This document shows, piece by piece, positions 1 through 64,000 of a DNA stretch of 64,000 bases; position 1 is the stretch's first letter; each line of letters starts with the position of its first letter. This DNA is from an uncultured SAR116 cluster alpha proteobacterium. GTDB taxonomy: Bacteria > Pseudomonadota > Alphaproteobacteria > Puniceispirillales > Puniceispirillaceae. The translations under genes and the position numbers were made by a program. The DNA lies in NCBI GenBank assembly GCA_902622515.1, contig CACNQE010000001.1, positions 1 through 64,000 on the forward strand. Direction: 5' to 3'. The notes beneath the pieces were generated by a model, which was not told the origin of the DNA, made no database searches, and saw only the letters and a list, made by a program, of their open reading frames with translations.

Positions 1-6
1 TGTATT

Positions 7-798
7 TTGATAGCACACGGGCGCTTTGATCAAGCCAGGCAGATTGGTATGAATCTATTTAAAGAAAAAAGCGATGTTGTAAATAAGATTATTAAAATTA
101 TTGATTATATTCAAAATTATGGTATGGAAAAATCATTTAAATTCAGAAATATAAATTATACATTTAATGTTTCTGGTCAAAATTGGGAGATTGATAATGT
201 TTTTATTGACGGCCGATTTTATGAGTTAAAAGAAATTGAATTAATTAGAAAGTTTATCCCAGACAATGGTGTTTTTTTAGATATAGGAGCTAACGTAGGA
301 AATCATTCAATTTTTATAAATAAAAATAGACCAGACGTAAAAATAATTCCAATTGAGCCAGAGCCAAGAGCTGTAAGTATATTAAAATCCAACATTAGAC
401 TAAACAAATGTAACAATATTAACACTAATTTTCTCGGGTATGCTATGTCATGCAGGCCTGGCTTTTCTTATCTTCAATGGAGGAGTTCTATTACAAGCAC
501 CCATATGTCTTTAAGAAACGGCAAACTCATAGAAGAGGGTATAAAAGTTCCTTGCATATTGTTGCAAGAAATTATTTGTAAAAATGCTTTTCTAAAGCTT
601 GATATAGAGGGTATGGAACGATTTATTTTAAACGATGCAAAAGATATCCTAATTAAGAACAAACCGACTTTAATGATTGAATGTTTAAAATCACACAAAC
701 ATAATAATTTAAATGAAATGCTGGACGGAATAAATTTCGAAGTCAGGGCAAGTATAGACTTGCCTGATGGACACAATCACTTAATTCAAATACTATGA
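7..798 (+). CDS. FkbM-family SAM-dependent methyltransferase
   Basis: The protein carries the Rossmann-type SAM-binding signature VFLDIGANVGNHS (about residues 89-101), followed by an IEPEP acidic stretch and the FLKLDIEGMER motif typical of the FkbM family. FkbM proteins methylate sugar or polyketide hydroxyls and are common in polysaccharide and glycan clusters; the substrate here is unknown. The frame is open to the left edge of the window. A TTG at 7 or an ATG at 49 could start it, neither with a good Shine-Dalgarno, so the 5' end may lie outside. The gene lies on the element side of the tRNA-Pro fragment at 1171-1231, which suggests accessory cargo. Confidence 0.8.
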   Translation: MIAHGRFDQARQIGMNLFKEKSDVVNKIIKIIDYIQNYGMEKSFKFRNINYTFNVSGQNWEIDNVFIDGRFYELKEIELIRKFIPDNGVFLDIGANVGNHSIFINKNRPDVKIIPIEPEPRAVSILKSNIRLNKCNNINTNFLGYAMSCRPGFSYLQWRSSITSTHMSLRNGKLIEEGIKVPCILLQEIICKNAFLKLDIEGMERFILNDAKDILIKNKPTLMIECLKSHKHNNLNEMLDGINFEVRASIDLPDGHNHLIQIL

Positions 799-889
799 AT
801 TGTTAAGTAATTTCCGAAATTTAGACGATAACGTCATTGTTTTGGAAGCTTTTTTATCAAATTTTAAAGAGCCATTTGCGAATATAACC

Positions 890-985
890 AATCATTTGTC
901 GTCCTAATAGTTGTGGGTAGGGGACAGTATTTGGAGTAGGTCGCTAATATAGACCCCTACGTGGGCTATGTAGTGGTCTTTCTGT
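890..985. repeat. Diverged noncoding repeat, copy A
   Basis: This 96-bp stretch aligns without gaps to 4298-4393 with about 23 differences by eye, mostly transitions. GTAGGGG (917-923) can pair perfectly with CCCCTAC (954-960). In copy B the same arms are largely kept with wobbles and one mismatch, so a folded RNA is possible. Downstream lie two direct copies of TGGCGTAAT at 1052-1060 and 1063-1071, spaced like integrase arm-type sites; copy B also has one TGGCGTAA at 4408-4415. The most economical reading is a decayed end of an integrative element. No protein is encoded. Confidence 0.6.
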
Positions 986-1170
986 AATCTCTACGTTAGG
1001 CAAAAAAACATCCACTTTTGTTCGCTACGTTTTTATAGTGGTGCGTAGTTATGGCGTAATTTTGGCGTAATAAAATCAGAAAGTAGATTCACATAAGTGT
1101 TTGTATGTGGTACAGTTTCGAGAGCCATTAGGTATGGCTAAAGAGTACACGCAGTTGTTCTCTGAAAGAC

Positions 1171-1231
1171 TGGTAGCGCACTACACTGGGGGTGTAGTGG
1201 GTCGTGGGTTCGAATCCCGCCGCTCCGACCA
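1171..1231 (+). pseudogene. tRNA-Pro(GGG) 3' fragment (attachment-site remnant)
   Basis: The stretch holds part of a D arm (TGGTAGCGCA), a full anticodon arm CTACA-CTGGGGG-TGTAG with anticodon GGG, a T arm around GGTTCGAATCC, and the 3' acceptor strand CGCTCCG followed by ACCA. The expected 5' acceptor strand CGGAGCG and the 5' half of the D arm are missing from 1081-1170, so it cannot make a tRNA. tRNA-targeting integrases leave such 3' copies at the distal end of an element. The orientation places the element to the left, continuing beyond the window, with an intact tRNA-Pro expected at its far end. Confidence 0.75.
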
Positions 1232-2316
1232 AATTTATTCAATTAATACAATATATTAAATGTATCCCATCGAAGATATATTTTGGCTAAATAGATATTC
1301 TGGTTCAAAAACTGGTTCAAAATTTGTGCGGCTGATTCCTTTATCTTCAGTCAAATCTCTCAAACACACAGAGGTATTTTGTCATCAAAGAAGAACGCCA
1401 AAACAAAGTACATCCCTTTTTGGCAATTGGGTAATCAATTAAATGCCATTTATTGGCTCTCAGAGGCTCTCTGAGTCGTTGACAATCAGTTCTTGTTATC
1501 AGAGATGCTAATGGGATTCCACTATCAGTTCTCATCAATAACCATCATATCACCAAGGGGTAGGGTGAATATAAGGGTAAAAGTATATAAATATAGATAA
1601 GCTCTGATAAGGATAATACCTTTTAATAGTCCAGATTGTTATGTGTTATATACGAATATTATCCCAATTACCAATTACCTTACCCTATTGAAGGGACGGT
1701 AATTGGTTATGTTATGAGAAGAATAGGGTATATATAAGAAATATACGGGAGCTATTGTATTAATAAATAAATACATAAAAACAGTGTATAAGACATTTTT
1801 ATTAAATCATATTCTTATCTGAAATAGATTGTACGCGTGATGATGTTAGGTTTGTCGCTATATCTGAAGGTTGGGGATGGTACTATCCAAATACCAAGTA
1901 ATCTAACCTGTTTGGTTAACAACTTTAAACTCTCATGATAAATTAATTTGACCGAGGTTTGGAGCATAAATGGTGGCACACAACTATTGGTACTTATATC
2001 GTGTAGGTAATAATTATAAATTTGCCTATTGAAAATCTTTGAAGCTGTTAATCATGCTCGTGGTTTTACCACTTCCACGAGGAGAAATTTATGTTCTGAA
2101 CACAATTGGAACAACAAGAAGACAAAAACTGAACTTAAGAAAAAATAGTCGTTAATAGCGACATTCATATTTTCTTCCTAAACTTGGACAACCGTTGCGC
2201 TGTATTTTTTTATGGTTATCGACTAAGTGCGTTACGCATTGACACTCCTATCTCTGTTTGGTGACTATATAACATAAAATACGAGTTTTTAGGTAAAAGT
2301 GTTTCAGGTAAATAAT
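1232..2316. other. Long region without a convincing gene; possible coding relic
   Basis: About 1.1 kb follows the tRNA-Pro fragment. Short open frames at 1260-1442 (+) and 1347-1538 (-) lack ribosome sites and recognisable motifs. The plus strand between about 1375 and 1540 reads like coding sequence interrupted by stops, suggesting a decayed gene of unknown type. A 10-bp perfect inverted repeat, ACCAATTACC (1670-1679) and GGTAATTGGT (1698-1707), spans an 18-nt loop. Nothing else stands out. Confidence 0.4.
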
Positions 2317-2880
2317 ATGGGTAAACAACTCGCATTTGGATTTAAAGGAACATTGTTTTCTATATTCATTTGGCTAATCATAGTTTTCTCAATAATTCTT
2401 GCTATAACTTATAAAGTTGAAATCAGTTCAATTTTTGACAAAACAAGAATTCCAGAGGTAATTAGCCGTATTTTTTCAGAAATATACCCATCTAAAGCAT
2501 TTATAGGAAATACTGGAGAAGTTAGGATAAATAAAGGTGCTGCTAATCAGTACTTTGTAGAGGGTAAGGTTAACAAAGAGACTGTATTATTCCTTGTCGA
2601 TACAGGTGCTACAAATACAGTACTTACTTTGAAGGATGCTGCAAAAGCTGGGATTAATGTCGAAAAACTTAACTTCAGAAATCCAATTAATACTGCTAAT
2701 GGAATAAATTATTCTGCTACCATATTAGTTAATTATCTTGAAATAGGGAACATTCAATTAAATGATTTCAAGATATTGGTTTTGCAGGACGGATTATTTA
2801 ATAGTCTTTTAGGAATGGACTTTATTTCTAAACTCTCAAAGTTTGAAGTTGAGAACAACGTTCTATTATTAAAGAAATGA
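2317..2880 (+). CDS. Membrane-anchored retropepsin-like aspartyl protease
   Basis: An N-terminal membrane helix (about residues 10-29) is followed by a single-domain clan AA protease with catalytic motif FLVDTGAT and, downstream, LLGMDFIS. This matches the bacterial TIGR02281-type family of about 120-200 residues with one DTG motif, which works as a homodimer. The domain would lie in the periplasm. The frame opens with GTG at 2299, but ATG 2317, after CAGGTAAATAAT, gives the better start. It is followed 6 nt later by a secreted lyase-like gene, so the two may be co-transcribed. Natural substrates of these proteases are poorly known. Confidence 0.75.
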   Translation: MGKQLAFGFKGTLFSIFIWLIIVFSIILAITYKVEISSIFDKTRIPEVISRIFSEIYPSKAFIGNTGEVRINKGAANQYFVEGKVNKETVLFLVDTGATNTVLTLKDAAKAGINVEKLNFRNPINTANGINYSATILVNYLEIGNIQLNDFKILVLQDGLFNSLLGMDFISKLSKFEVENNVLLLKK

Positions 2881-2886
2881 TATACC

Positions 2887-3783
2887 ATGCAAATCGTCAT
2901 TAAAATCGCAGTTGTATCCGTTCTCGCCCTGTTTGCTATCGTGGGAGTGGTTAGTATTTCTAAGGCAGAGGGAACTAGCATATTTTTTGATAATGGTAAA
3001 ATAGGTTTAACGGCTCCTATTCACTCAGGGTACACCAATCATTTCACATATGGTGAAGGACAAAAAGACTATAATTTTTCATTATTAACAGATGGTCCTG
3101 AGGCAAGAATGGGAAGCAAATATCAGCGTTTTGAATTAAGGAACGGGGATTGTTTTCCAATGGATGGTTGGAATGATTGTAAAAATGATAGGGAAAGGTT
3201 TGAATTTTCCAGTAGACCTAGGCAAAAACCGGTAGGACAAAAATGCTATTTTTATAGTTTGAAAATCACGCCTAACTTTTTTGATGTTCACCCAACCAAT
3301 ACAGATTTAGGTCAGGTTCATCAAATTGGTGGTCCTGAGGGAAAAGCTGGCGGCTTAAAATCTTTCCCCCCTTTAATACAGATTGGAGCAAAGAAAGGAA
3401 AATTAGTCTTTAAATGGCATAAGTTATCAGGCAACCCCAAAAATGTGCGTGATAAAACAGTGGAACGAACTTTTGCAAAGTTAAAAGAATTAAAGTCTAA
3501 ATGGACGGATATTTCTTTTTGTTTGGATTTTGAAAATCATAAAATGATTGGTTGGCTAAATGGAGAAAAGAAATTTCAAATAGATGAAAATCCTATATTT
3601 TTTGAACCTAAAGAAATCTATTTTAAATACGGGATTTATAGAAGTTTTTTAAGCAAGTATAAAAAAAGAAGAAAAACAGATGAGATGCCAACACAAGTTG
3701 TTTTTTACGATGAAATAAGAACTGGAAACACCATTGAAGAAGTTGATATTAACTTTAACCTATCATTGTTGCCAATAGATTAG
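2887..3783 (+). CDS. Secreted polysaccharide lyase-like protein
   Basis: A signal peptide ending near SKA-EG (about residue 28) precedes a beta-rich domain. The motifs RFELRNGDC, RERFEFSS, YFYSLKIT, LGQVHQ and FPPLIQI resemble the heparin lyase I-type jelly roll found in bacterial polysaccharide lyases (Pfam Polysacc_lyase). Such enzymes cleave uronic-acid polysaccharides by beta-elimination. The catalytic residues cannot be assigned with certainty, so substrate is unknown. Two Cys pairs could form disulfides in the periplasm. It lies just downstream of the aspartyl protease. Confidence 0.6.
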   Translation: MQIVIKIAVVSVLALFAIVGVVSISKAEGTSIFFDNGKIGLTAPIHSGYTNHFTYGEGQKDYNFSLLTDGPEARMGSKYQRFELRNGDCFPMDGWNDCKNDRERFEFSSRPRQKPVGQKCYFYSLKITPNFFDVHPTNTDLGQVHQIGGPEGKAGGLKSFPPLIQIGAKKGKLVFKWHKLSGNPKNVRDKTVERTFAKLKELKSKWTDISFCLDFENHKMIGWLNGEKKFQIDENPIFFEPKEIYFKYGIYRSFLSKYKKRRKTDEMPTQVVFYDEIRTGNTIEEVDINFNLSLLPID

Positions 3784-3824
3784 ATGCGAATTGAAAATTA
3801 TGAGAACCACCATGCGCTCCATAA

Positions 3825-4130
3825 TCACAGCTGTATATTTTCTTGATGTATTATTGCCCCAGAGTATGCTTTACAAACGTTTTCTTCATCCAGACGAATA
3901 CAAAGATGTTCAATAAGCTCAATCATATTGTGCGGGCCATTTACGTAATCCATGAATGCATCTATTGAGTTCCACTCGTTTATTACTAGCAGCTGCTCCT
4001 CTCTTGTATGAACAATGCTATAAACGTTTAGTCCTTCGATACCATCTTCGCGACTTTGTACAATTAAACTAGTTATTTCATCAACTGCACCTTCTTTTGG
4101 GGTCACAGCTATTACGCTCATCATTTTCAT
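3825..4130 (-). CDS. Antibiotic biosynthesis monooxygenase-like (ABM) protein
   Basis: A protein of about 100 residues with the pattern of a dimeric alpha/beta-barrel ABM domain: a first strand (SVIAVTP), a helix, then YSIVHTREEQLLVINEWNS and FMDYVNGPH. ABM proteins include small quinone or heme-type monooxygenases and many of unknown role. No cofactor residue can be identified. It stands alone on the minus strand with no close partner; a call of generic ABM fold is as far as the sequence goes. Confidence 0.6.
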   Translation of the reverse strand: MKMMSVIAVTPKEGAVDEITSLIVQSREDGIEGLNVYSIVHTREEQLLVINEWNSIDAFMDYVNGPHNMIELIEHLCIRLDEENVCKAYSGAIIHQENIQL

Positions 4131-4297
4131 AAACTAAACTCCAATATTGCGTCTTTGATTTAATATTTGGTGCCTCTCTCTCTTGTTGGAAGAGCATGAA
4201 TTTCCAATTAGAAATAGTGTTGCAGATTTATTAGCTAGATTAAAAGATAATTTATTCATTTCATTAAGACAATCGAAGACTTTTTTTTAATTGAAAT

Positions 4298-4393
4298 AAT
4301 CATTTGTCTTCCTAATATTTACAAGTAGAGGACAGTATTTGAAATAGGTTGCCTACACATACTCCTGCTTGCGCCATGTAATTGTCTTTCCGT
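4298..4393. repeat. Diverged noncoding repeat, copy B
   Basis: Ungapped match to 890-985, about three quarters identical by eye. Best kept are AATCATTTGTC, TCCTAATA and GGACAGTATTT. Similarity resumes downstream around TTTTGGCGTAA (4406-4415), as if about 60 bp of copy A were deleted here. There is no tRNA fragment downstream as there is for copy A. It lies in the 3.8-4.7 kb intergenic interval together with a hairpin and a tiny ORF. Confidence 0.55.
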
Positions 4394-4413
4394 TTGAATA
4401 TTTATTTTGGCGT

Positions 4414-4440
4414 AAAAAAAGGACAGCACAAAGGCTGTCC
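4414..4440 (-). terminator. Rho-independent terminator-like hairpin (minus strand)
   Basis: GGACAGC (4421-4427) and GCTGTCC (4434-4440) form a perfect 7-bp stem around a 6-nt loop. Seven A residues precede it on the plus strand, so a minus-strand transcript would end in stem plus U-tract. Read in the plus direction the same hairpin sits 17 nt upstream of a ribosome site and a tiny ORF, so it could instead act in a leader. No minus-strand gene ends close by; the nearest would be the aldehyde dehydrogenase beyond 5224. Confidence 0.55.
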
Positions 4441-4457
4441 AAGTTTAGGGAGGAAAT

Positions 4458-4520
4458 ATGCGTAAATGTATTTACGACTATTTTCTAATTATTTTAGCTT
4501 TTGTCTTTTTGCAATGCTGA
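4458..4520 (+). CDS. Putative 20-residue hydrophobic peptide
   Basis: ATG at 4458 follows a strong Shine-Dalgarno (GGGAGGAAAT) and opens 20 codons. The peptide has a short basic start (MRKC), a hydrophobic core (FLIILAFVFL) and ends QC before TGA, then a run of eight T. It resembles the signal segment of a very small lipoprotein but has nothing after the Cys. It may be a real microprotein, a leader peptide tied to the hairpin at 4421-4440, or chance. Confidence 0.35.
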   Translation: MRKCIYDYFLIILAFVFLQC

Positions 4521-4679
4521 TTTTTTTTCTTTTAAAATTAAAAAAATATAGAGACAAACTTGGTTACAAACTTATAATAGTTTCGAAGTATTTAAAATAA
4601 CTCAGAAATTGATTATTGCTAAATGGGAAAAGGTAAAGCTGTATTTTTAATATAAAAGACGAAGTTATGGAGAAGTCAC

Positions 4680-5129
4680 TTGAGTAAAAATATTGGAGGT
4701 TGCCATTGTGGCGCTGTAAAATTGGAAACTGACCTCAATCCAATGATAGTAAATCTATGCAATTGTAATAGGTGTAGAGTATTAACGGGTTCAATTGCTA
4801 TCGCAGCTTTATACTCAGATGAAGAGATTACTATGGCGGGTGAAACTAAGACCTACAATTATTTAGGTGGTAGTGGGATGGAGGTAGTTAACCATTTTTG
4901 TCCCAATTGCGGTTGCAGGATAGTTTCTTTTGCAGAAGCATTTCCTGGTATGGGCGCTTATCCTATTGGTATATTCGAAAAGTCTACTGAATTTATTCCT
5001 AAAAGCGAAATATTTACAAATTATAAGTTACCTTGGTTGCAAAACGACGGTTGTATAGAGGAAAGCTTCGAGGAAGCTGCTGTTGGTGAACGTTTGATGC
5101 TCCTTTTAGAAGAATTAGAGAATAGGTGA
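4680..5129 (+). CDS. GFA/CENP-V zinc-binding domain protein
   Basis: All features of the glutathione-dependent formaldehyde-activating (GFA) fold are visible: GGCHCGAV with C8 and C10, CNCNRC with C27, C29 and C32, and FCPNCGC with C74, C77 and C79. These Cys bind structural and catalytic zinc. The family includes S-hydroxymethylglutathione synthase-like enzymes, though many members have no tested activity. The start is TTG 4680 with GGAG upstream; the ATG at 4667 is out of frame. It is convergent with the aldehyde dehydrogenase; whether they share a role in aldehyde detoxification is only a guess. Confidence 0.85.
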   Translation: MSKNIGGCHCGAVKLETDLNPMIVNLCNCNRCRVLTGSIAIAALYSDEEITMAGETKTYNYLGGSGMEVVNHFCPNCGCRIVSFAEAFPGMGAYPIGIFEKSTEFIPKSEIFTNYKLPWLQNDGCIEESFEEAAVGERLMLLLEELENR

Positions 5130-5223
5130 GAATCTACTTTAATTTAAAAACAGTCAAGGGCAATCCTTTTAAAAATTAAATATAAAATTCAATTGGTTAA
5201 ACATAAATTTTCATGTTATCAAC

Positions 5224-6651
5224 TTATATAGTTTTTGTTCCTAAAATTGCTTTAACCTCAAGAAACTCTTCTAAACCCCATTTTTCTTTTTCTCGTCCAT
5301 TTCCTGATTGCTTGTATCCACCAAATGGTGCGTAAGCTCCTCCTGAACTGTAATTTATATGAATCTGGCCAGCGCGCAGTTTTCTGGCAATCAAGTTGAG
5401 CTGCTCTTCGTCTTTTCCAGAAATGTAAGCTGCCAATCCATATTCTGTGTTATTAGCAATGAATATAGCATCCTCGATATTTTTATAGGGTATAATAGAT
5501 AGAACTGGTCCAAATATTTCTTCTTTTGCTATCTTCATGTTATTATTGACCTCACCAAAAATGGTAGGTTTTATGTAATAACCCACCTTTAATCCATTTG
5601 GCTTTCCTATACCTCCTGAAAGTAACCTTGCTCCCTCATCTATGCCAATCTGGATAAGTTTTTGTACTTTTTCAAATTGAATATTACTTACTACAGGCCC
5701 AATCATTGTAGAATCTTCGTTTGGGTCTCCTACAATTATATTTTCAGCTTCTGATACTGCAATTTCATAAGCATCTTTTTTTCTAGAAATCGGGACAAGC
5801 ATCCGTGTTGGTGAATTACAAGATTGCCCTGTATTTTCCATACATTCTTGAACACCTTTTCTGATTGAAGTTTCGAATAATTCATCATCTAGAATAATAT
5901 TTGCTGACTTCCCTCCTAACTCTTGACAAACTCTTTTAACGCTATCAGCGGATGCTTTAGCTACTGAAATGCCTGCTCTTGTTGAGCCTGTAAATGACAT
6001 CATATCGATCCCAGGATGTGAAGACATTGCTTCTCCCACGATTTGACCGGTACCATTTATAAGATTAAAGGCACCTGCTGGAACTTTTGCCTCATCGAGT
6101 ATCTCACAAATAACAAGCGCTGAAAGAGGTGCAATTTCAGATGGTTTTAAAATAGCCGTACAACCTGACGCAAGGCAGGGGGCAAGTTTAGATAAAATCT
6201 GATTAATCGGCCAGTTCCAAGGAGTAATTAATCCACACACCCCTATGGGTTCATTTCTGATTATGAAATCTCTATATTGATATTCTGTTTTATGGGAATT
6301 CAGAGCTTCTATAGCTGCTTTAAGATGTCCTAGGCCAACCTTTGCTTGGGAATTTAGAGCAAGATGTTTAGGGGCGCCCATCTCAAATTGAATAGCGTGA
6401 GCTACGTCTTCTAACCTTCGTTTATAAATTTCTCTTATTGTAGTCAATAAATCTAATCTATGTTGAATAGAGAGTTGTGAATAACTATGAAATGAATGGC
6501 GTGCGGCTATGACTGCCTTTTCTACATCTTTTTCATTCCCTAGCTTAATTGTTCCAAGGCTTTTTTCTGTAGCTGGATTAATAATATGGAGTTCGTCAGG
6601 ACTATCTGATTTTACCCATTTGCCATTTATATAAAAATCATGTTTTTGCAT
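5224..6651 (-). CDS. NAD(P)-dependent aldehyde dehydrogenase family protein
   Basis: A full-length ALDH of 475 residues: N-terminal FYINGKWV, cofactor-binding ITPWNWP and FTGSTRAG, catalytic Glu in QELGGKS and nucleophile Cys in GQSCNSPTR (Cys278 counted from this start), then the C-terminal EIFGPV and FGGYKQSGNGRE motifs. It oxidises an aldehyde to the acid. The frame opens at a TTG two codons earlier, but ATG 6651 is preceded by AGAGAGA at good spacing. Substrate is not predictable. The nearby GFA protein might point to a reactive aldehyde, but there is no operon link. Confidence 0.92.
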   Translation of the reverse strand: MQKHDFYINGKWVKSDSPDELHIINPATEKSLGTIKLGNEKDVEKAVIAARHSFHSYSQLSIQHRLDLLTTIREIYKRRLEDVAHAIQFEMGAPKHLALNSQAKVGLGHLKAAIEALNSHKTEYQYRDFIIRNEPIGVCGLITPWNWPINQILSKLAPCLASGCTAILKPSEIAPLSALVICEILDEAKVPAGAFNLINGTGQIVGEAMSSHPGIDMMSFTGSTRAGISVAKASADSVKRVCQELGGKSANIILDDELFETSIRKGVQECMENTGQSCNSPTRMLVPISRKKDAYEIAVSEAENIIVGDPNEDSTMIGPVVSNIQFEKVQKLIQIGIDEGARLLSGGIGKPNGLKVGYYIKPTIFGEVNNNMKIAKEEIFGPVLSIIPYKNIEDAIFIANNTEYGLAAYISGKDEEQLNLIARKLRAGQIHINYSSGGAYAPFGGYKQSGNGREKEKWGLEEFLEVKAILGTKTI

Positions 6652-6919
6652 TCGCAATCTCTCTAAAAATTAAAAAAAGATAATTTTATATTTACGTTTT
6701 AACACCATGAAAGATATTTTAAAAAAAAATAACTTTTTTTTTAAAAGCCTAGACTAATAATTTGTTAGTTTATATCGGATTTTGAGTCATATCAAAATCA
6801 GTTCCAAATAATTTCTTCTTTTTTCTTTTCAATTTTTCTAAAAAAACTATTTTGATTTTAGATATTGAAATAATTCAATTCTAAGAGGATAGTTTGTATC
6901 TTTATAGGTTTAAGTTAAG

Positions 6920-7339
6920 ATGGATGCCTTAATAATAATAAAATTTGGGATTTTGTTACTTATACATTTTGGCTTAATATTTGGTCTGTCATCAATTGCA
7001 TCTTATTATCAAGAACCACTATTTTTATTCAAACGGCTTAATGTAAACGTATATAAACTGCCATTGGTTGTAAATTTTTTAATTGTTTCAATAGTGATAG
7101 CTCTTAGCGTGTTGACATTAATTCAAAATAAGATCAGCTTCTTTATTTTAAATGCAGCATTTTTATCGGTCTGGTTTTTGGAGCTCGGAGTAATATCCGG
7201 CAAACATTTTTTTTCATCACTATTGGGAAATGATTTACCAAAAGAAATTTGTATCTTTATTGGCTTTATTTTGGCTATTAATGGTGGCTATTTTACCTTA
7301 ATGTTTATAGTGAGATTATTTAGCTCATCCTCATTTTAA
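6920..7339 (+). CDS. Four-helix membrane protein, unknown
   Basis: The 139 residues contain four hydrophobic segments (about 5-28, 46-66, 74-92 and 108-131) and no recognisable motif or charged catalytic residues. I do not recognise the family. It is followed 10 nt later by a 69-residue single-span protein on the same strand, so the pair is probably an operon. No conserved neighbour explains its role. Confidence 0.6.
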   Translation: MDALIIIKFGILLLIHFGLIFGLSSIASYYQEPLFLFKRLNVNVYKLPLVVNFLIVSIVIALSVLTLIQNKISFFILNAAFLSVWFLELGVISGKHFFSSLLGNDLPKEICIFIGFILAINGGYFTLMFIVRLFSSSSF

Positions 7340-7349
7340 AGGTCTGTAA

Positions 7350-7559
7350 ATGGATAATAAGACTATTTGTGAATTATTTGAAAGTTCAGTTGAAGCGTCC
7401 GATTTTAAAAAATCGTTTATGTGTGCACAAGAATCTTTGAGAGAGGGTTTAATGAGTAGTCCATGGCCAGTATTAGTCTATGCTCTGAGCGTCATTTTTG
7501 TGGCATTTTTAATTCAGCGCGTGGCAACTAGTAATTCAAATAAAAACAAGAAAAATTAA
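7350..7559 (+). CDS. Small single-span membrane protein, unknown
   Basis: The 69 residues comprise an acidic soluble N-terminal half (EXLFESSVEASDF-like, starting MDNKTICELF), one transmembrane helix near residues 39-57 (WPVLVYALSVIFVAFLI) and a basic tail ending NKNKKN. It follows the 139-residue membrane protein by 10 nt with AAAGG upstream of the ATG. Unknown function; probably translated with its neighbour. Confidence 0.5.
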   Translation: MDNKTICELFESSVEASDFKKSFMCAQESLREGLMSSPWPVLVYALSVIFVAFLIQRVATSNSNKNKKN

Positions 7560-7673
7560 TTATAGATTTTTTAAGATACTCTCCTAACTTTTCCCTTTCG
7601 TAATATATTTGTAGTCGGTATTTAGGAAAGGGCTTTGGCTAGTGCAGAAAAACTCAAAGTATAAAATGGGAGG

Positions 7674-9464
7674 TCAGAAAGTAGGTATTTCGGAAATATA
7701 ATTTAAATTATCTAATATTTTAATCGCCTGTTTTTCAGGAGAGGAACTATTTAGCTTTAGATGATCAGCCTTATATTTAAAAAAACCATCTTTGTCTGTA
7801 TACACTCCTATATCAGATAAACCGATATCTTGAGAATTATTTAATTGATGGTTTTTAAATAATATAAAGTCTATTATTTCCTGCATAGCTCTATTTTCAT
7901 GAACAAAATCAGGAAAAAATTCTAGTGTATTTTTGTTAATTGGCTTAGATAACTGGTCTATATTTTCTGAAGAAAGAATATTTAGAATTTGATTTAATTT
8001 CTCAGTAGTTTCCCGCATAATTATATCCAAATCCCGATAAGGAAGTGTTTCCTGAACTTCTTTCAGCTCCGCGTTTAGAAGGGAAATCTCAGGAAGAGAC
8101 TGGTTAAATAATACGATGCCCTCCCTACTATTTAATATCGTGTCTGTTAAAGCTTTCCCATTATGTCTGGCATTTCTTATTTGGGTTTGAAACTCTGAGA
8201 ACAAAATAAGATTATTTTCCGATACTTCATCACTCAAAATTGGCAACCCATCTATTTGTTCAAGTACTTTTGTATAATTTTGGTACCATGAAATAGTTTT
8301 TTTCTTTATAGCTTCGCCATTTTGCTGGTTTTTAAAATCATTTTCAATGTAATAACTCATTAAGTTAAATAGAGAAGTTGTAATGGATGTCTCTTGTTCT
8401 AGGTGATCTAATATCTGAGAGGTTGTTAGTGTGTAATTTTTATCTGCGATTATGATTTGATTTTCTACTACTATTTTTTTCTGTTCTAAAAAATTTATAA
8501 AATCATTGATCTGGGTCATTGCTTTTTTTGTAGTGTCTTCATTCAGATTACTTTTCTGCTTTTGTGAGTTCGGTTTCATATCAATTAGGAAAAACCCTTT
8601 ATCAGGCTTACTATAGGCAGAAAGTTCTGTTTGTAATATTCTGAATTTATTGATAAATCCGTTGGTGGGATTTGTAAAAAATGTCTCTTTGTTTTTAAGT
8701 ATATTTCGAATTAAATATGAGAAGTGCTCAGGTTTGACTGCATCCTTATTTTTTTTATTATCTGTCTCTTTTGAAGCAGTGAAGGCAAATTTTATATCAG
8801 ATTCGGTTAAGTAAATAGGTGATAAAAGACTAATGTCTGGAGTATAAACTGGTGTTCCCAATGCTTGTTGGCTCAATTTTAAAAATTCGATATTTTCTAA
8901 CCTTTCCGAGAGGGAAGAAATTAGTAGGCTATTGCAAATATTGAGTTCAGCTTGGCAGGCTGGTGGTTCATTAATATCCACAATCCTTGGCATTCCTTCA
9001 TATAAATTGTTTTCTGTATTGGTGATCACAACATCAAGTGCTGATAAAATTAAAAAATCGTTTTCTGGCACAGAGGGAATGAATTGATACCCAGCTTTCT
9101 CTTTGATAATATTTTCTATAGAATCAACTACGTCAGAAAATAAAATATTAGGTTCTTCCAAAGGAACTATTTCTTTTTCTATACTTTTTGCTGTAATAGT
9201 AATCTCTGTTTTGATATCTTTTTGTTTGGACTGTTTTTCTTTTGTACGCTCTGTTTGGTTACGGGATTTTTTTTCTTCAGGCAGCTGAATAGAAGCTTTA
9301 GTTTTGGGGGATGCTGGCTTAGAGACATTTTTTTCGTTATAGATTGGGATTATTTGGTGATTTTTGGAGGTATTTTCACTAAGGATACTTTCGGCAGGTT
9401 CACTATATAAGCCAAATAATAAAATAAACATAAAAGGTAATTTAATTTTTGTAAGCCTATGCAC
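7674..9464 (-). CDS. Large secreted protein of unknown function
   Basis: A 596-residue protein starts with a signal peptide (basic MHRLTKIK, hydrophobic FMFILLFGLY). A low-complexity Lys/Glu/Thr-rich linker follows (about residues 35-95), then a mainly helical body with many Asn, Glu and Lys and no enzyme motif I recognise. Two Cys near residues 167-174 (ACQAELNIC) could form a disulfide. The gene stands alone and is not visibly part of an operon. It may be an envelope or surface scaffold protein. Confidence 0.6.
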   Translation of the reverse strand: MHRLTKIKLPFMFILLFGLYSEPAESILSENTSKNHQIIPIYNEKNVSKPASPKTKASIQLPEEKKSRNQTERTKEKQSKQKDIKTEITITAKSIEKEIVPLEEPNILFSDVVDSIENIIKEKAGYQFIPSVPENDFLILSALDVVITNTENNLYEGMPRIVDINEPPACQAELNICNSLLISSLSERLENIEFLKLSQQALGTPVYTPDISLLSPIYLTESDIKFAFTASKETDNKKNKDAVKPEHFSYLIRNILKNKETFFTNPTNGFINKFRILQTELSAYSKPDKGFFLIDMKPNSQKQKSNLNEDTTKKAMTQINDFINFLEQKKIVVENQIIIADKNYTLTTSQILDHLEQETSITTSLFNLMSYYIENDFKNQQNGEAIKKKTISWYQNYTKVLEQIDGLPILSDEVSENNLILFSEFQTQIRNARHNGKALTDTILNSREGIVLFNQSLPEISLLNAELKEVQETLPYRDLDIIMRETTEKLNQILNILSSENIDQLSKPINKNTLEFFPDFVHENRAMQEIIDFILFKNHQLNNSQDIGLSDIGVYTDKDGFFKYKADHLKLNSSSPEKQAIKILDNLNYISEIPTF

Positions 9465-9606
9465 ATCAAAACTCCCAATGAATTTCTAACGACAAAGCAA
9501 GAATATGTTTAATTTTCATTGAAAAAACTATACTTTATTGTAAGTTTAAAATAATAAAAATTAGATAATCTCTCATGAAATTTATGTTAAATTATTAGGA
9601 ATCTTT

Positions 9607-9915
9607 ATGACTATTGCAAAGATATATAAACCATCAAAAACCTCTATGCAGTCCGGACGAGCGAAGTCTAAATCTTGGATATTAGAATTTGTGAGAAAAA
9701 CCCCGGCGATACCGGAGCCATTAATGGGTTGGCAATCAAGCGGGGATACTCAAAAACAAGTTAAAATAGAATTTTCGAGTAAAGAAGCTGCAATACTTTA
9801 TGCAGAAAAGCAAGGCATTGTTTATGACGTTATAAACCCCCAATCTCGCAGGTTAAATATAAAATCTTATGCCGATAATTTTTCATCAGATCGAAAAATT
9901 TCTTGGACACACTAA
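9607..9915 (+). CDS. NDUFS4-like NADH dehydrogenase accessory subunit
   Basis: The 102 residues match the ETC complex I conserved region: IYKPSKTSMQSGRAKSKSW, then PLMGWQSSGDTQKQVKI, FSSKEAAILYAEKQG and the C-terminal YADNFSSDRKISWTH. The family is an alphaproteobacterial and mitochondrial accessory subunit on the peripheral arm of complex I that supports stability of the NADH module. Usually a stand-alone gene, as here. It supports an alphaproteobacterial source for the window. Confidence 0.88.
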   Translation: MTIAKIYKPSKTSMQSGRAKSKSWILEFVRKTPAIPEPLMGWQSSGDTQKQVKIEFSSKEAAILYAEKQGIVYDVINPQSRRLNIKSYADNFSSDRKISWTH

Positions 9916-10100
9916 TTTTAATTTTCAAAATATTGTTTGCTTGAATGTATCTAAAAAAAAATATGAATGAGTTTAGTGTATCAATTCATTTTTTACTGCT
10001 GTTTTTGTATAATAGTATTAAACTTTAACTCGTAGATTGTTTATTTGCTCTTTATATAGTTTAAATAAGTTTTTTGGATTTTTTTGAGAGATTGAAAAAG

Positions 10101-11099
10101 ATGAAATTTGGTTTGTTTGGAAGCGCGAAAGCTGTTCGGGGTGATGTAGATATCGATAGCTCTTCTGGCTATAAGGAATGGTTAAATTACAATGTAGAGG
10201 CTGAGTCTCTTGGGTTTTATAGTAGTTTTACAGTTGAGCATCACTTTACTGGATTTGGTCAGGTTTCAGCATCACTAAATTTACTTACTTACCTCTCAGC
10301 ATTAACAACTAGCATCCGTCTTGGCACTGCTGTTATGACCCTTCCATGGCATAACCCTGTTTTATTGGCTGAACAAGCTGCAACACTTGATTTACTTTCA
10401 GGAGGACGACTTGATTTTGGGGTAGGAAAAGGATACCGATTTAATGAGTTTAATAGCTTTGGTATTCCTATGGATGAGGCAGAGCCAAGATTCCATGAAT
10501 CCATTGAAATAATGAAAAAATCTTGGTTAAACGAAGAAAGATGGTCTTATGAGGGAAAGTTTTGGCAATTCAACGATATTCTTGTAGAGCCTCCATGTGC
10601 TCAAAAGCCTCATCCACCACTTTGGCTTGCAGCTGGTCATCCCGCCTCAATTGTTACGGTAGCAAATATGGGGGCTAATCTTCTGCTTGACCAATTCTCT
10701 CCAACTAAATCTGTATTTGAACGTGTTCAAACTTTTAGAGAGGCTCAACAGAATTATAATTCTAATAAAGTAAATGGAGAGATTGCTTTAGCTCGTGCAC
10801 TTTATATTGCTAAAAACGAAGAAGATAAAATGAACGCCATAGAGAAAAGGATGAACGCACGAGCAAGAGTTGACGCCTTATCTCAACGTCCTGATGGAAA
10901 AAATAAGGCCAGTATAATGATACATAAAGGGGCTGACGAAGCCTTACTAGGGGCTTTAATAGGGACTGTAGATGAAATAGTAGAGCGGTTGTATCAGCTC
11001 AAAGAGGGTGGAATAAACTATATTTTGTTAGTAGATGCTGGCGGTGGCATAGAGGGACTTCGAAAGTTTGCCAAAGATATTGTACCCCAAATAAATTGA
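10101..11099 (+). CDS. LLM-class flavin-dependent oxidoreductase (luciferase-like)
   Basis: The protein begins MKFGLFGSAK and shows luciferase-like monooxygenase landmarks: SFTVEHHF, LGTAVMTLPWHNP, AEQAATLDLLSGGRLDFGVGKGYR and a C-terminal GTVDEIVERL. It is a TIM barrel using reduced FMN (or F420) with a separate reductase. Substrate cannot be inferred. The frame could open at TTG 10074, but ATG 10101 matches the usual family start. Alone on the plus strand. Confidence 0.85.
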   Translation: MKFGLFGSAKAVRGDVDIDSSSGYKEWLNYNVEAESLGFYSSFTVEHHFTGFGQVSASLNLLTYLSALTTSIRLGTAVMTLPWHNPVLLAEQAATLDLLSGGRLDFGVGKGYRFNEFNSFGIPMDEAEPRFHESIEIMKKSWLNEERWSYEGKFWQFNDILVEPPCAQKPHPPLWLAAGHPASIVTVANMGANLLLDQFSPTKSVFERVQTFREAQQNYNSNKVNGEIALARALYIAKNEEDKMNAIEKRMNARARVDALSQRPDGKNKASIMIHKGADEALLGALIGTVDEIVERLYQLKEGGINYILLVDAGGGIEGLRKFAKDIVPQIN

Positions 11100-11148
11100 A
11101 CAAAGTTTTAGTTTTAAATTTAAGATTTTTTAAAACTTTATTTTTTAG

Positions 11149-11790
11149 TCAAATATTTAAAAACATATTTTCAAGCGATTTTATATTATTTATATTGTAT
11201 TGAGTTGCAGCATATTCACCAGCAAAAAGATAGCATATTAGCCCCGCTTGCATAGCAGCAGATTGATTTACCTCTGTGTCCTCTACCGCTACTACCTCAC
11301 TAGCTTGAATGCCCAGTTTATCCAGAGCAAACTTATAAACTTCTTGGTCTGGTTTTTCATTAATAACATTTTCTTTTGTGGTAATTAAATCAAAAGAATC
11401 AAAATTAATATGTTCTTTAAGAGAGTTGGAAATAGAATTTAACATATTTGACGTGGTCGTTGTAATTAAACCAATTTTAATATTATTCTGTTTACAAAAA
11501 TTAATGCAATTTTCTATACCACTCCTCGGTTGAAGACCATGTTCAATTTTGGAGTCAAAAATAGTTTGCCTAGTTTTGTGAATTTCCAATAAGGTTTCAG
11601 AGTCAATCAAATGACCGCCAAATATATTCAATCTTTTTAATCCACCAGGTTTTTTTAGTAATTCACAATAATTGGCTACACTCCAATACCAATCTAAACC
11701 ATGATATTTGAAAGCCTCATTGTAAGATTGACGTTGCAGTTCGGATGTTTCCACAATCACACCAACTGAACCAAGTAAAATTGCTTTCAT
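11149..11790 (-). CDS. HAD-superfamily protein lacking the nucleophilic Asp
   Basis: The overall pattern is a CbbY/beta-phosphoglucomutase-like HAD with a helical cap. Motif I, normally FDLDG, reads LGSVG, so both Asp (positions 7 and 9) are Gly and Val. Motif II (ITTTTSN), motif III Lys (NEKPDQEVYKFAL) and motif IV (AVEDTEVNQSAA) are kept. Without the nucleophile, standard phosphotransfer should be impossible. I recall similar GSxG-type HADs in other alphaproteobacteria, so this may be a family with a non-catalytic or altered role and not recent decay. It is 12 nt upstream of nothing essential; the 147-residue gene precedes it by 12 nt. Confidence 0.75.
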   Translation of the reverse strand: MKAILLGSVGVIVETSELQRQSYNEAFKYHGLDWYWSVANYCELLKKPGGLKRLNIFGGHLIDSETLLEIHKTRQTIFDSKIEHGLQPRSGIENCINFCKQNNIKIGLITTTTSNMLNSISNSLKEHINFDSFDLITTKENVINEKPDQEVYKFALDKLGIQASEVVAVEDTEVNQSAAMQAGLICYLFAGEYAATQYNINNIKSLENMFLNI

Positions 11791-11802
11791 TTTATTTATC
11801 GC

Positions 11803-12246
11803 TCATAACTTATTATCTTTAAGCAGAAAAATGAGATGCCCTTGGGCAAGAGCTTCTAAGTTTTCTATTTCTTCTAAATTACATAATTTCTTACTATTTC
11901 GCCATTTCATTGCAAGTGTTTCTCTGTTAATCGTTAACCCTTCAGGTCTGTTAAAAAGTTCCTTGGGTGTAATCTGTAGCTCAATAGCAGGCAACGAAAA
12001 ATTAACCATATCATTATTAAATTGTGCATATCGAATAAAGCGTAATTTTTCTTCTATTATAAAAAAGCTATCCAATCTTTGGTCAGGTAGATTTCCTTTA
12101 CAATACAATCCAATATTCCAGTTAAGTGTCTCTGTTTTCCCCAAACTAATTTGTTGGAAAAAAGCTAATACAATAATTAGTAAAACAAGACTCCAATTCT
12201 TTAAGTGTTTATTAACATAACTTTTTGTAATTATGAAAAAAATCAT
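11803..12246 (-). CDS. Small exported or membrane-anchored protein, unknown
   Basis: The 147 residues start with a long hydrophobic segment (about 16-36), which may be a signal peptide or an anchor ending near SLG-KTE, followed by a soluble domain with two Cys (LYCKGNL and KLCNLEE) that could form a disulfide. Family not recognised. It lies 3 nt downstream of the quinone oxidoreductase gene and 12 nt upstream of the HAD gene, so the three are probably co-transcribed. Confidence 0.5.
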   Translation of the reverse strand: MIFFIITKSYVNKHLKNWSLVLLIIVLAFFQQISLGKTETLNWNIGLYCKGNLPDQRLDSFFIIEEKLRFIRYAQFNNDMVNFSLPAIELQITPKELFNRPEGLTINRETLAMKWRNSKKLCNLEEIENLEALAQGHLIFLLKDNKL

Positions 12247-12249
12247 ATA

Positions 12250-13239
12250 TTAACCTCTACAGTCAATTATTATGTTTCCAATTGTTTTTCCAGACTCTAG
12301 GGCTAGATGGGCCGCAGCTGTCTCTTCCAAGGGATAAACCTTGGCAATAAAAGGTTTAATACCTGAATTAATCTGCCAATCTTTTATGAACTCCAGAGCA
12401 TTTTGCATCATTTTATCTGGTAGCAGATACATAAAAACACTATAAATGGTTAGATTCATTAATAAAAATTTCTGAAATGGTATTTCGGCTATTGCTTTTT
12501 TATCAGAAGCATAGGTGGAGATAATGCCATGGTCTTTAATAATGTCTAAATTAGTTTCTAAGTTAGTTCCTAAAGCCACATCGAATATAAGATCTACTTT
12601 TTTTCCTTTAGTTATTTTCATAATATCGTCAGCAAAGTTTCCAGTGTCATATCTAAATGCATGATCTGCTCCTGCTGTCAGAGCTGCTTTCATTTTGTTA
12701 TCTCCACTGACTGAAGAAATCACTGTGGCACCGGCATGTTTAGCCATCTGTATTGCACAATTTCCGACACTTCCAGCGCCGCCAGTTATTAAAATTGTTT
12801 TATTTTTAGGGTTGGTATATTTGAACATTCCAGCATAAGCGGTTAATGCAGGTATTCCAATAGTAGCGCCAATTTCAAGAGATATTGAATCTTCAAGTTT
12901 TATTGCAAGGTTAGATGGAACACAAACAAAATTCGCTGCTGTTCCAAAAGGTCGTTGCCATTGAGCCGAATATATCCAAACTCGCTCTCCTATCCTTTTT
13001 GGGTCAATGTTCCCGCCTACAGCTTCAATTATCCCTGATCCATCACTATGAGGAATAATGGAATGAAAAGCGTGTTTCTGTCCCCTGAAACCTATCCTTC
13101 GTTTTGTATCAGAAGGGTTCAAACCGGAATAATGAACTTTAATAAGCACTTCATTGTTTTGAGGGGTTGGCTTTTCCATTTCGCCATATATTAGCACTTC
13201 TGATGCATCACCCTGTTTTTCGTACCAAACTGCTTTCAT
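12250..13239 (-). CDS. NADPH:quinone oxidoreductase-type MDR protein
   Basis: A zinc-free medium-chain dehydrogenase/reductase of the quinone oxidoreductase branch: GroES-like N-terminus (MKAVWYEKQG, VLIKVHYSGLNPSDTKRR), nucleotide-binding ILITGGAGSVGNCAIQMAKHAG with a GGAGSVG loop, and C-terminal KTIGNIIID. It reduces quinones or activated enones with NADPH. First gene of a probable three-gene minus-strand unit with the small exported protein and the HAD protein. Confidence 0.85.
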   Translation of the reverse strand: MKAVWYEKQGDASEVLIYGEMEKPTPQNNEVLIKVHYSGLNPSDTKRRIGFRGQKHAFHSIIPHSDGSGIIEAVGGNIDPKRIGERVWIYSAQWQRPFGTAANFVCVPSNLAIKLEDSISLEIGATIGIPALTAYAGMFKYTNPKNKTILITGGAGSVGNCAIQMAKHAGATVISSVSGDNKMKAALTAGADHAFRYDTGNFADDIMKITKGKKVDLIFDVALGTNLETNLDIIKDHGIISTYASDKKAIAEIPFQKFLLMNLTIYSVFMYLLPDKMMQNALEFIKDWQINSGIKPFIAKVYPLEETAAAHLALESGKTIGNIIIDCRG

Positions 13240-13284
13240 ATATAATCCTTTAATGATGAAATTGTTTATAACTTTATGTTTGTA

Positions 13285-13683
13285 TTATACTACATGACTG
13301 CATGTAGCTTCAAAACCTATAGTTTGGTTTATTCTTATAACTATATATTTAAATAGCCATTTTTTTTTATTTTCTGAAGAAAAAATATCTTTTTGAAGAA
13401 GAGCAATCCTTGAAGTAAGATTATTATATTCACTAGCGTATATATTATTCATATAATTATTAAAGGTTTCCTTAAGAACGATGGAACCCTCTGGAGGAAT
13501 TTTAATAATAAGAACTGAGCTATTATCAGTTTCTATTTTAAACTTTGAATTAGTCTCAAAAAAACCAGTGGGCGTTATTTCATTTTTTATTTCACATTCA
13601 AAATTTAAGGTTCCTGCCTCAGCATTTGTGAAGGCTACTAGAAAGGCAACTATGGCAAAAAGATTCTTTTTCAAATTTAGCAT
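13285..13683 (-). CDS. Small secreted protein, unknown
   Basis: The 132 residues start with a clear signal peptide (MLNLKKNLFAIVAFLVAFTNAEAG, cleaved after AEA). The mature part has two Cys (FECEI near the start, ATCSHVV at the end) suited to a disulfide. No family recognised. It ends 45 nt upstream of the quinone oxidoreductase start on the same strand. Confidence 0.5.
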   Translation of the reverse strand: MLNLKKNLFAIVAFLVAFTNAEAGTLNFECEIKNEITPTGFFETNSKFKIETDNSSVLIIKIPPEGSIVLKETFNNYMNNIYASEYNNLTSRIALLQKDIFSSENKKKWLFKYIVIRINQTIGFEATCSHVV

Positions 13684-13743
13684 TTATTAATTTTTAAACA
13701 GATGAAGATTAAAATAAATTTTACTGTAACACATAACTTAGCG

Positions 13744-13917
13744 TTACCTTCGAAATAATATAAGTCTAATTATTCGCCAGATTCCACTAATTAGGAAAGA
13801 CCTAAAAAAGGGATTATTCAAAATTCTTTTAGAAACTACCACAATAGATGGAAAAAGTTGTTTCATTAACAAAAATAGAGAGAATATTATTAGTAAAATG
13901 ATAATAATTTTAAACAT
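13744..13917 (-). CDS. 57-residue membrane protein downstream of the Na channel
   Basis: An open frame of 57 codons starts with ATG 10 nt after the channel stop codon on the same strand. It has a hydrophobic N-terminal helix (FKIIIILLIIFSLFLL), a middle segment with Pro and Lys, and a strongly basic C-terminal part ending LILFRR. There is no separate strong Shine-Dalgarno, which fits translational coupling to the channel gene. Positively charged single-span peptides can be channel or envelope partners, but that is inference only. Confidence 0.5.
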   Translation of the reverse strand: MFKIIIILLIIFSLFLLMKQLFPSIVVVSKRILNNPFFRSFLISGIWRIIRLILFRR

Positions 13918-13927
13918 AATTAATTGG

Positions 13928-14767
13928 TCATTTCTCTAATTTGTCTCGAAGTAGATTAATTTCGGTGACCAATTCATCGAGTTGCTTTTTCATCAACTTA
14001 TATTCTTTCATTGTAATGTGAGAGTTTTCATGCTCTTTGTAACTTTGGTCATCCTTTTGCGCAATTTGCATTGAATCAACAATGATCCCGATAAAAAAAT
14101 TAAGAACAGCAAAACTTGTGATTATTATAAATGGAATAAAAAATGCCCAAGCCCATGGAAAGAGCTCCATCGTGGGTCTAACGACTCCCATTGACCAACT
14201 TTCTAGAGTCATTATTTGAAACAAGGTATAGGCTGATGCACCAATACTTCCAAACCACTCTTGCATGAATGGATCAGGGTGTATTCCAAATAATTTTGTT
14301 GCTAAAACCGAAGCCACATAAAATATCAGTCCTAAAACACCTACAACTGAGACCATGCCGGGGATGGAGTAACCTATAGCAGATACAACACGGCGAAGTT
14401 GTGGAACAACCGAAATTAGTCTTAAAACACGAAGGATTCTTAGTGCGCGTAAAACTGTAAGTGCACCGCTAGTGGGTAACCAAGCAATTATTACAATTAA
14501 AAGATCGAAGATATTCCAACCTGAGTGAAAGAATTTAATACGATAAACATAAAATTTTAGCATTAATTCAAATGAGAAGAGTATGAGAATAGATTTATCA
14601 GCCCAATTTAAAATAGCACCGAATTTATTAGAAAAGTAAGCGTCTGTTTCTAATCCTAATATTACTGCATTCAAAAGGATTAAAATTGTTATCACAGTTG
14701 TAGTGATATTGCTCTCTATTATTATTTTAATTTTATTTTTTAGTGGGTTTTGTATTGTTTGGTCCAT
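13928..14767 (-). CDS. NaChBac-type voltage-gated sodium channel
   Basis: A single-domain six-helix channel of 279 residues. S4 carries the voltage-sensor ladder with R107, R110, R113 and R116 (VLRALRILRVLRL). The pore loop has the TLESW selectivity filter (187-191), the signature of sodium-selective bacterial channels. A C-terminal helical tail (about 255-279) matches the tetramerising coiled coil. Homotetramers sit in the inner membrane and are linked in marine and alkaliphilic bacteria to sodium homeostasis and motility. Start: ATG 14767 after GTGAGAGA is preferred to the GTG three codons upstream. Confidence 0.93.
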   Translation of the reverse strand: MDQTIQNPLKNKIKIIIESNITTTVITILILLNAVILGLETDAYFSNKFGAILNWADKSILILFSFELMLKFYVYRIKFFHSGWNIFDLLIVIIAWLPTSGALTVLRALRILRVLRLISVVPQLRRVVSAIGYSIPGMVSVVGVLGLIFYVASVLATKLFGIHPDPFMQEWFGSIGASAYTLFQIMTLESWSMGVVRPTMELFPWAWAFFIPFIIITSFAVLNFFIGIIVDSMQIAQKDDQSYKEHENSHITMKEYKLMKKQLDELVTEINLLRDKLEK

Positions 14768-15159
14768 TTCTCTCACTTAGTAATTTCATTTATATGAATA
14801 GTTGATGTTTATTTTTTTATACTGATTTTTGCAATTAATTTATTCTTGAGTGTATGGTTTTCAATTTTTGATATTCAAATGGCTCAGATATTTTTAATCC
14901 TGAAATGATTTTTATGACCTAAGAGTTTCAAGTATTTGGGGATTTAATACTTTTTGTTTGAAATTTGGCAGAAAGTGAAGAGAGAGAAAAAAATGAATAA
15001 TAAATAAGAAAGAAAAAATATTCCTTATTATTAATATCTCTTTTTTTAAACTAGTAACTCGCTCATATTTAATAAAGAGTGTAAAAATTAAAAATTTTAA
15101 TTATGTGGTTTTACATAATTTGTTGAACCATTTATCAAACCAAGTTAAAAAGCAATCAC
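14768..15159. other. Intergenic region without a gene
   Basis: AT-rich interval between the sodium channel start and tRNA-Arg. I see no open frame with a ribosome site, no clear hairpin terminator and no repeat. It should hold the channel promoter (minus strand) and the tRNA promoter (plus strand), but neither is distinct by eye. Confidence 0.5.
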
Positions 15160-15236
15160 GGTCCTGTAGCTCAACTGGATAGAGCAGCTGACTTCTAATC
15201 AGCAGGTTGGGGGTTCGAGTCCTCCCGGGATCGCCA
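15160..15236 (+). tRNA. tRNA-Arg(UCU)
   Basis: A complete 77-nt cloverleaf with encoded CCA. The acceptor GGTCCTG pairs with CGGGATC (two G-U pairs). It has D arm GCTC...GAGC, anticodon arm GCTGA-CTTCTAA-TCAGC with anticodon TCT, and T arm GGGGG-TTCGAGT-CCTCC. No truncated copy of its 3' end was seen elsewhere in the window. Confidence 0.95.
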
Positions 15237-15366
15237 TTCATTTGAGCATTACACGAATATTTATCAATATTCTTGATAATCACTTAATTCTCGTAATTTT
15301 ATATCCAATTGCTTTTAAATCAGTAATTTAAATGTATATTTTCATTAGCTTACAAGGAGCATTATA

Positions 15367-15756
15367 TTAACATTTGATGTTGAATTCCATTAAGTTCGAA
15401 CTGGAAAAATGGCCAGATTGATATTTTTCACATATGAGAGAATTTGATATAATTAAAGCGTAGTTAAACATTTCAATAGTCTCACTGTCTTCGATATCAT
15501 GGATTATTAAATCTTGCTTTAATTTTTCTAATATTTTTTTAATGTTCAATAAATTATTTAATAATTTCTCATTCTCTATACTAAGGACAAAATCATCTTC
15601 GGAAATTATTTGAATTTGATTATTTAACTCTATGATTTTTTTTGTTATTTCTTGGGGATTGCCATCAAGTATTTCAGTTAAATTCACTTCAGAATTTATA
15701 TCTGTCGGGATAAAAAATAAGAAAAAAAATAATAAGAACCTACTATATTTGTACAT
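15367..15756 (-). CDS. Small secreted protein, unknown
   Basis: The 129 residues start with a signal peptide (MYKYSRFLLFFFLFFIPTDINS), followed by an acidic helical domain rich in Ile, Leu, Asn and Glu. Two Cys near the end (LICEK and NIKC) may pair. No family recognised and no operon partner. Confidence 0.45.
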   Translation of the reverse strand: MYKYSRFLLFFFLFFIPTDINSEVNLTEILDGNPQEITKKIIELNNQIQIISEDDFVLSIENEKLLNNLLNIKKILEKLKQDLIIHDIEDSETIEMFNYALIISNSLICEKYQSGHFSSSNLMEFNIKC

Positions 15757-15896
15757 AATCGATATTTTATTAAATTTAAAAATGTTAGAAAACTATCTGG
15801 CTATAAATCAATTCTTTGTGAAAAATTTCTAAAAAAAAAAGTTTTGTAACCAACTTAGGATTAATGTGTTTAAGTTATCGCTTTTTAAATTGAGGT

Positions 15897-16751
15897 TTAA
15901 GATGTTTCTATTGGAGCACTTGAGCTACCCCATTCCGCCCAACTTCCATCATAGACTAAGTTTCCTGTTACACCAATCAAACTTAAAGCTAGCGCAATAC
16001 CAGTGGCCGTTACTCCTGATCCACAAGTAGTGATGATGGGCTCATCTAAATTTACGCCAGCTTTAGCCATTATATCTTTAATTTCTTCATTAGATACAAT
16101 TTCTCCCGTTTTGGTATTGAGAAATGACGTTAAAGGCACGTTACAGGATTTTGGAATATGACCAGACCGAAGTCCTGCCCGAGGTTCTGGCTCATTTCCC
16201 GTAAAGCGTGCGTGAGACCTAGCATCCAAAATTTGCATTTTTTCAGTAGAAATGACTTTTTCATATAATTTATCAAAATAAATAACTGCGGTATCGATAG
16301 GTTTAGATGACTTAAAATCAGATTTTGAAAAGCTTTTTCCTTTCCCGTTCTCCGTCCTTCCGCCTAATGACTTATATTTTTTAAATCCCCCATCAAGAAC
16401 AAATACTTTTTTATGTCCAAACATTCTTAATAGCCACCAAGCTCTTGCAGACGATAGAAACGGAGAATTATCATATACGACAATTGTATCTTTATTTCGT
16501 AGTCCAAGTTGTTGCATGTGTTTTTCGAATTGCTTTGGTGTTGGAAGCATATGAGGCAAATCAGAATCAGGGTCTTTTATAGCGTCAATATCAAAACGAA
16601 TAGCATTTACTATATGTTCTTTTACATATTCTGCTTCTGCATCGCGGTTATGTGTGGACAAGAAATAGGTTGCGTCGCATATTTTTAGATTATCAAGCGC
16701 TATATTATTTATCAACCATTCTGCTGTTACAAGATTTTTTATACGTGACAT
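15897..16751 (-). CDS. sseA: 3-mercaptopyruvate sulfurtransferase
   Basis: A tandem rhodanese-domain protein of 284 residues. The active-site loop TTCGSGVTA (Cys243) is the CGSGVT form that distinguishes mercaptopyruvate sulfurtransferases from thiosulfate rhodaneses (CRKGVT). Other marks are HIVNAIRFDID, FVLDGGFKKY, ILDARSHARFTG and GHIPKSCNVP. It transfers sulfur from 3-mercaptopyruvate to thiols or cyanide in the cytoplasm. It starts 3 nt after the cysteine synthase-like gene, so the pair forms a sulfur amino-acid operon. Confidence 0.9.
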   Translation of the reverse strand: MSRIKNLVTAEWLINNIALDNLKICDATYFLSTHNRDAEAEYVKEHIVNAIRFDIDAIKDPDSDLPHMLPTPKQFEKHMQQLGLRNKDTIVVYDNSPFLSSARAWWLLRMFGHKKVFVLDGGFKKYKSLGGRTENGKGKSFSKSDFKSSKPIDTAVIYFDKLYEKVISTEKMQILDARSHARFTGNEPEPRAGLRSGHIPKSCNVPLTSFLNTKTGEIVSNEEIKDIMAKAGVNLDEPIITTCGSGVTATGIALALSLIGVTGNLVYDGSWAEWGSSSAPIETS

Positions 16752-16754
16752 CTC

Positions 16755-17753
16755 TCAAATCCAGTTAGGTGAAGGTAGGTTTTTTGATTTTAAAAATTCT
16801 GGGTTCCAAACTTTAGACTGATAACGTTGCCCCGAATCACATAAAATAGTAATTATTGTATGACCTTTTCCTAGTTTTCTTGCAAGTTCAATTGCACCTG
16901 CAACATTTATTGCGCTTGAACCACCTAAATACAGTCCTTCCTGCGACATAAGATTGTATAATATTGGTAATGCAACCTCATCAGAAATTTGAAAGCAATA
17001 ATCTGGCTTAAAACCTTTAAGATTCTCTGTAATTCTTCCTTGACCTATACCTTCAGAAATAGAATTGCCAACAGACTTAAACTCACCATTTTGATAATAG
17101 TTGAATAATGCGCTACCAAGCGGGTCAGCTAAACCAATTGCTATATTTTCATTGCAGCTTTTTAAATATGAACCAACACCTGCAATAGTACCTCCAGAAC
17201 CAACTGCGCAAATAAAACCATCAATTTTACCTTTGGTCTGTTTCCATATTTCGGGGCCAGTGGAAGAAAAATGTCCATTTTTGTTTGCTGTATTATCAAA
17301 TTGATTTGCCCAAACTACATTTGAATTGGCTTTTTTTTGCATTTCCTGCGCCATAGATTGTGAAACGCGTATATAATTTCCAGGATCACGATATGGTAAT
17401 GCTGGTACGAGCTTTAAATCTGCCTTTGCAACTCTCAGGGCATCTCTCTTTTCTTGACTTTGGGTTTCTGGCATAACAATGATTGTTTTATAACCACGTG
17501 AATTGGCAGCAAGAGCAAGGCTAATGCCGGTATTGCCTGCAGTGCCCTCAATTATTGTTCCACCTTTAGATAATGTGCCATCTGCCTCTGCTGCCTCTAT
17601 TATAGCTTTAGCAGCCCTATCTTTAACAGAGCCTCCGGGATTCAGAAATTCTGCTTTGCCGTAGATGTCACATCCAGTGAACTCAGATGCAGCACGAAGT
17701 TTTACTAGTGGTGTATTACCAACTAAATCCAGAAAGCTTTCTGCAGTTGTCAT
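16755..17753 (-). CDS. Cysteine synthase-like PLP enzyme
   Basis: A fold-type II PLP enzyme of 332 residues. The Schiff-base Lys is K44 in NPGGSVKDRAA, the substrate loop is EGTAGNTGIS, the phosphate-cradle Gly loop is VGSGGTIAG, and the C-terminal motif is ITILCDSGQRY. It belongs to the O-acetylserine sulfhydrylase/cystathionine beta-synthase group, somewhat longer and more divergent than classical CysK. It may make or break cysteine-like thioether bonds. Co-transcribed with the mercaptopyruvate sulfurtransferase. Confidence 0.88.
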   Translation of the reverse strand: MTTAESFLDLVGNTPLVKLRAASEFTGCDIYGKAEFLNPGGSVKDRAAKAIIEAAEADGTLSKGGTIIEGTAGNTGISLALAANSRGYKTIIVMPETQSQEKRDALRVAKADLKLVPALPYRDPGNYIRVSQSMAQEMQKKANSNVVWANQFDNTANKNGHFSSTGPEIWKQTKGKIDGFICAVGSGGTIAGVGSYLKSCNENIAIGLADPLGSALFNYYQNGEFKSVGNSISEGIGQGRITENLKGFKPDYCFQISDEVALPILYNLMSQEGLYLGGSSAINVAGAIELARKLGKGHTIITILCDSGQRYQSKVWNPEFLKSKNLPSPNWI

Positions 17754-17888
17754 AATTAAAACTCATATTTCCAATTAAACCAATAAAATGTTAGATATGT
17801 TGTAACACTGGAATTTTATAAAGAAAATTAATTATATTTAATTCTAGAAAATTTATGCTTTTCGACTAAATACATCAGGGGAGGTGTT

Positions 17889-19637
17889 ATGGTTTATCAA
17901 CAAGCAAGAAACCTTCCATTTACTCTTTTTAAGAATATGGAAGTAGCGCCTTCGAATTTGTTGTTCTTTGATAAAAGGTCAGATGGATGGGTTGGGCAAA
18001 GTTGGGAAGAAGTTGCGCATAAAACTCACGATTTAGCCAAATTTCTCATTTCGATTGGTATAAAGTCAGATGACAAAGTAATGATATCGTCTGAAAATCG
18101 TTCAGAATGGGCTATCGCAAATATAGCTATAATGTCAATTGGCGCTGTCGCTGTTCCTGCATATACCACTCTTACTCAGTCTGATTATGAGTTTCTTATA
18201 CAACATAGTGAAACGCGTTGTATTTTTACATCATCAGGCAAACTTGCAGAAACATTACGTCTAGCTGCAAAAAAAGTAGGGAATGTAGAAGCCATAATTT
18301 ATTTTGATGAGATTCCAAAACTCAAAAAAAATGATAAAATACAGGAATTTATGCTTTCTAATGTGCCAACTATTCAAAATTTAGATAAAAAATTTCTCTC
18401 CTATATTAAAAAAATACCTCCTGAAAATGTTTGCTGTATTATATATACATCGGGCACAGCAGGCACACCAAAGGGTGTTATGCTTACTCACAAATCTGTT
18501 CAGGCAAATATTATGGCAGCCTCTGAATTGCTAGATGAAGGCAATTCTCTGAATGACGCAAGATTTTTATCTCTTCTACCATTATCACATTCTTACGAGC
18601 ACACAGTGGGGTTGCACCTCCCTTTATCTATAGGTGCGAATGTTTGGTTCTGCAGCAATGCCGAGAGATTTGCCCAAGACCTGCAGGAAGTGCAACCCAC
18701 TATTATGACAGCAGTCCCTCGGTTGTATGAAGTTTTGTTTAATAGAATAAATACTGGAGTTTCAGCAAAAGGGGGACTTTCTGAAATTCTTTTTAAAAAA
18801 GCAGTTCAGATTGGAACAGCAAAAATTTTTAAGAAGCATATAAGTTTTACTGATTACTTATTGGATAAATTATTAGATTCTCTCATTCGCAAAAAAATTT
18901 CTCAACGATTAGGTGGAAGATTAAAATTTTTTGTTTCGGGAGGCGCTGCCCTCAACCCAGATATTGGCAGATTTTTTTTAAGCTTAGGAGTGCAAATATT
19001 ACAAGGTTATGGACAGACTGAAGCGTCACCATTGATTTCTGCCAACCGGCCAAATTCGATACGAATAGAAACTGTTGGTCCACCTGTTAGAGGAGTAAAT
19101 ATTAAGTTATCTAAAAACTCAGAATTGCTTGTCAGGGGTAATTGCTTGATGAAAGGTTACTGGAAGGATGCAAAAGCTACTAAGGAAACATTAAAAGACG
19201 GATGGTTGCATACAGGAGATATTGCTAGTATTCATGACGATGGATTTATAGAGATAACTGGAAGAGTTAAAGAAATAATAGTCAATTCAGGTGGTGACAA
19301 CATTTCACCCTCGAGGGTTGAGTCTATACTTTGTTCTCAGCCTGAAATTGAAGCAGCTGTGGTAATTGGAGATAAAAGGCCGTGGCTATGCGGAATTATT
19401 AATACTACAGAACAGTTTAATGAAGAGTATGCTTCTATAACTGAAAAACAACAACGTATTAGTGAAATCATAAAAACTGTAAATAGTACCTTATCCCAAG
19501 CAGAAAAAATCAGAAAGTTTATTATAGCAGACGAGCCATTTACGGTATCAAATAAGATGTTAACACCCACCTTAAAAGTTAGGCGACATGAAATATACAA
19601 AAATTATAAAAAACAGATAGATAAACTGTATAATTAA
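17889..19637 (+). CDS. AMP-forming long-chain acyl-CoA ligase
   Basis: An ANL-superfamily ligase of 582 residues: P-loop IIYTSGTAGTPKGVMLTH, motif GYGQTEASP, GWLHTGD and hinge region ITGRVKEII. The insertion pattern and lengths match FadD15-type long-chain fatty acid CoA ligases, which activate fatty acids through an acyl-adenylate. A strong Shine-Dalgarno (AGGGGAGG) fixes ATG 17889. It is divergent from the sulfur operon and convergent with the GntR gene. Confidence 0.9.
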   Translation: MVYQQARNLPFTLFKNMEVAPSNLLFFDKRSDGWVGQSWEEVAHKTHDLAKFLISIGIKSDDKVMISSENRSEWAIANIAIMSIGAVAVPAYTTLTQSDYEFLIQHSETRCIFTSSGKLAETLRLAAKKVGNVEAIIYFDEIPKLKKNDKIQEFMLSNVPTIQNLDKKFLSYIKKIPPENVCCIIYTSGTAGTPKGVMLTHKSVQANIMAASELLDEGNSLNDARFLSLLPLSHSYEHTVGLHLPLSIGANVWFCSNAERFAQDLQEVQPTIMTAVPRLYEVLFNRINTGVSAKGGLSEILFKKAVQIGTAKIFKKHISFTDYLLDKLLDSLIRKKISQRLGGRLKFFVSGGAALNPDIGRFFLSLGVQILQGYGQTEASPLISANRPNSIRIETVGPPVRGVNIKLSKNSELLVRGNCLMKGYWKDAKATKETLKDGWLHTGDIASIHDDGFIEITGRVKEIIVNSGGDNISPSRVESILCSQPEIEAAVVIGDKRPWLCGIINTTEQFNEEYASITEKQQRISEIIKTVNSTLSQAEKIRKFIIADEPFTVSNKMLTPTLKVRRHEIYKNYKKQIDKLYN

Positions 19638-19665
19638 TAATTTAAGTTAGTATTCAAATTAATTT

Positions 19666-20301
19666 TTAAATAAATGGTCTATTATGATGAATATGATTAA
19701 TAATTTCATTTCTGGCTCTTGTGGCATCAAAAACTTTAAATGCCTCAATAATCTGATAATGAGAGTTTGCCATCTCTAATAAGTTTTTGTCTTGCCTATC
19801 TGCAATTAAAAAAGTTTTAATTTGAATATGTAAAGTTTGCCAAGTCTTTGATAATATTTCATTGCCGGCATTTTTGATAATAATTGAATGAAATTCGTGG
19901 TTTATAGAAGAAAATAACATAAGCTTGTCTCTGTTGGCGGCTTCAATCATTCTTTCAGCTGCTTCAATTAACTCATTCGAAATAGATATTTTTTTTTCAC
20001 AAACTATTTCACCCGCATATCCTTCAAGTTGTGCGCGAACATCATAGATATCAAAAAGTTCCTGATTACTAACTTTTCGAACTCTAGATCCTCGGTTAGG
20101 GAGCGTTTCTATCAAGCCAGTTGCTTCGAGCTCCCTTATTGCTTCTCTTACAGGAGCCTGACTTGTCTGCATTTGGTGAGCAATTTTCATTTCAATTAAG
20201 CGTTCGCCAGGCTCAAACTCACCATTTAATATTTTTGTAAGTATGTATTCTCTGACCTGAGCAGATAGCGTTCCGCTATTTTTTTTTGCTATTGCTTCCA
20301 T
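19666..20301 (-). CDS. GntR-family regulator, FCD subgroup
   Basis: An N-terminal winged helix (VREYILTKILNGEFEPGERL, then APVREAIRELEATGLI and PNRGSRV) is followed by an all-helical FCD ligand domain starting near residue 72 (QELFDIYDVRAQLEGYAG). Metal-ligand-type His residues are visible in NHEFHSII and NSHYQII. FCD regulators sense small organic acids and usually control neighbouring catabolic genes. The likely targets are the hydrolase and hydratase genes from 20.4 kb onward. Confidence 0.88.
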   Translation of the reverse strand: MEAIAKKNSGTLSAQVREYILTKILNGEFEPGERLIEMKIAHQMQTSQAPVREAIRELEATGLIETLPNRGSRVRKVSNQELFDIYDVRAQLEGYAGEIVCEKKISISNELIEAAERMIEAANRDKLMLFSSINHEFHSIIIKNAGNEILSKTWQTLHIQIKTFLIADRQDKNLLEMANSHYQIIEAFKVFDATRARNEIINHIHHNRPFI

Positions 20302-20417
20302 TGCATTAAATTTTTACTCCGTATTGACCATTTTTAATGTCGGTTTTTCACAGATATATAATTGAGTATGACTTAATCAGGCCAAATATCAAGTGGGTTA
20401 AGTAATTAGACAAAATT

Positions 20418-21305
20418 TCAATCATCTGGTGTCCATAGAATATTTGAGGTTATTGAACGTCTATCCCTCATTTGCCATCTTCCAACATCTACGCGCGCTA
20501 AAAAATCTCCTAACATCTGATTAAAAAGAGCAGGTTCTTCAAGATTAATTAAATGACCAGACCTTGGGAGAAGAACAAGAGCTGATGAATGAATGTTGCG
20601 CTTCATAAAAAGTGCTACATCAAGGCATGGATCATCTTCGTCCCCATTTATTATAAACGTAGGTACGGTAAGATTTTGCATCTGGTTAACAAAATCATAT
20701 AAGGATGGTCTTTTTCCTTGCACAGCACGCATTGTGTTTGCAGACCCAATAGTCGAGTGTTCTTTTAATTGATTTGCAAATATTTTCCAGCCATAAGGGT
20801 CTTTGTTTGCAAACTGAACTCGTGTAGGTCCTATAGCATAAATCTCGGCAAACTTTTCCATAGTATCTGCTTCAATCCGATTTGCAACTTGTTTTGTCTC
20901 TTCAGAAAATTGCTTATGTACGTCAGGATGAGCGCCATATCCCGCACCAGCAATAGTTAAAGATATTGCACGATTGGGGTAATTAAATCCAAAATGAAGC
21001 GCGGCGAACCCACCCATTGACAAGCCGACAATATGTGCTTTTTCAATTTGTAGTTCATCAAGTAAATCTAATATATCATCGGTAGCTCTTATCTGCCCAT
21101 AAGATTTATCATCTTTTGGTACATCTGACGGAGGATAGCCTCTAGCGTTAAATGCAATAACCCTGTAATTTTTGGCAAAATGTCGAATTTGAGGTTCCCA
21201 ACTTCTTATATCTCCGCCAAACTCATGTGCAAAAACTATTGGAATACCGCTACCAGCTTCTTCAAAATGCAATTTAAAATCGTCACTGGTTGTAATTAAT
21301 GGCAT
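20418..21305 (-). CDS. Alpha/beta-fold hydrolase
   Basis: A complete alpha/beta hydrolase: oxyanion region AHEFGGDIRSW, nucleophile elbow GLSMGG (S96), acid in INGDEDDPC and catalytic His in RSGHLINLEEP. It resembles 3-oxoadipate enol-lactonase-like and other C-C or ester hydrolases. The frame extends 11 codons upstream, but ATG 21305 has AAGGA at correct spacing. It is divergent from the fused hydratase gene across a 235-bp promoter region and is a paralogue of 27043-27843. Confidence 0.85.
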   Translation of the reverse strand: MPLITTSDDFKLHFEEAGSGIPIVFAHEFGGDIRSWEPQIRHFAKNYRVIAFNARGYPPSDVPKDDKSYGQIRATDDILDLLDELQIEKAHIVGLSMGGFAALHFGFNYPNRAISLTIAGAGYGAHPDVHKQFSEETKQVANRIEADTMEKFAEIYAIGPTRVQFANKDPYGWKIFANQLKEHSTIGSANTMRAVQGKRPSLYDFVNQMQNLTVPTFIINGDEDDPCLDVALFMKRNIHSSALVLLPRSGHLINLEEPALFNQMLGDFLARVDVGRWQMRDRRSITSNILWTPDD

Positions 21306-21470
21306 GTTATGTTCCTTAATTGTTGAGTCTGATAGCAATCTTCAATAATCTAATTTTTTTGATTGAATATATCTTAACCTTATGCAGAGAAATTATGTCA
21401 ATTATTTTGATTTATGATATTAGATTTTCTTTATCTAATTAATAGAAGGCATAACGAATTTGTCTCATAC

Positions 21471-21499
21471 TTGACCGAGTTACTTATTTATATTTAACT
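21471..21499 (+). promoter_or_regulatory. Possible promoter of the first fused hydratase gene
   Basis: ACTTGACC at 21469-21476 gives a good -35 (TTGACC). The hexamer 17 bp on (TTAACT, 21494-21499) is a weak -10. The same TTGACC box lies at nearly the same distance (70 versus 74 bp) upstream of the paralogous gene at 24289, where the -10 is better, so the element was probably duplicated with the gene. Confidence 0.35.
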
Positions 21500-21540
21500 C
21501 ATCATTATAGTTGTTTTGATATTATGTCTGAATTTGTACA

Positions 21541-22533
21541 ATGGTAAATGATTTTCTAAAAATGGGTCCGCATGATGTAGGTGGAGAGGTATCGCATTCT
21601 ATAGATACACATGACCATGGAATGAGCTACTGGGAAAAGTTCTCTAACGGACTTAGAATGGCGTTAACCTCTACAAAAATAATAACACTGGATGAATTAC
21701 GTTTGACTGCTGAGTCTTTTGGTCAAAAATATTTTGAAATGGAATATTTTCACAGAAATGCTCGAGCCTTGGTTGAAATATGTTTCCAAAGGGATTTGTT
21801 TACTGAGGCAGAATTTTTAGAAGAACTAAGTCGTCAGAAAAAAATATTTGAAGTACCAATTATTAACTTACCCAATAAGAAACAGATCACACATCTTCAT
21901 GATGGGGTTGAACATACGCATAGCCAATCTGATTTCCAAGAAGATGAAACGGGGGAAGGCCCACCTGAATTTTATTTTGATATGCTTGCAGTCGCATCTA
22001 TTTTGCAGAAAAAAAATGTTATTTCTGCGCAAGATATTCAATCTAGAATAGAAAAATTTGATACTGTGTTTCCGTTTCGCGGAATATCTGTAGTTGCTAG
22101 AGCATGGGTTGATTCAAATTTTAGGGAACATTTATTAGCTGATGCAAAGACTGCGATAAAGGAAATAGGAATTCAACTTGAGTCCTTTGCGGATATTATT
22201 TGCTTTGCTCAATCTGATAGAGTTCATCATATAGTAGTTTGTACATTATGCTCGTGCTATCCTAGAACACTATTAGGAATGCCTCCAACATGGTATAAAT
22301 CACGAACTTATAGGTCTAGAGTTGTTCATGAACCGAGAGCAGTATTAGAGGAATTTGGAACAAAAATTCCAAGTAATAAAGAAGTTAAAGTTCATGACTC
22401 AAATGCAGATATGAGATATCTAATTCTACCGCAAAGGCCGAAGGGCACAGAAGGGTGGAATGAAAAGGAGCTAACCCAACTTATTTCACGAGATCATTTA
22501 GTAGGTGTCAGGATCCCAGAAGATGTCATATAG
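21541..22533 (+). CDS. Fused cobalt nitrile hydratase/thiocyanate hydrolase protein (beta-N + alpha)
   Basis: Residues 8-100 (MGPHDVGGE, HDHGMSYWEKFSNGL) match the N-terminal half of a nitrile hydratase beta subunit, equivalent to thiocyanate hydrolase beta. Residues about 135-325 match the catalytic alpha (SCNase gamma) subunit, with the metal claw VCTLCSC at 233-239; Thr235 marks the cobalt type, whose Cys are oxidised to sulfinic and sulfenic acids. WYKSRTYRSRVVHEPR, RYLILP and GTEGW are also alpha-type. A His-rich linker (HLHDGVEHTHSQSD, 118-131) joins the halves. These subunits are normally separate genes. The enzyme would add water to a nitrile or to thiocyanate. The next gene supplies the missing beta C-terminal part. 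Confidence 0.85.
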   Translation: MVNDFLKMGPHDVGGEVSHSIDTHDHGMSYWEKFSNGLRMALTSTKIITLDELRLTAESFGQKYFEMEYFHRNARALVEICFQRDLFTEAEFLEELSRQKKIFEVPIINLPNKKQITHLHDGVEHTHSQSDFQEDETGEGPPEFYFDMLAVASILQKKNVISAQDIQSRIEKFDTVFPFRGISVVARAWVDSNFREHLLADAKTAIKEIGIQLESFADIICFAQSDRVHHIVVCTLCSCYPRTLLGMPPTWYKSRTYRSRVVHEPRAVLEEFGTKIPSNKEVKVHDSNADMRYLILPQRPKGTEGWNEKELTQLISRDHLVGVRIPEDVI

Positions 22534-22834
22534 TAATAGCGTTGAACCAAACCCTAAATTTAAAACAAATGATAAGATTATGATTTCAAGAAGGGGTTCT
22601 AAAGGGCATTGCAGAACCCCTGCTTATATTAGAGGAAAAATAGGTCTAATCGAACGTCATTGTGGTAATTTCCGAAATCCGGAACAGTTGGCAGAAAATA
22701 TACAGAATGCTGATATTATACCTCTATATAGATGTGTATTTAAACAACATCACATTTGGGATAATTATAATGGTCCGAAATCTGATACGCTTGAGCTTGA
22801 GGTTTATGAGCACTGGATAGAAAAAACCTCTTAA
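22523..22834 (+). CDS. Nitrile hydratase beta C-terminal (SCNase alpha-like) subunit
   Basis: This small protein has the SH3-like beta-barrel of the hydratase beta C-terminus: GHCRTPAYIRGKIGLIERHCG, then NPEQLAEN, PLYRCVF and YEHWIE. The GHCRTP form and the separate gene recall thiocyanate hydrolase alpha and other split-beta hydratases. ATG 22523 overlaps the fused gene by 11 bp, so translation is coupled and the two products should assemble. An in-frame GTG lies six codons upstream. Only the first of the two fused genes has such a partner. Confidence 0.82.
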   Translation: MSYSNSVEPNPKFKTNDKIMISRRGSKGHCRTPAYIRGKIGLIERHCGNFRNPEQLAENIQNADIIPLYRCVFKQHHIWDNYNGPKSDTLELEVYEHWIEKTS

Positions 22835-22850
22835 AAAATAGAAAAATACC

Positions 22851-24194
22851 TTAATTTCTTGTGCTTATCGGTAGTTTTCCAAAGAAGTTTTTCATTTTAT
22901 TTTCTATTTCATTACAATAACTTAGTAATTGTTTATCTTTATTTTGTGGTCCAATAACTTGTATTCCTACTGGTAGACCATTAGACCCAAGAAAATATGG
23001 AAGATTTACGCAGGGTACATACATTAATGTCCAAAGATGATTAAAACTATATTTTGGGATTTCCATTAGTTCCTTAGGAGCCTCACCAATTGCACTTGGT
23101 GAAATAATAACGTCAATCTCTTTAAAAATTTTTTTAAGAATAGATCTTGTATATACAGCTTCTTCTAATGCTTCTTGATAATCTTCAAAGGTAATATCTT
23201 CTAAAAATTTAATGGCCCATTTAAACCAAGGGTTAAATAAATCAAAATGATCTTTTATTTCTTGTTTATGTGCTTCTCGTAACTCCCAAGAATAAATCAC
23301 TTGAAAAGAACGTTCCATTACTTTGTCAAATTCTGGTGGAAGATTGATTTCTTCTAAAATACAATCTGTTGTCTCAAGAGATACAATTGATTTATTTATA
23401 GCAATTTTAGTATCCATACTAGCTGCATGCCAATTTGATGTTTTACAAATTCCAATTTTAATTGGGGGCTTTATACTTATAAAATTATTGGAGTTTAAGT
23501 CATTGGTAATCACTTGTCTTAATAACTCTATATCTTCTAAGCTCCGTGCAAAGTGTCCAACCGTATCAATCGAGGGTTTCAAATGCTTAATGCCAGCCCC
23601 CGTTATATGTCCAAAACTTCCCTTATAACCAAAAACTCCGCAAAGAGATGCAGGTCTTATAATCGAACCACCCGTTTGAGTTCCATTAGAAATTGGAACC
23701 ATATAATCAGCAACACTGGCCGCTGAACCCATAGAAGAAACTCCTGGTGTACGGTTTAGAGCATGCGGATTTAAGGTAGGGCCAGGGAAGGGACCTGCAA
23801 ACTCAGAGGTAATTGTTTTTCCCAGAAATATCACACCTGCATTCCTTAAAATTTTTATCACTTCTGTATCTTCTTGAGGCTGAAAATCTGGATAAATAGC
23901 GGTTCCGTATTCTGTAGGCATATCCTTGGTATCAAAATTATCTTTAATCGCCATTGGAATTCCGGATAAAGGTGATAAAGTTTTTACCTGATTTAAATTA
24001 TTTAACTGTTGCTGAATTTTACTTTCATTAATGTATTTCCATGCTTTAACCTCAGGGTTTCTTAATTTTATTCTTTTTAAACAATCTCTAATAATATCTG
24101 AAGGCTGACACTGGGCCTCAGAGAGTAATGATGCCAATTCTGTAGCGGTGAAGTGATTTAAAGTTCTGTTCAGGTTTGGGGACATATTTAACAA
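22851..24194 (-). CDS. Amidase-signature family hydrolase
   Basis: A 447-residue amidase with the Ser-cisSer-Lys triad: K84 in PMAIKDNFDT, the cis-Ser in PGVSSMGSAAS (153-154) and nucleophile S177 in QTGGSIIRPAS. The usual PGGSSGGS has become PGVSSMGS, a modest deviation. Amidases turn amides, the product of nitrile hydratase, into acids plus ammonia, so its place between the two hydratase genes fits a nitrile-to-acid route. It is transcribed opposite to both, converging with the beta-C gene and diverging from the second fused gene. Confidence 0.88.
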   Translation of the reverse strand: MLNMSPNLNRTLNHFTATELASLLSEAQCQPSDIIRDCLKRIKLRNPEVKAWKYINESKIQQQLNNLNQVKTLSPLSGIPMAIKDNFDTKDMPTEYGTAIYPDFQPQEDTEVIKILRNAGVIFLGKTITSEFAGPFPGPTLNPHALNRTPGVSSMGSAASVADYMVPISNGTQTGGSIIRPASLCGVFGYKGSFGHITGAGIKHLKPSIDTVGHFARSLEDIELLRQVITNDLNSNNFISIKPPIKIGICKTSNWHAASMDTKIAINKSIVSLETTDCILEEINLPPEFDKVMERSFQVIYSWELREAHKQEIKDHFDLFNPWFKWAIKFLEDITFEDYQEALEEAVYTRSILKKIFKEIDVIISPSAIGEAPKELMEIPKYSFNHLWTLMYVPCVNLPYFLGSNGLPVGIQVIGPQNKDKQLLSYCNEIENKMKNFFGKLPISTRN

Positions 24195-24214
24195 AATTTT
24201 GATTTTCTAATAAC

Positions 24215-24243
24215 TTGACCAAATATCTTTATTATAATGTAAT
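24215..24243 (+). promoter_or_regulatory. Sigma70-type promoter of the second fused hydratase gene
   Basis: TTGACC (24215-24220), a 17-bp spacer and TGTAAT (24238-24243), 45 bp before ATG 24289. A comparable TTGACC lies 70 bp upstream of the first fused gene. Confidence 0.45.
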
Positions 24244-24288
24244 TAATAACTTTAAAATAGTATAGCTTGCACTTTATAAAGAAAATTA

Positions 24289-25290
24289 ATGAAAAAAATA
24301 ATGTCGAAAAATAAACTAAAAATGGGTCCTCATGATGTTGGTGGAGAATTTGATTATAAAATAGATACTCATGACCATGGTATGACTTATTGGGAAAAAT
24401 TTTCAAATGGCTTGGTCTTATGTGTGCCGGAAACAGGGTTGATAAAACTCGATGAATTAAGAAAAACTGCAGAATCATTCGGTGATGATTATTTTAAAAT
24501 GGATTATTTTAAGAGAGTTGGATTATCGCTTGTTGAGTTATGTATTCAAAGAAAAATATTTAATAGGAAAGAATTGGTAAACGAAAAGAAAATTGCCAAA
24601 AAAAATTTTGAAGTACCTATTCTTGATCTACCCGACCCAAAATTGATTACACACCTTCATGATGGTATAGAACACAAACATAAACAATCTGACTTTCAGG
24701 AGGATGAATACGGAGAGGGACCTCCGGAATATTATTTTGATATGTTAGCAACTGCCCAGATACTTCATAGTAAAAATATTATCTCGATAGAGGATATACA
24801 GAAAAAAATAGATAATTTTGAAAGAACATACCCAGCAAGAGGGATTTCAGTTGTAACGAAAGCTTGGACAGATTCTGCTTTTAGGGCAGCACTTATAAAT
24901 GATGCAAAATCAGCAATAATTAATATGGGCATTCATCTAGAGTCATTTGCTGATATTATTTGTTTTGCCCATGATAGTAGAACACACCATGTCGTTGTTT
25001 GTACACTATGCTCTTGTTACCCTAGAACATTACTCGGTATGCCTCCTTCCTGGTATAAATCACGAAGCTACCGATCACGAGTTGTCCATGAACCTCGCAG
25101 AGTTCTTGAAGAATTTGGAACTATTATTCCTAAAAATAAAGAGGTTAAGGTTCATGACTCTAATGCGGATATGCGTTATTTGGTTTTACCAGAACGGCCT
25201 TCGGGAACGGAAAACTGGGACGAAGAAGAATTATCTAAATTAATTTCTAGAGACCATCTGGTTGGTATAAGAGTGCCAAATTTAAAGTAA
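24289..25290 (+). CDS. Second fused cobalt nitrile hydratase-like protein (beta-N + alpha)
   Basis: A paralogue of 21541-22533, about two thirds identical by eye and higher in the catalytic half. It has beta-type MGPHDVGGE and HDHGMTYWEKFSNG, the linker HLHDGIEHKHKQSDFQED (123-140), then the alpha part with cobalt claw VCTLCSC at 237-243. Unlike the first copy it has no beta C-terminal gene beside it: the next gene is a convergent MBL-fold protein. It could share the subunit at 22523, act without it, or serve in metal delivery, as free activators of this fold do. Start: ATG 24289, or ATG four codons in. Confidence 0.83.
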   Translation: MKKIMSKNKLKMGPHDVGGEFDYKIDTHDHGMTYWEKFSNGLVLCVPETGLIKLDELRKTAESFGDDYFKMDYFKRVGLSLVELCIQRKIFNRKELVNEKKIAKKNFEVPILDLPDPKLITHLHDGIEHKHKQSDFQEDEYGEGPPEYYFDMLATAQILHSKNIISIEDIQKKIDNFERTYPARGISVVTKAWTDSAFRAALINDAKSAIINMGIHLESFADIICFAHDSRTHHVVVCTLCSCYPRTLLGMPPSWYKSRSYRSRVVHEPRRVLEEFGTIIPKNKEVKVHDSNADMRYLVLPERPSGTENWDEEELSKLISRDHLVGIRVPNLK

Positions 25291-25344
25291 AACCAAAATT
25301 AATAAATTAGTTCTTACTTAAAAAACACTCTACTAGTTATTGTA

Positions 25345-26124
25345 TTAACTAGCTATTTTTTCATATGGGCCATGTAATCCTTCTATTACTTTAGGTATGG
25401 TTTCCTCAACATTCATTATTGGTAATCCATGTGTTGGAGCAATGCATTGTACATTAAGTTCCTTTATAAGCTTTATGAGCCTTTCTGAATATATGTTCAT
25501 GTCTACAAAATTTGTCCAAAACAAAGCAAGTTCTGCAAACACAGAAGTAACTTCAAACAGATTAAGTGATTCAGCTTCTTCTGCAAGTTTTCCACAATGC
25601 CCATCCCAATGATAATGGCTATAAGCAAATCCATCACCAGGAAATAGTATTCGTTGTGGGTGAATAAAACCCCACAAAGAAGTTCTTATGTCTCTTACAA
25701 CTGGCTCAGCAGCGAAAAATTCTATTCTACCCAAATCAATTTTTTCACCTACCTCCATTGATACAAAATTATCTGTGAACATAGGAAATGCCATATGATA
25801 GTCACTAACATCACCAAGAACTTTTACATCAGGATATAAATTAAGGAAACGGGCTATACCTCCTGCATGAGGTGTCTCTTGATGGGTGGTAAAAATATAT
25901 TTTAAAGGAACTTGCTTTTTATCTAGTATTTTTATCATTTGTTCATGAAGAATGTTAAAATCTTTTGGGTGTCCTGTTTCTACAAGAAGCGCCTTATCTT
26001 TTCCTACAACTAAATAAGATGAATTATATGAATGATATGTTTTTCCTTGATAATGCTGCACGAGGCAGTCACCTAACCAAAAAATGTTCTTCAAAATTTC
26101 TCGTGGTAATCTATTTTGATGCAT
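25345..26124 (-). CDS. Metallo-beta-lactamase-fold protein, flavodiiron-like metal site
   Basis: The MBL fold is evident from LVVGKDKALLVETGHP, the metal loop TTHQETPHAGG, LFPGDGFAYS and IAPTHGLPI. The usual THxHxDH loop is H-x-E-x-P-H. The HxE pattern recalls flavodiiron and ODP proteins (HxExDH), with Asp replaced by Pro. The later Asp (FPGDG) and His (PTHG) ligands are kept, so a metal site is plausible. No flavodoxin domain follows. Last gene of the seven-gene importer operon, 2 nt after its degenerate paralogue. Confidence 0.75.
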   Translation of the reverse strand: MHQNRLPREILKNIFWLGDCLVQHYQGKTYHSYNSSYLVVGKDKALLVETGHPKDFNILHEQMIKILDKKQVPLKYIFTTHQETPHAGGIARFLNLYPDVKVLGDVSDYHMAFPMFTDNFVSMEVGEKIDLGRIEFFAAEPVVRDIRTSLWGFIHPQRILFPGDGFAYSHYHWDGHCGKLAEEAESLNLFEVTSVFAELALFWTNFVDMNIYSERLIKLIKELNVQCIAPTHGLPIMNVEETIPKVIEGLHGPYEKIAS

Positions 26125-26126
26125 TA

Positions 26127-27002
26127 TTACCTCAAATGATTTCTAGAAACATAATATGCTTTAGCATTCGAAACATCAAACTCTGCAAGGATAGCGTCTA
26201 ACTTAACGAATTGTTTTTCTACCAAATCTTTACCACAAAACAATTTGCCATAACCAGGCGCTATAGTTTTGATATCATATTTTTCAAATATATGATTTAT
26301 ATTTTTCCGAAGCAAGTTCGTTTTAGCGCCTTCTAACCACCAATATCTAGTATTCAACATAAAAGATTTTATAAACTGGCTTTCACAAAAAAAGTCATCT
26401 TTTTCTAAAATCCAGGTGTCAACGGGATTTTTAGAGACACCATAAGTAAACATGTCAGACGTAAAAAGTGTTTTACTCATTTTATCATAAACCCATGCTG
26501 TATTTATGAGTCTTAAAGGTGCTGACATAATTTCTATAACTCTACCAGTTTTAAAGCCAATTTCGCATTCAATATGTTTTCCAATAACATGGGTTGGAAT
26601 TTTTCTAAGACTATGATCGCGTTCTCTATCTGTGAAATCAAACCAATCTGGTGCATCAGGTTGTGCGAGATAATAGCTTTGGGTATTAAATTTTTGTGAA
26701 ATCGATTTAACGTTGCCAACTGTCATAAATTCATTTACGCGAGTAGAGAGTATAGATAAAGGCGTATCAAAAGAAATAACCCTGGATAACTGATTTAAAA
26801 TAGAATCCTTATGATAAAGGTATCCTGTATCTATTAAAAACGCTCCAGTGTCTTCTTTTAAGACATAACAATTTAATGGTGCAAAACCCGTTAGATTTGG
26901 TGGAAAAGCAATTAATCTTCCATCCAATTTAACTATATTTTGAAGAAGAAATAATTTATCCTTTTCAAGCTCAAAAACTTCTCCATTTTTATTTTTATTC
27001 AT
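26127..27002 (-). CDS. Degenerate MBL-fold protein
   Basis: It shares the domain plan of the next gene (FLIDTGY, ILSTRVNEFMTVGN, LFTSDMFTYG, IAPGYGKLF). The metal loop has lost its first His (TR instead of TH) and the terminal THG motif has become GYG. Only the central Asp (SDMF) remains, so it probably cannot bind the usual two metals. Adjacent intact and degenerate paralogues often form heteromers, which is an inference here. Sixth gene of the operon. Confidence 0.65.
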   Translation of the reverse strand: MNKNKNGEVFELEKDKLFLLQNIVKLDGRLIAFPPNLTGFAPLNCYVLKEDTGAFLIDTGYLYHKDSILNQLSRVISFDTPLSILSTRVNEFMTVGNVKSISQKFNTQSYYLAQPDAPDWFDFTDRERDHSLRKIPTHVIGKHIECEIGFKTGRVIEIMSAPLRLINTAWVYDKMSKTLFTSDMFTYGVSKNPVDTWILEKDDFFCESQFIKSFMLNTRYWWLEGAKTNLLRKNINHIFEKYDIKTIAPGYGKLFCGKDLVEKQFVKLDAILAEFDVSNAKAYYVSRNHLR

Positions 27003-27042
27003 ATCATATTTACTTTAGAAGATATTTAATTGAGTAGCTTAT

Positions 27043-27843
27043 TTATAGTTCATTCAGGAACTTTATAACTTTGCTATTAAAAATTTCTGGTTGCTCAATA
27101 TTTGATAAATGCCCAGCACCAGTGATTATTTCTAGTTTAGCACCAGGTATTTCATTTGCTATTTCATTTGCTAAACCTGGTGGTGTAAGACTATCTAGTT
27201 CTCCGACCACAACAAGGGTTGGAACATTAATTTTGCTTAAAATATCAGTATGGTCACTTTTAACGGACGCTTCTATTGATTTTATATAGCTAAATTTATG
27301 CAATCTATTCATGGAATCTACTAATTGGTCATATACGTTTTTATTATTAACATCCCCTATAAGAGTTTTAGCCACAATCGGTGCAATATCGCTTGGCTCC
27401 TTGCCTGAAATAAGGGGTTCTTTTCTAAGCCTAATAAATTCATTCTGTTGTTCTTCACTAAAATGTTTGAAGCCTTTATGCGTATCACACAGAACTAAGG
27501 AAGCAACTTTAGAAGGAAAGTTTTTAAAAAAAGTGAATGCAATTCTTCCTCCCATTGACAATCCAACAATATGAGCTTTTTCATATGAAAAATATTCAAT
27601 TACTTTATTTAAGTCTGCCGCAAAATCATCAAAGTTTAATTCTCCTTCATAATCGTCACTATCCCCATAGCCTCTTGCATCCCACGCAACTGTTTTAAAA
27701 TGTTTTGAGAAACTCTCCATATTTGGAATCCAGTTTTTCTTATTTCCGCCAATTCCATGCAGTAAAATTACCAAATCTCCATCACCGCATTCATCGACAG
27801 AAATGAAAGGGGCAGGGCCAATCCTATGTGTAATTTTTATCAA
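27043..27843 (-). CDS. Alpha/beta-fold hydrolase of the importer operon
   Basis: A 266-residue hydrolase with LLHGIGGNKKNW at the oxyanion hole, nucleophile elbow GLSMGG (S96), acid in VVGELDSLTPP and His in GAGHLSNIEQP. It resembles enol-lactonase and meta-cleavage-type hydrolases and is a paralogue of 20418-21305 with the nucleophile at the same position. It starts 1 nt after the distal permease gene, so it likely acts on the imported compound. Confidence 0.87.
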   Translation of the reverse strand: MIKITHRIGPAPFISVDECGDGDLVILLHGIGGNKKNWIPNMESFSKHFKTVAWDARGYGDSDDYEGELNFDDFAADLNKVIEYFSYEKAHIVGLSMGGRIAFTFFKNFPSKVASLVLCDTHKGFKHFSEEQQNEFIRLRKEPLISGKEPSDIAPIVAKTLIGDVNNKNVYDQLVDSMNRLHKFSYIKSIEASVKSDHTDILSKINVPTLVVVGELDSLTPPGLANEIANEIPGAKLEIITGAGHLSNIEQPEIFNSKVIKFLNEL

Positions 27844-27844
27844 A

Positions 27845-28609
27845 CTAGCTCTCCTTTATATTTATGGAATATTTATTGGCAATTGGTTTCAAAAGTAAAA
27901 AGTCTATAGCCGAAAAAAGTAAAACAATTAAAAGGCAGATTGCCAAGACTTTTTCAGAATCTGCATTAGTTTGTGCCTGTTGGAGAAGCCAACCGAGACC
28001 AGAACTAGCTCCAAATAATTCTGCTATAATAGCTATTTTCCATGCAATTCCATAGGAAATTCTAATTCCTGCGATTATAAAGGGAAGAGCAAGAGGTAAA
28101 TCGATTTTTAAAAATGTCAAAATACGATTTCTAGAAAAACTAATACCCATCTCTTTAATTTCTTTATCAACTTGCCGAAACCCTTGAATACAATTAATCA
28201 GACAAAAGGGTATTATTATCATTATTTCGACAAAAATAACCGTAATATCTGAAATAGAAAACCATATAACTCCTAAAATTGCCCAGCCTATAGAAGGAAA
28301 ACTATTTAAAACAATCAATATGTTGCTTTCTATAATTACAGTAAAAACATAGTTTGTCCTTGATAAAATTGCTAAGGAAATTGAAACCATAGCAGCAAAA
28401 ATTAAAGCGCCCGTTACCCTAAACATACTGATAGCTATGTGTTGGAAACTCTCTAGAGTTACAGCCAACTGAAATAAGGCCGTCAACACCTCTAAAGGCT
28501 CAGGCAAAATAAAGTCTGGTATATCCTTGGCGATAAACCACCAAAAAATACAAAAAGTTATGATAATTGTTTCCGATATGGGATTTAAAATTTTCGATGA
28601 ATTAATCAC
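27845..28609 (-). CDS. ABC transporter permease (SsuC/TauC type), second
   Basis: About six membrane helices and a type-I importer EAA-like loop (GISFSRNRILTFLKIDLPLALPFIIAGIR region, about residues 151-180). The ending AELFGASSGLGWLL is typical of the nitrate/sulfonate/taurine family. It overlaps the preceding permease gene by 8 bp. Two distinct permeases suggest a heterodimeric channel. Confidence 0.88.
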   Translation of the reverse strand: MINSSKILNPISETIIITFCIFWWFIAKDIPDFILPEPLEVLTALFQLAVTLESFQHIAISMFRVTGALIFAAMVSISLAILSRTNYVFTVIIESNILIVLNSFPSIGWAILGVIWFSISDITVIFVEIMIIIPFCLINCIQGFRQVDKEIKEMGISFSRNRILTFLKIDLPLALPFIIAGIRISYGIAWKIAIIAELFGASSGLGWLLQQAQTNADSEKVLAICLLIVLLFSAIDFLLLKPIANKYSINIKES

Positions 28610-29369
28610 GAATATATCTTTTATCTAGGTGTCTTTGTATTGGCGAAAAAAACAAAATTTCTGCTATTATGACAAAGGTAATAATGAATGCTATAACTGC
28701 AAAAATCATCTCGGTTTCAAATTCTTGTCTAGATTTGTTGAGGATGTACCCCATGCCTCCGGCACCGCCAAATAATTCTGCTGTCAAAACAACTTTCCAA
28801 CTTACTCCAAAGCTTGTTCTTAGGGTTGCGAAGGCATAGGGAAATAGCATTGGAGCTTTTAAGCTGAATAATAATTTTTTTGTAGCCCTTGTAAGACTTT
28901 TTCCAAGTTCTAAAATCTCTGTATCCATCTCCAATATTCCAGTCCTAAGATTAATAATTGCAAATGGAATCAAAACCATTGTAACCGCAAAAATTACAGT
29001 AAATGAATTTATTCCAAACCATAATATTGCGATAAATAACCAGCCAACACCGGAAAATGAATTTAGAAAAGGTGTAAGTCGATGGTCAATAAAAAACTCA
29101 AAATGTGCATTATACAATGGTAGAACAGAAAAGAAAGTACCAACACAAAAAGCAATAAAAATCGAAGCTATTATATGAAAAAGAGATAATCCGATTTGTT
29201 GTATCAAGTCTAAATCTAAAACTATGTTCAACATAGCTGTTGCAACCATCATTGGTGAAGGCAATTGATATGAAGGCATGAAGCCTGAATATATATGCCA
29301 GACTATTATCAGAAAAGCCCAGAAAACTATCGAAACAAAAAGTTTTAGATTGTTAAAAATGATGTTCAT
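28602..29369 (-). CDS. ABC transporter permease (SsuC/TauC type), first
   Basis: A six-helix importer permease of 255 residues with the family loop ELGKSLTRATKKLLFSLKAP and the signature AELFGGAGGMGYIL. It pairs with the overlapping downstream permease. It lies 29 nt after the binding-protein gene in the same operon. Confidence 0.88.
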   Translation of the reverse strand: MNIIFNNLKLFVSIVFWAFLIIVWHIYSGFMPSYQLPSPMMVATAMLNIVLDLDLIQQIGLSLFHIIASIFIAFCVGTFFSVLPLYNAHFEFFIDHRLTPFLNSFSGVGWLFIAILWFGINSFTVIFAVTMVLIPFAIINLRTGILEMDTEILELGKSLTRATKKLLFSLKAPMLFPYAFATLRTSFGVSWKVVLTAELFGGAGGMGYILNKSRQEFETEMIFAVIAFIITFVIIAEILFFSPIQRHLDKRYIRD

Positions 29370-29398
29370 TTCAATTTAATTTTCTGGGTTTTTTGTAT

Positions 29399-30376
29399 TT
29401 AGTCCACAACAATAGTTTCAGTCCAAATAGTATCTCGGACATTTGGAGCAGATTTGAGCATTCCAAGCTTTACTGACTCATCCCATAACATTTGTATTGC
29501 TTTCATATCATCGTTGCTCATCAAAACTGGAAAGTCACTATATTCAGCAAACCAACGTTGAAGAAATTTTTCATCAGTATCATTTTCATTTGCTACAGCT
29601 TTAAAAACTTCGTCAGGGTTTGATTTTGCGTATTCTACGGATTGATGAAGTAGACGGAGAAATTCTTTGTGTATTTCTGGATTTTTATCTAATTTTTCAC
29701 CATAACCTGCAAGAACAGCTGAGACACCTCTTACACCAAAACTTTTATAATTATCTGGCGCGGTCGAGACAATTGAACGAAATGATTTAGTGTTTTGCGC
29801 CTGATAAGCTTGCGAATGAATTAGTGTGGCGGCATCAATGGTACCAGACTCTAAAGCTGCTGGCATAGCTGGAGGAGGCATTTCAACAAACTCGATATCT
29901 CCACTTTCTAAATCCACATTAAACCCATGTGCATTCGCAAGGGCTATTCTGATGAGAGTAATTCCAGAAGAACCAAGAGAATAAACTGCTAATTTTTTAC
30001 CTTTTAAATCAGCTGCAGATTGCAGCACACTGTCACTTTTAACCCAAATATCTGAACCTTCACCGCCTGTATGATACCGAAGCGCAGTTCCCACAATTCT
30101 TAGGTCTAATCCTTTTGAGCGAGCCCTTGGAATAGCCATTCCAGCTGTCTGAATCACGTCATAAGTTTTTGATACAGTTGCTTGAATGAGTGCTGGAATT
30201 TGAAGCGCGTCCGCTTTCACTTCAATAATATCTGAAGTGACCTTACCATTTTTTAACGCCCACATAACAGCTTCATGACTTGGGTCAGCTAGATACCCAA
30301 ACTTTATCAATTCCTTCGCCATTAAAGATGGACTAAGAATAATAAAAAACGAGAATGCTATAAATATTCTTTTCAT
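29399..30376 (-). CDS. NMT1/SsuA-like periplasmic binding protein
   Basis: A signal peptide (MKRIFIAFSFFIILSPSLMAKE) precedes a type II periplasmic binding fold with KFGYLADPSHEAVMWALKNG, LKGKKLAVYSLGSSG and a C-terminal helical region. The family feeds sulfonate, nitrate, taurine, pyrimidine-precursor or related ABC importers, and the ligand is not fixed by sequence. A PPPAMPAAL segment and absence of Cys near the cleavage site indicate a soluble periplasmic form. It directly follows the ATPase gene with no gap. Confidence 0.87.
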   Translation of the reverse strand: MKRIFIAFSFFIILSPSLMAKELIKFGYLADPSHEAVMWALKNGKVTSDIIEVKADALQIPALIQATVSKTYDVIQTAGMAIPRARSKGLDLRIVGTALRYHTGGEGSDIWVKSDSVLQSAADLKGKKLAVYSLGSSGITLIRIALANAHGFNVDLESGDIEFVEMPPPAMPAALESGTIDAATLIHSQAYQAQNTKSFRSIVSTAPDNYKSFGVRGVSAVLAGYGEKLDKNPEIHKEFLRLLHQSVEYAKSNPDEVFKAVANENDTDEKFLQRWFAEYSDFPVLMSNDDMKAIQMLWDESVKLGMLKSAPNVRDTIWTETIVVD

Positions 30377-31132
30377 TTAATTCACCTTTGTTTTTGCTAA
30401 ATTTTCAAATACTAATTTTAATTCTTTTTTTATATTACGCAATTCGTCAGATATATCTACATCTCTTGGCCTTTTTTCATAAGGATTTATTATTTTTTCA
30501 ACTTTTGAAGGGCGCGTACCCAATACTATAATCCTATCTCCTAGTTCTAGGGCCTCATCAATGTCATGTGTAACAAATATGATGGTCATTCCAATGTCCT
30601 GCCAAAGTTGTACAAGTTGAGAACGCAGTATTCTCCTTGTATTTGGGTCTAAAGCTGAAAATGGCTCATCCATAAGAATTATCTCTGGCTCAAGAGAAAG
30701 TGCTCGTGCAAGTGATACGCGTTGTCTCTCGCCACCAGATAACATTAGAGGCATCTTATTAATATCGCTTCCAAGTCCAACTTTTGTTAATTGTTTAAGC
30801 GCAATTTCATTTCGAATTTCTTTGCTCATATCAGGATGCCTCATTTCCAACCCAAATGCCGCATTATCAAGTGTGTTTTTCCAAGGCAACAGTCTTGGAT
30901 TTTGGAAAACATAAGCCATTTGTTCCCAACACTCAGTGGGGGACTTTCCTGCAATGGTTATTTTCCCTGAATAATCTTTTAATAAATCCCCAATAAGCCT
31001 AAGAGTAGTGGATTTTCCGCACCCTGAAGGCCCCAAAATACAGAAAAATTCTCCTCGGTTTATTGAGAAACTCAAATCTTCTATAATACGAGTGTCGCCA
31101 AATTTTAGTCCAACATTATTAAATTCAATCAT
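30377..31132 (-). CDS. ABC transporter ATPase (SsuB/TauB type)
   Basis: Walker A GPSGCGKST, Q-loop YVFQNPRLLPW, signature LSGGERQRVSLARAL, Walker B IILMDEPFSALD and switch His in VTHDIDEAL. Its closest kinship is to taurine/sulfonate/nitrate importer ATPases. First gene of the operon ATPase, binding protein, permease, permease, hydrolase, MBL, MBL (31132 to 25345), with gaps of 0-40 nt or overlaps throughout. Confidence 0.92.
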   Translation of the reverse strand: MIEFNNVGLKFGDTRIIEDLSFSINRGEFFCILGPSGCGKSTTLRLIGDLLKDYSGKITIAGKSPTECWEQMAYVFQNPRLLPWKNTLDNAAFGLEMRHPDMSKEIRNEIALKQLTKVGLGSDINKMPLMLSGGERQRVSLARALSLEPEIILMDEPFSALDPNTRRILRSQLVQLWQDIGMTIIFVTHDIDEALELGDRIIVLGTRPSKVEKIINPYEKRPRDVDISDELRNIKKELKLVFENLAKTKVN

Positions 31133-31291
31133 TTTAGTGATAATATTTTCCTATATTGTAAAATTAATTTAAACTTAACTAAAGTTGAAACCCGATTACA
31201 ATGACTGTAAATATAAAACTTTAAAACTTTTTAATATTTGGCTTTAAAATAACAATGTTAAGCAAAAATAACGATATCATCTCTAAATAAT

Positions 31292-31311
31292 TTGTTTGAA
31301 ACGTCAAACAA
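31292..31311. promoter_or_regulatory. Palindrome upstream of the importer operon (putative operator)
   Basis: TTGTTTGA and TCAAACAA form a perfect 8-bp inverted repeat around AACG. It lies 160 bp upstream of the ATPase start and 49 bp after the OYE gene stop. GntR/FCD operators are short palindromes of this general kind, so the regulator at 19666-20301 is a candidate. A weak terminator for the OYE gene is the alternative, but no U-tract follows. Confidence 0.35.
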
Positions 31312-31360
31312 TTTTCATTTATATGTTCTTATCTTAAAATTAGACCGAATATTTCATGGC

Positions 31361-32467
31361 TTAAATATTATTTTTTTTCCAATTCCGGGTATTTTCTATA
31401 GTCGCCAATGGTCGGATCATTTCCGGTACAAATTCATTTATAGACCTGCCTAACTGAATATCTTTTGGAAGGTTGGGATTAGCTATTGCACCTTTTCCAA
31501 CCGCTGCCAAATCTGCTTCATTATTTTTAAGCAAGTTCTCAGCTCTTTCTGGAACATGAAGTCCGCCACAGGCTATGACTGTTCCCTCAAAATACTTTTT
31601 AGCATAAAATGATAGATTGTTCTCTGTTTGCCAAACTGGTTCCAGTCCTTTGTGAGTACTTATATGCAAATAATTAGGTCCTATCGATTTCATTTTCTTG
31701 AATATAAAAGCAGCATCTTGTTCTCCTCCTGGCCATTCATATTCAAAATTATTCACTTTTGTTTGTGATATTCTCATTCCAACTGGAATTTTACCTTTAA
31801 CAGTGTCTAATATAGATTCTAAAACCTCACAATGAAAACGAATGCGATTTTCAATGTTTCCTCCATATTCATCATCACGTTGATTAGAAAATAATGTAAG
31901 AAATTGATCTAATAAATATCCATTTGCCCCGTGAATTTCGACTCCATCAAAACCAGCCTCCATTGCATTTTTTGCCGCCAAAGAAAAATTCTTTATTGTG
32001 TCTAATATTTGATGTTTTGTTATTTCCATAGGAATAGGAAATTTTCCTTCTCCATAATAATGAGGAAGCATCTTGCCAAGTAATTCTGTTTTAGAGGGGG
32101 CGATGGCATATTTGTTATAAATATTTTCCTGTATAAGTCCGCCCGCATGAATTAATTGCAAAAAAATAGGTGTGTTTGTTTTATGCACAGCCTCAACAAT
32201 TTTTCTCCAACTATCTATATGTTGTTTATTTGCTATGCCAGGTTGATTTCGGTAACCTTGGGAATATTGCTCGTCAATGTAGGTTCCCTCAGTGATAATT
32301 AAACCCCAACCACCTTTTGCATAATCCTCATAATGTTCTCTCATTATTTCAGTTGGAATACCATTTGGAGTTGCGCTAACTCGCGTCATAGGTGCGACTA
32401 CCAGTCTATTTTTTAATTTAAGAGTGCTAATTTTAATATCAGTAAATAATTGTGAAAAATTAGACAT
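31361..32467 (-). CDS. Old yellow enzyme-family NADH:flavin oxidoreductase
   Basis: A 368-residue FMN TIM barrel: KNRLVVAPMTR, IFLQLIHAGG, FDGVEIHGANGYLLDQFLT, and RDDEYGGNIENRIRF with the YGGs motif. The HGANGYL stretch includes the His/Asn pair that activates carbonyl substrates. It reduces activated C=C bonds with NAD(P)H. No 4Fe-4S extension is present. AGGAAAG precedes the ATG. It lies upstream of the importer operon on the same strand, 228 bp away, and may share the pathway. Confidence 0.88.
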   Translation of the reverse strand: MSNFSQLFTDIKISTLKLKNRLVVAPMTRVSATPNGIPTEIMREHYEDYAKGGWGLIITEGTYIDEQYSQGYRNQPGIANKQHIDSWRKIVEAVHKTNTPIFLQLIHAGGLIQENIYNKYAIAPSKTELLGKMLPHYYGEGKFPIPMEITKHQILDTIKNFSLAAKNAMEAGFDGVEIHGANGYLLDQFLTLFSNQRDDEYGGNIENRIRFHCEVLESILDTVKGKIPVGMRISQTKVNNFEYEWPGGEQDAAFIFKKMKSIGPNYLHISTHKGLEPVWQTENNLSFYAKKYFEGTVIACGGLHVPERAENLLKNNEADLAAVGKGAIANPNLPKDIQLGRSINEFVPEMIRPLATIENTRNWKKNNI

Positions 32468-32617
32468 TGTAAAATTCTTTCCTAGATATTACTTCATAAA
32501 TTTAAGTTTACAGAATTTATCATTTAAATCCAGAATATCATTATTATGATTTCTTTATTTGATACATTTCATATATTTCTATTTGAACATATTTTTAATT
32601 TTTTCATGGAAGACCTA

Positions 32618-33511
32618 ATGGCTAATCACCACATTTTTGCAGGAATAATATTTGCCAGTTTATCTGCAGGTTTAGGTGGCAGCGGACTTGTATTTACACG
32701 CCTTGCATTGCCACAAACAGACCCCTTCACATTAGGTTTTTTACGTTGGTTCATATTAGCTGTTATTTTATTTTTAATTTATTGGAACCAATTAAATTTT
32801 AGTAAAATAAATAAATCTGATCGACATATAATTTCTATCCTAGGTTTAATTTATTTTGCAGCGTTTCCAATTTTGTTAACTTTTGGTCTAACATTTACTA
32901 CTGCTGGACGCGCTGGGCTTGTATTTGCGACAATGCCTGTCTGGACTTTAATTATCTCTTCTTTTTTTAAAATTGAACCAATAACAAAAGTAAAGTTATT
33001 TGCCATTTTTGTTGCAATGTTAGGCGTTTTTATTGCTTTAGGAAATCATTTTAATGAGGTAAGTTTCACGTTTATAATAGGCGATGTTATTGTAATGGCT
33101 GGGGTAATTTGCTCATCTATTTTTGCATCTTTTTCTTCTAACTATATAGAAAAATATGGAAATTTAAACGTTTTACTTTTTGCGCTTATTTCTGGCGTTA
33201 CAGCTATGCTTATTGCTGCATTTAGTTTAGGTAGTCCCTTAAGTGGGTCCCTAGATTTTAATCTCTCCGGTTGGTCATATGTGTTTGTTTTGGGAATTCC
33301 TTGCGGAGCAATAATGATTTATTGTTGGGGAAAAGCCCTGCAACTAGCTACACCAACCCAAGCCTCATTATGCATGGGGTTTCACCCACTGACTGCAATG
33401 TTATTAGGCTCTCTGATGCTTAATGAACGTATTACCTTAAATTTGTTAATAGGATTTGTTCTCGTTTTTTTAGCCGTTTTATTTATACAAATAAAAACGG
33501 AATTTATTTAA
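32618..33511 (+). CDS. EamA/DMT-family transporter
   Basis: Ten hydrophobic helices in two EamA repeats, with LGGSGLVFTRLAL near the start and LCMGFHPLTAMLLGSLMLNERI near the end. DMT exporters move metabolites, amino acids or purines. Alternative starts lie upstream (32546, 32606); ATG 32618 follows GGAAG. Its stop overlaps the stop of the convergent hydrolase gene by 4 bp. Confidence 0.85.
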   Translation: MANHHIFAGIIFASLSAGLGGSGLVFTRLALPQTDPFTLGFLRWFILAVILFLIYWNQLNFSKINKSDRHIISILGLIYFAAFPILLTFGLTFTTAGRAGLVFATMPVWTLIISSFFKIEPITKVKLFAIFVAMLGVFIALGNHFNEVSFTFIIGDVIVMAGVICSSIFASFSSNYIEKYGNLNVLLFALISGVTAMLIAAFSLGSPLSGSLDFNLSGWSYVFVLGIPCGAIMIYCWGKALQLATPTQASLCMGFHPLTAMLLGSLMLNERITLNLLIGFVLVFLAVLFIQIKTEFI

Positions 33512-35232
33512 TCAGAAGGTATAATTGGTAAAAGTATATAACTAGTATGATTTTCACCTGAATAAATAGTAGTTTCGCCGCCAAATATTTCTTTGGGCCT
33601 ATCAAATGGATCATTATGCAGAAAAGGCCCCGAACCTCGACAAGGCATATAATCTCCTACTGATTCACCTGGTCTATCAAAATCCTGTCCAGAAATATTA
33701 ATACCAATTTGGTAGCCCTTCGGTAGGATTATACTTTGCGGCCAGATCTCAATATCTAGTTCATAAATTTCATTGGGCAATAACATTTGCTTTTCATCAT
33801 GAGAGTGATACGGTCTCCAAAATAAAGATTTATTTTTATCCAATTTCCTGTGCGAAGCTCTCAACCAACCCTGAGCAAGAGGAGTTCTTGGGTCAACTGT
33901 ACCTTGAAAATAAACTTCTTTTCCGGTTTCAGAAAAAGCTTGTAGCGTAATAAAAATGTCACAGTCTTTAGTGGTGGAGGATACAAATAATTTCGCCACA
34001 ATTGGACCTGTTATTTCAGTCTCACTCTTTAATGGATCAGATAAAATAGAGATTCCTCGTGAGTTTGATGAAAAATTTATCTCAGCAGACTTTGGATTTT
34101 CCTTCCAAGATAAACTTCCATTTAGGCTGGCATCAATAAATAGTTTTGTCCATTTGGTGCGTTCTAATGGCCATTCATTTTCTTTTCTTAATTTAAACTC
34201 GTTACTAAAAGGTCTTCGCAAGTTAAGCCATACTTTTGGCTCTTTATCCCAACCATTTTTCTCATCCTTCAAATAAAAATCAAAAAATCTTTTTTGTAAT
34301 TGCATTCCATATTCCAGATAAAACCATTCCTCATGTCTTCCAGGGTGCACCTCTAACCATTTATCTGCTGACTTTGCTTGAATAAATGCTTCAAAATTTC
34401 CACGAGGATGCAGTCCAAAACCAGCCCAACTAGCAGCGCTTAAAAAAGGAACTTCAACATTATCCCAATTTGGAGACCTCTGTTGATACCACTCATCGTC
34501 TAATTCTCTTGCTCTGAAATTATCTAGAGTATGTGCATGATTTTCTTTTCTTTCTCTTTCTGACAAAATTGAAGGGCCAGTGGATAAATGTTGCTCTCCT
34601 TTATCTTCAGTTAACCAATGGTCTGTTGGTCCATTTGGGTTTCCATGTTGTATTGCCAAAACCTGAGATGGAAACCAAAATTCCATAAAATGATTTGATA
34701 ATATACCTCCATGGCGAGCCCAATCACGGTAATGATCAGCAGCTCCCTCCCAAGGTATCATTGCCTTTAAATGCTTTGGCTTTAGAGCGGCAACTTGCCA
34801 CTGATTAATGGCATAATAAGAAATTCCGTTCAAACCAACTGCCCCATTTGACCATTCCTGAATACCACACCATTCAATTACTGTTGCAAAATCCTCTGTC
34901 TCTCTCGGTGAGAATATGTCCAAAAAACCTTGACTTCTTCCAGCACCTCTTGAGTCAAATCTAACACAAGCATATCCCCATGGAACCCAGATTTCTGGAT
35001 CAACTGTTTCCCATGTGAGATATTTTTGAGTAGAGTTTTTTAAAACATCAGGGTGCATTTCGACTAATGAGTCCCACAAGCGCTTATAATGTTCCTGATA
35101 TTTTACTCCTTTACCATACGGCCCACCTGCAAGAATAACAGGAACTTTGTTAGAGGTTTCGGGACGGTAAACGTCGGCCTTAAGAATAAGACCATCATTC
35201 ATTGGAATTTCAAGATCTCTCTCTATAATCAT
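33508..35232 (-). CDS. CocE/NonD-family hydrolase
   Basis: A 574-residue S15-like protein: N-terminal alpha/beta hydrolase with DVYRPE, FDSRGAGRSQG and nucleophile region GLNGISYYA (Ser138), a helical cap, catalytic His region VHPGRHEEW, and the C-terminal jelly roll (GPIVAKLFVSS, GWLRASHRKLD). Members hydrolyse esters and amides such as cocaine or acylated amino compounds. AGGAAATAAAG precedes ATG. It may contribute a further amide or ester hydrolysis step in this catabolic region. Confidence 0.88.
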   Translation of the reverse strand: MIIERDLEIPMNDGLILKADVYRPETSNKVPVILAGGPYGKGVKYQEHYKRLWDSLVEMHPDVLKNSTQKYLTWETVDPEIWVPWGYACVRFDSRGAGRSQGFLDIFSPRETEDFATVIEWCGIQEWSNGAVGLNGISYYAINQWQVAALKPKHLKAMIPWEGAADHYRDWARHGGILSNHFMEFWFPSQVLAIQHGNPNGPTDHWLTEDKGEQHLSTGPSILSERERKENHAHTLDNFRARELDDEWYQQRSPNWDNVEVPFLSAASWAGFGLHPRGNFEAFIQAKSADKWLEVHPGRHEEWFYLEYGMQLQKRFFDFYLKDEKNGWDKEPKVWLNLRRPFSNEFKLRKENEWPLERTKWTKLFIDASLNGSLSWKENPKSAEINFSSNSRGISILSDPLKSETEITGPIVAKLFVSSTTKDCDIFITLQAFSETGKEVYFQGTVDPRTPLAQGWLRASHRKLDKNKSLFWRPYHSHDEKQMLLPNEIYELDIEIWPQSIILPKGYQIGINISGQDFDRPGESVGDYMPCRGSGPFLHNDPFDRPKEIFGGETTIYSGENHTSYILLPIIPSD

Positions 35233-35554
35233 CTTTATTTCCTCAATTTAATAAACAGTATGCAGTTACAATGAATATTTTGGGCAATTCAATCCTAATT
35301 TTTATTGTTCTTGAATTTTTCAAATTTTTCAAGAACACGTTTTTAAAAAATTGTGCAAAGCATCATTATCATCCAAGTTTATTTTTCTTTATTTTTGTGA
35401 ATTGATTTTGAAAATGAAATTTATCAAGCCTTTTTGATATTTCACTCCTTAATTTTTCTTGACTATAAACTCTATATTTGAGAAATTTTTTTGAAGTGGT
35501 CGGTCACAAGCCCACTATAAAAAAGGCCTCGAAAAATGAATTAAGGGGGAGGTA
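35233..35554. other. Intergenic region with an inverted repeat
   Basis: Holds the divergent control regions of the CocE/NonD gene and the small gene at 35555. GTTCTTGAA (35307-35315) and TTCAAGAAC (35328-35336) form a perfect 9-bp inverted repeat with a 12-nt loop, and CACG plus five T follow on the plus strand. It could be an operator or a weak terminator. No open frame of note. Confidence 0.4.
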
Positions 35555-35803
35555 ATGACCGAAGAAGCAGTTAATGAAGAGCTTAGTAGCCAAGGCTTTT
35601 TTGATAAGTGCACCGGTAAGAAATATCTTTGCCAATCTGCTACAGAGCTAGGTGGAATTAAACATTACAGGTTGAAATCAGTCGAATCCGAAGACGTTTT
35701 ACTTTTGTCCGAGAGCGGACTTAAAATACGCTTTGATGATAAGCCAGATGTTGGCAATAAAAATATTAAAAATTTATTTCTTAAAGCAGTTTTTAAGAAA
35801 TAA
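35555..35803 (+). CDS. Small soluble protein, unknown
   Basis: The 82 residues are acidic at the N-terminus and basic at the C-terminus (FLKAVFKK). Two Cys lie at positions 19 and 26 (KCTGKKYLC) and the fold looks beta-rich. A strong Shine-Dalgarno (GGGGGAGG) argues for real, efficient translation. Family not recognised; it stands alone. Confidence 0.55.
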   Translation: MTEEAVNEELSSQGFFDKCTGKKYLCQSATELGGIKHYRLKSVESEDVLLLSESGLKIRFDDKPDVGNKNIKNLFLKAVFKK

Positions 35804-36122
35804 CAAAACAAGTTCACTTCTTTTATTCTAAGTTATAATAGCTTCACACTACTTTGGAAAATAATAATTAAATATCAACAATTGAAACATTTATTTTTTT
35901 AAACACTAAAATCTTTTTGGGAATTCAATGATTTCGTTGGCTAAAAAGCTTATCTTAATAAATATTTGATGTTTATATAGTGCATAAATCAGGTAACTTT
36001 TTAAAAAACTCTCATTTACAAATAAATAGTTATTGAAATTATATGAATAAAATGAATTTTTATTTGATTTCACCACAAATTGTTTTAATTCATATAAAAT
36101 ATTATTTTTTTTTGAGTGATAA
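35804..36122. other. AT-rich intergenic region
   Basis: No supported gene. An 80-codon minus-strand frame (35906-36148) is low-complexity, rich in Phe, Tyr, Asn and Lys, lacks a ribosome site and overlaps the start of the monooxygenase gene, so I do not call it. Confidence 0.5.
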
Positions 36123-37313
36123 ATGAGATATTTCGATATTTGTATCATTGGAGGAGGTCACACGGGATTAGTGGCCACTCTCGCTTTCGCTAATAAAAAA
36201 TTAAATGTTCTGTGTGTTGAGAAGAAAAGTTTTAAAAAAAATAATAAGCGTGATTTGGAATTGCGAACCACCGCTCATCTTATGCCGGCAGTAATTTTTT
36301 TAAATAAAATAGGTGTATGGAAGCACCTCGAAAGCCATAGTTGTCCCTTGAATTCATTAAATATAATTAATTCTAGAGATATTAATAATAATCCATCAAA
36401 AATATCAGAAAATACATTTGAAGCTAAAGAGATTGGAAAAGACTGTTTTGGCTATAATGTGCCGCTAGAGAAAAGCATAAAAATTTTACGCGAACTCGTA
36501 ATATCAAAAGAAAACGCTGAACTTCTAGAAGCCACCTCCTTAATATCTTCCAGCTTAGATGGTGAATTTAGAATAGCTCAATTATCCAACGGTGAAGTTA
36601 TCAAAACAAAGTTAATTATTGGCGCTGATGGCTCAAATTCTGCTGTTAGAGATTTGTCTAATATTTCTACCTTTGAAGGAGATACCAGACAAACAGCTCT
36701 AACATTTAATGCAAAACATGAGATAAAACATTGTAATGTTTCTTATGAAATTTATAAATTTGGAGGACCACTTACAACGGTTCCCATATCAGATGAATTC
36801 GAAGGCATGCACTCTTCTATCGTTTGGATGAATAAAGAAGATTATACTAAAAAATTATTAAATTGTAGTAAAAAGGAATTCTCTTTGAAATTAAAGGAGC
36901 GGTCTCTTTCCATTTTAGGAGAAATATCACCAATTACTAATTTAGTAGAAATTCCAGTAAAATTCATGCTTGCAAAAAAGCTAATAAGTGAAAGAATTGC
37001 ACTCATCGGCGAAGCCGCACATAAGCTTCCCCCGATTGGGGCACAAGGGTTTAATATAAGTGTCAAAGATATTGAAACGATTGTAAATTTATCCATAGGT
37101 TATCCTAATACCATTGGTTGTTTTGAGATGCTAAATAAGTACCAACTTAAACGGTTACCTGAAATATTAGGAAAATCATGGTCTGTAGGCTTACTAAATA
37201 TATTAGCAGGATCAGAGCAGATTCCATTACAAAACTTAAGGGCTATTGGCCTAGAAGCATTAAACAATTCGTCGTTTCTTAAAAAAACAATAATGCGCTT
37301 TGGCTTGGGATAA
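36123..37313 (+). CDS. UbiH/Coq6-family FAD-dependent monooxygenase
   Basis: A 396-residue group A flavoprotein hydroxylase: dinucleotide motif DICIIGGGHTGL, DG motif IIGADGSNSAVRD and the second FAD motif ALIGEAAHKLPPIGAQGFN, which matches the ubiquinone hydroxylase signature. These enzymes hydroxylate the aromatic ring of ubiquinone precursors. Which ring position is not resolvable by eye, and alphaproteobacteria often have one or two generalist members. Confidence 0.85.
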   Translation: MRYFDICIIGGGHTGLVATLAFANKKLNVLCVEKKSFKKNNKRDLELRTTAHLMPAVIFLNKIGVWKHLESHSCPLNSLNIINSRDINNNPSKISENTFEAKEIGKDCFGYNVPLEKSIKILRELVISKENAELLEATSLISSSLDGEFRIAQLSNGEVIKTKLIIGADGSNSAVRDLSNISTFEGDTRQTALTFNAKHEIKHCNVSYEIYKFGGPLTTVPISDEFEGMHSSIVWMNKEDYTKKLLNCSKKEFSLKLKERSLSILGEISPITNLVEIPVKFMLAKKLISERIALIGEAAHKLPPIGAQGFNISVKDIETIVNLSIGYPNTIGCFEMLNKYQLKRLPEILGKSWSVGLLNILAGSEQIPLQNLRAIGLEALNNSSFLKKTIMRFGLG

Positions 37314-37355
37314 GTTGAAATTAATAAATGAAAATTACATATCAGACGAGGGAAC

Positions 37356-38294
37356 TCATAGAACGGCTAGTCTTTCTGTTAGTAGATTAAAAAAGCCTTC
37401 TATATCCACGTTACCAATAAAATTAGCATTTGCCTCTCGACCAGATACACCCCACCAGTCTGCCACTGTCATACCTAGGGTTAACAATGATTCGGTTTCG
37501 ATTTCAACATTAACAAATCGGCCCGAGAATAAGCTGGGTTTTAAGAGATAAGCGATAACAGATGGATCATGCAAAGGAGCAGCGTCAGAACCATATTTTT
37601 GTTTGTCAAATCTTTCTGAAAATAGAAGCATTTCTGATACCACTTTTCCAACACGAGTGCCAAAACTTTCGAATGCCTCTATTTGGGCTTTTGATACTAT
37701 CAACTTATGTGTGACATCTAATGGAAGAAAAGTTTTTTTAACTGAGGAATTAAGAACAATTTTAGCAGCTTCTGGGTCAACAAATACATTAAATTCCGCT
37801 GCTGGTGTTATGTTACCTACTTCAAAATATGCTCCAGCCATCATAACTATCTCTTTGGCTCTTGTCATAATTTCAGGTGCTTTATCAATAGCAATAGCAA
37901 TATTAGTTAGCGGACCTAAACAGCATAATGTTATGGACCCAGGTTCATGCGATTCTAGAGTCTCAATGAGAAAATCAACGCCATTTTTGTCTTGTAAAGA
38001 CATTTTTGGTTCGGGAAGAATTGGACCATCCAATCCTGTTTTACCATGTACGTGCTCTGCTGTAATCAGTGGCCTAAACATTGGTGAATTAGACCCAGCA
38101 AAAACTTTTAATTCAGGTCTTCCAGCTAATTCACAAATAATTCTTGCGTTTTTACTGGTAAGATTTAACGGAACATTCCCTGCTACAGTAGTAATACCTA
38201 GACAATTTAGTTCATTGGGACTTGCTAACGCTAATAATATGGCAACGGCATCATCTTGGCCAGGATCAGTGTCGATGATAATTTTCTTTTGCAT
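37356..38294 (-). CDS. Inosine-uridine preferring nucleoside hydrolase
   Basis: The calcium-binding signature DTDPGQDDA is at the N-terminus, with FAGSNSPMFRP, HGKTGLDGP, LGPLTNIAIA and EFNVFVDPEAA. The family cleaves the N-glycosidic bond of ribonucleosides. The frame extends seven codons further to 38315, but family members start M-x-K-I-I-I-D-T-D, so 38294 is preferred. Convergent with the monooxygenase gene. Confidence 0.9.
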   Translation of the reverse strand: MQKKIIIDTDPGQDDAVAILLALASPNELNCLGITTVAGNVPLNLTSKNARIICELAGRPELKVFAGSNSPMFRPLITAEHVHGKTGLDGPILPEPKMSLQDKNGVDFLIETLESHEPGSITLCCLGPLTNIAIAIDKAPEIMTRAKEIVMMAGAYFEVGNITPAAEFNVFVDPEAAKIVLNSSVKKTFLPLDVTHKLIVSKAQIEAFESFGTRVGKVVSEMLLFSERFDKQKYGSDAAPLHDPSVIAYLLKPSLFSGRFVNVEIETESLLTLGMTVADWWGVSGREANANFIGNVDIEGFFNLLTERLAVL

Positions 38295-38499
38295 AATAAT
38301 CACAAACCCAATCATTAATTAATATATTTATATTGCATATGATAAAACCGATTGATTACAACAAATTTTTAAATTAATCCAATATTTAACAATACCTTAT
38401 TTTTTAAATCACTTAAAAAGATGTATTTTTACAAAGGAAGTATATTATTTCTATTAAAATATTATATTTTGGGTTGTTCAGGGTAGAAGGAATGATTTA

Positions 38500-39066
38500 A
38501 TGAAATTGCAGAATAATAATATTGAGCCATTTGTATGGGGCCACGGCAAACGTATTTTAGAAATCTTTCTTGAACCTACATGTCCATATTCGGCTAAAGC
38601 TTTCGGGAAAATTGATGAGCTTGTTTCGGAAGCTGGTGAAAACCAGCTAAAAGTTATAGTTCGTTTTCAATCACAACCGTGGCATTTGTTTTCAGGTATC
38701 GTTATTAGAGCTATTCTTGCGGCATCTATCATGGAAGATGGAAGAAATAAAGCCATTTCAGTGATGAAAGCTGTGTTTGCCCATAGAGAAGATTTTGAGT
38801 TTATCGACCATTGCAGCGGACCAAATATGGCGGCCACTCCCAATGATATTATTAGACGAATTTCCACTCTCAGTGGCTGTGACGTTTCAGCTACCTTCCA
38901 ACATAAAAATCTTCAAAATCAGATCAAATGGCAGGCAAAATATGCCAGGCAGAATGGCATCCATGTCAGCCCCACCTTTATGATTGATGGGGTGGTAGCG
39001 CCTAAAATGAGCAGTGGAGATGATATAGAGGAATGGATATCAGAATTAGAGAACTTTACAAAATAA
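38500..39066 (+). CDS. DsbA/thioredoxin-fold protein with a CxxS site
   Basis: A 188-residue thioredoxin-like protein: FLEPTCPYSAKAF places a CPYS motif (C28) at the active site, and the cis-Pro loop is VSPTFMIDG. One resolving Cys is missing, so it is not a simple disulfide oxidase. CxxS forms suit glutathione-linked or reductase-like roles. No signal peptide is seen, so it is probably cytoplasmic. Alone on the plus strand. Confidence 0.7.
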   Translation: MKLQNNNIEPFVWGHGKRILEIFLEPTCPYSAKAFGKIDELVSEAGENQLKVIVRFQSQPWHLFSGIVIRAILAASIMEDGRNKAISVMKAVFAHREDFEFIDHCSGPNMAATPNDIIRRISTLSGCDVSATFQHKNLQNQIKWQAKYARQNGIHVSPTFMIDGVVAPKMSSGDDIEEWISELENFTK

Positions 39067-39353
39067 TCGGCAAAGATAGTATTTTTAGGTTGCAATTAAA
39101 GACTATTTTTAAATTCATAACGAAAATCTAAATATTTTCAACTACGCATGTATTTGTAATTCCATTTATCAATACATTATTTTATGGATTATATTTTAGT
39201 CTTTGAAACACAGTAAAAAAGCTTAAATTATTAAATCATCTCTAAAATAGTTGATTAGACTGAGTAAATTTATATTTATACAACAGATTTTTTTCTCGTA
39301 AAATCTTCTAAACTGGCTAACAAAAGCTATAGAGTGCAACAAAAGAGGTATAT

Positions 39354-40448
39354 ATGAAGAATCTGCCAAACAAAATGTGTGCTGTTTTGTTAACTGGGCA
39401 TGGAGGATTTGACAAATTAGTTTTTCGTGATGATGTTCCTGTTCCCAGGCCTGGCAAAAATGAGGTTGTTATAAATGTAACAGCAGCTGGTGTGAATAAT
39501 ACTGATATTAATACTCGTATAGGCTGGTATTCAAAATCGGTGAAGAGCGAAACAAATAAAGGTGCGTCTGAGGGTTTTGCCAAGGTAAATATTAATGATG
39601 CTAGCTGGTCTGATAAGCCTTTAGTTTTTCCTCTTATTCAAGGTGCTGATTGTTCAGGTGTGATCGTCGCAATAGGTGAGGGAGTTAAACCAGAGCGTAT
39701 TGGAGAACGTGTGGTGGTGCGCACAATGATGCAAAACCCAAAAAATAATACTCCTTTTTCTTGCTGGACAATAGGGTCTGAATGTAATGGAGCTTTTGCA
39801 CAATTCACTGCTGTTCCGTCATCTGAAGCATTTAAAATTGAATGTGATTGGAGCGATGTAGAATTAGCATCAATTCCCTGTGCTTATTCAACTGCAGAAA
39901 ATATGTTGCAAAGAATTGGGCTTACCGCAGAACGTGTTTTAATTAATGGTGCATCGGGTGGGGTAGGCTCTGCTGCTATTCAATTAGCAAAATGTAGAGG
40001 AGCTGAAATCATTAGCATAAGTAGGATTGAAAAAGTAGATTCATTAATTTCACTTGGGTCAACAAAAGTAATTGATCGTGAGCAAGATTTAGTTGCTACC
40101 ATTGGTTCAGAAAGCATAGATGTGGTTATAGATGTGGTTGGAGGAATCAAATGGCCAGATCTCCTTAACATTCTTAGGCCTGGTGGAAGATATATTACCT
40201 CAGGAGCGATTGCTGGGCCTATTGTTGAACTAGATCTCAGAACACTTTATTTAAAAGATTTAACGTTGAAGGGGAGCACGTGGCAAGATGTTAAGGCTTT
40301 TAAAAATCTCATAAGCATTGTAGAAAAAAATAAGATAAAACCTATTATTGCAAAAACATTTGAACTACAAGATATTATAAAAGCGCAAGAAATGTTTTTA
40401 CAAAAGGATTTTATAGGTAAGATAGTGCTAACAATACCAAAATTATAA
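39354..40448 (+). CDS. Zinc-type alcohol dehydrogenase/quinone oxidoreductase-like MDR protein
   Basis: A 364-residue MDR protein: CAVLLTGHGGFDKL, AAGVNNTDINTRIGWY, QGADCSGVIVAIGEGV, and the NADPH loop INGASGGVGSAAIQLAKCRG. The catalytic zinc ligands of alcohol dehydrogenases are not evident, which favours the crotonyl-CoA reductase/quinone oxidoreductase side. An inserted loop around residues 60-80 is longer than in the paralogue at 12250. Substrate unknown. Confidence 0.82.
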   Translation: MKNLPNKMCAVLLTGHGGFDKLVFRDDVPVPRPGKNEVVINVTAAGVNNTDINTRIGWYSKSVKSETNKGASEGFAKVNINDASWSDKPLVFPLIQGADCSGVIVAIGEGVKPERIGERVVVRTMMQNPKNNTPFSCWTIGSECNGAFAQFTAVPSSEAFKIECDWSDVELASIPCAYSTAENMLQRIGLTAERVLINGASGGVGSAAIQLAKCRGAEIISISRIEKVDSLISLGSTKVIDREQDLVATIGSESIDVVIDVVGGIKWPDLLNILRPGGRYITSGAIAGPIVELDLRTLYLKDLTLKGSTWQDVKAFKNLISIVEKNKIKPIIAKTFELQDIIKAQEMFLQKDFIGKIVLTIPKL

Positions 40449-40641
40449 GCCTTAAGTTTTGTAATGAATAATTCTTTATAATTTGTTGTTTTAAAATGTA
40501 AAATAGTAAGACAAACCTTCTAAATTACTCACTACAAATATTTAAACTTATCAAACAATGTTTTATATTTTTATAACAAACTATATACTAACCCATAAAG
40601 AAAATTTCCTCGCAAAAACGTTTGAAACAAAGAGGCAATAG

Positions 40642-41496
40642 ATGCTTACCAAAGTTGTTTTAAGGCCGACAATATATGTCGTTTTCTTTTTGCTAATTTT
40701 TGTAGTAAAACCTGCAATTTCAAAATGCCCAAACATTAAGGATATAAAAATAGTTAAAAGTTTTGGTATTGAAATTTGTGCCATGCCAAACGTAGCGGAT
40801 AAGTACCTAAACCACGCCAAAAAAATTATGGATAAATTAGTTGATTATAATAATGACGGGGAGGTGGATAATCAAAAAGTAATAGACAAATTAATTAGTA
40901 CAGGAAGCGTTTTTGCAGTTTTCAGAAACAGCAAAGATGAGCGTAATTTTGAAAAATATTTTTATTCAGACGAAGTTATGGAAGAAATGAAAGATATTAT
41001 GGAGCAAAACGGATGGGATTTTGAAAGTGACGAAGATAAAATCACTTCCGTGTTTGAACCAAAATATGGAACATTTTTATCTGTATTTACTGAAGAAATG
41101 AACTTTAATATTAAAGATTGGGACCCAACTATAGAAGAAGCTCTGCATCTTATCACACATATGGGTTATGCGCAGGCATATCCTAATATTTTTGGGCAAC
41201 AAAGGAACTCTAAAATAGCAAAGTTAATGGATGAGGCAAGAGGAGGATATTTTGAGAAGGCTCAACTACGTTATCCTTCCGATGCATACTACACCCATGA
41301 TGATGTTACTTGCACATATTCTTGCCAAATCACAGAATTTACTTATTGGGCTATTACCTCCCTAAGAGGACAACAAGCGGATAGAGGTAAAGCGATAAGT
41401 GATGAATGGCAATTAAACACTCCTGAAAAAATAAGAAGCAAGGCGCCTAAGCTTGAAAAGCTTCTAACAAAAGATGAATATAAGATATTTTTATGA
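40642..41496 (+). CDS. Secreted protein with an EF-hand-like loop, unknown
   Basis: A signal or anchor helix (about residues 8-27) leads to a soluble domain. DYNNDGEVD (68-76) fits the first nine positions of a calcium-binding EF-hand loop. EEALHLITHMGYAQAYP (about 171-187) is a conserved-looking helix with Glu and two His that might bind metal, though it is not HExxH. CTYSC near residue 231 may be a disulfide. It looks like a member of an uncharacterised exported family. Confidence 0.6.
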   Translation: MLTKVVLRPTIYVVFFLLIFVVKPAISKCPNIKDIKIVKSFGIEICAMPNVADKYLNHAKKIMDKLVDYNNDGEVDNQKVIDKLISTGSVFAVFRNSKDERNFEKYFYSDEVMEEMKDIMEQNGWDFESDEDKITSVFEPKYGTFLSVFTEEMNFNIKDWDPTIEEALHLITHMGYAQAYPNIFGQQRNSKIAKLMDEARGGYFEKAQLRYPSDAYYTHDDVTCTYSCQITEFTYWAITSLRGQQADRGKAISDEWQLNTPEKIRSKAPKLEKLLTKDEYKIFL

Positions 41497-41504
41497 TATT
41501 TTAA

Positions 41505-43334
41505 TCACTTGAGTCCTGCTTTTCGTACTCCGTCCAATAAAATATTTTTGACATCTTGATTCACAGCTGGGACCACTTTCTCGTAATCCTCTAATGTTTT
41601 AATTTCTGGTCTATTTTCCTGATATTTGGAAAGCCATAGTTTGCTCTCATCAATCTTACCTTCATGTGCTAGTATAATAGCTTTAAAAGCGTGAAATCTG
41701 CTATGATCATTCTCTCGCATACTTCTATCAACTGATTGGTGAGCACTAACCCAATCATTCTTTCCTAAATGACAGAATAAGAGCATAATTTCTAAAAAAG
41801 GCACCGTTTTCGGGTTGGTTTCATATGCCCTATTCAGTAACTCAATTGAATTATCATAATCACACTCATTTAAATGAAGCATCCCTTTTGCTGATAATGA
41901 CCTCGGATGATGGGGGTTTATTTCAACTGCTTTGTAAACGAATTCCCGATATTTTACTTCATCATCTGATATTCGATACAAATATGCCATGTTCATTACA
42001 GAATCAGGATTGTTGGGGTCAAGGCTATAACTTATTTCAGCAACCTTTTTGAACCTTGTTTCATTTTCCTCCCGGTCATGCTGAAGAGAGGATTCTAACC
42101 TTAGAAAAAATAAGCTCGACGCAAGAACATTATACGCATCGGTTAATTTTTTATTTAGTGCAATCGATTTCTCTGCATGTTCTATTGCTTCGTAAATATA
42201 TTTGATTTTTTCTTCAACAATTTTAGCCTCGCTATTTTTGTCATAAGAGTTTAATGCATGAAGATATTCGTCCCATGCACTAAAAATCTCCGGTTTTTTA
42301 TTGTGTAACGTATTTTGTTCATTAATGATTATTGCCGGTTGAGCTAGAGCAGAAACTTTTTGTGATACTTCATCTTGCAATTCAAATATATCGTCTAAAA
42401 TTCTATCCCACGTTTGAGACCAAATTTGAATATCTTCTAATGTATCTGTAAGTTTTACCGATATTCTTACTTTATTTCCACTTTTTCGAATGCTGCCCTG
42501 TACTAAATAATTAGCGTTCAAGTCATTCGCTATATCTTTGGTTGCTTCTTTATTGTCCTTATATTTCAAAACTGAATTTAATGAAACAACTGGAAATGTC
42601 TTTGATTTTGAAAAATAAGAGATAGTATCCTCTGTTATCCCATCCGCAAAAAACTCTTGTTCGGGATCGTTACTCAGATTCTTGAAAGGCAAAACGGCAA
42701 TGGTTGGTGGCACGCTACCTTCTTTTATTTTTGCTGCTGCAGCTGCAGCAATAGTTTCATCAATGTTAGAACGCTTTTCTAAATCAGGAACATTAAGATC
42801 AAATGCATGGACGATAGTATTTTTTACTTTTTGTTCACCCAAATCATTAAAAAGAAACTCGGTTTTTTTATTTACGAAGTCCATTATACTTTTAGATAAA
42901 CAAACTCCACCAGACTGAGAAAGAGCCTCTAATCTCGCTGCAACATTAACCCCGTCGCCATAAAGATTTTCTCCCTCTACTATGACATCTCCCATATTAA
43001 TACCAACTCTAAAATCTATTTTTGAGTCATTAGATAAAGAATCATTTCTTTCTTTAATAAGCTTCTGAAATTCACTCGCGCAAACGACTGCAGAAACAGC
43101 ACTCTGAAATTCCGCTAAAACGGAATCTCCAGCAGTATTGAAAATTCTTCCACCATGCTCTGAAAATAAATTGTCTAATATATCTCTGCAGGCTCTAAAG
43201 CTCTTTAATGTTTCATCCTCGTTAATCTCCATTAACTTACTGAAGCCAACTACGTCAGTAACGAATATCACCGCAATTTTACGTTCTATAACTTGATTGA
43301 AACTATTTTCTAATTTAACGACATTTTCATTCAT
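41505..43334 (-). CDS. Class III adenylate/guanylate cyclase with TolB-like and TPR regions
   Basis: Residues about 15-185 form a class III cyclase domain: FVTDVVGFSKLM and GDSVLAEF give the two metal Asp, with NMGDVIVEGENLYGDGVNVAARLE after them. A TolB-N-like segment follows (TIAVLPFKNLSNDPEQEFFADGIT, about 213-330), then TPR helices (about 350-560). This architecture is common in alphaproteobacteria and probably makes cAMP in response to an unknown cue. Convergent with the EF-hand-like protein gene. Confidence 0.87.
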   Translation of the reverse strand: MNENVVKLENSFNQVIERKIAVIFVTDVVGFSKLMEINEDETLKSFRACRDILDNLFSEHGGRIFNTAGDSVLAEFQSAVSAVVCASEFQKLIKERNDSLSNDSKIDFRVGINMGDVIVEGENLYGDGVNVAARLEALSQSGGVCLSKSIMDFVNKKTEFLFNDLGEQKVKNTIVHAFDLNVPDLEKRSNIDETIAAAAAAKIKEGSVPPTIAVLPFKNLSNDPEQEFFADGITEDTISYFSKSKTFPVVSLNSVLKYKDNKEATKDIANDLNANYLVQGSIRKSGNKVRISVKLTDTLEDIQIWSQTWDRILDDIFELQDEVSQKVSALAQPAIIINEQNTLHNKKPEIFSAWDEYLHALNSYDKNSEAKIVEEKIKYIYEAIEHAEKSIALNKKLTDAYNVLASSLFFLRLESSLQHDREENETRFKKVAEISYSLDPNNPDSVMNMAYLYRISDDEVKYREFVYKAVEINPHHPRSLSAKGMLHLNECDYDNSIELLNRAYETNPKTVPFLEIMLLFCHLGKNDWVSAHQSVDRSMRENDHSRFHAFKAIILAHEGKIDESKLWLSKYQENRPEIKTLEDYEKVVPAVNQDVKNILLDGVRKAGLK

Positions 43335-43603
43335 AGAAACTTGGAGACTTTTATTTATTTTTTTAATTATAGTAGCATAACTATATAAATTATTATCTTA
43401 TTATCAGATTATAATATTTTTTAATTGATTTAAAATAAAAATATCTTATTTACACAGTTTGTAAATATATCTCTTTAATTTACAACCAACGATAACGTAT
43501 TTAAAAAAGAGTGAAAATATTTTGCGTTCAATTTGAATTACATACAGTAAAAGTTACCACTCAATACCCACTTATATTCTAAGTGTATTATAAGGGAGTA
43601 CCT

Positions 43604-43771
43604 ATGACGGGTTTTATTTTCATAATTTTTTATTACACAAGTCGACCGATATTTATTAATTTTGGTCTTTCAGATCGTTTACGTTTTTTTGCGGCTCTAA
43701 TACTTGGTTTATTATTTGAAACGACCATCTATTTAATAACTGGTAACACAGGATTTAAATTAATTGCCTGA
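43604..43771 (+). CDS. Small two-helix membrane protein
   Basis: ATG 43604 follows AAGGGAG at ideal spacing and opens 55 codons with two hydrophobic segments (FIFIIFYYTS and FFAALILGLLFETTIYLI). A GTG seven codons upstream is possible but lacks a ribosome site. Unknown family. Confidence 0.5.
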   Translation: MTGFIFIIFYYTSRPIFINFGLSDRLRFFAALILGLLFETTIYLITGNTGFKLIA

Positions 43772-43894
43772 AAGGTATTTAGTTTGATAAAATATAAAGA
43801 GGTTGAGATAATTCAAAAAAATAACAAATGAATTTACGCGCTTGGTGATAAGTGAAATTTTTTTGCGCAGAATTTGTTTAAAACGTCTCTAATG

Positions 43895-44233
43895 TTAATT
43901 AACTGTTTTTCCTGTTGATATATTCACAGCAGAATTTTGTGCTTCTCGCTCAAAGCTATAAATACATACCCCTGAATATTTTTCTTCTTTGTAAATAAAG
44001 GATTTTTTAATATCTGAAAGTAGGCCGGAAACATCATTCTCAAATTTTTTGAGCCGTGTCGCCTCGTCAAACCTAACACAAACAGATAATTCTCCAGATT
44101 TTCCAATCGTTATTTGGATCCCAAGATAGTCATAATGAGAAATTTTAGAGCCTAATATTTCAGAGAAATGACTAGCTGCTATTTTTGCCTCCGCAGTACT
44201 TGGAAATTTTAAATTTATGATTGAGGAAAACAT
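43895..44233 (-). CDS. Small protein coupled to the GAF gene, unknown
   Basis: The 112 residues look like an alpha/beta domain (INLKFPSTAEAKIAASHFSEIL, then GIQITIGKSGELSVCVRF) with no recognised motif. Its ATG overlaps the stop of the GAF gene (TAATG), which implies translational coupling and probably joint function. Confidence 0.55.
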   Translation of the reverse strand: MFSSIINLKFPSTAEAKIAASHFSEILGSKISHYDYLGIQITIGKSGELSVCVRFDEATRLKKFENDVSGLLSDIKKSFIYKEEKYSGVCIYSFEREAQNSAVNISTGKTVN

Positions 44234-45063
44234 TAAAAATCTCCATCAATCTGTTTTAGTAATTCATCTACATTAATTCGTGAGTCAACTTCGCTTAAAA
44301 TTGTACCACTATATGGCTTTTCAAATTGACCTAACTCTAGAGCAATTTTTTGAGCTAATTTTGATAGCTGATAACCGCTAACAGTTTTAGTGGATGAACG
44401 CTCAACTAAACCCAATTTTATTAACTCTGCGCTAATATTTTCGTCGAAAACTCCTGTGTCTGCAAAGTCAACAAATTCTATGATGTTTTCAACAGTACAA
44501 TCAGGTGCAATTTCTTTTATAAGAAGAAGAATGTTCTTAGTTTTTTCAATAATTAAAGATTTTTGAGCCTGCAGGTTAATTATTTGATGACAAATATTTA
44601 TTGTAAGATTCTTCATTAATCTTATTTGCTCTTTACTTAGCTGTTTGGGTTGAAAGTCCATCACGCATAAAGTTCCAAGTATCAATCCTTCATTTGTGAT
44701 AAGGGGAAAGCCAGCATAGAAGATTAAATTTGGATATCCCGTAACGATAGACATTGAGGAGAATCGTTCATCTTTGGTTAAGTCTGTGACGATAGTAGGT
44801 TCAGGATCAAGTAATGCAAATTGGCAAATTGATTCTTTACGTGGCAACGGTTTTGAAAAATCTGTCTCCATCCCAGAACTGCTCAATGAATGTTGTGTAT
44901 CTTGATCTATTATGTTTACAAAACTAGAAGTACAATTAGTGATGACTTTTGCAACTTCATTGAAAATCGTGAACTGTTTATGCCTATCCGCATTAAGAAC
45001 GCCAGTAGCTAACAGTTTATTAACTCGAGCTTTTTCATTTTTTGGTAATTTAGCTATTCGCAT
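44233..45063 (-). CDS. GAF-domain sensory protein
   Basis: A 276-residue protein whose residues about 25-165 form a GAF domain of the kind found in bacterial diguanylate cyclases and histidine kinases (FVNIIDQDTQHSLSS, FYAGFPLITNEGLILGTLCVMD). A helical C-terminal part (about 185-255) has winged-helix-like character but no catalytic domain. It may be a stand-alone sensor. ATG 45063 is preferred to the TTG three codons earlier. Confidence 0.78.
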   Translation of the reverse strand: MRIAKLPKNEKARVNKLLATGVLNADRHKQFTIFNEVAKVITNCTSSFVNIIDQDTQHSLSSSGMETDFSKPLPRKESICQFALLDPEPTIVTDLTKDERFSSMSIVTGYPNLIFYAGFPLITNEGLILGTLCVMDFQPKQLSKEQIRLMKNLTINICHQIINLQAQKSLIIEKTKNILLLIKEIAPDCTVENIIEFVDFADTGVFDENISAELIKLGLVERSSTKTVSGYQLSKLAQKIALELGQFEKPYSGTILSEVDSRINVDELLKQIDGDF

Positions 45064-45446
45064 AGATATCAAGCTTAAAACATTAGAACAAGAAATTTAA
45101 AAATTTTATTTTCATTCTAACATATATTGCAAAGGAGTGAAATTATTTAGGGTTGTTAAAATATCTATTCCAAAAAATGCTCAAGACTTTAGCAACTATT
45201 TTATTTTTATTGAATAATCATATTCATCGTATGAGGGAGAAAAGATTAATCTTTAATGTAATTGCTAAACTGTTTTTCAAAACGCCTCTGCAAAAATTTT
45301 GTGTTTATATCATATTGTCACCAAACTGAAATAGGGGAGTCAATGTGTTATCTTTGTAAATTAATCTTAATCAGAAATATTTGGAGGATAATTTGAAGGG
45401 AAAAGTATGTATGTAATAAAAAATAACTATTTTGCAATTAGTCACG
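45064..45446. other. Intergenic region with only tiny open frames
   Basis: Short plus-strand frames at about 45346 (17 codons after GGGGAG) and 45231 (32 codons) are too short and unremarkable to call. I see no hairpin terminator or repeat. Confidence 0.4.
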
Positions 45447-46547
45447 TCAACAACCCGAAGCCAAATACATCCAATACGAACAGCCTGAATCAGAAATTAA
45501 CCAATCTTCAAAAGCTGCAGCTAAGACAAGTAAAGCAAGTACACCTATAAGTGCGACTAATATTAACACAGTAACAACCAAATTCGAGAGGGCAGCTCGA
45601 AGCGACACTTGATTAAAATACATTTCGCATATGATAATTAGGCCTGTTGGGAATACTGGCGCGAATATAAATACCATAACAGGACTAAGAAAAAGCTGGT
45701 CGGAAAATAGTAAACCAACACAAAAGAGAAAATATGCTACTAAAGAATAAAGAAATAATAAAACCTTGTAACCAGAGTGATTTATGAGCAGCTTATTGGT
45801 ATTGGGGTTCCAATAAATTTCTCGTTCATCCCTGTAATGGTTTCGGGAACGTTGTCTAATATTGTATTGCTGTTCATCAAAGGTAAATGTCCAACCCTCA
45901 GTAAGGAGTCCTTTGGTTGCTGCGCCCTCAGTTACTTTGTCGAACTCTACTATATTGTTAGGTCTTGCAAAAACTTTTACCCAACCTTTTTTAAAATATG
46001 CCGTTCTAAATCTCCAGAACGCTAACAGACTGTACAGTAATGAGTATAAAAACATAATGTTGAAAGCTTGATCATAATTGTGACTGCTGGATAGATAAAA
46101 CACAAATGACAACCCTATAAAAATAACATTTCCTGCTATTTCGTTGCCTAAATCATTTCCACCCAAGTTAAAGCTGTTAACGGTCACTATTTTTGACTGT
46201 TCTTGGTTGAGTTCAGGAATATAATCTTCAGGAATATTAATCGTATTGACAACTTTTTTATCTGAAGGACTTTTTGCTTTCTCATTTCCTGCTAAAATAT
46301 CATCATTTTTTGATAAGTTTCTCTTTCTATCTGCAAGAATTGAAATGAAAAATGGTGCTGATATTATAACTGCGAAAGCTAACATCGATAAAATTAATGT
46401 GGTCTCAAATCCCATAAAAGTCATAATAATGGAGGGAAGCACAAACAAAAAACAAATGATGCCAATAATTCTTCCCTTAACTATAAATTTTTTATAATCC
46501 TCGTCTTCTCCCATAGCATACCCATGAACCGTTTTATTATGTGTCAT
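45447..46547 (-). CDS. Polytopic membrane protein, unknown
   Basis: The 366 residues have about seven or eight hydrophobic helices: two near 28-72, two near 135-170, and three or four after 255. A soluble domain of about 80 residues (185-260) lies between them (GWTFTFDEQQYNIRQRSRNHY). No family recognised. It lies just left of the 46810 attachment core and is therefore outside the tRNA-Ser island as drawn. Confidence 0.6.
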   Translation of the reverse strand: MTHNKTVHGYAMGEDEDYKKFIVKGRIIGIICFLFVLPSIIMTFMGFETTLILSMLAFAVIISAPFFISILADRKRNLSKNDDILAGNEKAKSPSDKKVVNTINIPEDYIPELNQEQSKIVTVNSFNLGGNDLGNEIAGNVIFIGLSFVFYLSSSHNYDQAFNIMFLYSLLYSLLAFWRFRTAYFKKGWVKVFARPNNIVEFDKVTEGAATKGLLTEGWTFTFDEQQYNIRQRSRNHYRDEREIYWNPNTNKLLINHSGYKVLLFLYSLVAYFLFCVGLLFSDQLFLSPVMVFIFAPVFPTGLIIICEMYFNQVSLRAALSNLVVTVLILVALIGVLALLVLAAAFEDWLISDSGCSYWMYLASGC

Positions 46548-46809
46548 AGAACCTGAACAGTCTATATTTCATACGTATCATTGAGGGTGTTTTTTGTAAA
46601 TAAAATGTAATACTTAATGAAGTCAGTGACTCATAAGCTAGAAAAAGTTAGACTACTTTTCGAACAATCCAAGACAATGCTCTTTATTAAAGGCTCACCA
46701 ATTTAGCGTTTACTTAAGTTTTTTTTTCAATAAAATTTTTTGGAGGGTAATTTGGGGGGTAACGTTAAAATATTCTAAGAAAGATGTATTTTACAATAGG
46801 TTAACTAAA

Positions 46810-46824
46810 TAAGTGGCGGAGGAG
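46810..46824. other. Left attachment core (att) of the tRNA-Ser island
   Basis: TAAGTGGCGGAGGAG is an exact 15-bp copy of 59420-59434, where it spans the 3' end of tRNA-Ser. CCCTCCGTAA, directly after it, also resembles the tRNA 5' flank, perhaps by chance. In tRNA integrations the distal copy carries only the 3' tip, as here. Confidence 0.8.
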
Positions 46825-46837
46825 CCCTCCGTAATAC

Positions 46838-46913
46838 CTCATCGTAAATACCTGTATTAATTACACTATATTTCAACCTTTGAAATCAACCCATAAATTT
46901 ATCTATAAATTAC
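46838..46913 (+). promoter_or_regulatory. Duplicated leader, copy 1: promoter of the GH5 gene
   Basis: About 75 bp align with 48369-48443, sharing CCTTTGAAATCAA (46877-46889) and CCATAAAT. It holds a strong sigma70-type promoter: TTGAAA (46880-46885), 18-bp spacer, TATAAA (46904-46909), 40 bp before ATG 46950. Identity extends well beyond the hexamers, so shared regulation or a recent duplication is likely. Confidence 0.6.
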
Positions 46914-46949
46914 CATAATTCATGATAAGTTTAGAATAAACGTTTTTTA

Positions 46950-48332
46950 ATGATGGTGTTAAAAATGTTGAGAATAGCCTCGTGTGGTAAACTCTACCAC
47001 TTTGTTATAGTTGCTCTATTTTTTAATATGGCATCGATCAGCCTATCTTCAGCGAACAACAATAACAATGAACACTCTATTAAAATGCCAGTTGAAGGTT
47101 TAGAAGGTGTTGGTATTAACACCATAGCGTTGTGGTCAGGTGCAACAAGGATATCTTCTGCTAAACAGTTTATTGATCATATTCGACCAATGGAAGATTT
47201 TGGGTTCAGCCACATTGTTTTAATTTCCTGCATAGACTGGATTATAGAACTTTCCTGCAAGAAGGGGATTAACAAAGCACGTATTATGGAATTTGTGAAG
47301 TCTGCTGTAAATGAAACGAACCTTCATATTGTCTTGTCTTTAAAAGCATATGATCAAAAAAAAATTGACGGAAAAAATACCTCAAAATTTCAGACTGCGC
47401 TCGAGAGTGATCCAGCTGTAGAAATAAAGTTTGTTGATGCTTGGAAAAGCATAGCACTTGAACTACAACATATCCCAAAAGAAAGACTAAGTTTTAATAT
47501 TCTAAATGAACCTGAGTTTGAATTGCCGAAGGTATCTAATCGCAAACGGGCAAATTGGTTAAATATTGCATCAAAAACTATCGAAGGCATAAGAGACGTG
47601 TCTTCTGACCGTGTTATAATTGTAGAAGGTATAGGAAAATCTCTTTTTGCCAGTAGAAAGAAGTCCAAGTATAAATATACTTCAATTGAACAACTCATAA
47701 GGCCTTTGAATTATTCGAATTTAATCTATGGCTTTCATAACTATGAACCTAATGAATTTAATCAGCAAGCAAGCTATCGTAGTGGCGTATTTGGAAAACC
47801 TCATACTAAATTGGTGACTACCTCTGTAAAAAAAGATGCTGCAAGGCTTCTTAAATGGTCAGTTAAACATAAAGTACCAGTAATTTTATCTGAAACTGGG
47901 TGTATTGGTTATTACGATGGCAAAACAGAAGGACCGAAGAATCCAGACGATTGTGGCAAATTTGCATCTGATGTCTACAGTGCATATGTTGAAAATGGTA
48001 TTCCTATAACTTGGTGGGCTCTAGAAAAAGAAAAAACTATCTATTTACGGGATAGACCAACTGACCAACATTGGTTACCTAGAAAATTAATTCCAGACCC
48101 TTCGCTTTTCGCAGGATTAAAATTAAACAACCCCTTAAAAGAAGTAGCAAAAGAGGCCCAAGAACTCCTAAAAAAAGAGATAGAATACAGCGACCTACCG
48201 TCAGATACAAAAATGATTTGTACTAATGCTTTGGGAGAGTGGAATAGAGACAAATTAGAAGGAGTATGGATTTCTAGGGCGCAAGAATTGGGACTGCTCG
48301 AGCACCACTGTCGTGATATAATTAAGCGTTAA
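46950..48332 (+). CDS. Secreted GH5-family glycoside hydrolase
   Basis: A signal peptide ends near SLSSA-NN (about residue 35). The TIM-barrel catalytic domain shows the GH5 acid/base Glu in NILNEPEF (E187), GFHNYEP, the nucleophile Glu in ILSETGC (E315) and WWALE. This fits endo-beta-glucanase or mannanase-like enzymes; the true substrate is unknown. A C-terminal tail of about 80 residues has three Cys and may be an add-on domain. First gene inside the island's left end, driven by a leader shared with the next gene. Confidence 0.8.
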   Translation: MMVLKMLRIASCGKLYHFVIVALFFNMASISLSSANNNNNEHSIKMPVEGLEGVGINTIALWSGATRISSAKQFIDHIRPMEDFGFSHIVLISCIDWIIELSCKKGINKARIMEFVKSAVNETNLHIVLSLKAYDQKKIDGKNTSKFQTALESDPAVEIKFVDAWKSIALELQHIPKERLSFNILNEPEFELPKVSNRKRANWLNIASKTIEGIRDVSSDRVIIVEGIGKSLFASRKKSKYKYTSIEQLIRPLNYSNLIYGFHNYEPNEFNQQASYRSGVFGKPHTKLVTTSVKKDAARLLKWSVKHKVPVILSETGCIGYYDGKTEGPKNPDDCGKFASDVYSAYVENGIPITWWALEKEKTIYLRDRPTDQHWLPRKLIPDPSLFAGLKLNNPLKEVAKEAQELLKKEIEYSDLPSDTKMICTNALGEWNRDKLEGVWISRAQELGLLEHHCRDIIKR

Positions 48333-48368
48333 AATAAAGTATTTATTATTTAAGTCTATTCTTCATTA

Positions 48369-48443
48369 CTCATTGTAAATCTATGATTTATTGAACTATA
48401 TTTTAGCCTTTGAAATCAAACCATAAATCTTCCTATAATTTAA
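48369..48443 (+). promoter_or_regulatory. Duplicated leader, copy 2: promoter of the envelope operon
   Basis: Counterpart of 46838-46913 with one indel. Contains TTGAAA (48410-48415), an 18-bp spacer and a consensus TATAAT (48434-48439), 37 bp before ATG 48476. Its position makes it the likely promoter for the whole 48476-54808 operon and suggests co-regulation with the GH5 gene. Confidence 0.6.
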
Positions 48444-48475
48444 CTATTCTTAATACATTTATTTGAGTTGGTAAA

Positions 48476-49189
48476 ATGAAACCTAGATACGTTATTATCA
48501 TCAGCTTAATAATTATATTAAGCTTAGTTCCTCATGTACGAATGGCATTTAGTATCGGGACTGGTTTTGGATTGCCAAAAATCCAAGAAACTATAAATCA
48601 GATCCAATCTAGAGCAATTAATAAAAAGATTAATGATGAGGATAAGCGTTTCCTTTCCAGACTGTACCCAACATTGTCTGTTGGCGCTTTCTTTACATTC
48701 ATATTACCTGAAAGCTCAAGACTAACATGGCATTATTTATATGGAGAAGGGAGCAAAACTTCTATTAATGAAAAGCTTTTTATAGAAAGTTCTAGAGTTA
48801 TTAAGAGAATGGACAAGCTAAAATCAGCAGATAAAAAAATTTGCACTGTTGATTTCACTCAAGAAAGTGACGAGTTTGATATGGGGCACATCAAGCCATT
48901 AGATGCCCATTTTGCCCTTTATTTTGGGACTATAACGTTGGACAGACTAAATAAAGATACTATTCAGTGGACATTTAATATGCCTTGGAAATTTCCAACT
49001 TACGAAAGTTTATACGCAAAATATGGAAGTTATTACAGAGAACAACCTCATCTTCCTAACGCATTGTCTTTATTGGGTTTAGGAAAACCGTTGGTATTAC
49101 CAAATGGGCTTGGTGGAGAGCTGGAACTACAAGGGTTAGCAAAATCATTTGATACCGTTACTGTGTGGGAGGAAAATCATAAATGCTAG
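48476..49189 (+). CDS. Exported protein, first gene of the envelope operon
   Basis: The 237 residues begin with a signal peptide or anchor (about 5-26). They continue as a soluble domain with FTFILPESSRLTWHYLYGEG, DEFDMGHIKPLDAHFALYFG and ELELQGLAKSF; two Cys lie at KKICTVD and the C-terminal residue. I recognise no family. Its 3' end overlaps the next gene by 7 bp, which ties it to the operon. Probably periplasmic or lipid-proximal. Confidence 0.6.
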   Translation: MKPRYVIIISLIIILSLVPHVRMAFSIGTGFGLPKIQETINQIQSRAINKKINDEDKRFLSRLYPTLSVGAFFTFILPESSRLTWHYLYGEGSKTSINEKLFIESSRVIKRMDKLKSADKKICTVDFTQESDEFDMGHIKPLDAHFALYFGTITLDRLNKDTIQWTFNMPWKFPTYESLYAKYGSYYREQPHLPNALSLLGLGKPLVLPNGLGGELELQGLAKSFDTVTVWEENHKC

Positions 49190-49743
49190 AATCTGATGCA
49201 GTGAAAAAAAATGTATATACCATTTTATTAAGCCTAATTATTTTAGGGTTTTTTATAATACACAATACAGAGCTTCTAGCGCATGGTGGCAGGACCAATT
49301 CCCAGGGATGTCATAATAATACTAAAACAGGTGATTATCACTGTCATAATTCAGGTTCATCAAAAGATACTTCATCATCTTCTAGCAACCAAAGTATGGG
49401 TTTTGGAGAAAATCAGTTAAATCAAATGTTAGCCGCCTCGCTTGGTGGCAAAACTGAAGTTAGCATCCCATTTAAAACTGTTGGCTCTGGTATAGCAAGC
49501 GAGGTGAGAATTGATATAATAACTGATGAATATGTTATAGAAGGAGGGCTTGATAAACGGTCCAGCCTTGACAGTATTCAGCAAGCACTTTTTGCGTCCT
49601 CTCAGACGGGAAAGAAACCCGCTGTAGCTATCTATGATACAGACTCAACATGGGGAATCTACGAGCATCGAATTTGGGTTGCGGCAAAAGCCATTAATGT
49701 TCATTATATTTGGATATCTGACGGAAAAATATACTACAAATAA
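49183..49743 (+). CDS. Exported YHYH-motif protein
   Basis: After a membrane helix or signal peptide (about residues 12-31) comes the short HGGRTNSQGCHNNTKTG-DYHCH motif, known from many secreted bacterial proteins and sometimes called YHYH. It is rich in His and Cys and may bind metal. A Ser-rich linker then leads to a beta-rich domain (about 80-186). GGAGGAAAA precedes the ATG, which lies inside the previous gene. Function unknown; periplasmic location likely. Confidence 0.65.
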   Translation: MLESDAVKKNVYTILLSLIILGFFIIHNTELLAHGGRTNSQGCHNNTKTGDYHCHNSGSSKDTSSSSSNQSMGFGENQLNQMLAASLGGKTEVSIPFKTVGSGIASEVRIDIITDEYVIEGGLDKRSSLDSIQQALFASSQTGKKPAVAIYDTDSTWGIYEHRIWVAAKAINVHYIWISDGKIYYK

Positions 49744-49754
49744 GAGTTAGAAGC

Positions 49755-51683
49755 ATGGAACAAATAATTGTAAATTTTATTCAAAATGAAAATAATATTA
49801 TTCAGTTTGCTCTACTAATATTTAGTTTTGCGCTAATTTCATTAGGGGCATTATTAATTTTCTCGCTTGCAAGCTCGATTGTTGAATTATTATTAAGCCC
49901 AACTTTAAAACTTGCGAGTAATTTTTTAGATAAAGTTGTTCTAAAAGTTTCACAAATTTCAGATAATTATAGCAAGAAAGTCAGACGTTGGGCTGCAAAT
50001 TATACTCGGCGCACTATGCCTCTAGGTGCAATACATGTAATAAATAACTTATCTTTTGGGGCACAACAATTCGAAAATTTTAGACAAGATGCACTCTCTA
50101 AAATTGATAATGTTCAACAAATTTTTAATCAGATTTCTTCCAAAACAAATCAAATTGGCGAAGCGCAACTTAATCAAAATTCAAGCAGTCAAGACACATC
50201 TTTTGTGGTTAAAGAGATAAAAAGCTCCGTTGAAGAGTTAGCTGACCTCTCTGATAAATTCAATGATATTGCTGTCCCTGAACTGGTAGTAAAAGAAGAG
50301 GATCATTCCATTAAACGCCAAGGTTATGCAAACTTAATTTTTGTGCCCTTGCTTGTGGCAATTGTATTTTTAAATACCTACATGTTGCATCTATTTTTCC
50401 AAGACCTTGGCTTAGACGAACGTGTTTTAGGATATTCTATACCGATTCAAACATCACATATAATTGCATTCTTATTTTCGCTGTTGGAGGCTGGAATAGG
50501 TTTTTATTTTGCTTCTCAAGACACTTACGGTGTTAAGGAGAGTTTTGTTACAAAATTGATAAGTTCAATGTGTATTTTAACTCTTTTATTTTTAGCGTTT
50601 ATAGAATTTTTTATTTACTTGCAGCTAAGCGTTTACAGCACCACAGGCATTCCATTGGGCGAATGGTTAGAGGAGGAAATAGGGTTTATCGATAGAATTA
50701 TAGTTGGATGGATGTCAATTTTTGGTCCAGCAATAGTGATGGGTTTGTTCATTTTTGGTCACCAGAGCACAAAAGCATATTTTTCGATTATGAAATCTAC
50801 AGATTTAGAACGATTTAGTGAACAGCTAGATAAAATTGATATGCGTCTTGGATTTTCATCTGAACGAGTTGAGCTAATTAATTCCAAGTTTGCTGATTTA
50901 AAATCCAAAATTACCTCCTTGCCAAATGAATTAGAGGTTGCGGATGTTAGAGATTTTACGCAAAAAGACATAAAATCTTTTATTGAGGAATTAAAATTAA
51001 TAGCAAAATCCCTAGAAAAAGTTGACTCTTTTCAGGAAACCGAGCCAACGTTTGAAAATGTAAAACAAAGGCTACCATCAAATGAGCAAAGAGCTAATTT
51101 GACAGTTGATTTCAGTTTGGGGCTGTTATCACTGATAGGCCTTCTAGGCTCTACGTATTTCCTCACTGAATTATTTAGTAATATAAAAGGGTTGCCTGAT
51201 AATTTCAGAGAGCAGCTTTTTATACCTTCAATTGCTGTATCTGGAATTATATTTGTGTGCGGTTATTTGTTTAATCAATCACAAAATGTTTTTATTCTCT
51301 CAAAATTGCCGATAATCAAAACGTCTCCCGCGCAACTATTCATTAAAAGCACATCATTAATCGTTCTTGGGTTGATATCTTCTCTTTTAATATGGATGAT
51401 CTACACTGCAAAAATTTCTGGAGATTTGGGTTTTAATTTAATCGCTGTTTTCCTTTTGTTTTCAATGTTTGTGATTGGTTTACAAGCAAAAACCTCTTCT
51501 TTTGGTTTGTATTTTGGTATTGTTCAGCTTCTAAACTATCTGTTTATTTTTATTTTAATCTGTTCAAATATTATTTTAAGTTTTATTCGAATTTGTCTAG
51601 ACATGGTAATTGCTATAATTCATTCTTTTTCTAGCCTTTGGTTGAAGTTTATTCCAGAAAAAATACAAAGGGTTTTCTCATGA
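49755..51683 (+). CDS. Large polytopic membrane protein of the ExbB/VWA operon
   Basis: The 642 residues have about ten or eleven membrane helices: one near 15-42, four between 190 and 335, and five or six after 450. Two soluble helical regions (about 60-180 and 345-440) look coiled-coil prone. No transporter or channel motif is recognised. It starts 11 nt after the YHYH gene, and its stop overlaps the VWA gene start (ATGA). It could be the membrane platform or output channel of the complex. Confidence 0.7.
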   Translation: MEQIIVNFIQNENNIIQFALLIFSFALISLGALLIFSLASSIVELLLSPTLKLASNFLDKVVLKVSQISDNYSKKVRRWAANYTRRTMPLGAIHVINNLSFGAQQFENFRQDALSKIDNVQQIFNQISSKTNQIGEAQLNQNSSSQDTSFVVKEIKSSVEELADLSDKFNDIAVPELVVKEEDHSIKRQGYANLIFVPLLVAIVFLNTYMLHLFFQDLGLDERVLGYSIPIQTSHIIAFLFSLLEAGIGFYFASQDTYGVKESFVTKLISSMCILTLLFLAFIEFFIYLQLSVYSTTGIPLGEWLEEEIGFIDRIIVGWMSIFGPAIVMGLFIFGHQSTKAYFSIMKSTDLERFSEQLDKIDMRLGFSSERVELINSKFADLKSKITSLPNELEVADVRDFTQKDIKSFIEELKLIAKSLEKVDSFQETEPTFENVKQRLPSNEQRANLTVDFSLGLLSLIGLLGSTYFLTELFSNIKGLPDNFREQLFIPSIAVSGIIFVCGYLFNQSQNVFILSKLPIIKTSPAQLFIKSTSLIVLGLISSLLIWMIYTAKISGDLGFNLIAVFLLFSMFVIGLQAKTSSFGLYFGIVQLLNYLFIFILICSNIILSFIRICLDMVIAIIHSFSSLWLKFIPEKIQRVFS

Positions 51684-52414
51684 AAAAAGGTTACTTTGCT
51701 TCGATGCTTTTATTATGCTTTTTTAGCATTGTTAAAATATCGTATTCAGCTCAGATACAATCTTCCATATATCTTTTAGTAGATGTGTCTGGTTCCTATC
51801 AGTACCTAAAAGACGAAGACCCAGAATTGCAGAAAAAAATATACAGAGAGGCTTTCTTATTGATTGAAGAGGCATCTTCACTTTTGCCAAAGAATATCTC
51901 GTTTAAAACACTAAAAATAAATGAATTTAGCTCTCTAAGTGAGGTGATATGTGAAGCTAAAATTGAGCGGAAAAGGCTTTTGGGAAATAATAAAAAGTCT
52001 AGGGAGGTATCTTTCACTCAGAAACAAATTTTTGATGAGTACTTAGAGCCAATATGCTTACCGATTTTAATGAAGTCTAAAACTGCACTAGCAACAGATA
52101 TTGAAGGGGCTATTAATTTATCAGCTGAATTAGCTAAAGCAGAAACTGGCGGACCAATATTTTTAATGATTTTATCTGATTTTTTTGAGTATAAATCAGA
52201 CCAACTTCCTAGCTTTAAACTGGAGTTAGATAATTTCAAGGTAGCGTTAATTTACAGAAATATCGTAAATGATACTAGTGGTCAGCAGATTACACTATCA
52301 AAAGAGCAAGTGCTTAAATGGCAGAAAACTATTTCGGATGCTGGTGCTGACAAGGTGTTTATAGCCGATGAGCGTTCTGATTATCAGAGTAAAGCGTTAA
52401 AAGAACTCTTCTGA
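51680..52414 (+). CDS. Periplasmic von Willebrand factor A-domain protein
   Basis: A signal peptide (MKKGYFASMLLLCFFSIVKISYSAQ) precedes a VWA domain with the MIDAS motif DVSGS (35-39), a later Thr in ALATDIEGA and Asp in LMILSDFFEY, so metal-dependent ligand binding is plausible. The start ATG 51680 overlaps the previous stop (ATGA); a longer frame from 51638 is unlikely. VWA proteins often act as adaptors beside AAA or rotary machines. Here it lies between the polytopic protein and the ExbB-like channel. Confidence 0.78.
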   Translation: MKKGYFASMLLLCFFSIVKISYSAQIQSSIYLLVDVSGSYQYLKDEDPELQKKIYREAFLLIEEASSLLPKNISFKTLKINEFSSLSEVICEAKIERKRLLGNNKKSREVSFTQKQIFDEYLEPICLPILMKSKTALATDIEGAINLSAELAKAETGGPIFLMILSDFFEYKSDQLPSFKLELDNFKVALIYRNIVNDTSGQQITLSKEQVLKWQKTISDAGADKVFIADERSDYQSKALKELF

Positions 52415-52427
52415 GATTGGTTACAAA

Positions 52428-53600
52428 ATGGCTGAGGAAAAAAAATCTAAACGAACACGCCCTAAGCGAGTTCCGCTCCTAAGAGCATCTGCGAAACAAA
52501 CTTCGCCAAAATACCATGAAAAGGGCGCAGAATTAGATGATAAAGTCCTTTCTCTTAACTCAGACGAAAGTCCTGAAACTGAAGAGATAACTAGCTCTAA
52601 AAAGAGGGTATCAACTGAGACTATCATTAAATCTCCAGATACAAGGGAGCCTCTTAATTTAACAAACTCGAGAAGAAAACTTCAACTTGCTTTTTCAGGT
52701 TTTTTTATTTTAGGAGTTTTAATCATTTTTCTTTTCCAAGGTAATTTCCTCGGAACTCCTCCAATAGTTGCTATGATACTCTATCTTCTGTACGGACGGA
52801 CAATAGCAAAAACTCGAACGATGAAGTCCGTATTTGCCGATAGTATGTATTATATGGGTTTTCTGTTTACCTTTGTATCCTTAATCGTATCAATTTCACC
52901 GCTGAGTAGAGCTGAACTAGAGCTTGATTTTATTATAGGTCAAATGGGCACTGCACTTTTAACAACCGTGTTTGGCATGGTGGTTAGGATTTTATCAAGT
53001 CATTTTGATGCTTTAGAAGAGAATGTTGAGGATGCTCTTAGAGAAGAGATGTCGGCAATGGCAGCTCAAATCAATAATTTGTCCCAAGAATTTGTTAGTT
53101 CTTTGCAAAAACAATTAGAATTATCTGAAAAGTTATCACAATCTTCCATACAGCAATCAGAATTGCTCAATCAGGCAATTGAAAAACTATCTAGCATAAA
53201 TAACTCTGAAAATGATCTAGCTGAATTTTCTAAAAAAATGCGTGAATTATCCTCTCATTTGGAGGATGTAGCAAGAAACACATCAGTACAAGGTCGGGTT
53301 TTTGTTGAATTTGGTGAAGCCATAACAAGAGTGAATGATGCTTTGAATTCATCCTCCGAGAAATTTGAGACTTCAAGGACTAAAATAGAGCAACTTGATG
53401 ATATGATTTTTGATTTAGAAAAACTCGTGTCCAATGCTGGTGAAGATACTTCAAAACTGACAAATATAGTTGATGGCATTACGTCAAAAGCAGGAGACTT
53501 AGATCGCTCCTTTAATGAGGCGCAACAGACATCGCTTCAAATGGAATCTGAAATGAATAAACGTTTATCTAACATTATTAACATTGTCAGAAACAAATGA
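52428..53600 (+). CDS. ExbB/TolQ/MotA-like channel subunit with coiled-coil tail
   Basis: A 390-residue protein: basic cytoplasmic start (1-80), helices near 86-104 and 110-123, then MYYMGFLFTFVSLI (140-153) and IGQMGTALLTTVFGMVV (170-186). The last two match TM3 and TM4 of ExbB, TolQ and MotA, including the ion-path Thr (T148, T179/T180). The tail from about 195 to 390 is one long coiled coil, as in ZorA-type channels and unlike ExbB. It forms the stator-like pentamer in the family. The next gene overlaps by 4 bp and encodes its expected single-span partner. Confidence 0.78.
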   Translation: MAEEKKSKRTRPKRVPLLRASAKQTSPKYHEKGAELDDKVLSLNSDESPETEEITSSKKRVSTETIIKSPDTREPLNLTNSRRKLQLAFSGFFILGVLIIFLFQGNFLGTPPIVAMILYLLYGRTIAKTRTMKSVFADSMYYMGFLFTFVSLIVSISPLSRAELELDFIIGQMGTALLTTVFGMVVRILSSHFDALEENVEDALREEMSAMAAQINNLSQEFVSSLQKQLELSEKLSQSSIQQSELLNQAIEKLSSINNSENDLAEFSKKMRELSSHLEDVARNTSVQGRVFVEFGEAITRVNDALNSSSEKFETSRTKIEQLDDMIFDLEKLVSNAGEDTSKLTNIVDGITSKAGDLDRSFNEAQQTSLQMESEMNKRLSNIINIVRNK

Positions 53601-54346
53601 TATTAGCTAATTCTCGTTCGAAATCTTCATCTGATGTTATAGGAACCTCTTTTACAGAAATCCTTCTTATTCTTCTTTTTGTGTTGCTAATATTTAACTA
53701 TTCTAACCTTGCCAAGATAAACATATATGAACAAGAAAAAATAAGTCTAAATAACCAAATCAGTGAGTTAAAAGAAATAATTAAGAAAAAAAATGAAGAA
53801 ATATCAGAACTCAAAATTCAAATACGTAAATTAGAGCGAGAATTAGAAATTTTAAAGTCCTATGCTATCCAGGGAAAATTGAATACTGATTTAATTGAGG
53901 AAGTCGTTGAGAGCAATAGTAGACTGACTGAGGAGAATAGGCGGCTTTTAGAAGAGTTAGACAGATTAGGAACGAAACTAAAACAAGCAGGAATTTCAAA
54001 TGAATTTCCTAATTGTGAGATAAATGGCAAAAAGATTAAACAACTTGCTATGATTAAAGCTGGGATAAATGAATATTCGATCAGTTGGAATTGGAATTCT
54101 TCAGATGAAGACTGGATAAAAGATAATATGCCATTTTTGCTTAATTATGACGTTACTAATAAACTATCTATCCAACAATTCCAAGATTTAGGTTTAAAAA
54201 TTTATAATTGGGGGTTAGAGCAGACGCCAAAATGTAGATTTAGGGCAGGTTACCAACCCTCAGATAGCCTTTTAAACAGTTCAGCAACACAATATAAAAA
54301 GATGCTGAGTATTGCAGGTAGGTATTTTTATGCACAGGGACTGTGA
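53597..54346 (+). CDS. ExbD/MotB-like single-span subunit with coiled coil
   Basis: GTSFTEILLILLFVLLIF (16-33) aligns with the ExbD/TolR helix pattern F-I-D-V-x-L-V-L-L-I-x-F, but the essential Asp is Glu (E21). A long coiled coil follows (about 40-135), then a globular C-terminal domain beginning PNCEINGKKIKQL with ISWNWNSSDEDWI and FRAGYQPSD. The NxxLSxxRA pattern of OmpA-like peptidoglycan-binding domains is absent, so what it grips is unknown. ATGA overlap with the channel gene supports strict stoichiometry. Confidence 0.75.
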   Translation: MILANSRSKSSSDVIGTSFTEILLILLFVLLIFNYSNLAKINIYEQEKISLNNQISELKEIIKKKNEEISELKIQIRKLERELEILKSYAIQGKLNTDLIEEVVESNSRLTEENRRLLEELDRLGTKLKQAGISNEFPNCEINGKKIKQLAMIKAGINEYSISWNWNSSDEDWIKDNMPFLLNYDVTNKLSIQQFQDLGLKIYNWGLEQTPKCRFRAGYQPSDSLLNSSATQYKKMLSIAGRYFYAQGL

Positions 54347-54349
54347 TTG

Positions 54350-54808
54350 ATGAAGTCCTCTTTAAACTACACGGTGCAAATTGAACTTGAAAAACTTGAA
54401 AGACGAGTGGTTCGCAAAAATATTAATAACTTAAATCAAGAGATATTCGAAGCAATTTCAGGAGCAAAAAAAAGGCAAAGAATTTCCAGAGAGCAGCAAA
54501 GTTATTTCAGGAAACTCTATGAAGAGGAACAGAAAAGCTTACGAAAAAGACAATTAGTGATCACAGTAATAAGTTACTTCCTAGCCGCATCATTTATGTT
54601 ATTTATTTCGATTTTTTCTTACTTTTTAATAAGAGATTATCTTGCTAACAACTCGATGGAATTTTCGTTTATGGAAAGTGTTTTTAATTGGTTTTTTAAT
54701 TGTTATTTCTTCATTGAGAGCCTCTATTCAAATTACTTTTTGGCTGATTTTTCTGGAAGAAAATATTTTGACAAAGGATTAGTTGATAATCTTAATTGGG
54801 GTTTGTAA
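54350..54808 (+). CDS. Small membrane protein ending the envelope operon
   Basis: The 152 residues have a basic coiled-coil N-terminal half (LEKLERRVVRKNINNLNQE, RKLYEEEQKSLRKRQ) and two hydrophobic helices (about 65-90 and 102-125). It directly follows the ExbD-like gene; TTG 54347 and ATG 54350 are adjacent possible starts. Unknown family; probably an accessory inner-membrane subunit. Confidence 0.6.
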   Translation: MKSSLNYTVQIELEKLERRVVRKNINNLNQEIFEAISGAKKRQRISREQQSYFRKLYEEEQKSLRKRQLVITVISYFLAASFMLFISIFSYFLIRDYLANNSMEFSFMESVFNWFFNCYFFIESLYSNYFLADFSGRKYFDKGLVDNLNWGL

Positions 54809-54956
54809 GTTTATCTAAGAAAGACATATTTGTTTAAAACCAGTAGGCAAAACGTTTTTTAAAGAGGTAAGATTTCCCAATCATCATCGCTGTAAAAATC
54901 ACTACATTAATATGTCCTAAAATTTATTTCGAAAAATCAGAGTTTTATCAAATTGT

Positions 54957-55358
54957 CTAATTACAAATAAATTCTACACTTCGAGATTTTATTCCTACGC
55001 CCATTAAATCATAAACATTAACTTGTGCAGCAGTAACCATTTTTTGTTTTAAATGAATGGCATAAGACCATAGAGACTGACTATTCGAATTTGCTGAATA
55101 ATCAATCAATATAACTGTTCCATTGCCTCTTACAGCAACAACCGTTTTTCCGTCTATTTTCGCACTATCAGAAAAACCATCATATTGTATATTCCAGGTA
55201 CTTCCAAAACTTTCATCTCCCCATTCAGGTGGTAGTGGAGAATCTATTCTAAAACCGTATGTTCTTTTATCCTTGCAGGTAAGATTAATAGCTGAAGCAT
55301 ATGAATTAAAGGTATAAAAACTAATAATGCAAAAAATTAGTAGATTGATATTTTTCAA
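54957..55358 (-). CDS. Small secreted protein, unknown
   Basis: A TTG start is fixed by a near-perfect AAGGAGGATAAA site. The signal peptide (MKNINLLIFCIISFYTFNSYASA) is followed by a beta-rich domain with two Cys (LTCKD and EFICN) that could link the ends. I recognise no family. Convergent with the envelope operon, inside the island. Confidence 0.6.
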   Translation of the reverse strand: MKNINLLIFCIISFYTFNSYASAINLTCKDKRTYGFRIDSPLPPEWGDESFGSTWNIQYDGFSDSAKIDGKTVVAVRGNGTVILIDYSANSNSQSLWSYAIHLKQKMVTAAQVNVYDLMGVGIKSRSVEFICN

Positions 55359-55420
55359 ATTTATCCTCCTTTTAGTTGATCAGTTTTATCTTTAACTTAG
55401 TAAAAATTTTCAGTTTCATC

Positions 55421-56032
55421 TTAACAAGGAATACCAATTCCTATGTCTAAGTGAAAGTGATCACTATGCAAACTATTTGAGTCTGGTGTCAAAACATTGG
55501 TAAAATAGAAGCAAGCTTCTTTTGCCGCTGTCCTTAATTTTTTTCCTTTAATACCGCTGTCATTCCAGTGATTTTTAACTACTGCTTCGTCAATTTTAGA
55601 TATATCAATGGCCAAACCGAAACTATGTTCACTCATTACGCCAAAACTTCTCATCTTTCTGCAATTTAGAGTGCCCATATGAGTTATTTTTTTTGCTTCT
55701 ATTTTTTTTGCCCAGTCAGCAAACTTTACAGCAGCTGGACAACTTAGTATCACTGACGAAGATAAAGAAGTGGAGGGCAATTCGCCAAGTTTTACTGCAT
55801 TTTTTATAGGACACATATCATCTCCTTGGTTTCCTAGCGCCAGAAATGAGACACCTCTTTTTTTTAATTTTAAAAGACAGTTTTCACCACCTCCGTTAAG
55901 AAGTAAGGGCCTTATTTCATTATATACATCAAAAACAAATGTTTTATTATAGTTGTACAATGCAGTAGCTATTACAGTGCCAAAAATTAAAAACCCAAAT
56001 CCTAAAGCAGTAATGTATTTTAGAAATTTCAT
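55421..56032 (-). CDS. Extensin-like, M15-type zinc peptidase
   Basis: A membrane-anchored N-terminus (helix about 9-27) precedes an extensin-like C-terminal domain (Pfam Extensin-like_C): CLLKLKKRGV, SCPAAVKFADW, the metal motif SEHSFGLAIDIS and HSDHFHLDIG. The H(x6)D and HxxH arrangement matches D-Ala-D-Ala or L,D-type M15 peptidases acting on peptidoglycan. Several Cys suggest a disulfide-stabilised periplasmic enzyme. It could locally open the cell wall for the island's envelope complex. Confidence 0.82.
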   Translation of the reverse strand: MKFLKYITALGFGFLIFGTVIATALYNYNKTFVFDVYNEIRPLLLNGGGENCLLKLKKRGVSFLALGNQGDDMCPIKNAVKLGELPSTSLSSSVILSCPAAVKFADWAKKIEAKKITHMGTLNCRKMRSFGVMSEHSFGLAIDISKIDEAVVKNHWNDSGIKGKKLRTAAKEACFYFTNVLTPDSNSLHSDHFHLDIGIGIPC

Positions 56033-56082
56033 ATTCGACTATATCCGAATATTATGAATATTATCATGATGATTAAAAAATT

Positions 56083-56229
56083 TTAATCTACTCCAAATAT
56101 CGGTAAAACCGCACTTAATGCAAGCATTGTCAAAATTAATGCGCTAATAGCGATGTATATTCCTAGTGCGATTTGCAATGTGCCAGACCAAAATCCCTTG
56201 TCTTTCATAATCTCTAGAAATGTTTTCAT
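56083..56229 (-). CDS. 48-residue small membrane protein
   Basis: ATG with AGGA upstream opens 48 codons: a soluble start (MKTFLEIMKDKGFW), one long transmembrane helix (about 17-44, TLQIALGIYIAISALILTML) and a short end (IFGVD). Good codon content and the ribosome site support a real gene. Unknown role; inside the island. Confidence 0.5.
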   Translation of the reverse strand: MKTFLEIMKDKGFWSGTLQIALGIYIAISALILTMLALSAVLPIFGVD

Positions 56230-56273
56230 AGGATTCCTATTGTCTTTAAGTGGATTTAAAAATGCTTATGTCT

Positions 56274-56477
56274 CTAAGAGAAGAATATCATATTAAAAAA
56301 GTAAATTAAAATACTTCCAACTGCAAAATTCATAAAAACCTTATTATTTTCCTTGTCTCCAAAAAACTCAATAAAAAAACAATAAAAGCAAGAAATGGTC
56401 TCTTTGATGAAATAGAAAAGTAAAAGAAGAACTTTTTTAAAGAAGAGCATAACCTTATACCTAATCCTGCCTCGCAC
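56274..56477 (-). CDS. Small basic membrane protein (uncertain)
   Basis: A frame of 67 codons with two hydrophobic stretches (MLFFKKVLLLLFYFI and FAVGSILIYFFNMIFF). The likely true start is the ATG nine codons in (about 56453). It overlaps the end of the gene at 56461 in another frame. Low-complexity Phe-rich composition makes it doubtful. Confidence 0.3.
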   Translation of the reverse strand: MRGRIRYKVMLFFKKVLLLLFYFIKETISCFYCFFIEFFGDKENNKVFMNFAVGSILIYFFNMIFFS

Positions 56478-56790
56478 GTTTATTACCCGAATTCACGCAA
56501 GAAAGTGCAACATAGTTATCAGAAATTGGGTGAAAAATTATCTCAAACTTTGGATTACATATGTGTGTAACAAGTTGGGCTAAGGCGAACCTATTTACTG
56601 GCTCAATAAACAAATGGTCACCAACATGACAAGTTTCGTCTATTTCGCTTGCTATTTCACCAGCAGCCGTACTCGGATTAATTGGCAAATGCCAAGATTG
56701 AAAAATCATGTAACAAGCTTTTTGTTCCTCTGATATTGCATTAACTGGCGACAGAATTAGAACAAGACAAACAACAATAACACGCATCAT
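56461..56790 (-). CDS. Small secreted four-Cys protein, paralogue 1
   Basis: A signal peptide (MMRVIVVCLVLILSPVNA) and a mature part of about 90 residues with four Cys (KACY, ETCHV, HICNP, LSCVN). Its spacing and layout match the neighbour at 56811-57185 (RCEI, SVCKD, GICDL, VSCIY). The pair probably arose by duplication and folds with two disulfides. No family is recognised; small secreted Cys-rich pairs can be immunity or inhibitor proteins. Confidence 0.5.
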   Translation of the reverse strand: MMRVIVVCLVLILSPVNAISEEQKACYMIFQSWHLPINPSTAAGEIASEIDETCHVGDHLFIEPVNRFALAQLVTHICNPKFEIIFHPISDNYVALSCVNSGNKRARQD

Positions 56791-56810
56791 TCACACTTCA
56801 TTATATAGTT

Positions 56811-57185
56811 TTAATCTCTTCTCTCACTATAGATACAGGAAACACTATTATACCTGTCTTCCCATTCCTCTTCGTTTCCGTACTTTCCTTCAAAATCAAT
56901 TTCATTCCTATCAACTATAACACTGTACCTTAGGTCACAAATACCGTGTATAACATATCTCAAGAAGTTATCGTGAATGAGATTAATGAAAACCTGATAT
57001 CCATCTTTGCAAACACTGCTTGCAATATCCATATATTCTGAAGGGGTAATCCCAATGCCTGTTGTGGTTCTATCTATTTCACATCTTTCTAACTTACTTT
57101 GGGGAGCACTGTGTTCCTGCCCATAGGCAGTTGAGCAGGCTGAAAAAGCGATAATAAGGCAAATTAAAACTAGTTTTTTAAACAT
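56811..57185 (-). CDS. Small four-Cys lipoprotein-like protein, paralogue 2
   Basis: The N-terminus (MFKKLVLICLIIAFSACS) ends in a lipobox-like FSAC, so a lipoprotein is likely. The mature part has the same four-Cys plan as the adjacent paralogue and a segment rich in Asp and Glu (EIDFEGKYGNEEEWEDR). Lies 20 nt upstream of its paralogue on the same strand. Unknown function. Confidence 0.5.
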   Translation of the reverse strand: MFKKLVLICLIIAFSACSTAYGQEHSAPQSKLERCEIDRTTTGIGITPSEYMDIASSVCKDGYQVFINLIHDNFLRYVIHGICDLRYSVIVDRNEIDFEGKYGNEEEWEDRYNSVSCIYSERRD

Positions 57186-57265
57186 TCAAAGCCATTAAAC
57201 TTATTAGAATTTTTATTAAAATTATATCGCCATTATCCCACGTGCAACTAATTATTTATTCATAT

Positions 57266-57643
57266 TTAAATATGGAATTCCCCTCCCAATACGACATCAT
57301 GCATTTTATAAACAAGCTTTCTCTCTAATGTAGTTTTCCCAGAATATTGCTTCATGAAATGAAGTGCTAATTTTGCTTTATGATATGGCTGTACATCTGG
57401 ATTTTGCAGGAAGGCATCAAATTGTTGTTGTGCTAAATCAAGAAATCGTATCTCTTTAAACAACAATTCTTTTAAAAAATCCATCCGTGCAAATTTTAAC
57501 TCGCGCTCAAATTCATCATCTCGTTGCCATCTACTTATCGTCTCACGCCTGACCTTAAGTTTGTTAGCAACTTCTGATGGTTTATACCCCATTGCTAAAT
57601 ATTGAATTGCTATTTGTTGACGTTTATTGAGATTTGTTGACAT
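57266..57643 (-). CDS. Terminase-small-subunit-like HTH protein
   Basis: An N-terminal helix-turn-helix (AIQYLAMGYKPSEVANKLKVRRETISRWQRD) like phBC6A51 and terminase small subunit DNA-binding regions, then a helical C-terminus. It abuts the upstream HTH gene (TAAATG), so both are translated together. A role in element regulation or excision is likely. No terminase large subunit is present, so it is not evidence of an intact phage. Confidence 0.65.
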   Translation of the reverse strand: MSTNLNKRQQIAIQYLAMGYKPSEVANKLKVRRETISRWQRDDEFERELKFARMDFLKELLFKEIRFLDLAQQQFDAFLQNPDVQPYHKAKLALHFMKQYSGKTTLERKLVYKMHDVVLGGEFHI

Positions 57644-57871
57644 TTACTTGGTCGGTTTATGTCCATGAAACCCGCGATTATATTTTTGATTTTCATAGAA
57701 GGTCATCAATTCTTCTTTATCCCAGACTGGTCGATTGGAGCCAATCGAAAAGGGCAGGGGTAATCTTCCTGCTTTGCACCATCTAGGAACAGTTGATATA
57801 TGGATGCCAAATAAGTTAGCAACTTCCTGTTTGCATAACGTTATTTTGTCCAAATTAAACTTCTGTGACAT
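57644..57871 (-). CDS. AlpA/excisionase-like MerR-type HTH protein
   Basis: The 75 residues carry a winged helix of the excisionase group: TLCKQEVANLFGIHISTVPRWCKAGRLPLPF, then RPVWDKEELMTFYENQK. Such proteins direct excision of integrase-type islands and regulate the integrase. Located between the integrase and cargo, its usual place. Confidence 0.75.
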   Translation of the reverse strand: MSQKFNLDKITLCKQEVANLFGIHISTVPRWCKAGRLPLPFSIGSNRPVWDKEELMTFYENQKYNRGFHGHKPTK

Positions 57872-58100
57872 ATATCTATCTCCTTACATTTACCCTATTT
57901 TATATCAACTAAATAGTATAATAAATAGTTTATAAACAATTAATTGTTAATGTTTATAAATGTAAATTCTTAAAATTATGAAAATAGGTTTAAATGATAT
58001 AAAATAGCGTAAAAAGACAAAATCTCATTAGGGTTTAAAATTCCAAATTTTTGTGTCTGTTTTTGACGCATTTCTATACATTATGGATTTATTAAGCGAA

Positions 58101-59273
58101 TCAATTAACGTTTGAGGTTACATAATCTGCCCATTTTTGCATGAGTTCCCGCCTTCTCTCAAATAGCTCTGAGCGTAGATAAGCGCCTTCTACCCTTGAG
58201 TTAAGCTGATGCGCCAAACAAAACTCGATTACATTTGTGCTATAATCTGTATTTTCTTCTGCCCAATTACGAAAAGATGAGCGAAAGCCATGCACTGTTG
58301 CTTGAAGTTCTGGAAAGTTTCGTCTTATAAGTAACCGCATGGTATCAAGAGACATCGCTCGTCGGTTGTATCTTCCAGGAAAAATGATCTCCTTATTATG
58401 TGTTTTTAAAATTACCTCTAATATCTTTATTGCTTGTTGAGATAATGGCACCTTGTGGGCTTTTCGGGCTTTCATGCGATTGGCAGGGATACGCCAGACC
58501 TGCTTAGATGAATCATATTCACTTCTCGTAGCTAAAAGTGTCTCCTTCGTTCGCGCTACAGTAAGAATGGTGAATTGAAGAGCCAAAGAGCTTAGTGTAT
58601 TTATGAGCAACAGCTTGCGGTAGAAGTCTGGTAGAAGTGCGTAATCAAGGGAAGGGTGGTGTTTTATGGTATGATTGGGCCTGAATACCATCTCAAGGTT
58701 ATTAAGCCAAACGGCAGGGTTATCGCCTTTATACCAGCCTTGTACAATCGCATAGCCAAATATTTTGCCTATTCTTCCCATAATTTTCTTTGCAGTTTCT
58801 GTTTTATTATCCCAAATAGGCTCCAATGTCTGGATGATATCGTCACGTGTAATCGCGGCTAACGGCTTTTTGTCTAGCACTGGATAGACATAGGTTTGAA
58901 GGCTGTTGCGCCAGAGTGTTTCCTGTTTTGGGCATGTCCATTCGTTTCTTTTTGATTGAATGACGCGCTCTGCAACGAGTGAGAAGCGGTATTTATCTTC
59001 TATTCTTCTTTTTTCGGCTGTTTGTTTTCTGAGTGTAAATGGGTCTTCCCCAAGCGCAAGCTGTCCTTTTAACACATCTCGTTTTTGACGTGCCAGTGAT
59101 AGGGAGACGAGTGGATAGCTTCCAAGCCCTAACTCATGTTTGCTGCCATCTTTCATATATTTAAATGTCCAGGAGCCACTTCCTGGTGACGAAAGACGAA
59201 GATACAGACCTCTGCCATCACAGACAGATTTAAATAAAGGGAGTTTAGTAATTCTAGTGGTAGTGAGTTTCAT
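58101..59273 (-). CDS. P4-type tyrosine integrase of the island
   Basis: A 390-residue tyrosine recombinase. An N-terminal DUF4102-type arm-binding domain (KLTTTRITKLPLFKSVCDGRG, GLYLRLSSPGSGSW) is followed by a core-binding and a catalytic domain with R241 (LTVARTKE), K274 (HKVPLS), H328 and R331 (HGFRSSF), H355 (LAHQ) and Y365 (GAYLRS). All catalytic residues are present, so the enzyme looks active. ATG 59273 has AAAGGA upstream; an ATG 48 nt earlier is less likely. It integrates at tRNA 3' ends, matching the tRNA-Ser 150 bp away. Confidence 0.92.
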   Translation of the reverse strand: MKLTTTRITKLPLFKSVCDGRGLYLRLSSPGSGSWTFKYMKDGSKHELGLGSYPLVSLSLARQKRDVLKGQLALGEDPFTLRKQTAEKRRIEDKYRFSLVAERVIQSKRNEWTCPKQETLWRNSLQTYVYPVLDKKPLAAITRDDIIQTLEPIWDNKTETAKKIMGRIGKIFGYAIVQGWYKGDNPAVWLNNLEMVFRPNHTIKHHPSLDYALLPDFYRKLLLINTLSSLALQFTILTVARTKETLLATRSEYDSSKQVWRIPANRMKARKAHKVPLSQQAIKILEVILKTHNKEIIFPGRYNRRAMSLDTMRLLIRRNFPELQATVHGFRSSFRNWAEENTDYSTNVIEFCLAHQLNSRVEGAYLRSELFERRRELMQKWADYVTSNVN

Positions 59274-59288
59274 GTCGTAAATCCTTTC

Positions 59289-59309
59289 AACCCATAAATG
59301 AACCCATAA
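59289..59309. repeat. Direct repeats AACCCATAA (putative integrase arm sites)
   Basis: AACCCATAA occurs at 59289-59297 and 59301-59309, about 110-130 bp from the right core. The same AACCCATAAAT occurs at 46888-46898, 64 bp from the left core. Short direct repeats on both sides of a core are typical arm-type sites. The left copy also lies inside a promoter spacer, so an alternative explanation exists. Confidence 0.4.
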
Positions 59310-59419
59310 CTGGGTGTGCAATTGATTGATTTACGATGAGATATTATGAGCAGTTAGGAATCAATAAACATTAGGAAAACTGATGCATAATGCGTCATAG
59401 TGAACAGTTTTAATTAGGT

Positions 59420-59434
59420 TAAGTGGCGGAGGAG
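59420..59434. other. Right attachment core (att), at the tRNA-Ser 3' end
   Basis: Exact 15-bp match to 46810-46824. Eleven of the fifteen bases (59424-59434) belong to the tRNA-Ser acceptor 3' strand, including CCA. Confidence 0.8.
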
Positions 59435-59513
59435 GTGGGATTCGAACCCACGATGGGCTTTCACCCATGCCGGTTTTCAAGACCGGTGCATTCAACCACT
59501 CTGCCACCCCTCC
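59424..59513 (-). tRNA. tRNA-Ser(UGA)
   Basis: A complete 90-nt class II tRNA on the minus strand. It has acceptor GGAGGGG, the anticodon arm CCGGT-CTTGAAA-ACCGG giving anticodon TGA, a long variable arm, a T arm with GGTTCGAATCC, and an encoded CCA. Its 3' end is the insertion target of the neighbouring island and is restored by the element. Confidence 0.95.
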
Positions 59514-59779
59514 GTAAGAATTATTTGATACTCTAAGACTATGATAAACTGAATTTTTATCTGAGTACCGTGATTTTATGGCATATCCTAATCGAAATTT
59601 TACTATTAATACAATAAAATTATAATGAAGTTTATAATTTTGTTAAATATGTTTTTATTTAAATCAAAAGATTTCAGCCTAGGCTTTATTGTTTAAATAG
59701 TCAATTTTTGATATTTTTTAAAACATAAATTTAGAATTAATTTTTGGCATCGCAAACAAATGTTTTAGGGAGAAATTTT

Positions 59780-60787
59780 ATGCTTAATAAAAATTTAGTT
59801 TGTGTTGGTAATAAATTAACAATGACAAGATTTTTTTTTATTTTTACTTTTATTTTCTCAATTTTTTCCTGGATATCAATTGCAAATGGAGAAGATAAAT
59901 TTAATGTATGGATTTCTGAACTACGACAAGATGCACTAGCAAAGGGAATAACAGAAAAAACCTTTGATGCAGCTCTTTCAGGTTTTAAACCTAATAAACG
60001 CATTATTGAACTAGATAGAAACCAACCAGAGTTTACTATAACACTAGATGAATATCTTTCTAAGCGTGTTACATCTGCTAAAATAGCCAAAGCAAAGGAA
60101 TTGGTTTTAAAACACAAGGATATATTAGAACCCATTTCTAAACATTATAGTGTACAACCACGTTTTATAATAGCACTCTGGGGTTTGGAAACCAACTTCG
60201 GTATGTATCTCGGAAAATTTCATGCGCCTAGTGCTCTTGCAACTCTCGCCTTTGATGGAAGAAGGGGCGAATTTTTTCGAAAAGAACTCTTTAATGCATT
60301 AAAAATTATTGATGAAGGTCATATTGCTGCAAATAATATGAAAAGTGGTTGGGCGGGTGCAATTGGTCAAGCCCAATTTATGCCCTCTAGTTTTCTAAGT
60401 TACGCGCAAGATTGGGATGGTGACGGGAAAAAAGATCTTTGGGGTAATGAAAAAGATGTATTTGCATCAATTGCTTTTTATCTTAAATCAGCTGATTGGA
60501 AAAATGATATCACATGGGGAAGACAGGTGCTACTTCCAGAAGATAAAAACTTTTTTAAATTGGCAAGAAATAAAAAATATTTGACTCTTCGTGAATGGGA
60601 AAATTTGGGAGTAAGAAATTTAGATGGAAGTTTGCTGCCTGAACGTAATTTATCTGCCCGATTAATAACTTCAGAAACTAGTAAAATTGCATTTTTGGGT
60701 TATAGTAATTTTGATTCTATACTTAAGTGGAACCGTTCGATTTATTTTGCAGCATCGGTGGGTAGATTGTCAGATGCACTTAGGTAA
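59780..60787 (+). CDS. MltB-like lytic murein transglycosylase
   Basis: An N-terminal signal anchor (about 16-36) precedes an SLT domain of the MltB group: catalytic Glu in ALWGLETNFG (E137), SALATLAFDGRRGEFF, SGWAGAIGQAQFMPSS and the calcium-like loop DWDGDGKKDLWG. It cleaves the MurNAc-GlcNAc bond in peptidoglycan with anhydro-product formation. ATG 59780 follows AGGGAG. First of four envelope and core genes in order mltB-like, rlpA, dacC-like, tmk. Confidence 0.88.
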   Translation: MLNKNLVCVGNKLTMTRFFFIFTFIFSIFSWISIANGEDKFNVWISELRQDALAKGITEKTFDAALSGFKPNKRIIELDRNQPEFTITLDEYLSKRVTSAKIAKAKELVLKHKDILEPISKHYSVQPRFIIALWGLETNFGMYLGKFHAPSALATLAFDGRRGEFFRKELFNALKIIDEGHIAANNMKSGWAGAIGQAQFMPSSFLSYAQDWDGDGKKDLWGNEKDVFASIAFYLKSADWKNDITWGRQVLLPEDKNFFKLARNKKYLTLREWENLGVRNLDGSLLPERNLSARLITSETSKIAFLGYSNFDSILKWNRSIYFAASVGRLSDALR

Positions 60788-60924
60788 ATTTTTTGTCTAT
60801 ATCTAAATATTAAGCATCTGTAAAACTATTGATTGGAGATAGAAAGCTGTTTTTGGATATGATATTGTTTTTATATTGTTGTACATAATTTGTTTTTTTC
60901 CAGTTTGTTTTAGGTGTGTCTAAG

Positions 60925-61992
60925 ATGCTCTCTTTAAGAGAAAAACCATCAAACTTAATTTTGCTCTTTGCCTATGGTTTTATATTAAATGGGTGTGCTG
61001 TAACTGAAGTTGCGGTAAATCTTGCAAAAGAGGATAAAGTGGAATCTAAACAGGAAGAAGCAACCGAAAATAGAAAAACAAACGCTATAGAAGAAAAATT
61101 GGACTCAAATGTTCTAAAAAGTCCTGGTATAGTCTCAAAAAATAACTTGGTTACTTCCTCTAGCGATAAATTCAAAGTTACTGCTAAGCCACATTATAAG
61201 ATCGGTGACCCATATGAAATTAATGGAAACTGGTATTATCCTGAACGTGACTTGAGATATGACAAAACAGGGATAGCATCCTGGTATGGCGATGAATGGG
61301 CTGGGAAGCTTACTGCAAACGGAGAAATATTTGACCCAGGGTTAGTTTCTGCTGCTCATAAAACTCTCCCCATGCCATCTGTGGTTAGGGTTACTAATTT
61401 AGAAAATGGAAAATCGCTTGTTGTAAGATTAAATGACAGAGGACCTTATATAGCAGGACGAATAATTGATTTATCTAGAGAAGCCGCAAAAAGATTGGGC
61501 TTTGTTAAAAAAGGTATTGCTAAAGTTAGAGTGCAAATTTTAGCTGAACAAAGTTTGGCATTGGAAAGAGATGCAAAAAATAATAAATTTCCATTACTAA
61601 TTTCTAATGATGTTATGCCACCTATTAAATCCGACAACGTTCCGGAGGTCAATCTAGAAGCCACTACAACGAGAAAAATTGAGAGCATGCCGACTAATAG
61701 AACTTCAGCAATAGAATTACTTTCGCAATCACGAATAGGTGAGATTATTGAAATTCCGGTGACTGAGACAAAAATCTGGGTCCAGATCGGAGCCTTTTAT
61801 AACAAGGAAAGTGCACTGTCAGTTATAAAAAATTATGAAAAAATAATAGGTTCAGTCTCAGAAAATTTACATGATGGAAAGCTTATCTATCGAGCTAGAT
61901 TAGGGCCAATTGAAACTGTGAATGATGCAGATACCATTCTCGCTGATGTATTGGCGTTTGGCTATAAAGGGGCACATATTGTTGTTGACTAG
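60925..61992 (+). CDS. rlpA: RlpA-type septal lytic transglycosylase lipoprotein
   Basis: A lipobox (FILNGC, Cys24) is followed by a linker, then a double-psi beta-barrel (about 115-205) with GIASWYG, AAHKTLPMPS and RLNDRGPY including the catalytic Asp, and a C-terminal SPOR domain (about 283-355, KIWVQIGAFY). SPOR domains bind denuded septal glycan. ATG 60925 is preferred to the GTG at 60916, AGGTG being upstream. Confidence 0.9.
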   Translation: MLSLREKPSNLILLFAYGFILNGCAVTEVAVNLAKEDKVESKQEEATENRKTNAIEEKLDSNVLKSPGIVSKNNLVTSSSDKFKVTAKPHYKIGDPYEINGNWYYPERDLRYDKTGIASWYGDEWAGKLTANGEIFDPGLVSAAHKTLPMPSVVRVTNLENGKSLVVRLNDRGPYIAGRIIDLSREAAKRLGFVKKGIAKVRVQILAEQSLALERDAKNNKFPLLISNDVMPPIKSDNVPEVNLEATTTRKIESMPTNRTSAIELLSQSRIGEIIEIPVTETKIWVQIGAFYNKESALSVIKNYEKIIGSVSENLHDGKLIYRARLGPIETVNDADTILADVLAFGYKGAHIVVD

Positions 61993-62051
61993 TATTATAA
62001 TTTTCTATGCAGCCTGTTTTATAATTATTGACTTCATCAAAAGGAGCAAAG

Positions 62052-63212
62052 ATGAAATTTTTTATTAAAATCTTACTTACACTTAGTTTATTTGAATTTG
62101 GTGCAAGCGCTCATGCGAATGATCATATAAACACAGTAGCTGATTTTGCTCATATTATTGATTTTGAGTCCAATAGAGTATTAATGTCAAAAAATGCCGA
62201 TAGCCCAATGAAGCCCGCTTCGATGGCTAAGATCATGACTTTATATATCGTTTTTTCAAGGATAGCGGAAGGCACTTTAACCCTTGAAGATGAATTTTTG
62301 GTCAGCGAAAAAGCATGGAAAATGGGGGGGTCCAGAAGTTTTTTAGATGTTGGCACGAGGGTTAGTGTTGAAGAGTTAATAAATGGAATAGCCGTACAGT
62401 CAGGCAATGATGCAGCAGTTGTAGTTGCTGAAGGTATTTCCGGTTCAGAAGAAGCATTCGCTGATGAAATGAATAGCTTTGCACGACAACTAGGTATGGG
62501 TGATACAAACTTTACAAACTCAACCGGCTGGCCAGATGAAATGCTTACAACAACAGCTAGAGATTTATCGTTATTAGCAGCTGCGATAATAAGAGATTTT
62601 CCAGTTGATAAATATCCTTACCTTTACCCAGTATTTGCCAAACCTCATCACACTTATAATAATATAAAACAGCCAAACCGAAACCCTTTAATTGATAGAA
62701 GCCCTGGCGCAGATGGATTGAAGACTGGTTCAACAAAAGAATCAGGATATGGGTTAGTAGGTTCTGCAGAACGCAACGGTCAAAGAATTATTATAGTACT
62801 CAATGGGTTAGAATCAAAAAAACAACGTTCACTAGAATCTAATAGATTGATGGATTTCATGTTCAGACAATATAAAAAATATAAATTCTTCAAATCAGGA
62901 GAGACAGTAAAAATAGCTAATGTTTGGCTTGGGAAAAAACCCACTATTTCAATGGTATTAAAAGAAGATTTAGCAAGGGTATTATCAAGAAAAGAGCGAA
63001 ATAATACCAAGTTAACTATAAATTATAATACCCCAATTCAGGCACCTATTGCTGCAGGAGAAGAGGTTGGCACATTATGGTTTGAGGTAAACGGGGTGCG
63101 TGAAGAAATTCCGCTAATTTCTAAGGAAGCTGTAGATCAATTGCCGGTATTTAGTCGCATTTCTGAGGCAATAAAATACCTAATTTTTGGCGCTGCGCCG
63201 TCACTAAATTAA
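62052..63212 (+). CDS. dacC: D-alanyl-D-alanine carboxypeptidase (PBP5/6 type)
   Basis: A signal peptide (MKFFIKILLTLSLFEFGASAHA) precedes a class A low-molecular PBP: SMAK (S57 nucleophile), SGN (117-119) and KTGS (224-227). A C-terminal beta domain follows (about 285-370). It trims the terminal D-Ala of the peptidoglycan stem peptide. AAGGAGCAAAG fixes ATG 62052. Its position between rlpA and tmk is a conserved alphaproteobacterial order. Confidence 0.92.
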   Translation: MKFFIKILLTLSLFEFGASAHANDHINTVADFAHIIDFESNRVLMSKNADSPMKPASMAKIMTLYIVFSRIAEGTLTLEDEFLVSEKAWKMGGSRSFLDVGTRVSVEELINGIAVQSGNDAAVVVAEGISGSEEAFADEMNSFARQLGMGDTNFTNSTGWPDEMLTTTARDLSLLAAAIIRDFPVDKYPYLYPVFAKPHHTYNNIKQPNRNPLIDRSPGADGLKTGSTKESGYGLVGSAERNGQRIIIVLNGLESKKQRSLESNRLMDFMFRQYKKYKFFKSGETVKIANVWLGKKPTISMVLKEDLARVLSRKERNNTKLTINYNTPIQAPIAAGEEVGTLWFEVNGVREEIPLISKEAVDQLPVFSRISEAIKYLIFGAAPSLN

Positions 63213-63245
63213 TTTGCTAAAATCCGTGCTCTGGAAAAAAAGATA

Positions 63246-63911
63246 ATGGTAAAGAAAACGAATAAAAATAAAGGAATTTTTATTACTTTTGAAGGTGGTG
63301 AGGGTAGCGGAAAATCAACTCAGATACAAAGACTAAAAAAAAATATATTAGGCTTTATTTCAGATGTTGAAATAGTAATTTCTAGGGAACCAGGTGGTAC
63401 TGAAGTTGCGGAACAAATAAGAGAGATATTAGTTAACGGAGCGGCAGATAAATTATCTGTGAGAACAGAAACTTTGCTAATGATCGCGGCAAGAGCTGAA
63501 CATATTGAGCGTGTCATTTTACCAGCAATTAAACGTGGGGCAATCGTATTGTGCGACAGGTTTAAGGATTCATCTATTGTTTACCAAGGTATTGCAAATA
63601 ATATCCCGAATGGGGAAATAGATAAAATACATGCATTTGCGTTAAAAACTTGTGAACCTGATTTAACAATATTAATAGATGTTCCTGCGGAGATAGGTAT
63701 AAAAAGAGCCTTAGATAGAAACGAGAATAATCAAAGGTTTGAAAGAAAGGGAGAGCTTTTTCATAAAAAAATTAGGGATGGTTATCTTAAGATTGCTTCT
63801 TCACAACCAGACCGTATCAAAATCATAGATGGCTCTCAAACAATCGAAAAAATTTCTGCTGAAATTTTTCAACTTGTTTCTCCAATCCTCCAAAGTAGTT
63901 TGAGTAAATGA
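63246..63911 (+). CDS. tmk: Thymidylate kinase
   Basis: P-loop FEGGEGSGKST (17-24), dTMP-binding REPGGTEVAEQIR, DRFKDSSIVYQG and a lid region with RALDRNENNQRFERK. It phosphorylates dTMP to dTDP. 221 residues, normal length. The stop overlaps the next start (ATGA). Confidence 0.95.
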   Translation: MVKKTNKNKGIFITFEGGEGSGKSTQIQRLKKNILGFISDVEIVISREPGGTEVAEQIREILVNGAADKLSVRTETLLMIAARAEHIERVILPAIKRGAIVLCDRFKDSSIVYQGIANNIPNGEIDKIHAFALKTCEPDLTILIDVPAEIGIKRALDRNENNQRFERKGELFHKKIRDGYLKIASSQPDRIKIIDGSQTIEKISAEIFQLVSPILQSSLSK

Positions 63912-64000
63912 TATTAAAAAATAAAGAGTCAATTAAAAATCGACTTTATGGCCATAAAGACTTTTTAAATAAATTTTGTATTGCAAAGCAAAATGGTGAG
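63908..64000 (+). CDS. holB: DNA polymerase III delta' subunit, partial
   Basis: ATG 63908 overlaps the tmk stop and the frame stays open to the window end. The first 31 codons give LYGHKDFLNKFCIAKQNGE, matching the GH-x-x-x-l-x-x-a-x-x-x-g region at the start of HolB-type clamp-loader subunits. The tmk-holB order is usual in alphaproteobacteria. Truncated by the window edge. Confidence 0.75.
   Translation, partial: MILKNKESIKNRLYGHKDFLNKFCIAKQNGE

Follow-up and report, generated by a model that had tools for sequence, protein, structure and literature searches.

A run of seven closely spaced genes in a SAR116 alphaproteobacterium raises three questions: whether it encodes an ion-driven machine of the cell envelope, which of its genes belong together, and what such a machine would be used for. 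Ion motors of the 5:2 type power flagella, gliding, type 9 secretion, the Ton and Tol systems and Zorya. An earlier note, made from the sequence alone, had proposed that the run encodes a motor of this kind. The window, by which we mean the whole stretch of 64,000 nucleotides that was analysed (contig CACNQE010000001.1, positions 1 to 64,000), belongs to a SAR116 genome of 2.1 Mb in 39 contigs.

Organization of the gene run

Seven open reading frames were found on the forward strand between positions 48476 and 54808, all overlapping or separated by no more than 13 bases, as the earlier note had described. (The genes and their products are denoted below by the first position of the gene.) The first gene (48476-49189) codes for an exported protein of 237 amino acids, which is probably specific to this island; no relative of it was found in any locus examined. 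The second (49183-49743) encodes an exported protein of 186 amino acids carrying a YHYH module (match to the YHYH_alt model, E 9.4e-12). The next four genes encode a polytopic coiled-coil membrane protein of 642 amino acids (49755-51683), a VWA protein of 244 amino acids predicted to be exported or anchored by its N-terminus (51680-52414), an ExbB/ZorA-like channel of 390 amino acids (52428-53600) and an ExbD/ZorB-like single-span protein of 249 amino acids, the axle (53597-54346). The run ends with a small membrane protein of 153 amino acids (54347-54808), whose gene starts with TTG. The likeliest start of the VWA gene is the ATG at 51680, which forms an ATGA overlap with the stop codon of 49755; an upstream TTG at 51638 was disfavoured. 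Two topologies had to be revised. Hydropathy indicated about nine spans in 49755, previously given 10-11 helices, and one clear span in the 54347 product, previously given two.

A conserved core of four genes

To define the conserved part of the run, a profile of the membrane part of the channel was used. It detected 242 relatives in 84,980 genomes, and the best 80 of the 242 were used. Thirty-two clean loci, with two more from SAR116, supplied families of neighbouring genes, and these families were then sought in a set of 90 loci. All four genes, in the order polytopic protein, VWA protein, channel, axle, were present in 80 of the 90 loci and in 36 of 42 after removal of near-duplicates; as the families had been defined as neighbours of the channel, these counts test mutual conservation and are not an independent survey. 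The matches to the core families had E values mostly between 1e-20 and 1e-220, and one further VWA gene was found by tblastn (L038). Some of the incomplete loci are contig ends. Two loci, L021 and L022, contain the channel and the axle genes and no VWA or polytopic genes. The conserved module thus consists of four genes, 49755, 51680, 52428 and 53597, which occur together more often than by chance.

The co-occurrence that the earlier note had envisaged for all seven families was found for these four and did not extend to 48476, 49183 and 54347. The YHYH gene 49183 is found repeatedly in SAR116: it lies close to the module in the window, G126 and G066 and at a distance from it in other genomes. 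A small membrane gene following the axle gene recurs in SAR116 relatives, by position only. An Extensin-like/M15-type peptidase-like gene downstream of the run (55421-56032, reverse strand) is a neighbour, not part of the core; in SAR116 islands it accompanies the YHYH gene. At L184 (genome G066), and also at L175 and L176, YHYH, Extensin-like and small genes were seen to recur as a travelling set.

The hosts of the best 80 relatives include Alpha-, Beta- and Gammaproteobacteria, Campylobacterales/Helicobacteraceae, Rhodothermales, Flavobacteriaceae, Gemmatimonadetes, Vicinamibacterales and Thermoanaerobaculia. Occurrence is rare and patchy: a phylum-wide sample of 398 genomes contained the module in eight, the window's own included (E <=3.3e-17), and the VWA profile had no match in nine of nine genomes sampled from the same genus. 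In a separate search, many relatives with E near 1e-4 proved to be coiled-coil matches in one paralogue and were set aside. Copies are located on islands and plasmids, among others in rhizobia, Paracoccus and marine bacteria. No copy of the polytopic protein was found in phages, E. coli genomes or viral contigs; one viral contig encodes a distant relative of the channel. Two versions of the module that are distant from each other (L038 and L086) are present in a single Rhodospirillales genome, HCUG1430-8. A full four-gene module is also present in the SAR116 genome G066 (L184, 2548-7326), on an island with a cytosine methylase gene and with a YHYH gene adjacent.

The channel and the axle

The channel protein 52428 has its membrane helices between residues 78 and 192, followed by a cytoplasmic coiled-coil tail that extends to residue 389. 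The long tail had been likened to that of ZorA, and this description held. The single-chain model was predicted with pLDDT of about 80-94 over most of the helices 78-192. Superposition by VIA-align on ZorA of type II (8vvi_C, cryo-EM) gave 2.2 Å over 91 of 99 residues with Z 9.5, a value lower than the roughly 13 that can be reached by chance with long-helix models, so the weight of the match lies in the rmsd and the coverage of the membrane domain. Unrelated helical chains gave similar Z values on the tail. Foldseek used alone returned no match with E under 0.001 for this model; PomA appeared at rank 31.

In 32 relatives the residues G96, D138, Y141, Y142, G144, L146, T148, L152, T180, G183 and R187 are invariant. 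When the family was compared with a profile of SAR116 MotA-like proteins (hhalign, E 0.009), all eleven columns fell on the helices that form the ion path in MotA-type channels. Comparisons with alignments of TolQ and ZorA, containing few sequences each, gave E 0.03 and 0.07, respectively, neither of them informative. The Pfam model MotA_ExbB gave 52428 a score of 12.8 bits, below its cut-off of 22.9, a shortfall that reflects the sensitivity of one model and is not a structural trait of the motor class; five of the 32 relatives matched it weakly (best E 0.001). Resemblance to MotA/TolQ/ExbB at the level of sequence is thus marginal. Because 52428 has no significant Pfam match, its assignment rests on the conserved positions, the profile comparison and the fold. 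With Thr148 and Thr180 invariant and the membrane fold matching ZorA II, the proposal of an ExbB/MotA-like channel that retains the ion-path threonine was supported.

In the axle protein 53597, Glu21 lies within the single span and is followed by a coiled coil. An acidic residue at the right place in the span had been predicted, and it was found to be Glu in all 84 axle relatives read, never Asp. The C-terminus of 53597 is a P-x-C...CRF...FY domain, also present in other members, that corresponds to no Pfam family. There is no OmpA domain in the window's protein, as had been noted earlier; the statement does not apply to the rhizobial-type relatives, since 54 of the 84 axles carry an OmpA-type motif, and axles of this type match ZorB in PADLOC with E values down to 2e-25. 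These 54 form one clade on the tree. The C-terminal type changes twice on the tree, and because one of the changes falls on a truncated sequence (L095), the OmpA-type axle has in effect a single origin.

Matches of the window's proteins to ZorA, LmuB and JetC were confined to coiled coil and were given little meaning, and those to apolipoproteins and SMC proteins were likewise coiled coil only.

The VWA and the polytopic protein

The earlier suggestion of a periplasmic VWA protein was supported by the predicted structure of 51680 (pLDDT 79, pTM 0.73), for which Foldseek and VIA-align found VWA/I domains and other related VWA folds, Z reaching 13.6. MIDAS-like residues are present as D35-x-S-x-S, Ser139 and Asp167; Asp35 and Asp167 are invariant among the relatives and Ser139 nearly so. 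A search of 16 relatives with the VWA_2 profile, meant to provide VWA proteins as a yardstick, found none. The membrane span of the VWA protein contains an SHLS motif in none of 27 members, and no Asp or Glu in these members.

The polytopic protein 49755 has conserved positions across 24 relatives and belongs to no family in Pfam or PADLOC. Neither 49755 nor 51680 has a relative of solved structure detectable by sequence. On the tree, 49755 of the window lies on a long branch with L081, its exact placement being unsure. At L081 (11861-17413), the locus of this closest relative, the operon is followed by a gene for a protein of 1850 amino acids with an RHS-like start.

The island at tRNA-Ser

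The run is part of a variable region next to a tRNA-Ser(tga) gene (59424-59513, reverse strand), an integration hotspot adjoined by the island's tyrosine integrase gene (58101-59321, reverse strand). A genome of the same genus (G005, L197) has genes flanking tRNA-Ser that are 87-98% identical to those of the window, the equivalent of the window gene whose end is at 41496 sits 124 bases from the tRNA gene, and the stretch from 41.5 to 59.3 kb is missing. A second genome of the genus carries different cargo at the same tRNA-Ser. The integrase, the tRNA gene and the missing insert in G005 supported the view that the run is borne on a tRNA-linked island.

Positions 46810-46824 repeat the end of the tRNA-Ser gene exactly over 15 bp. 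This repeat is regarded as only a candidate att site (attL), because related short repeats occur intergenically in this genus, and it does not fix the left end of the island. Short related repeats of about 34 bp, 91% identical, lie between genes at 46815-46898 and 48369-48438 and also close to tRNA-Ser in another genome of the genus; a small repeat of mobile or regulatory nature may be involved. Encoded in the left part of the variable region (41505-46547) are a membrane protein, a guanylate-cyclase/TPR protein and a GAF protein, none of which is present at the tRNA-Ser site of G005. Directly upstream of the run, and still within the variable region, lies a gene for an exported GH5 (cellulase-family) protein (46950-48332), whose last 100 residues are similar to another protein, one encoded beside the same tRNA-Ser in G003.

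Exported nucleases beside the module

Genes for nucleases of the SNase type were counted in 25 genomes carrying the module, which contain 47 of them in total. In 11 of the 25 an exported SNase is encoded within 2 kb of the module, whereas 0.09 would be expected. The SNase genes, whose products have signal-like N-termini, adjoin the module on either side and on either strand. Mapped on the tree of the polytopic protein, the presence of SNase changes at least 11 times and its arrangement at least 15 times, so the pairing is not one inherited layout. An exported SNase is also encoded beside the module on annotated plasmids of Microvirga, Rhizobium and Sinorhizobium; plasmid pRL11 of Rhizobium johnstonii 3841 carries a complete copy of the module (RL_RS31080-RL_RS31095) with an adjacent SNase gene (RL_RS31100). 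At L114 a GmrSD_C/HNH-type protein is encoded beside the module, and there is no SNase. In HCUG1430-8, an SNase was detected beside only one of the two module versions.

The window contains no SNase. The YHYH module that forms the N-terminal part of 49183 is, in other alphaproteobacteria, fused to SNase (L158, 1051-1668) or Excalibur (L155, 1432-1752), which suggests that exported proteins of nuclease-like type make general use of YHYH as a module. YHYH itself has been predicted to be a metal-dependent hydrolase (PMC7824862); the domain described by the YHYH_alt model that 49183 matches may not be the same as the YHYH of that study. The C-terminal domain of 49183 is conserved in SAR116 islands (R-[IV]-D-x-x-T-[DN]-x-Y-V-I-E-G-G...). 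Compared with PD-(D/E)XK nucleases, the spacing of its motifs departs from the classical pattern. We regard 49183 as a candidate exported hydrolase or nuclease; a nuclease function for its C-terminal domain is a guess. The earlier statement that a nuclease partner is absent is not supported as it stands: in relatives, genes for an exported SNase or for a GmrSD_C/HNH-type protein repeatedly adjoin the module, and the window's YHYH protein contains a module that elsewhere is fused to SNase or Excalibur domains.

Neighbouring defence genes

Reading of the loci, without a background rate, revealed six with defence genes near the module or its channel and axle genes: a complete Zorya I (L021), an Hhe/PDC-S37 (Hhe-like) gene (L025), AbiLi/AriA-like genes (L048), a type IIG gene (L067), Cas10 (L100) and a cytosine methylase (L184). 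These neighbours are suggestive of a role in defence. Most rhizobial copies lack such a neighbour, and beside most of those of the Rhizobium tropici type (L064 with its 25 near-duplicates) neither a defence gene nor a nuclease gene was recognised.

In two SAR116 single cells (L021, 7522-16113, and L022) an operon of channel, axle and small membrane protein stands back to back with Zorya I, of which ZorA-D are complete in L021. The operon is followed there by a cassette of small genes, including genes for ADP-ribosylglycohydrolase-like and trypsin-like exported proteins.

Relation to known ion motors

The module shares with TolQR, ExbBD and MotAB the channel and axle architecture, the conserved threonine and the acidic residue in the axle span. 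It differs from them by its long tail, by Glu in place of Asp, by a Pfam score below the cut-off, and by having no TolA, TonB or flagellar partner.

The likeness to Zorya comprises the membrane fold of the channel, the long cytoplasmic coiled-coil tail, the single-span axle, the location on islands with defence genes and, in the rhizobial-type relatives, the OmpA domain. The Zorya motor is given as ZorA5B2 in PMC11890865 and by Hu et al. 2025 (cited in PMC12505986), and the ion carrier of ZorB is Asp (PMC11890865), whereas that predicted for the module is Glu. The module also lacks ZorC/D/E/F/G (none of the five was found by PADLOC among the window's genes), has OmpA in one clade only, adds VWA and polytopic partners that occur in no Zorya type of PMC11890865, and has exported nucleases nearby in contrast to the cytoplasmic nucleases of Zorya. 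Membership of the window's operon in Zorya was rejected on account of the Glu, the absence of OmpA here and the absence of ZorC/D/E.

The closest published idea to the VWA protein of the module is that of the vWA force transducers encoded beside tolQR-like genes, for which an action at the outer membrane has been proposed (PMC12204202). In both cases a periplasmic vWA protein is encoded with a 5:2-type motor. The TolA-like type of these transducers has the SHLS motif in its vWA helix, and the transpore-helix type has an acidic vWA span and no ExbD/TolR, whereas the module has an ExbD-like gene; because 51680 has neither the SHLS motif nor an acidic span residue, it belongs to neither type. The module also differs in its polytopic coiled-coil partner, and no TPR gene was recognised in it. 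No description of this gene set was found in the literature searched, which included few subscription papers and preprints. Machines of this class are known; new to our knowledge are the gene set, the Glu rule, the axle domain and the pairing with nucleases.

A possible mechanism and its alternatives

The membrane fold, the threonines and the glutamate make it highly probable that the module is an ion motor of the 5:2 type. Five copies of 52428 would form a pentamer in the membrane with their cytoplasmic coiled-coil tails bundled, and two copies of 53597 would serve as the axle, Glu21 acting as the ion carrier facing a ring of threonines. Flow of protons or sodium ions would turn the axle together with its periplasmic coiled coil. 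The VWA protein, binding a ligand through its MIDAS-like site, and the polytopic protein could be the sensing or transmitting part. The machine would take effect at the envelope, often by way of an exported nuclease that is encoded by a gene of its own and acts on incoming phage or foreign DNA; this role would fall to SNase in many relatives and perhaps to the YHYH protein in the window.

Defence against phage or foreign DNA is, in our estimate, the most probable use of such an envelope motor, at about even odds. A more specific version can be proposed tentatively: the module would represent a new family of periplasmic defence systems, in which a Glu-type motor acts through a VWA sensor and a polytopic partner to trigger or feed an exported nuclease, and phage or foreign DNA is destroyed during entry, unlike in Zorya with its cytoplasmic nucleases. 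Equally tentative is the explanation that the module has no role in defence and is a housekeeping or niche machine of the envelope for tethering, secretion, adhesion or motility, comparable to Tol-Pal, AglRQS or the vWA transducers. Many rhizobial copies do stand alone, some copies lie beside genes related to the cell wall (PBP1A on pRL11; an SH3 protein), the OmpA type probably anchors to peptidoglycan, and vWA transducers beside tolQR-like genes provide a precedent with a proposed action at the outer membrane (PMC12204202). A housekeeping function is harder to reconcile with the rare and patchy occurrence (8/398 genomes; no VWA gene in nine same-genus genomes), with the location on islands and plasmids and with the Zorya and other defence genes adjoining the module in several genomes.

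The same exported SNases, which adjoin the module in many arrangements in hosts that include marine and soil bacteria, could instead serve the use of extracellular DNA, as a nutrient or in processing of the matrix: the SNase would cut the DNA and the motor would power its uptake, as Ton does for other substrates. This we consider unlikely, as the loci read showed no recognisable outer-membrane receptor, ComEC or nucleotide transporter beside the module, and the island or plasmid location and the defence neighbours also argue against it. Less likely still is a diverged subtype of Zorya, in which ZorAB homologues would recruit an unlinked or unrecognised cytoplasmic nuclease. The match of 52428 to the ZorA II fold, its tail, the match of OmpA-type axles to ZorB and the back-to-back arrangement with Zorya I in two genomes are in its favour, but every member has Glu rather than Asp, the window has no ZorC/D/E, and the VWA and polytopic partners occur in no Zorya type described in PMC11890865.

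If the reading of the module as an envelope ion motor is right, it would represent a branch of the 5:2 motors that uses another ion-carrying residue, has a fixed pair of VWA and polytopic proteins, has been paired repeatedly with exported nucleases and is borne on islands and plasmids. The complete copy on pRL11 of R. johnstonii 3841, a tractable laboratory strain, would make the questions of motor, ion and defence accessible to experiment.
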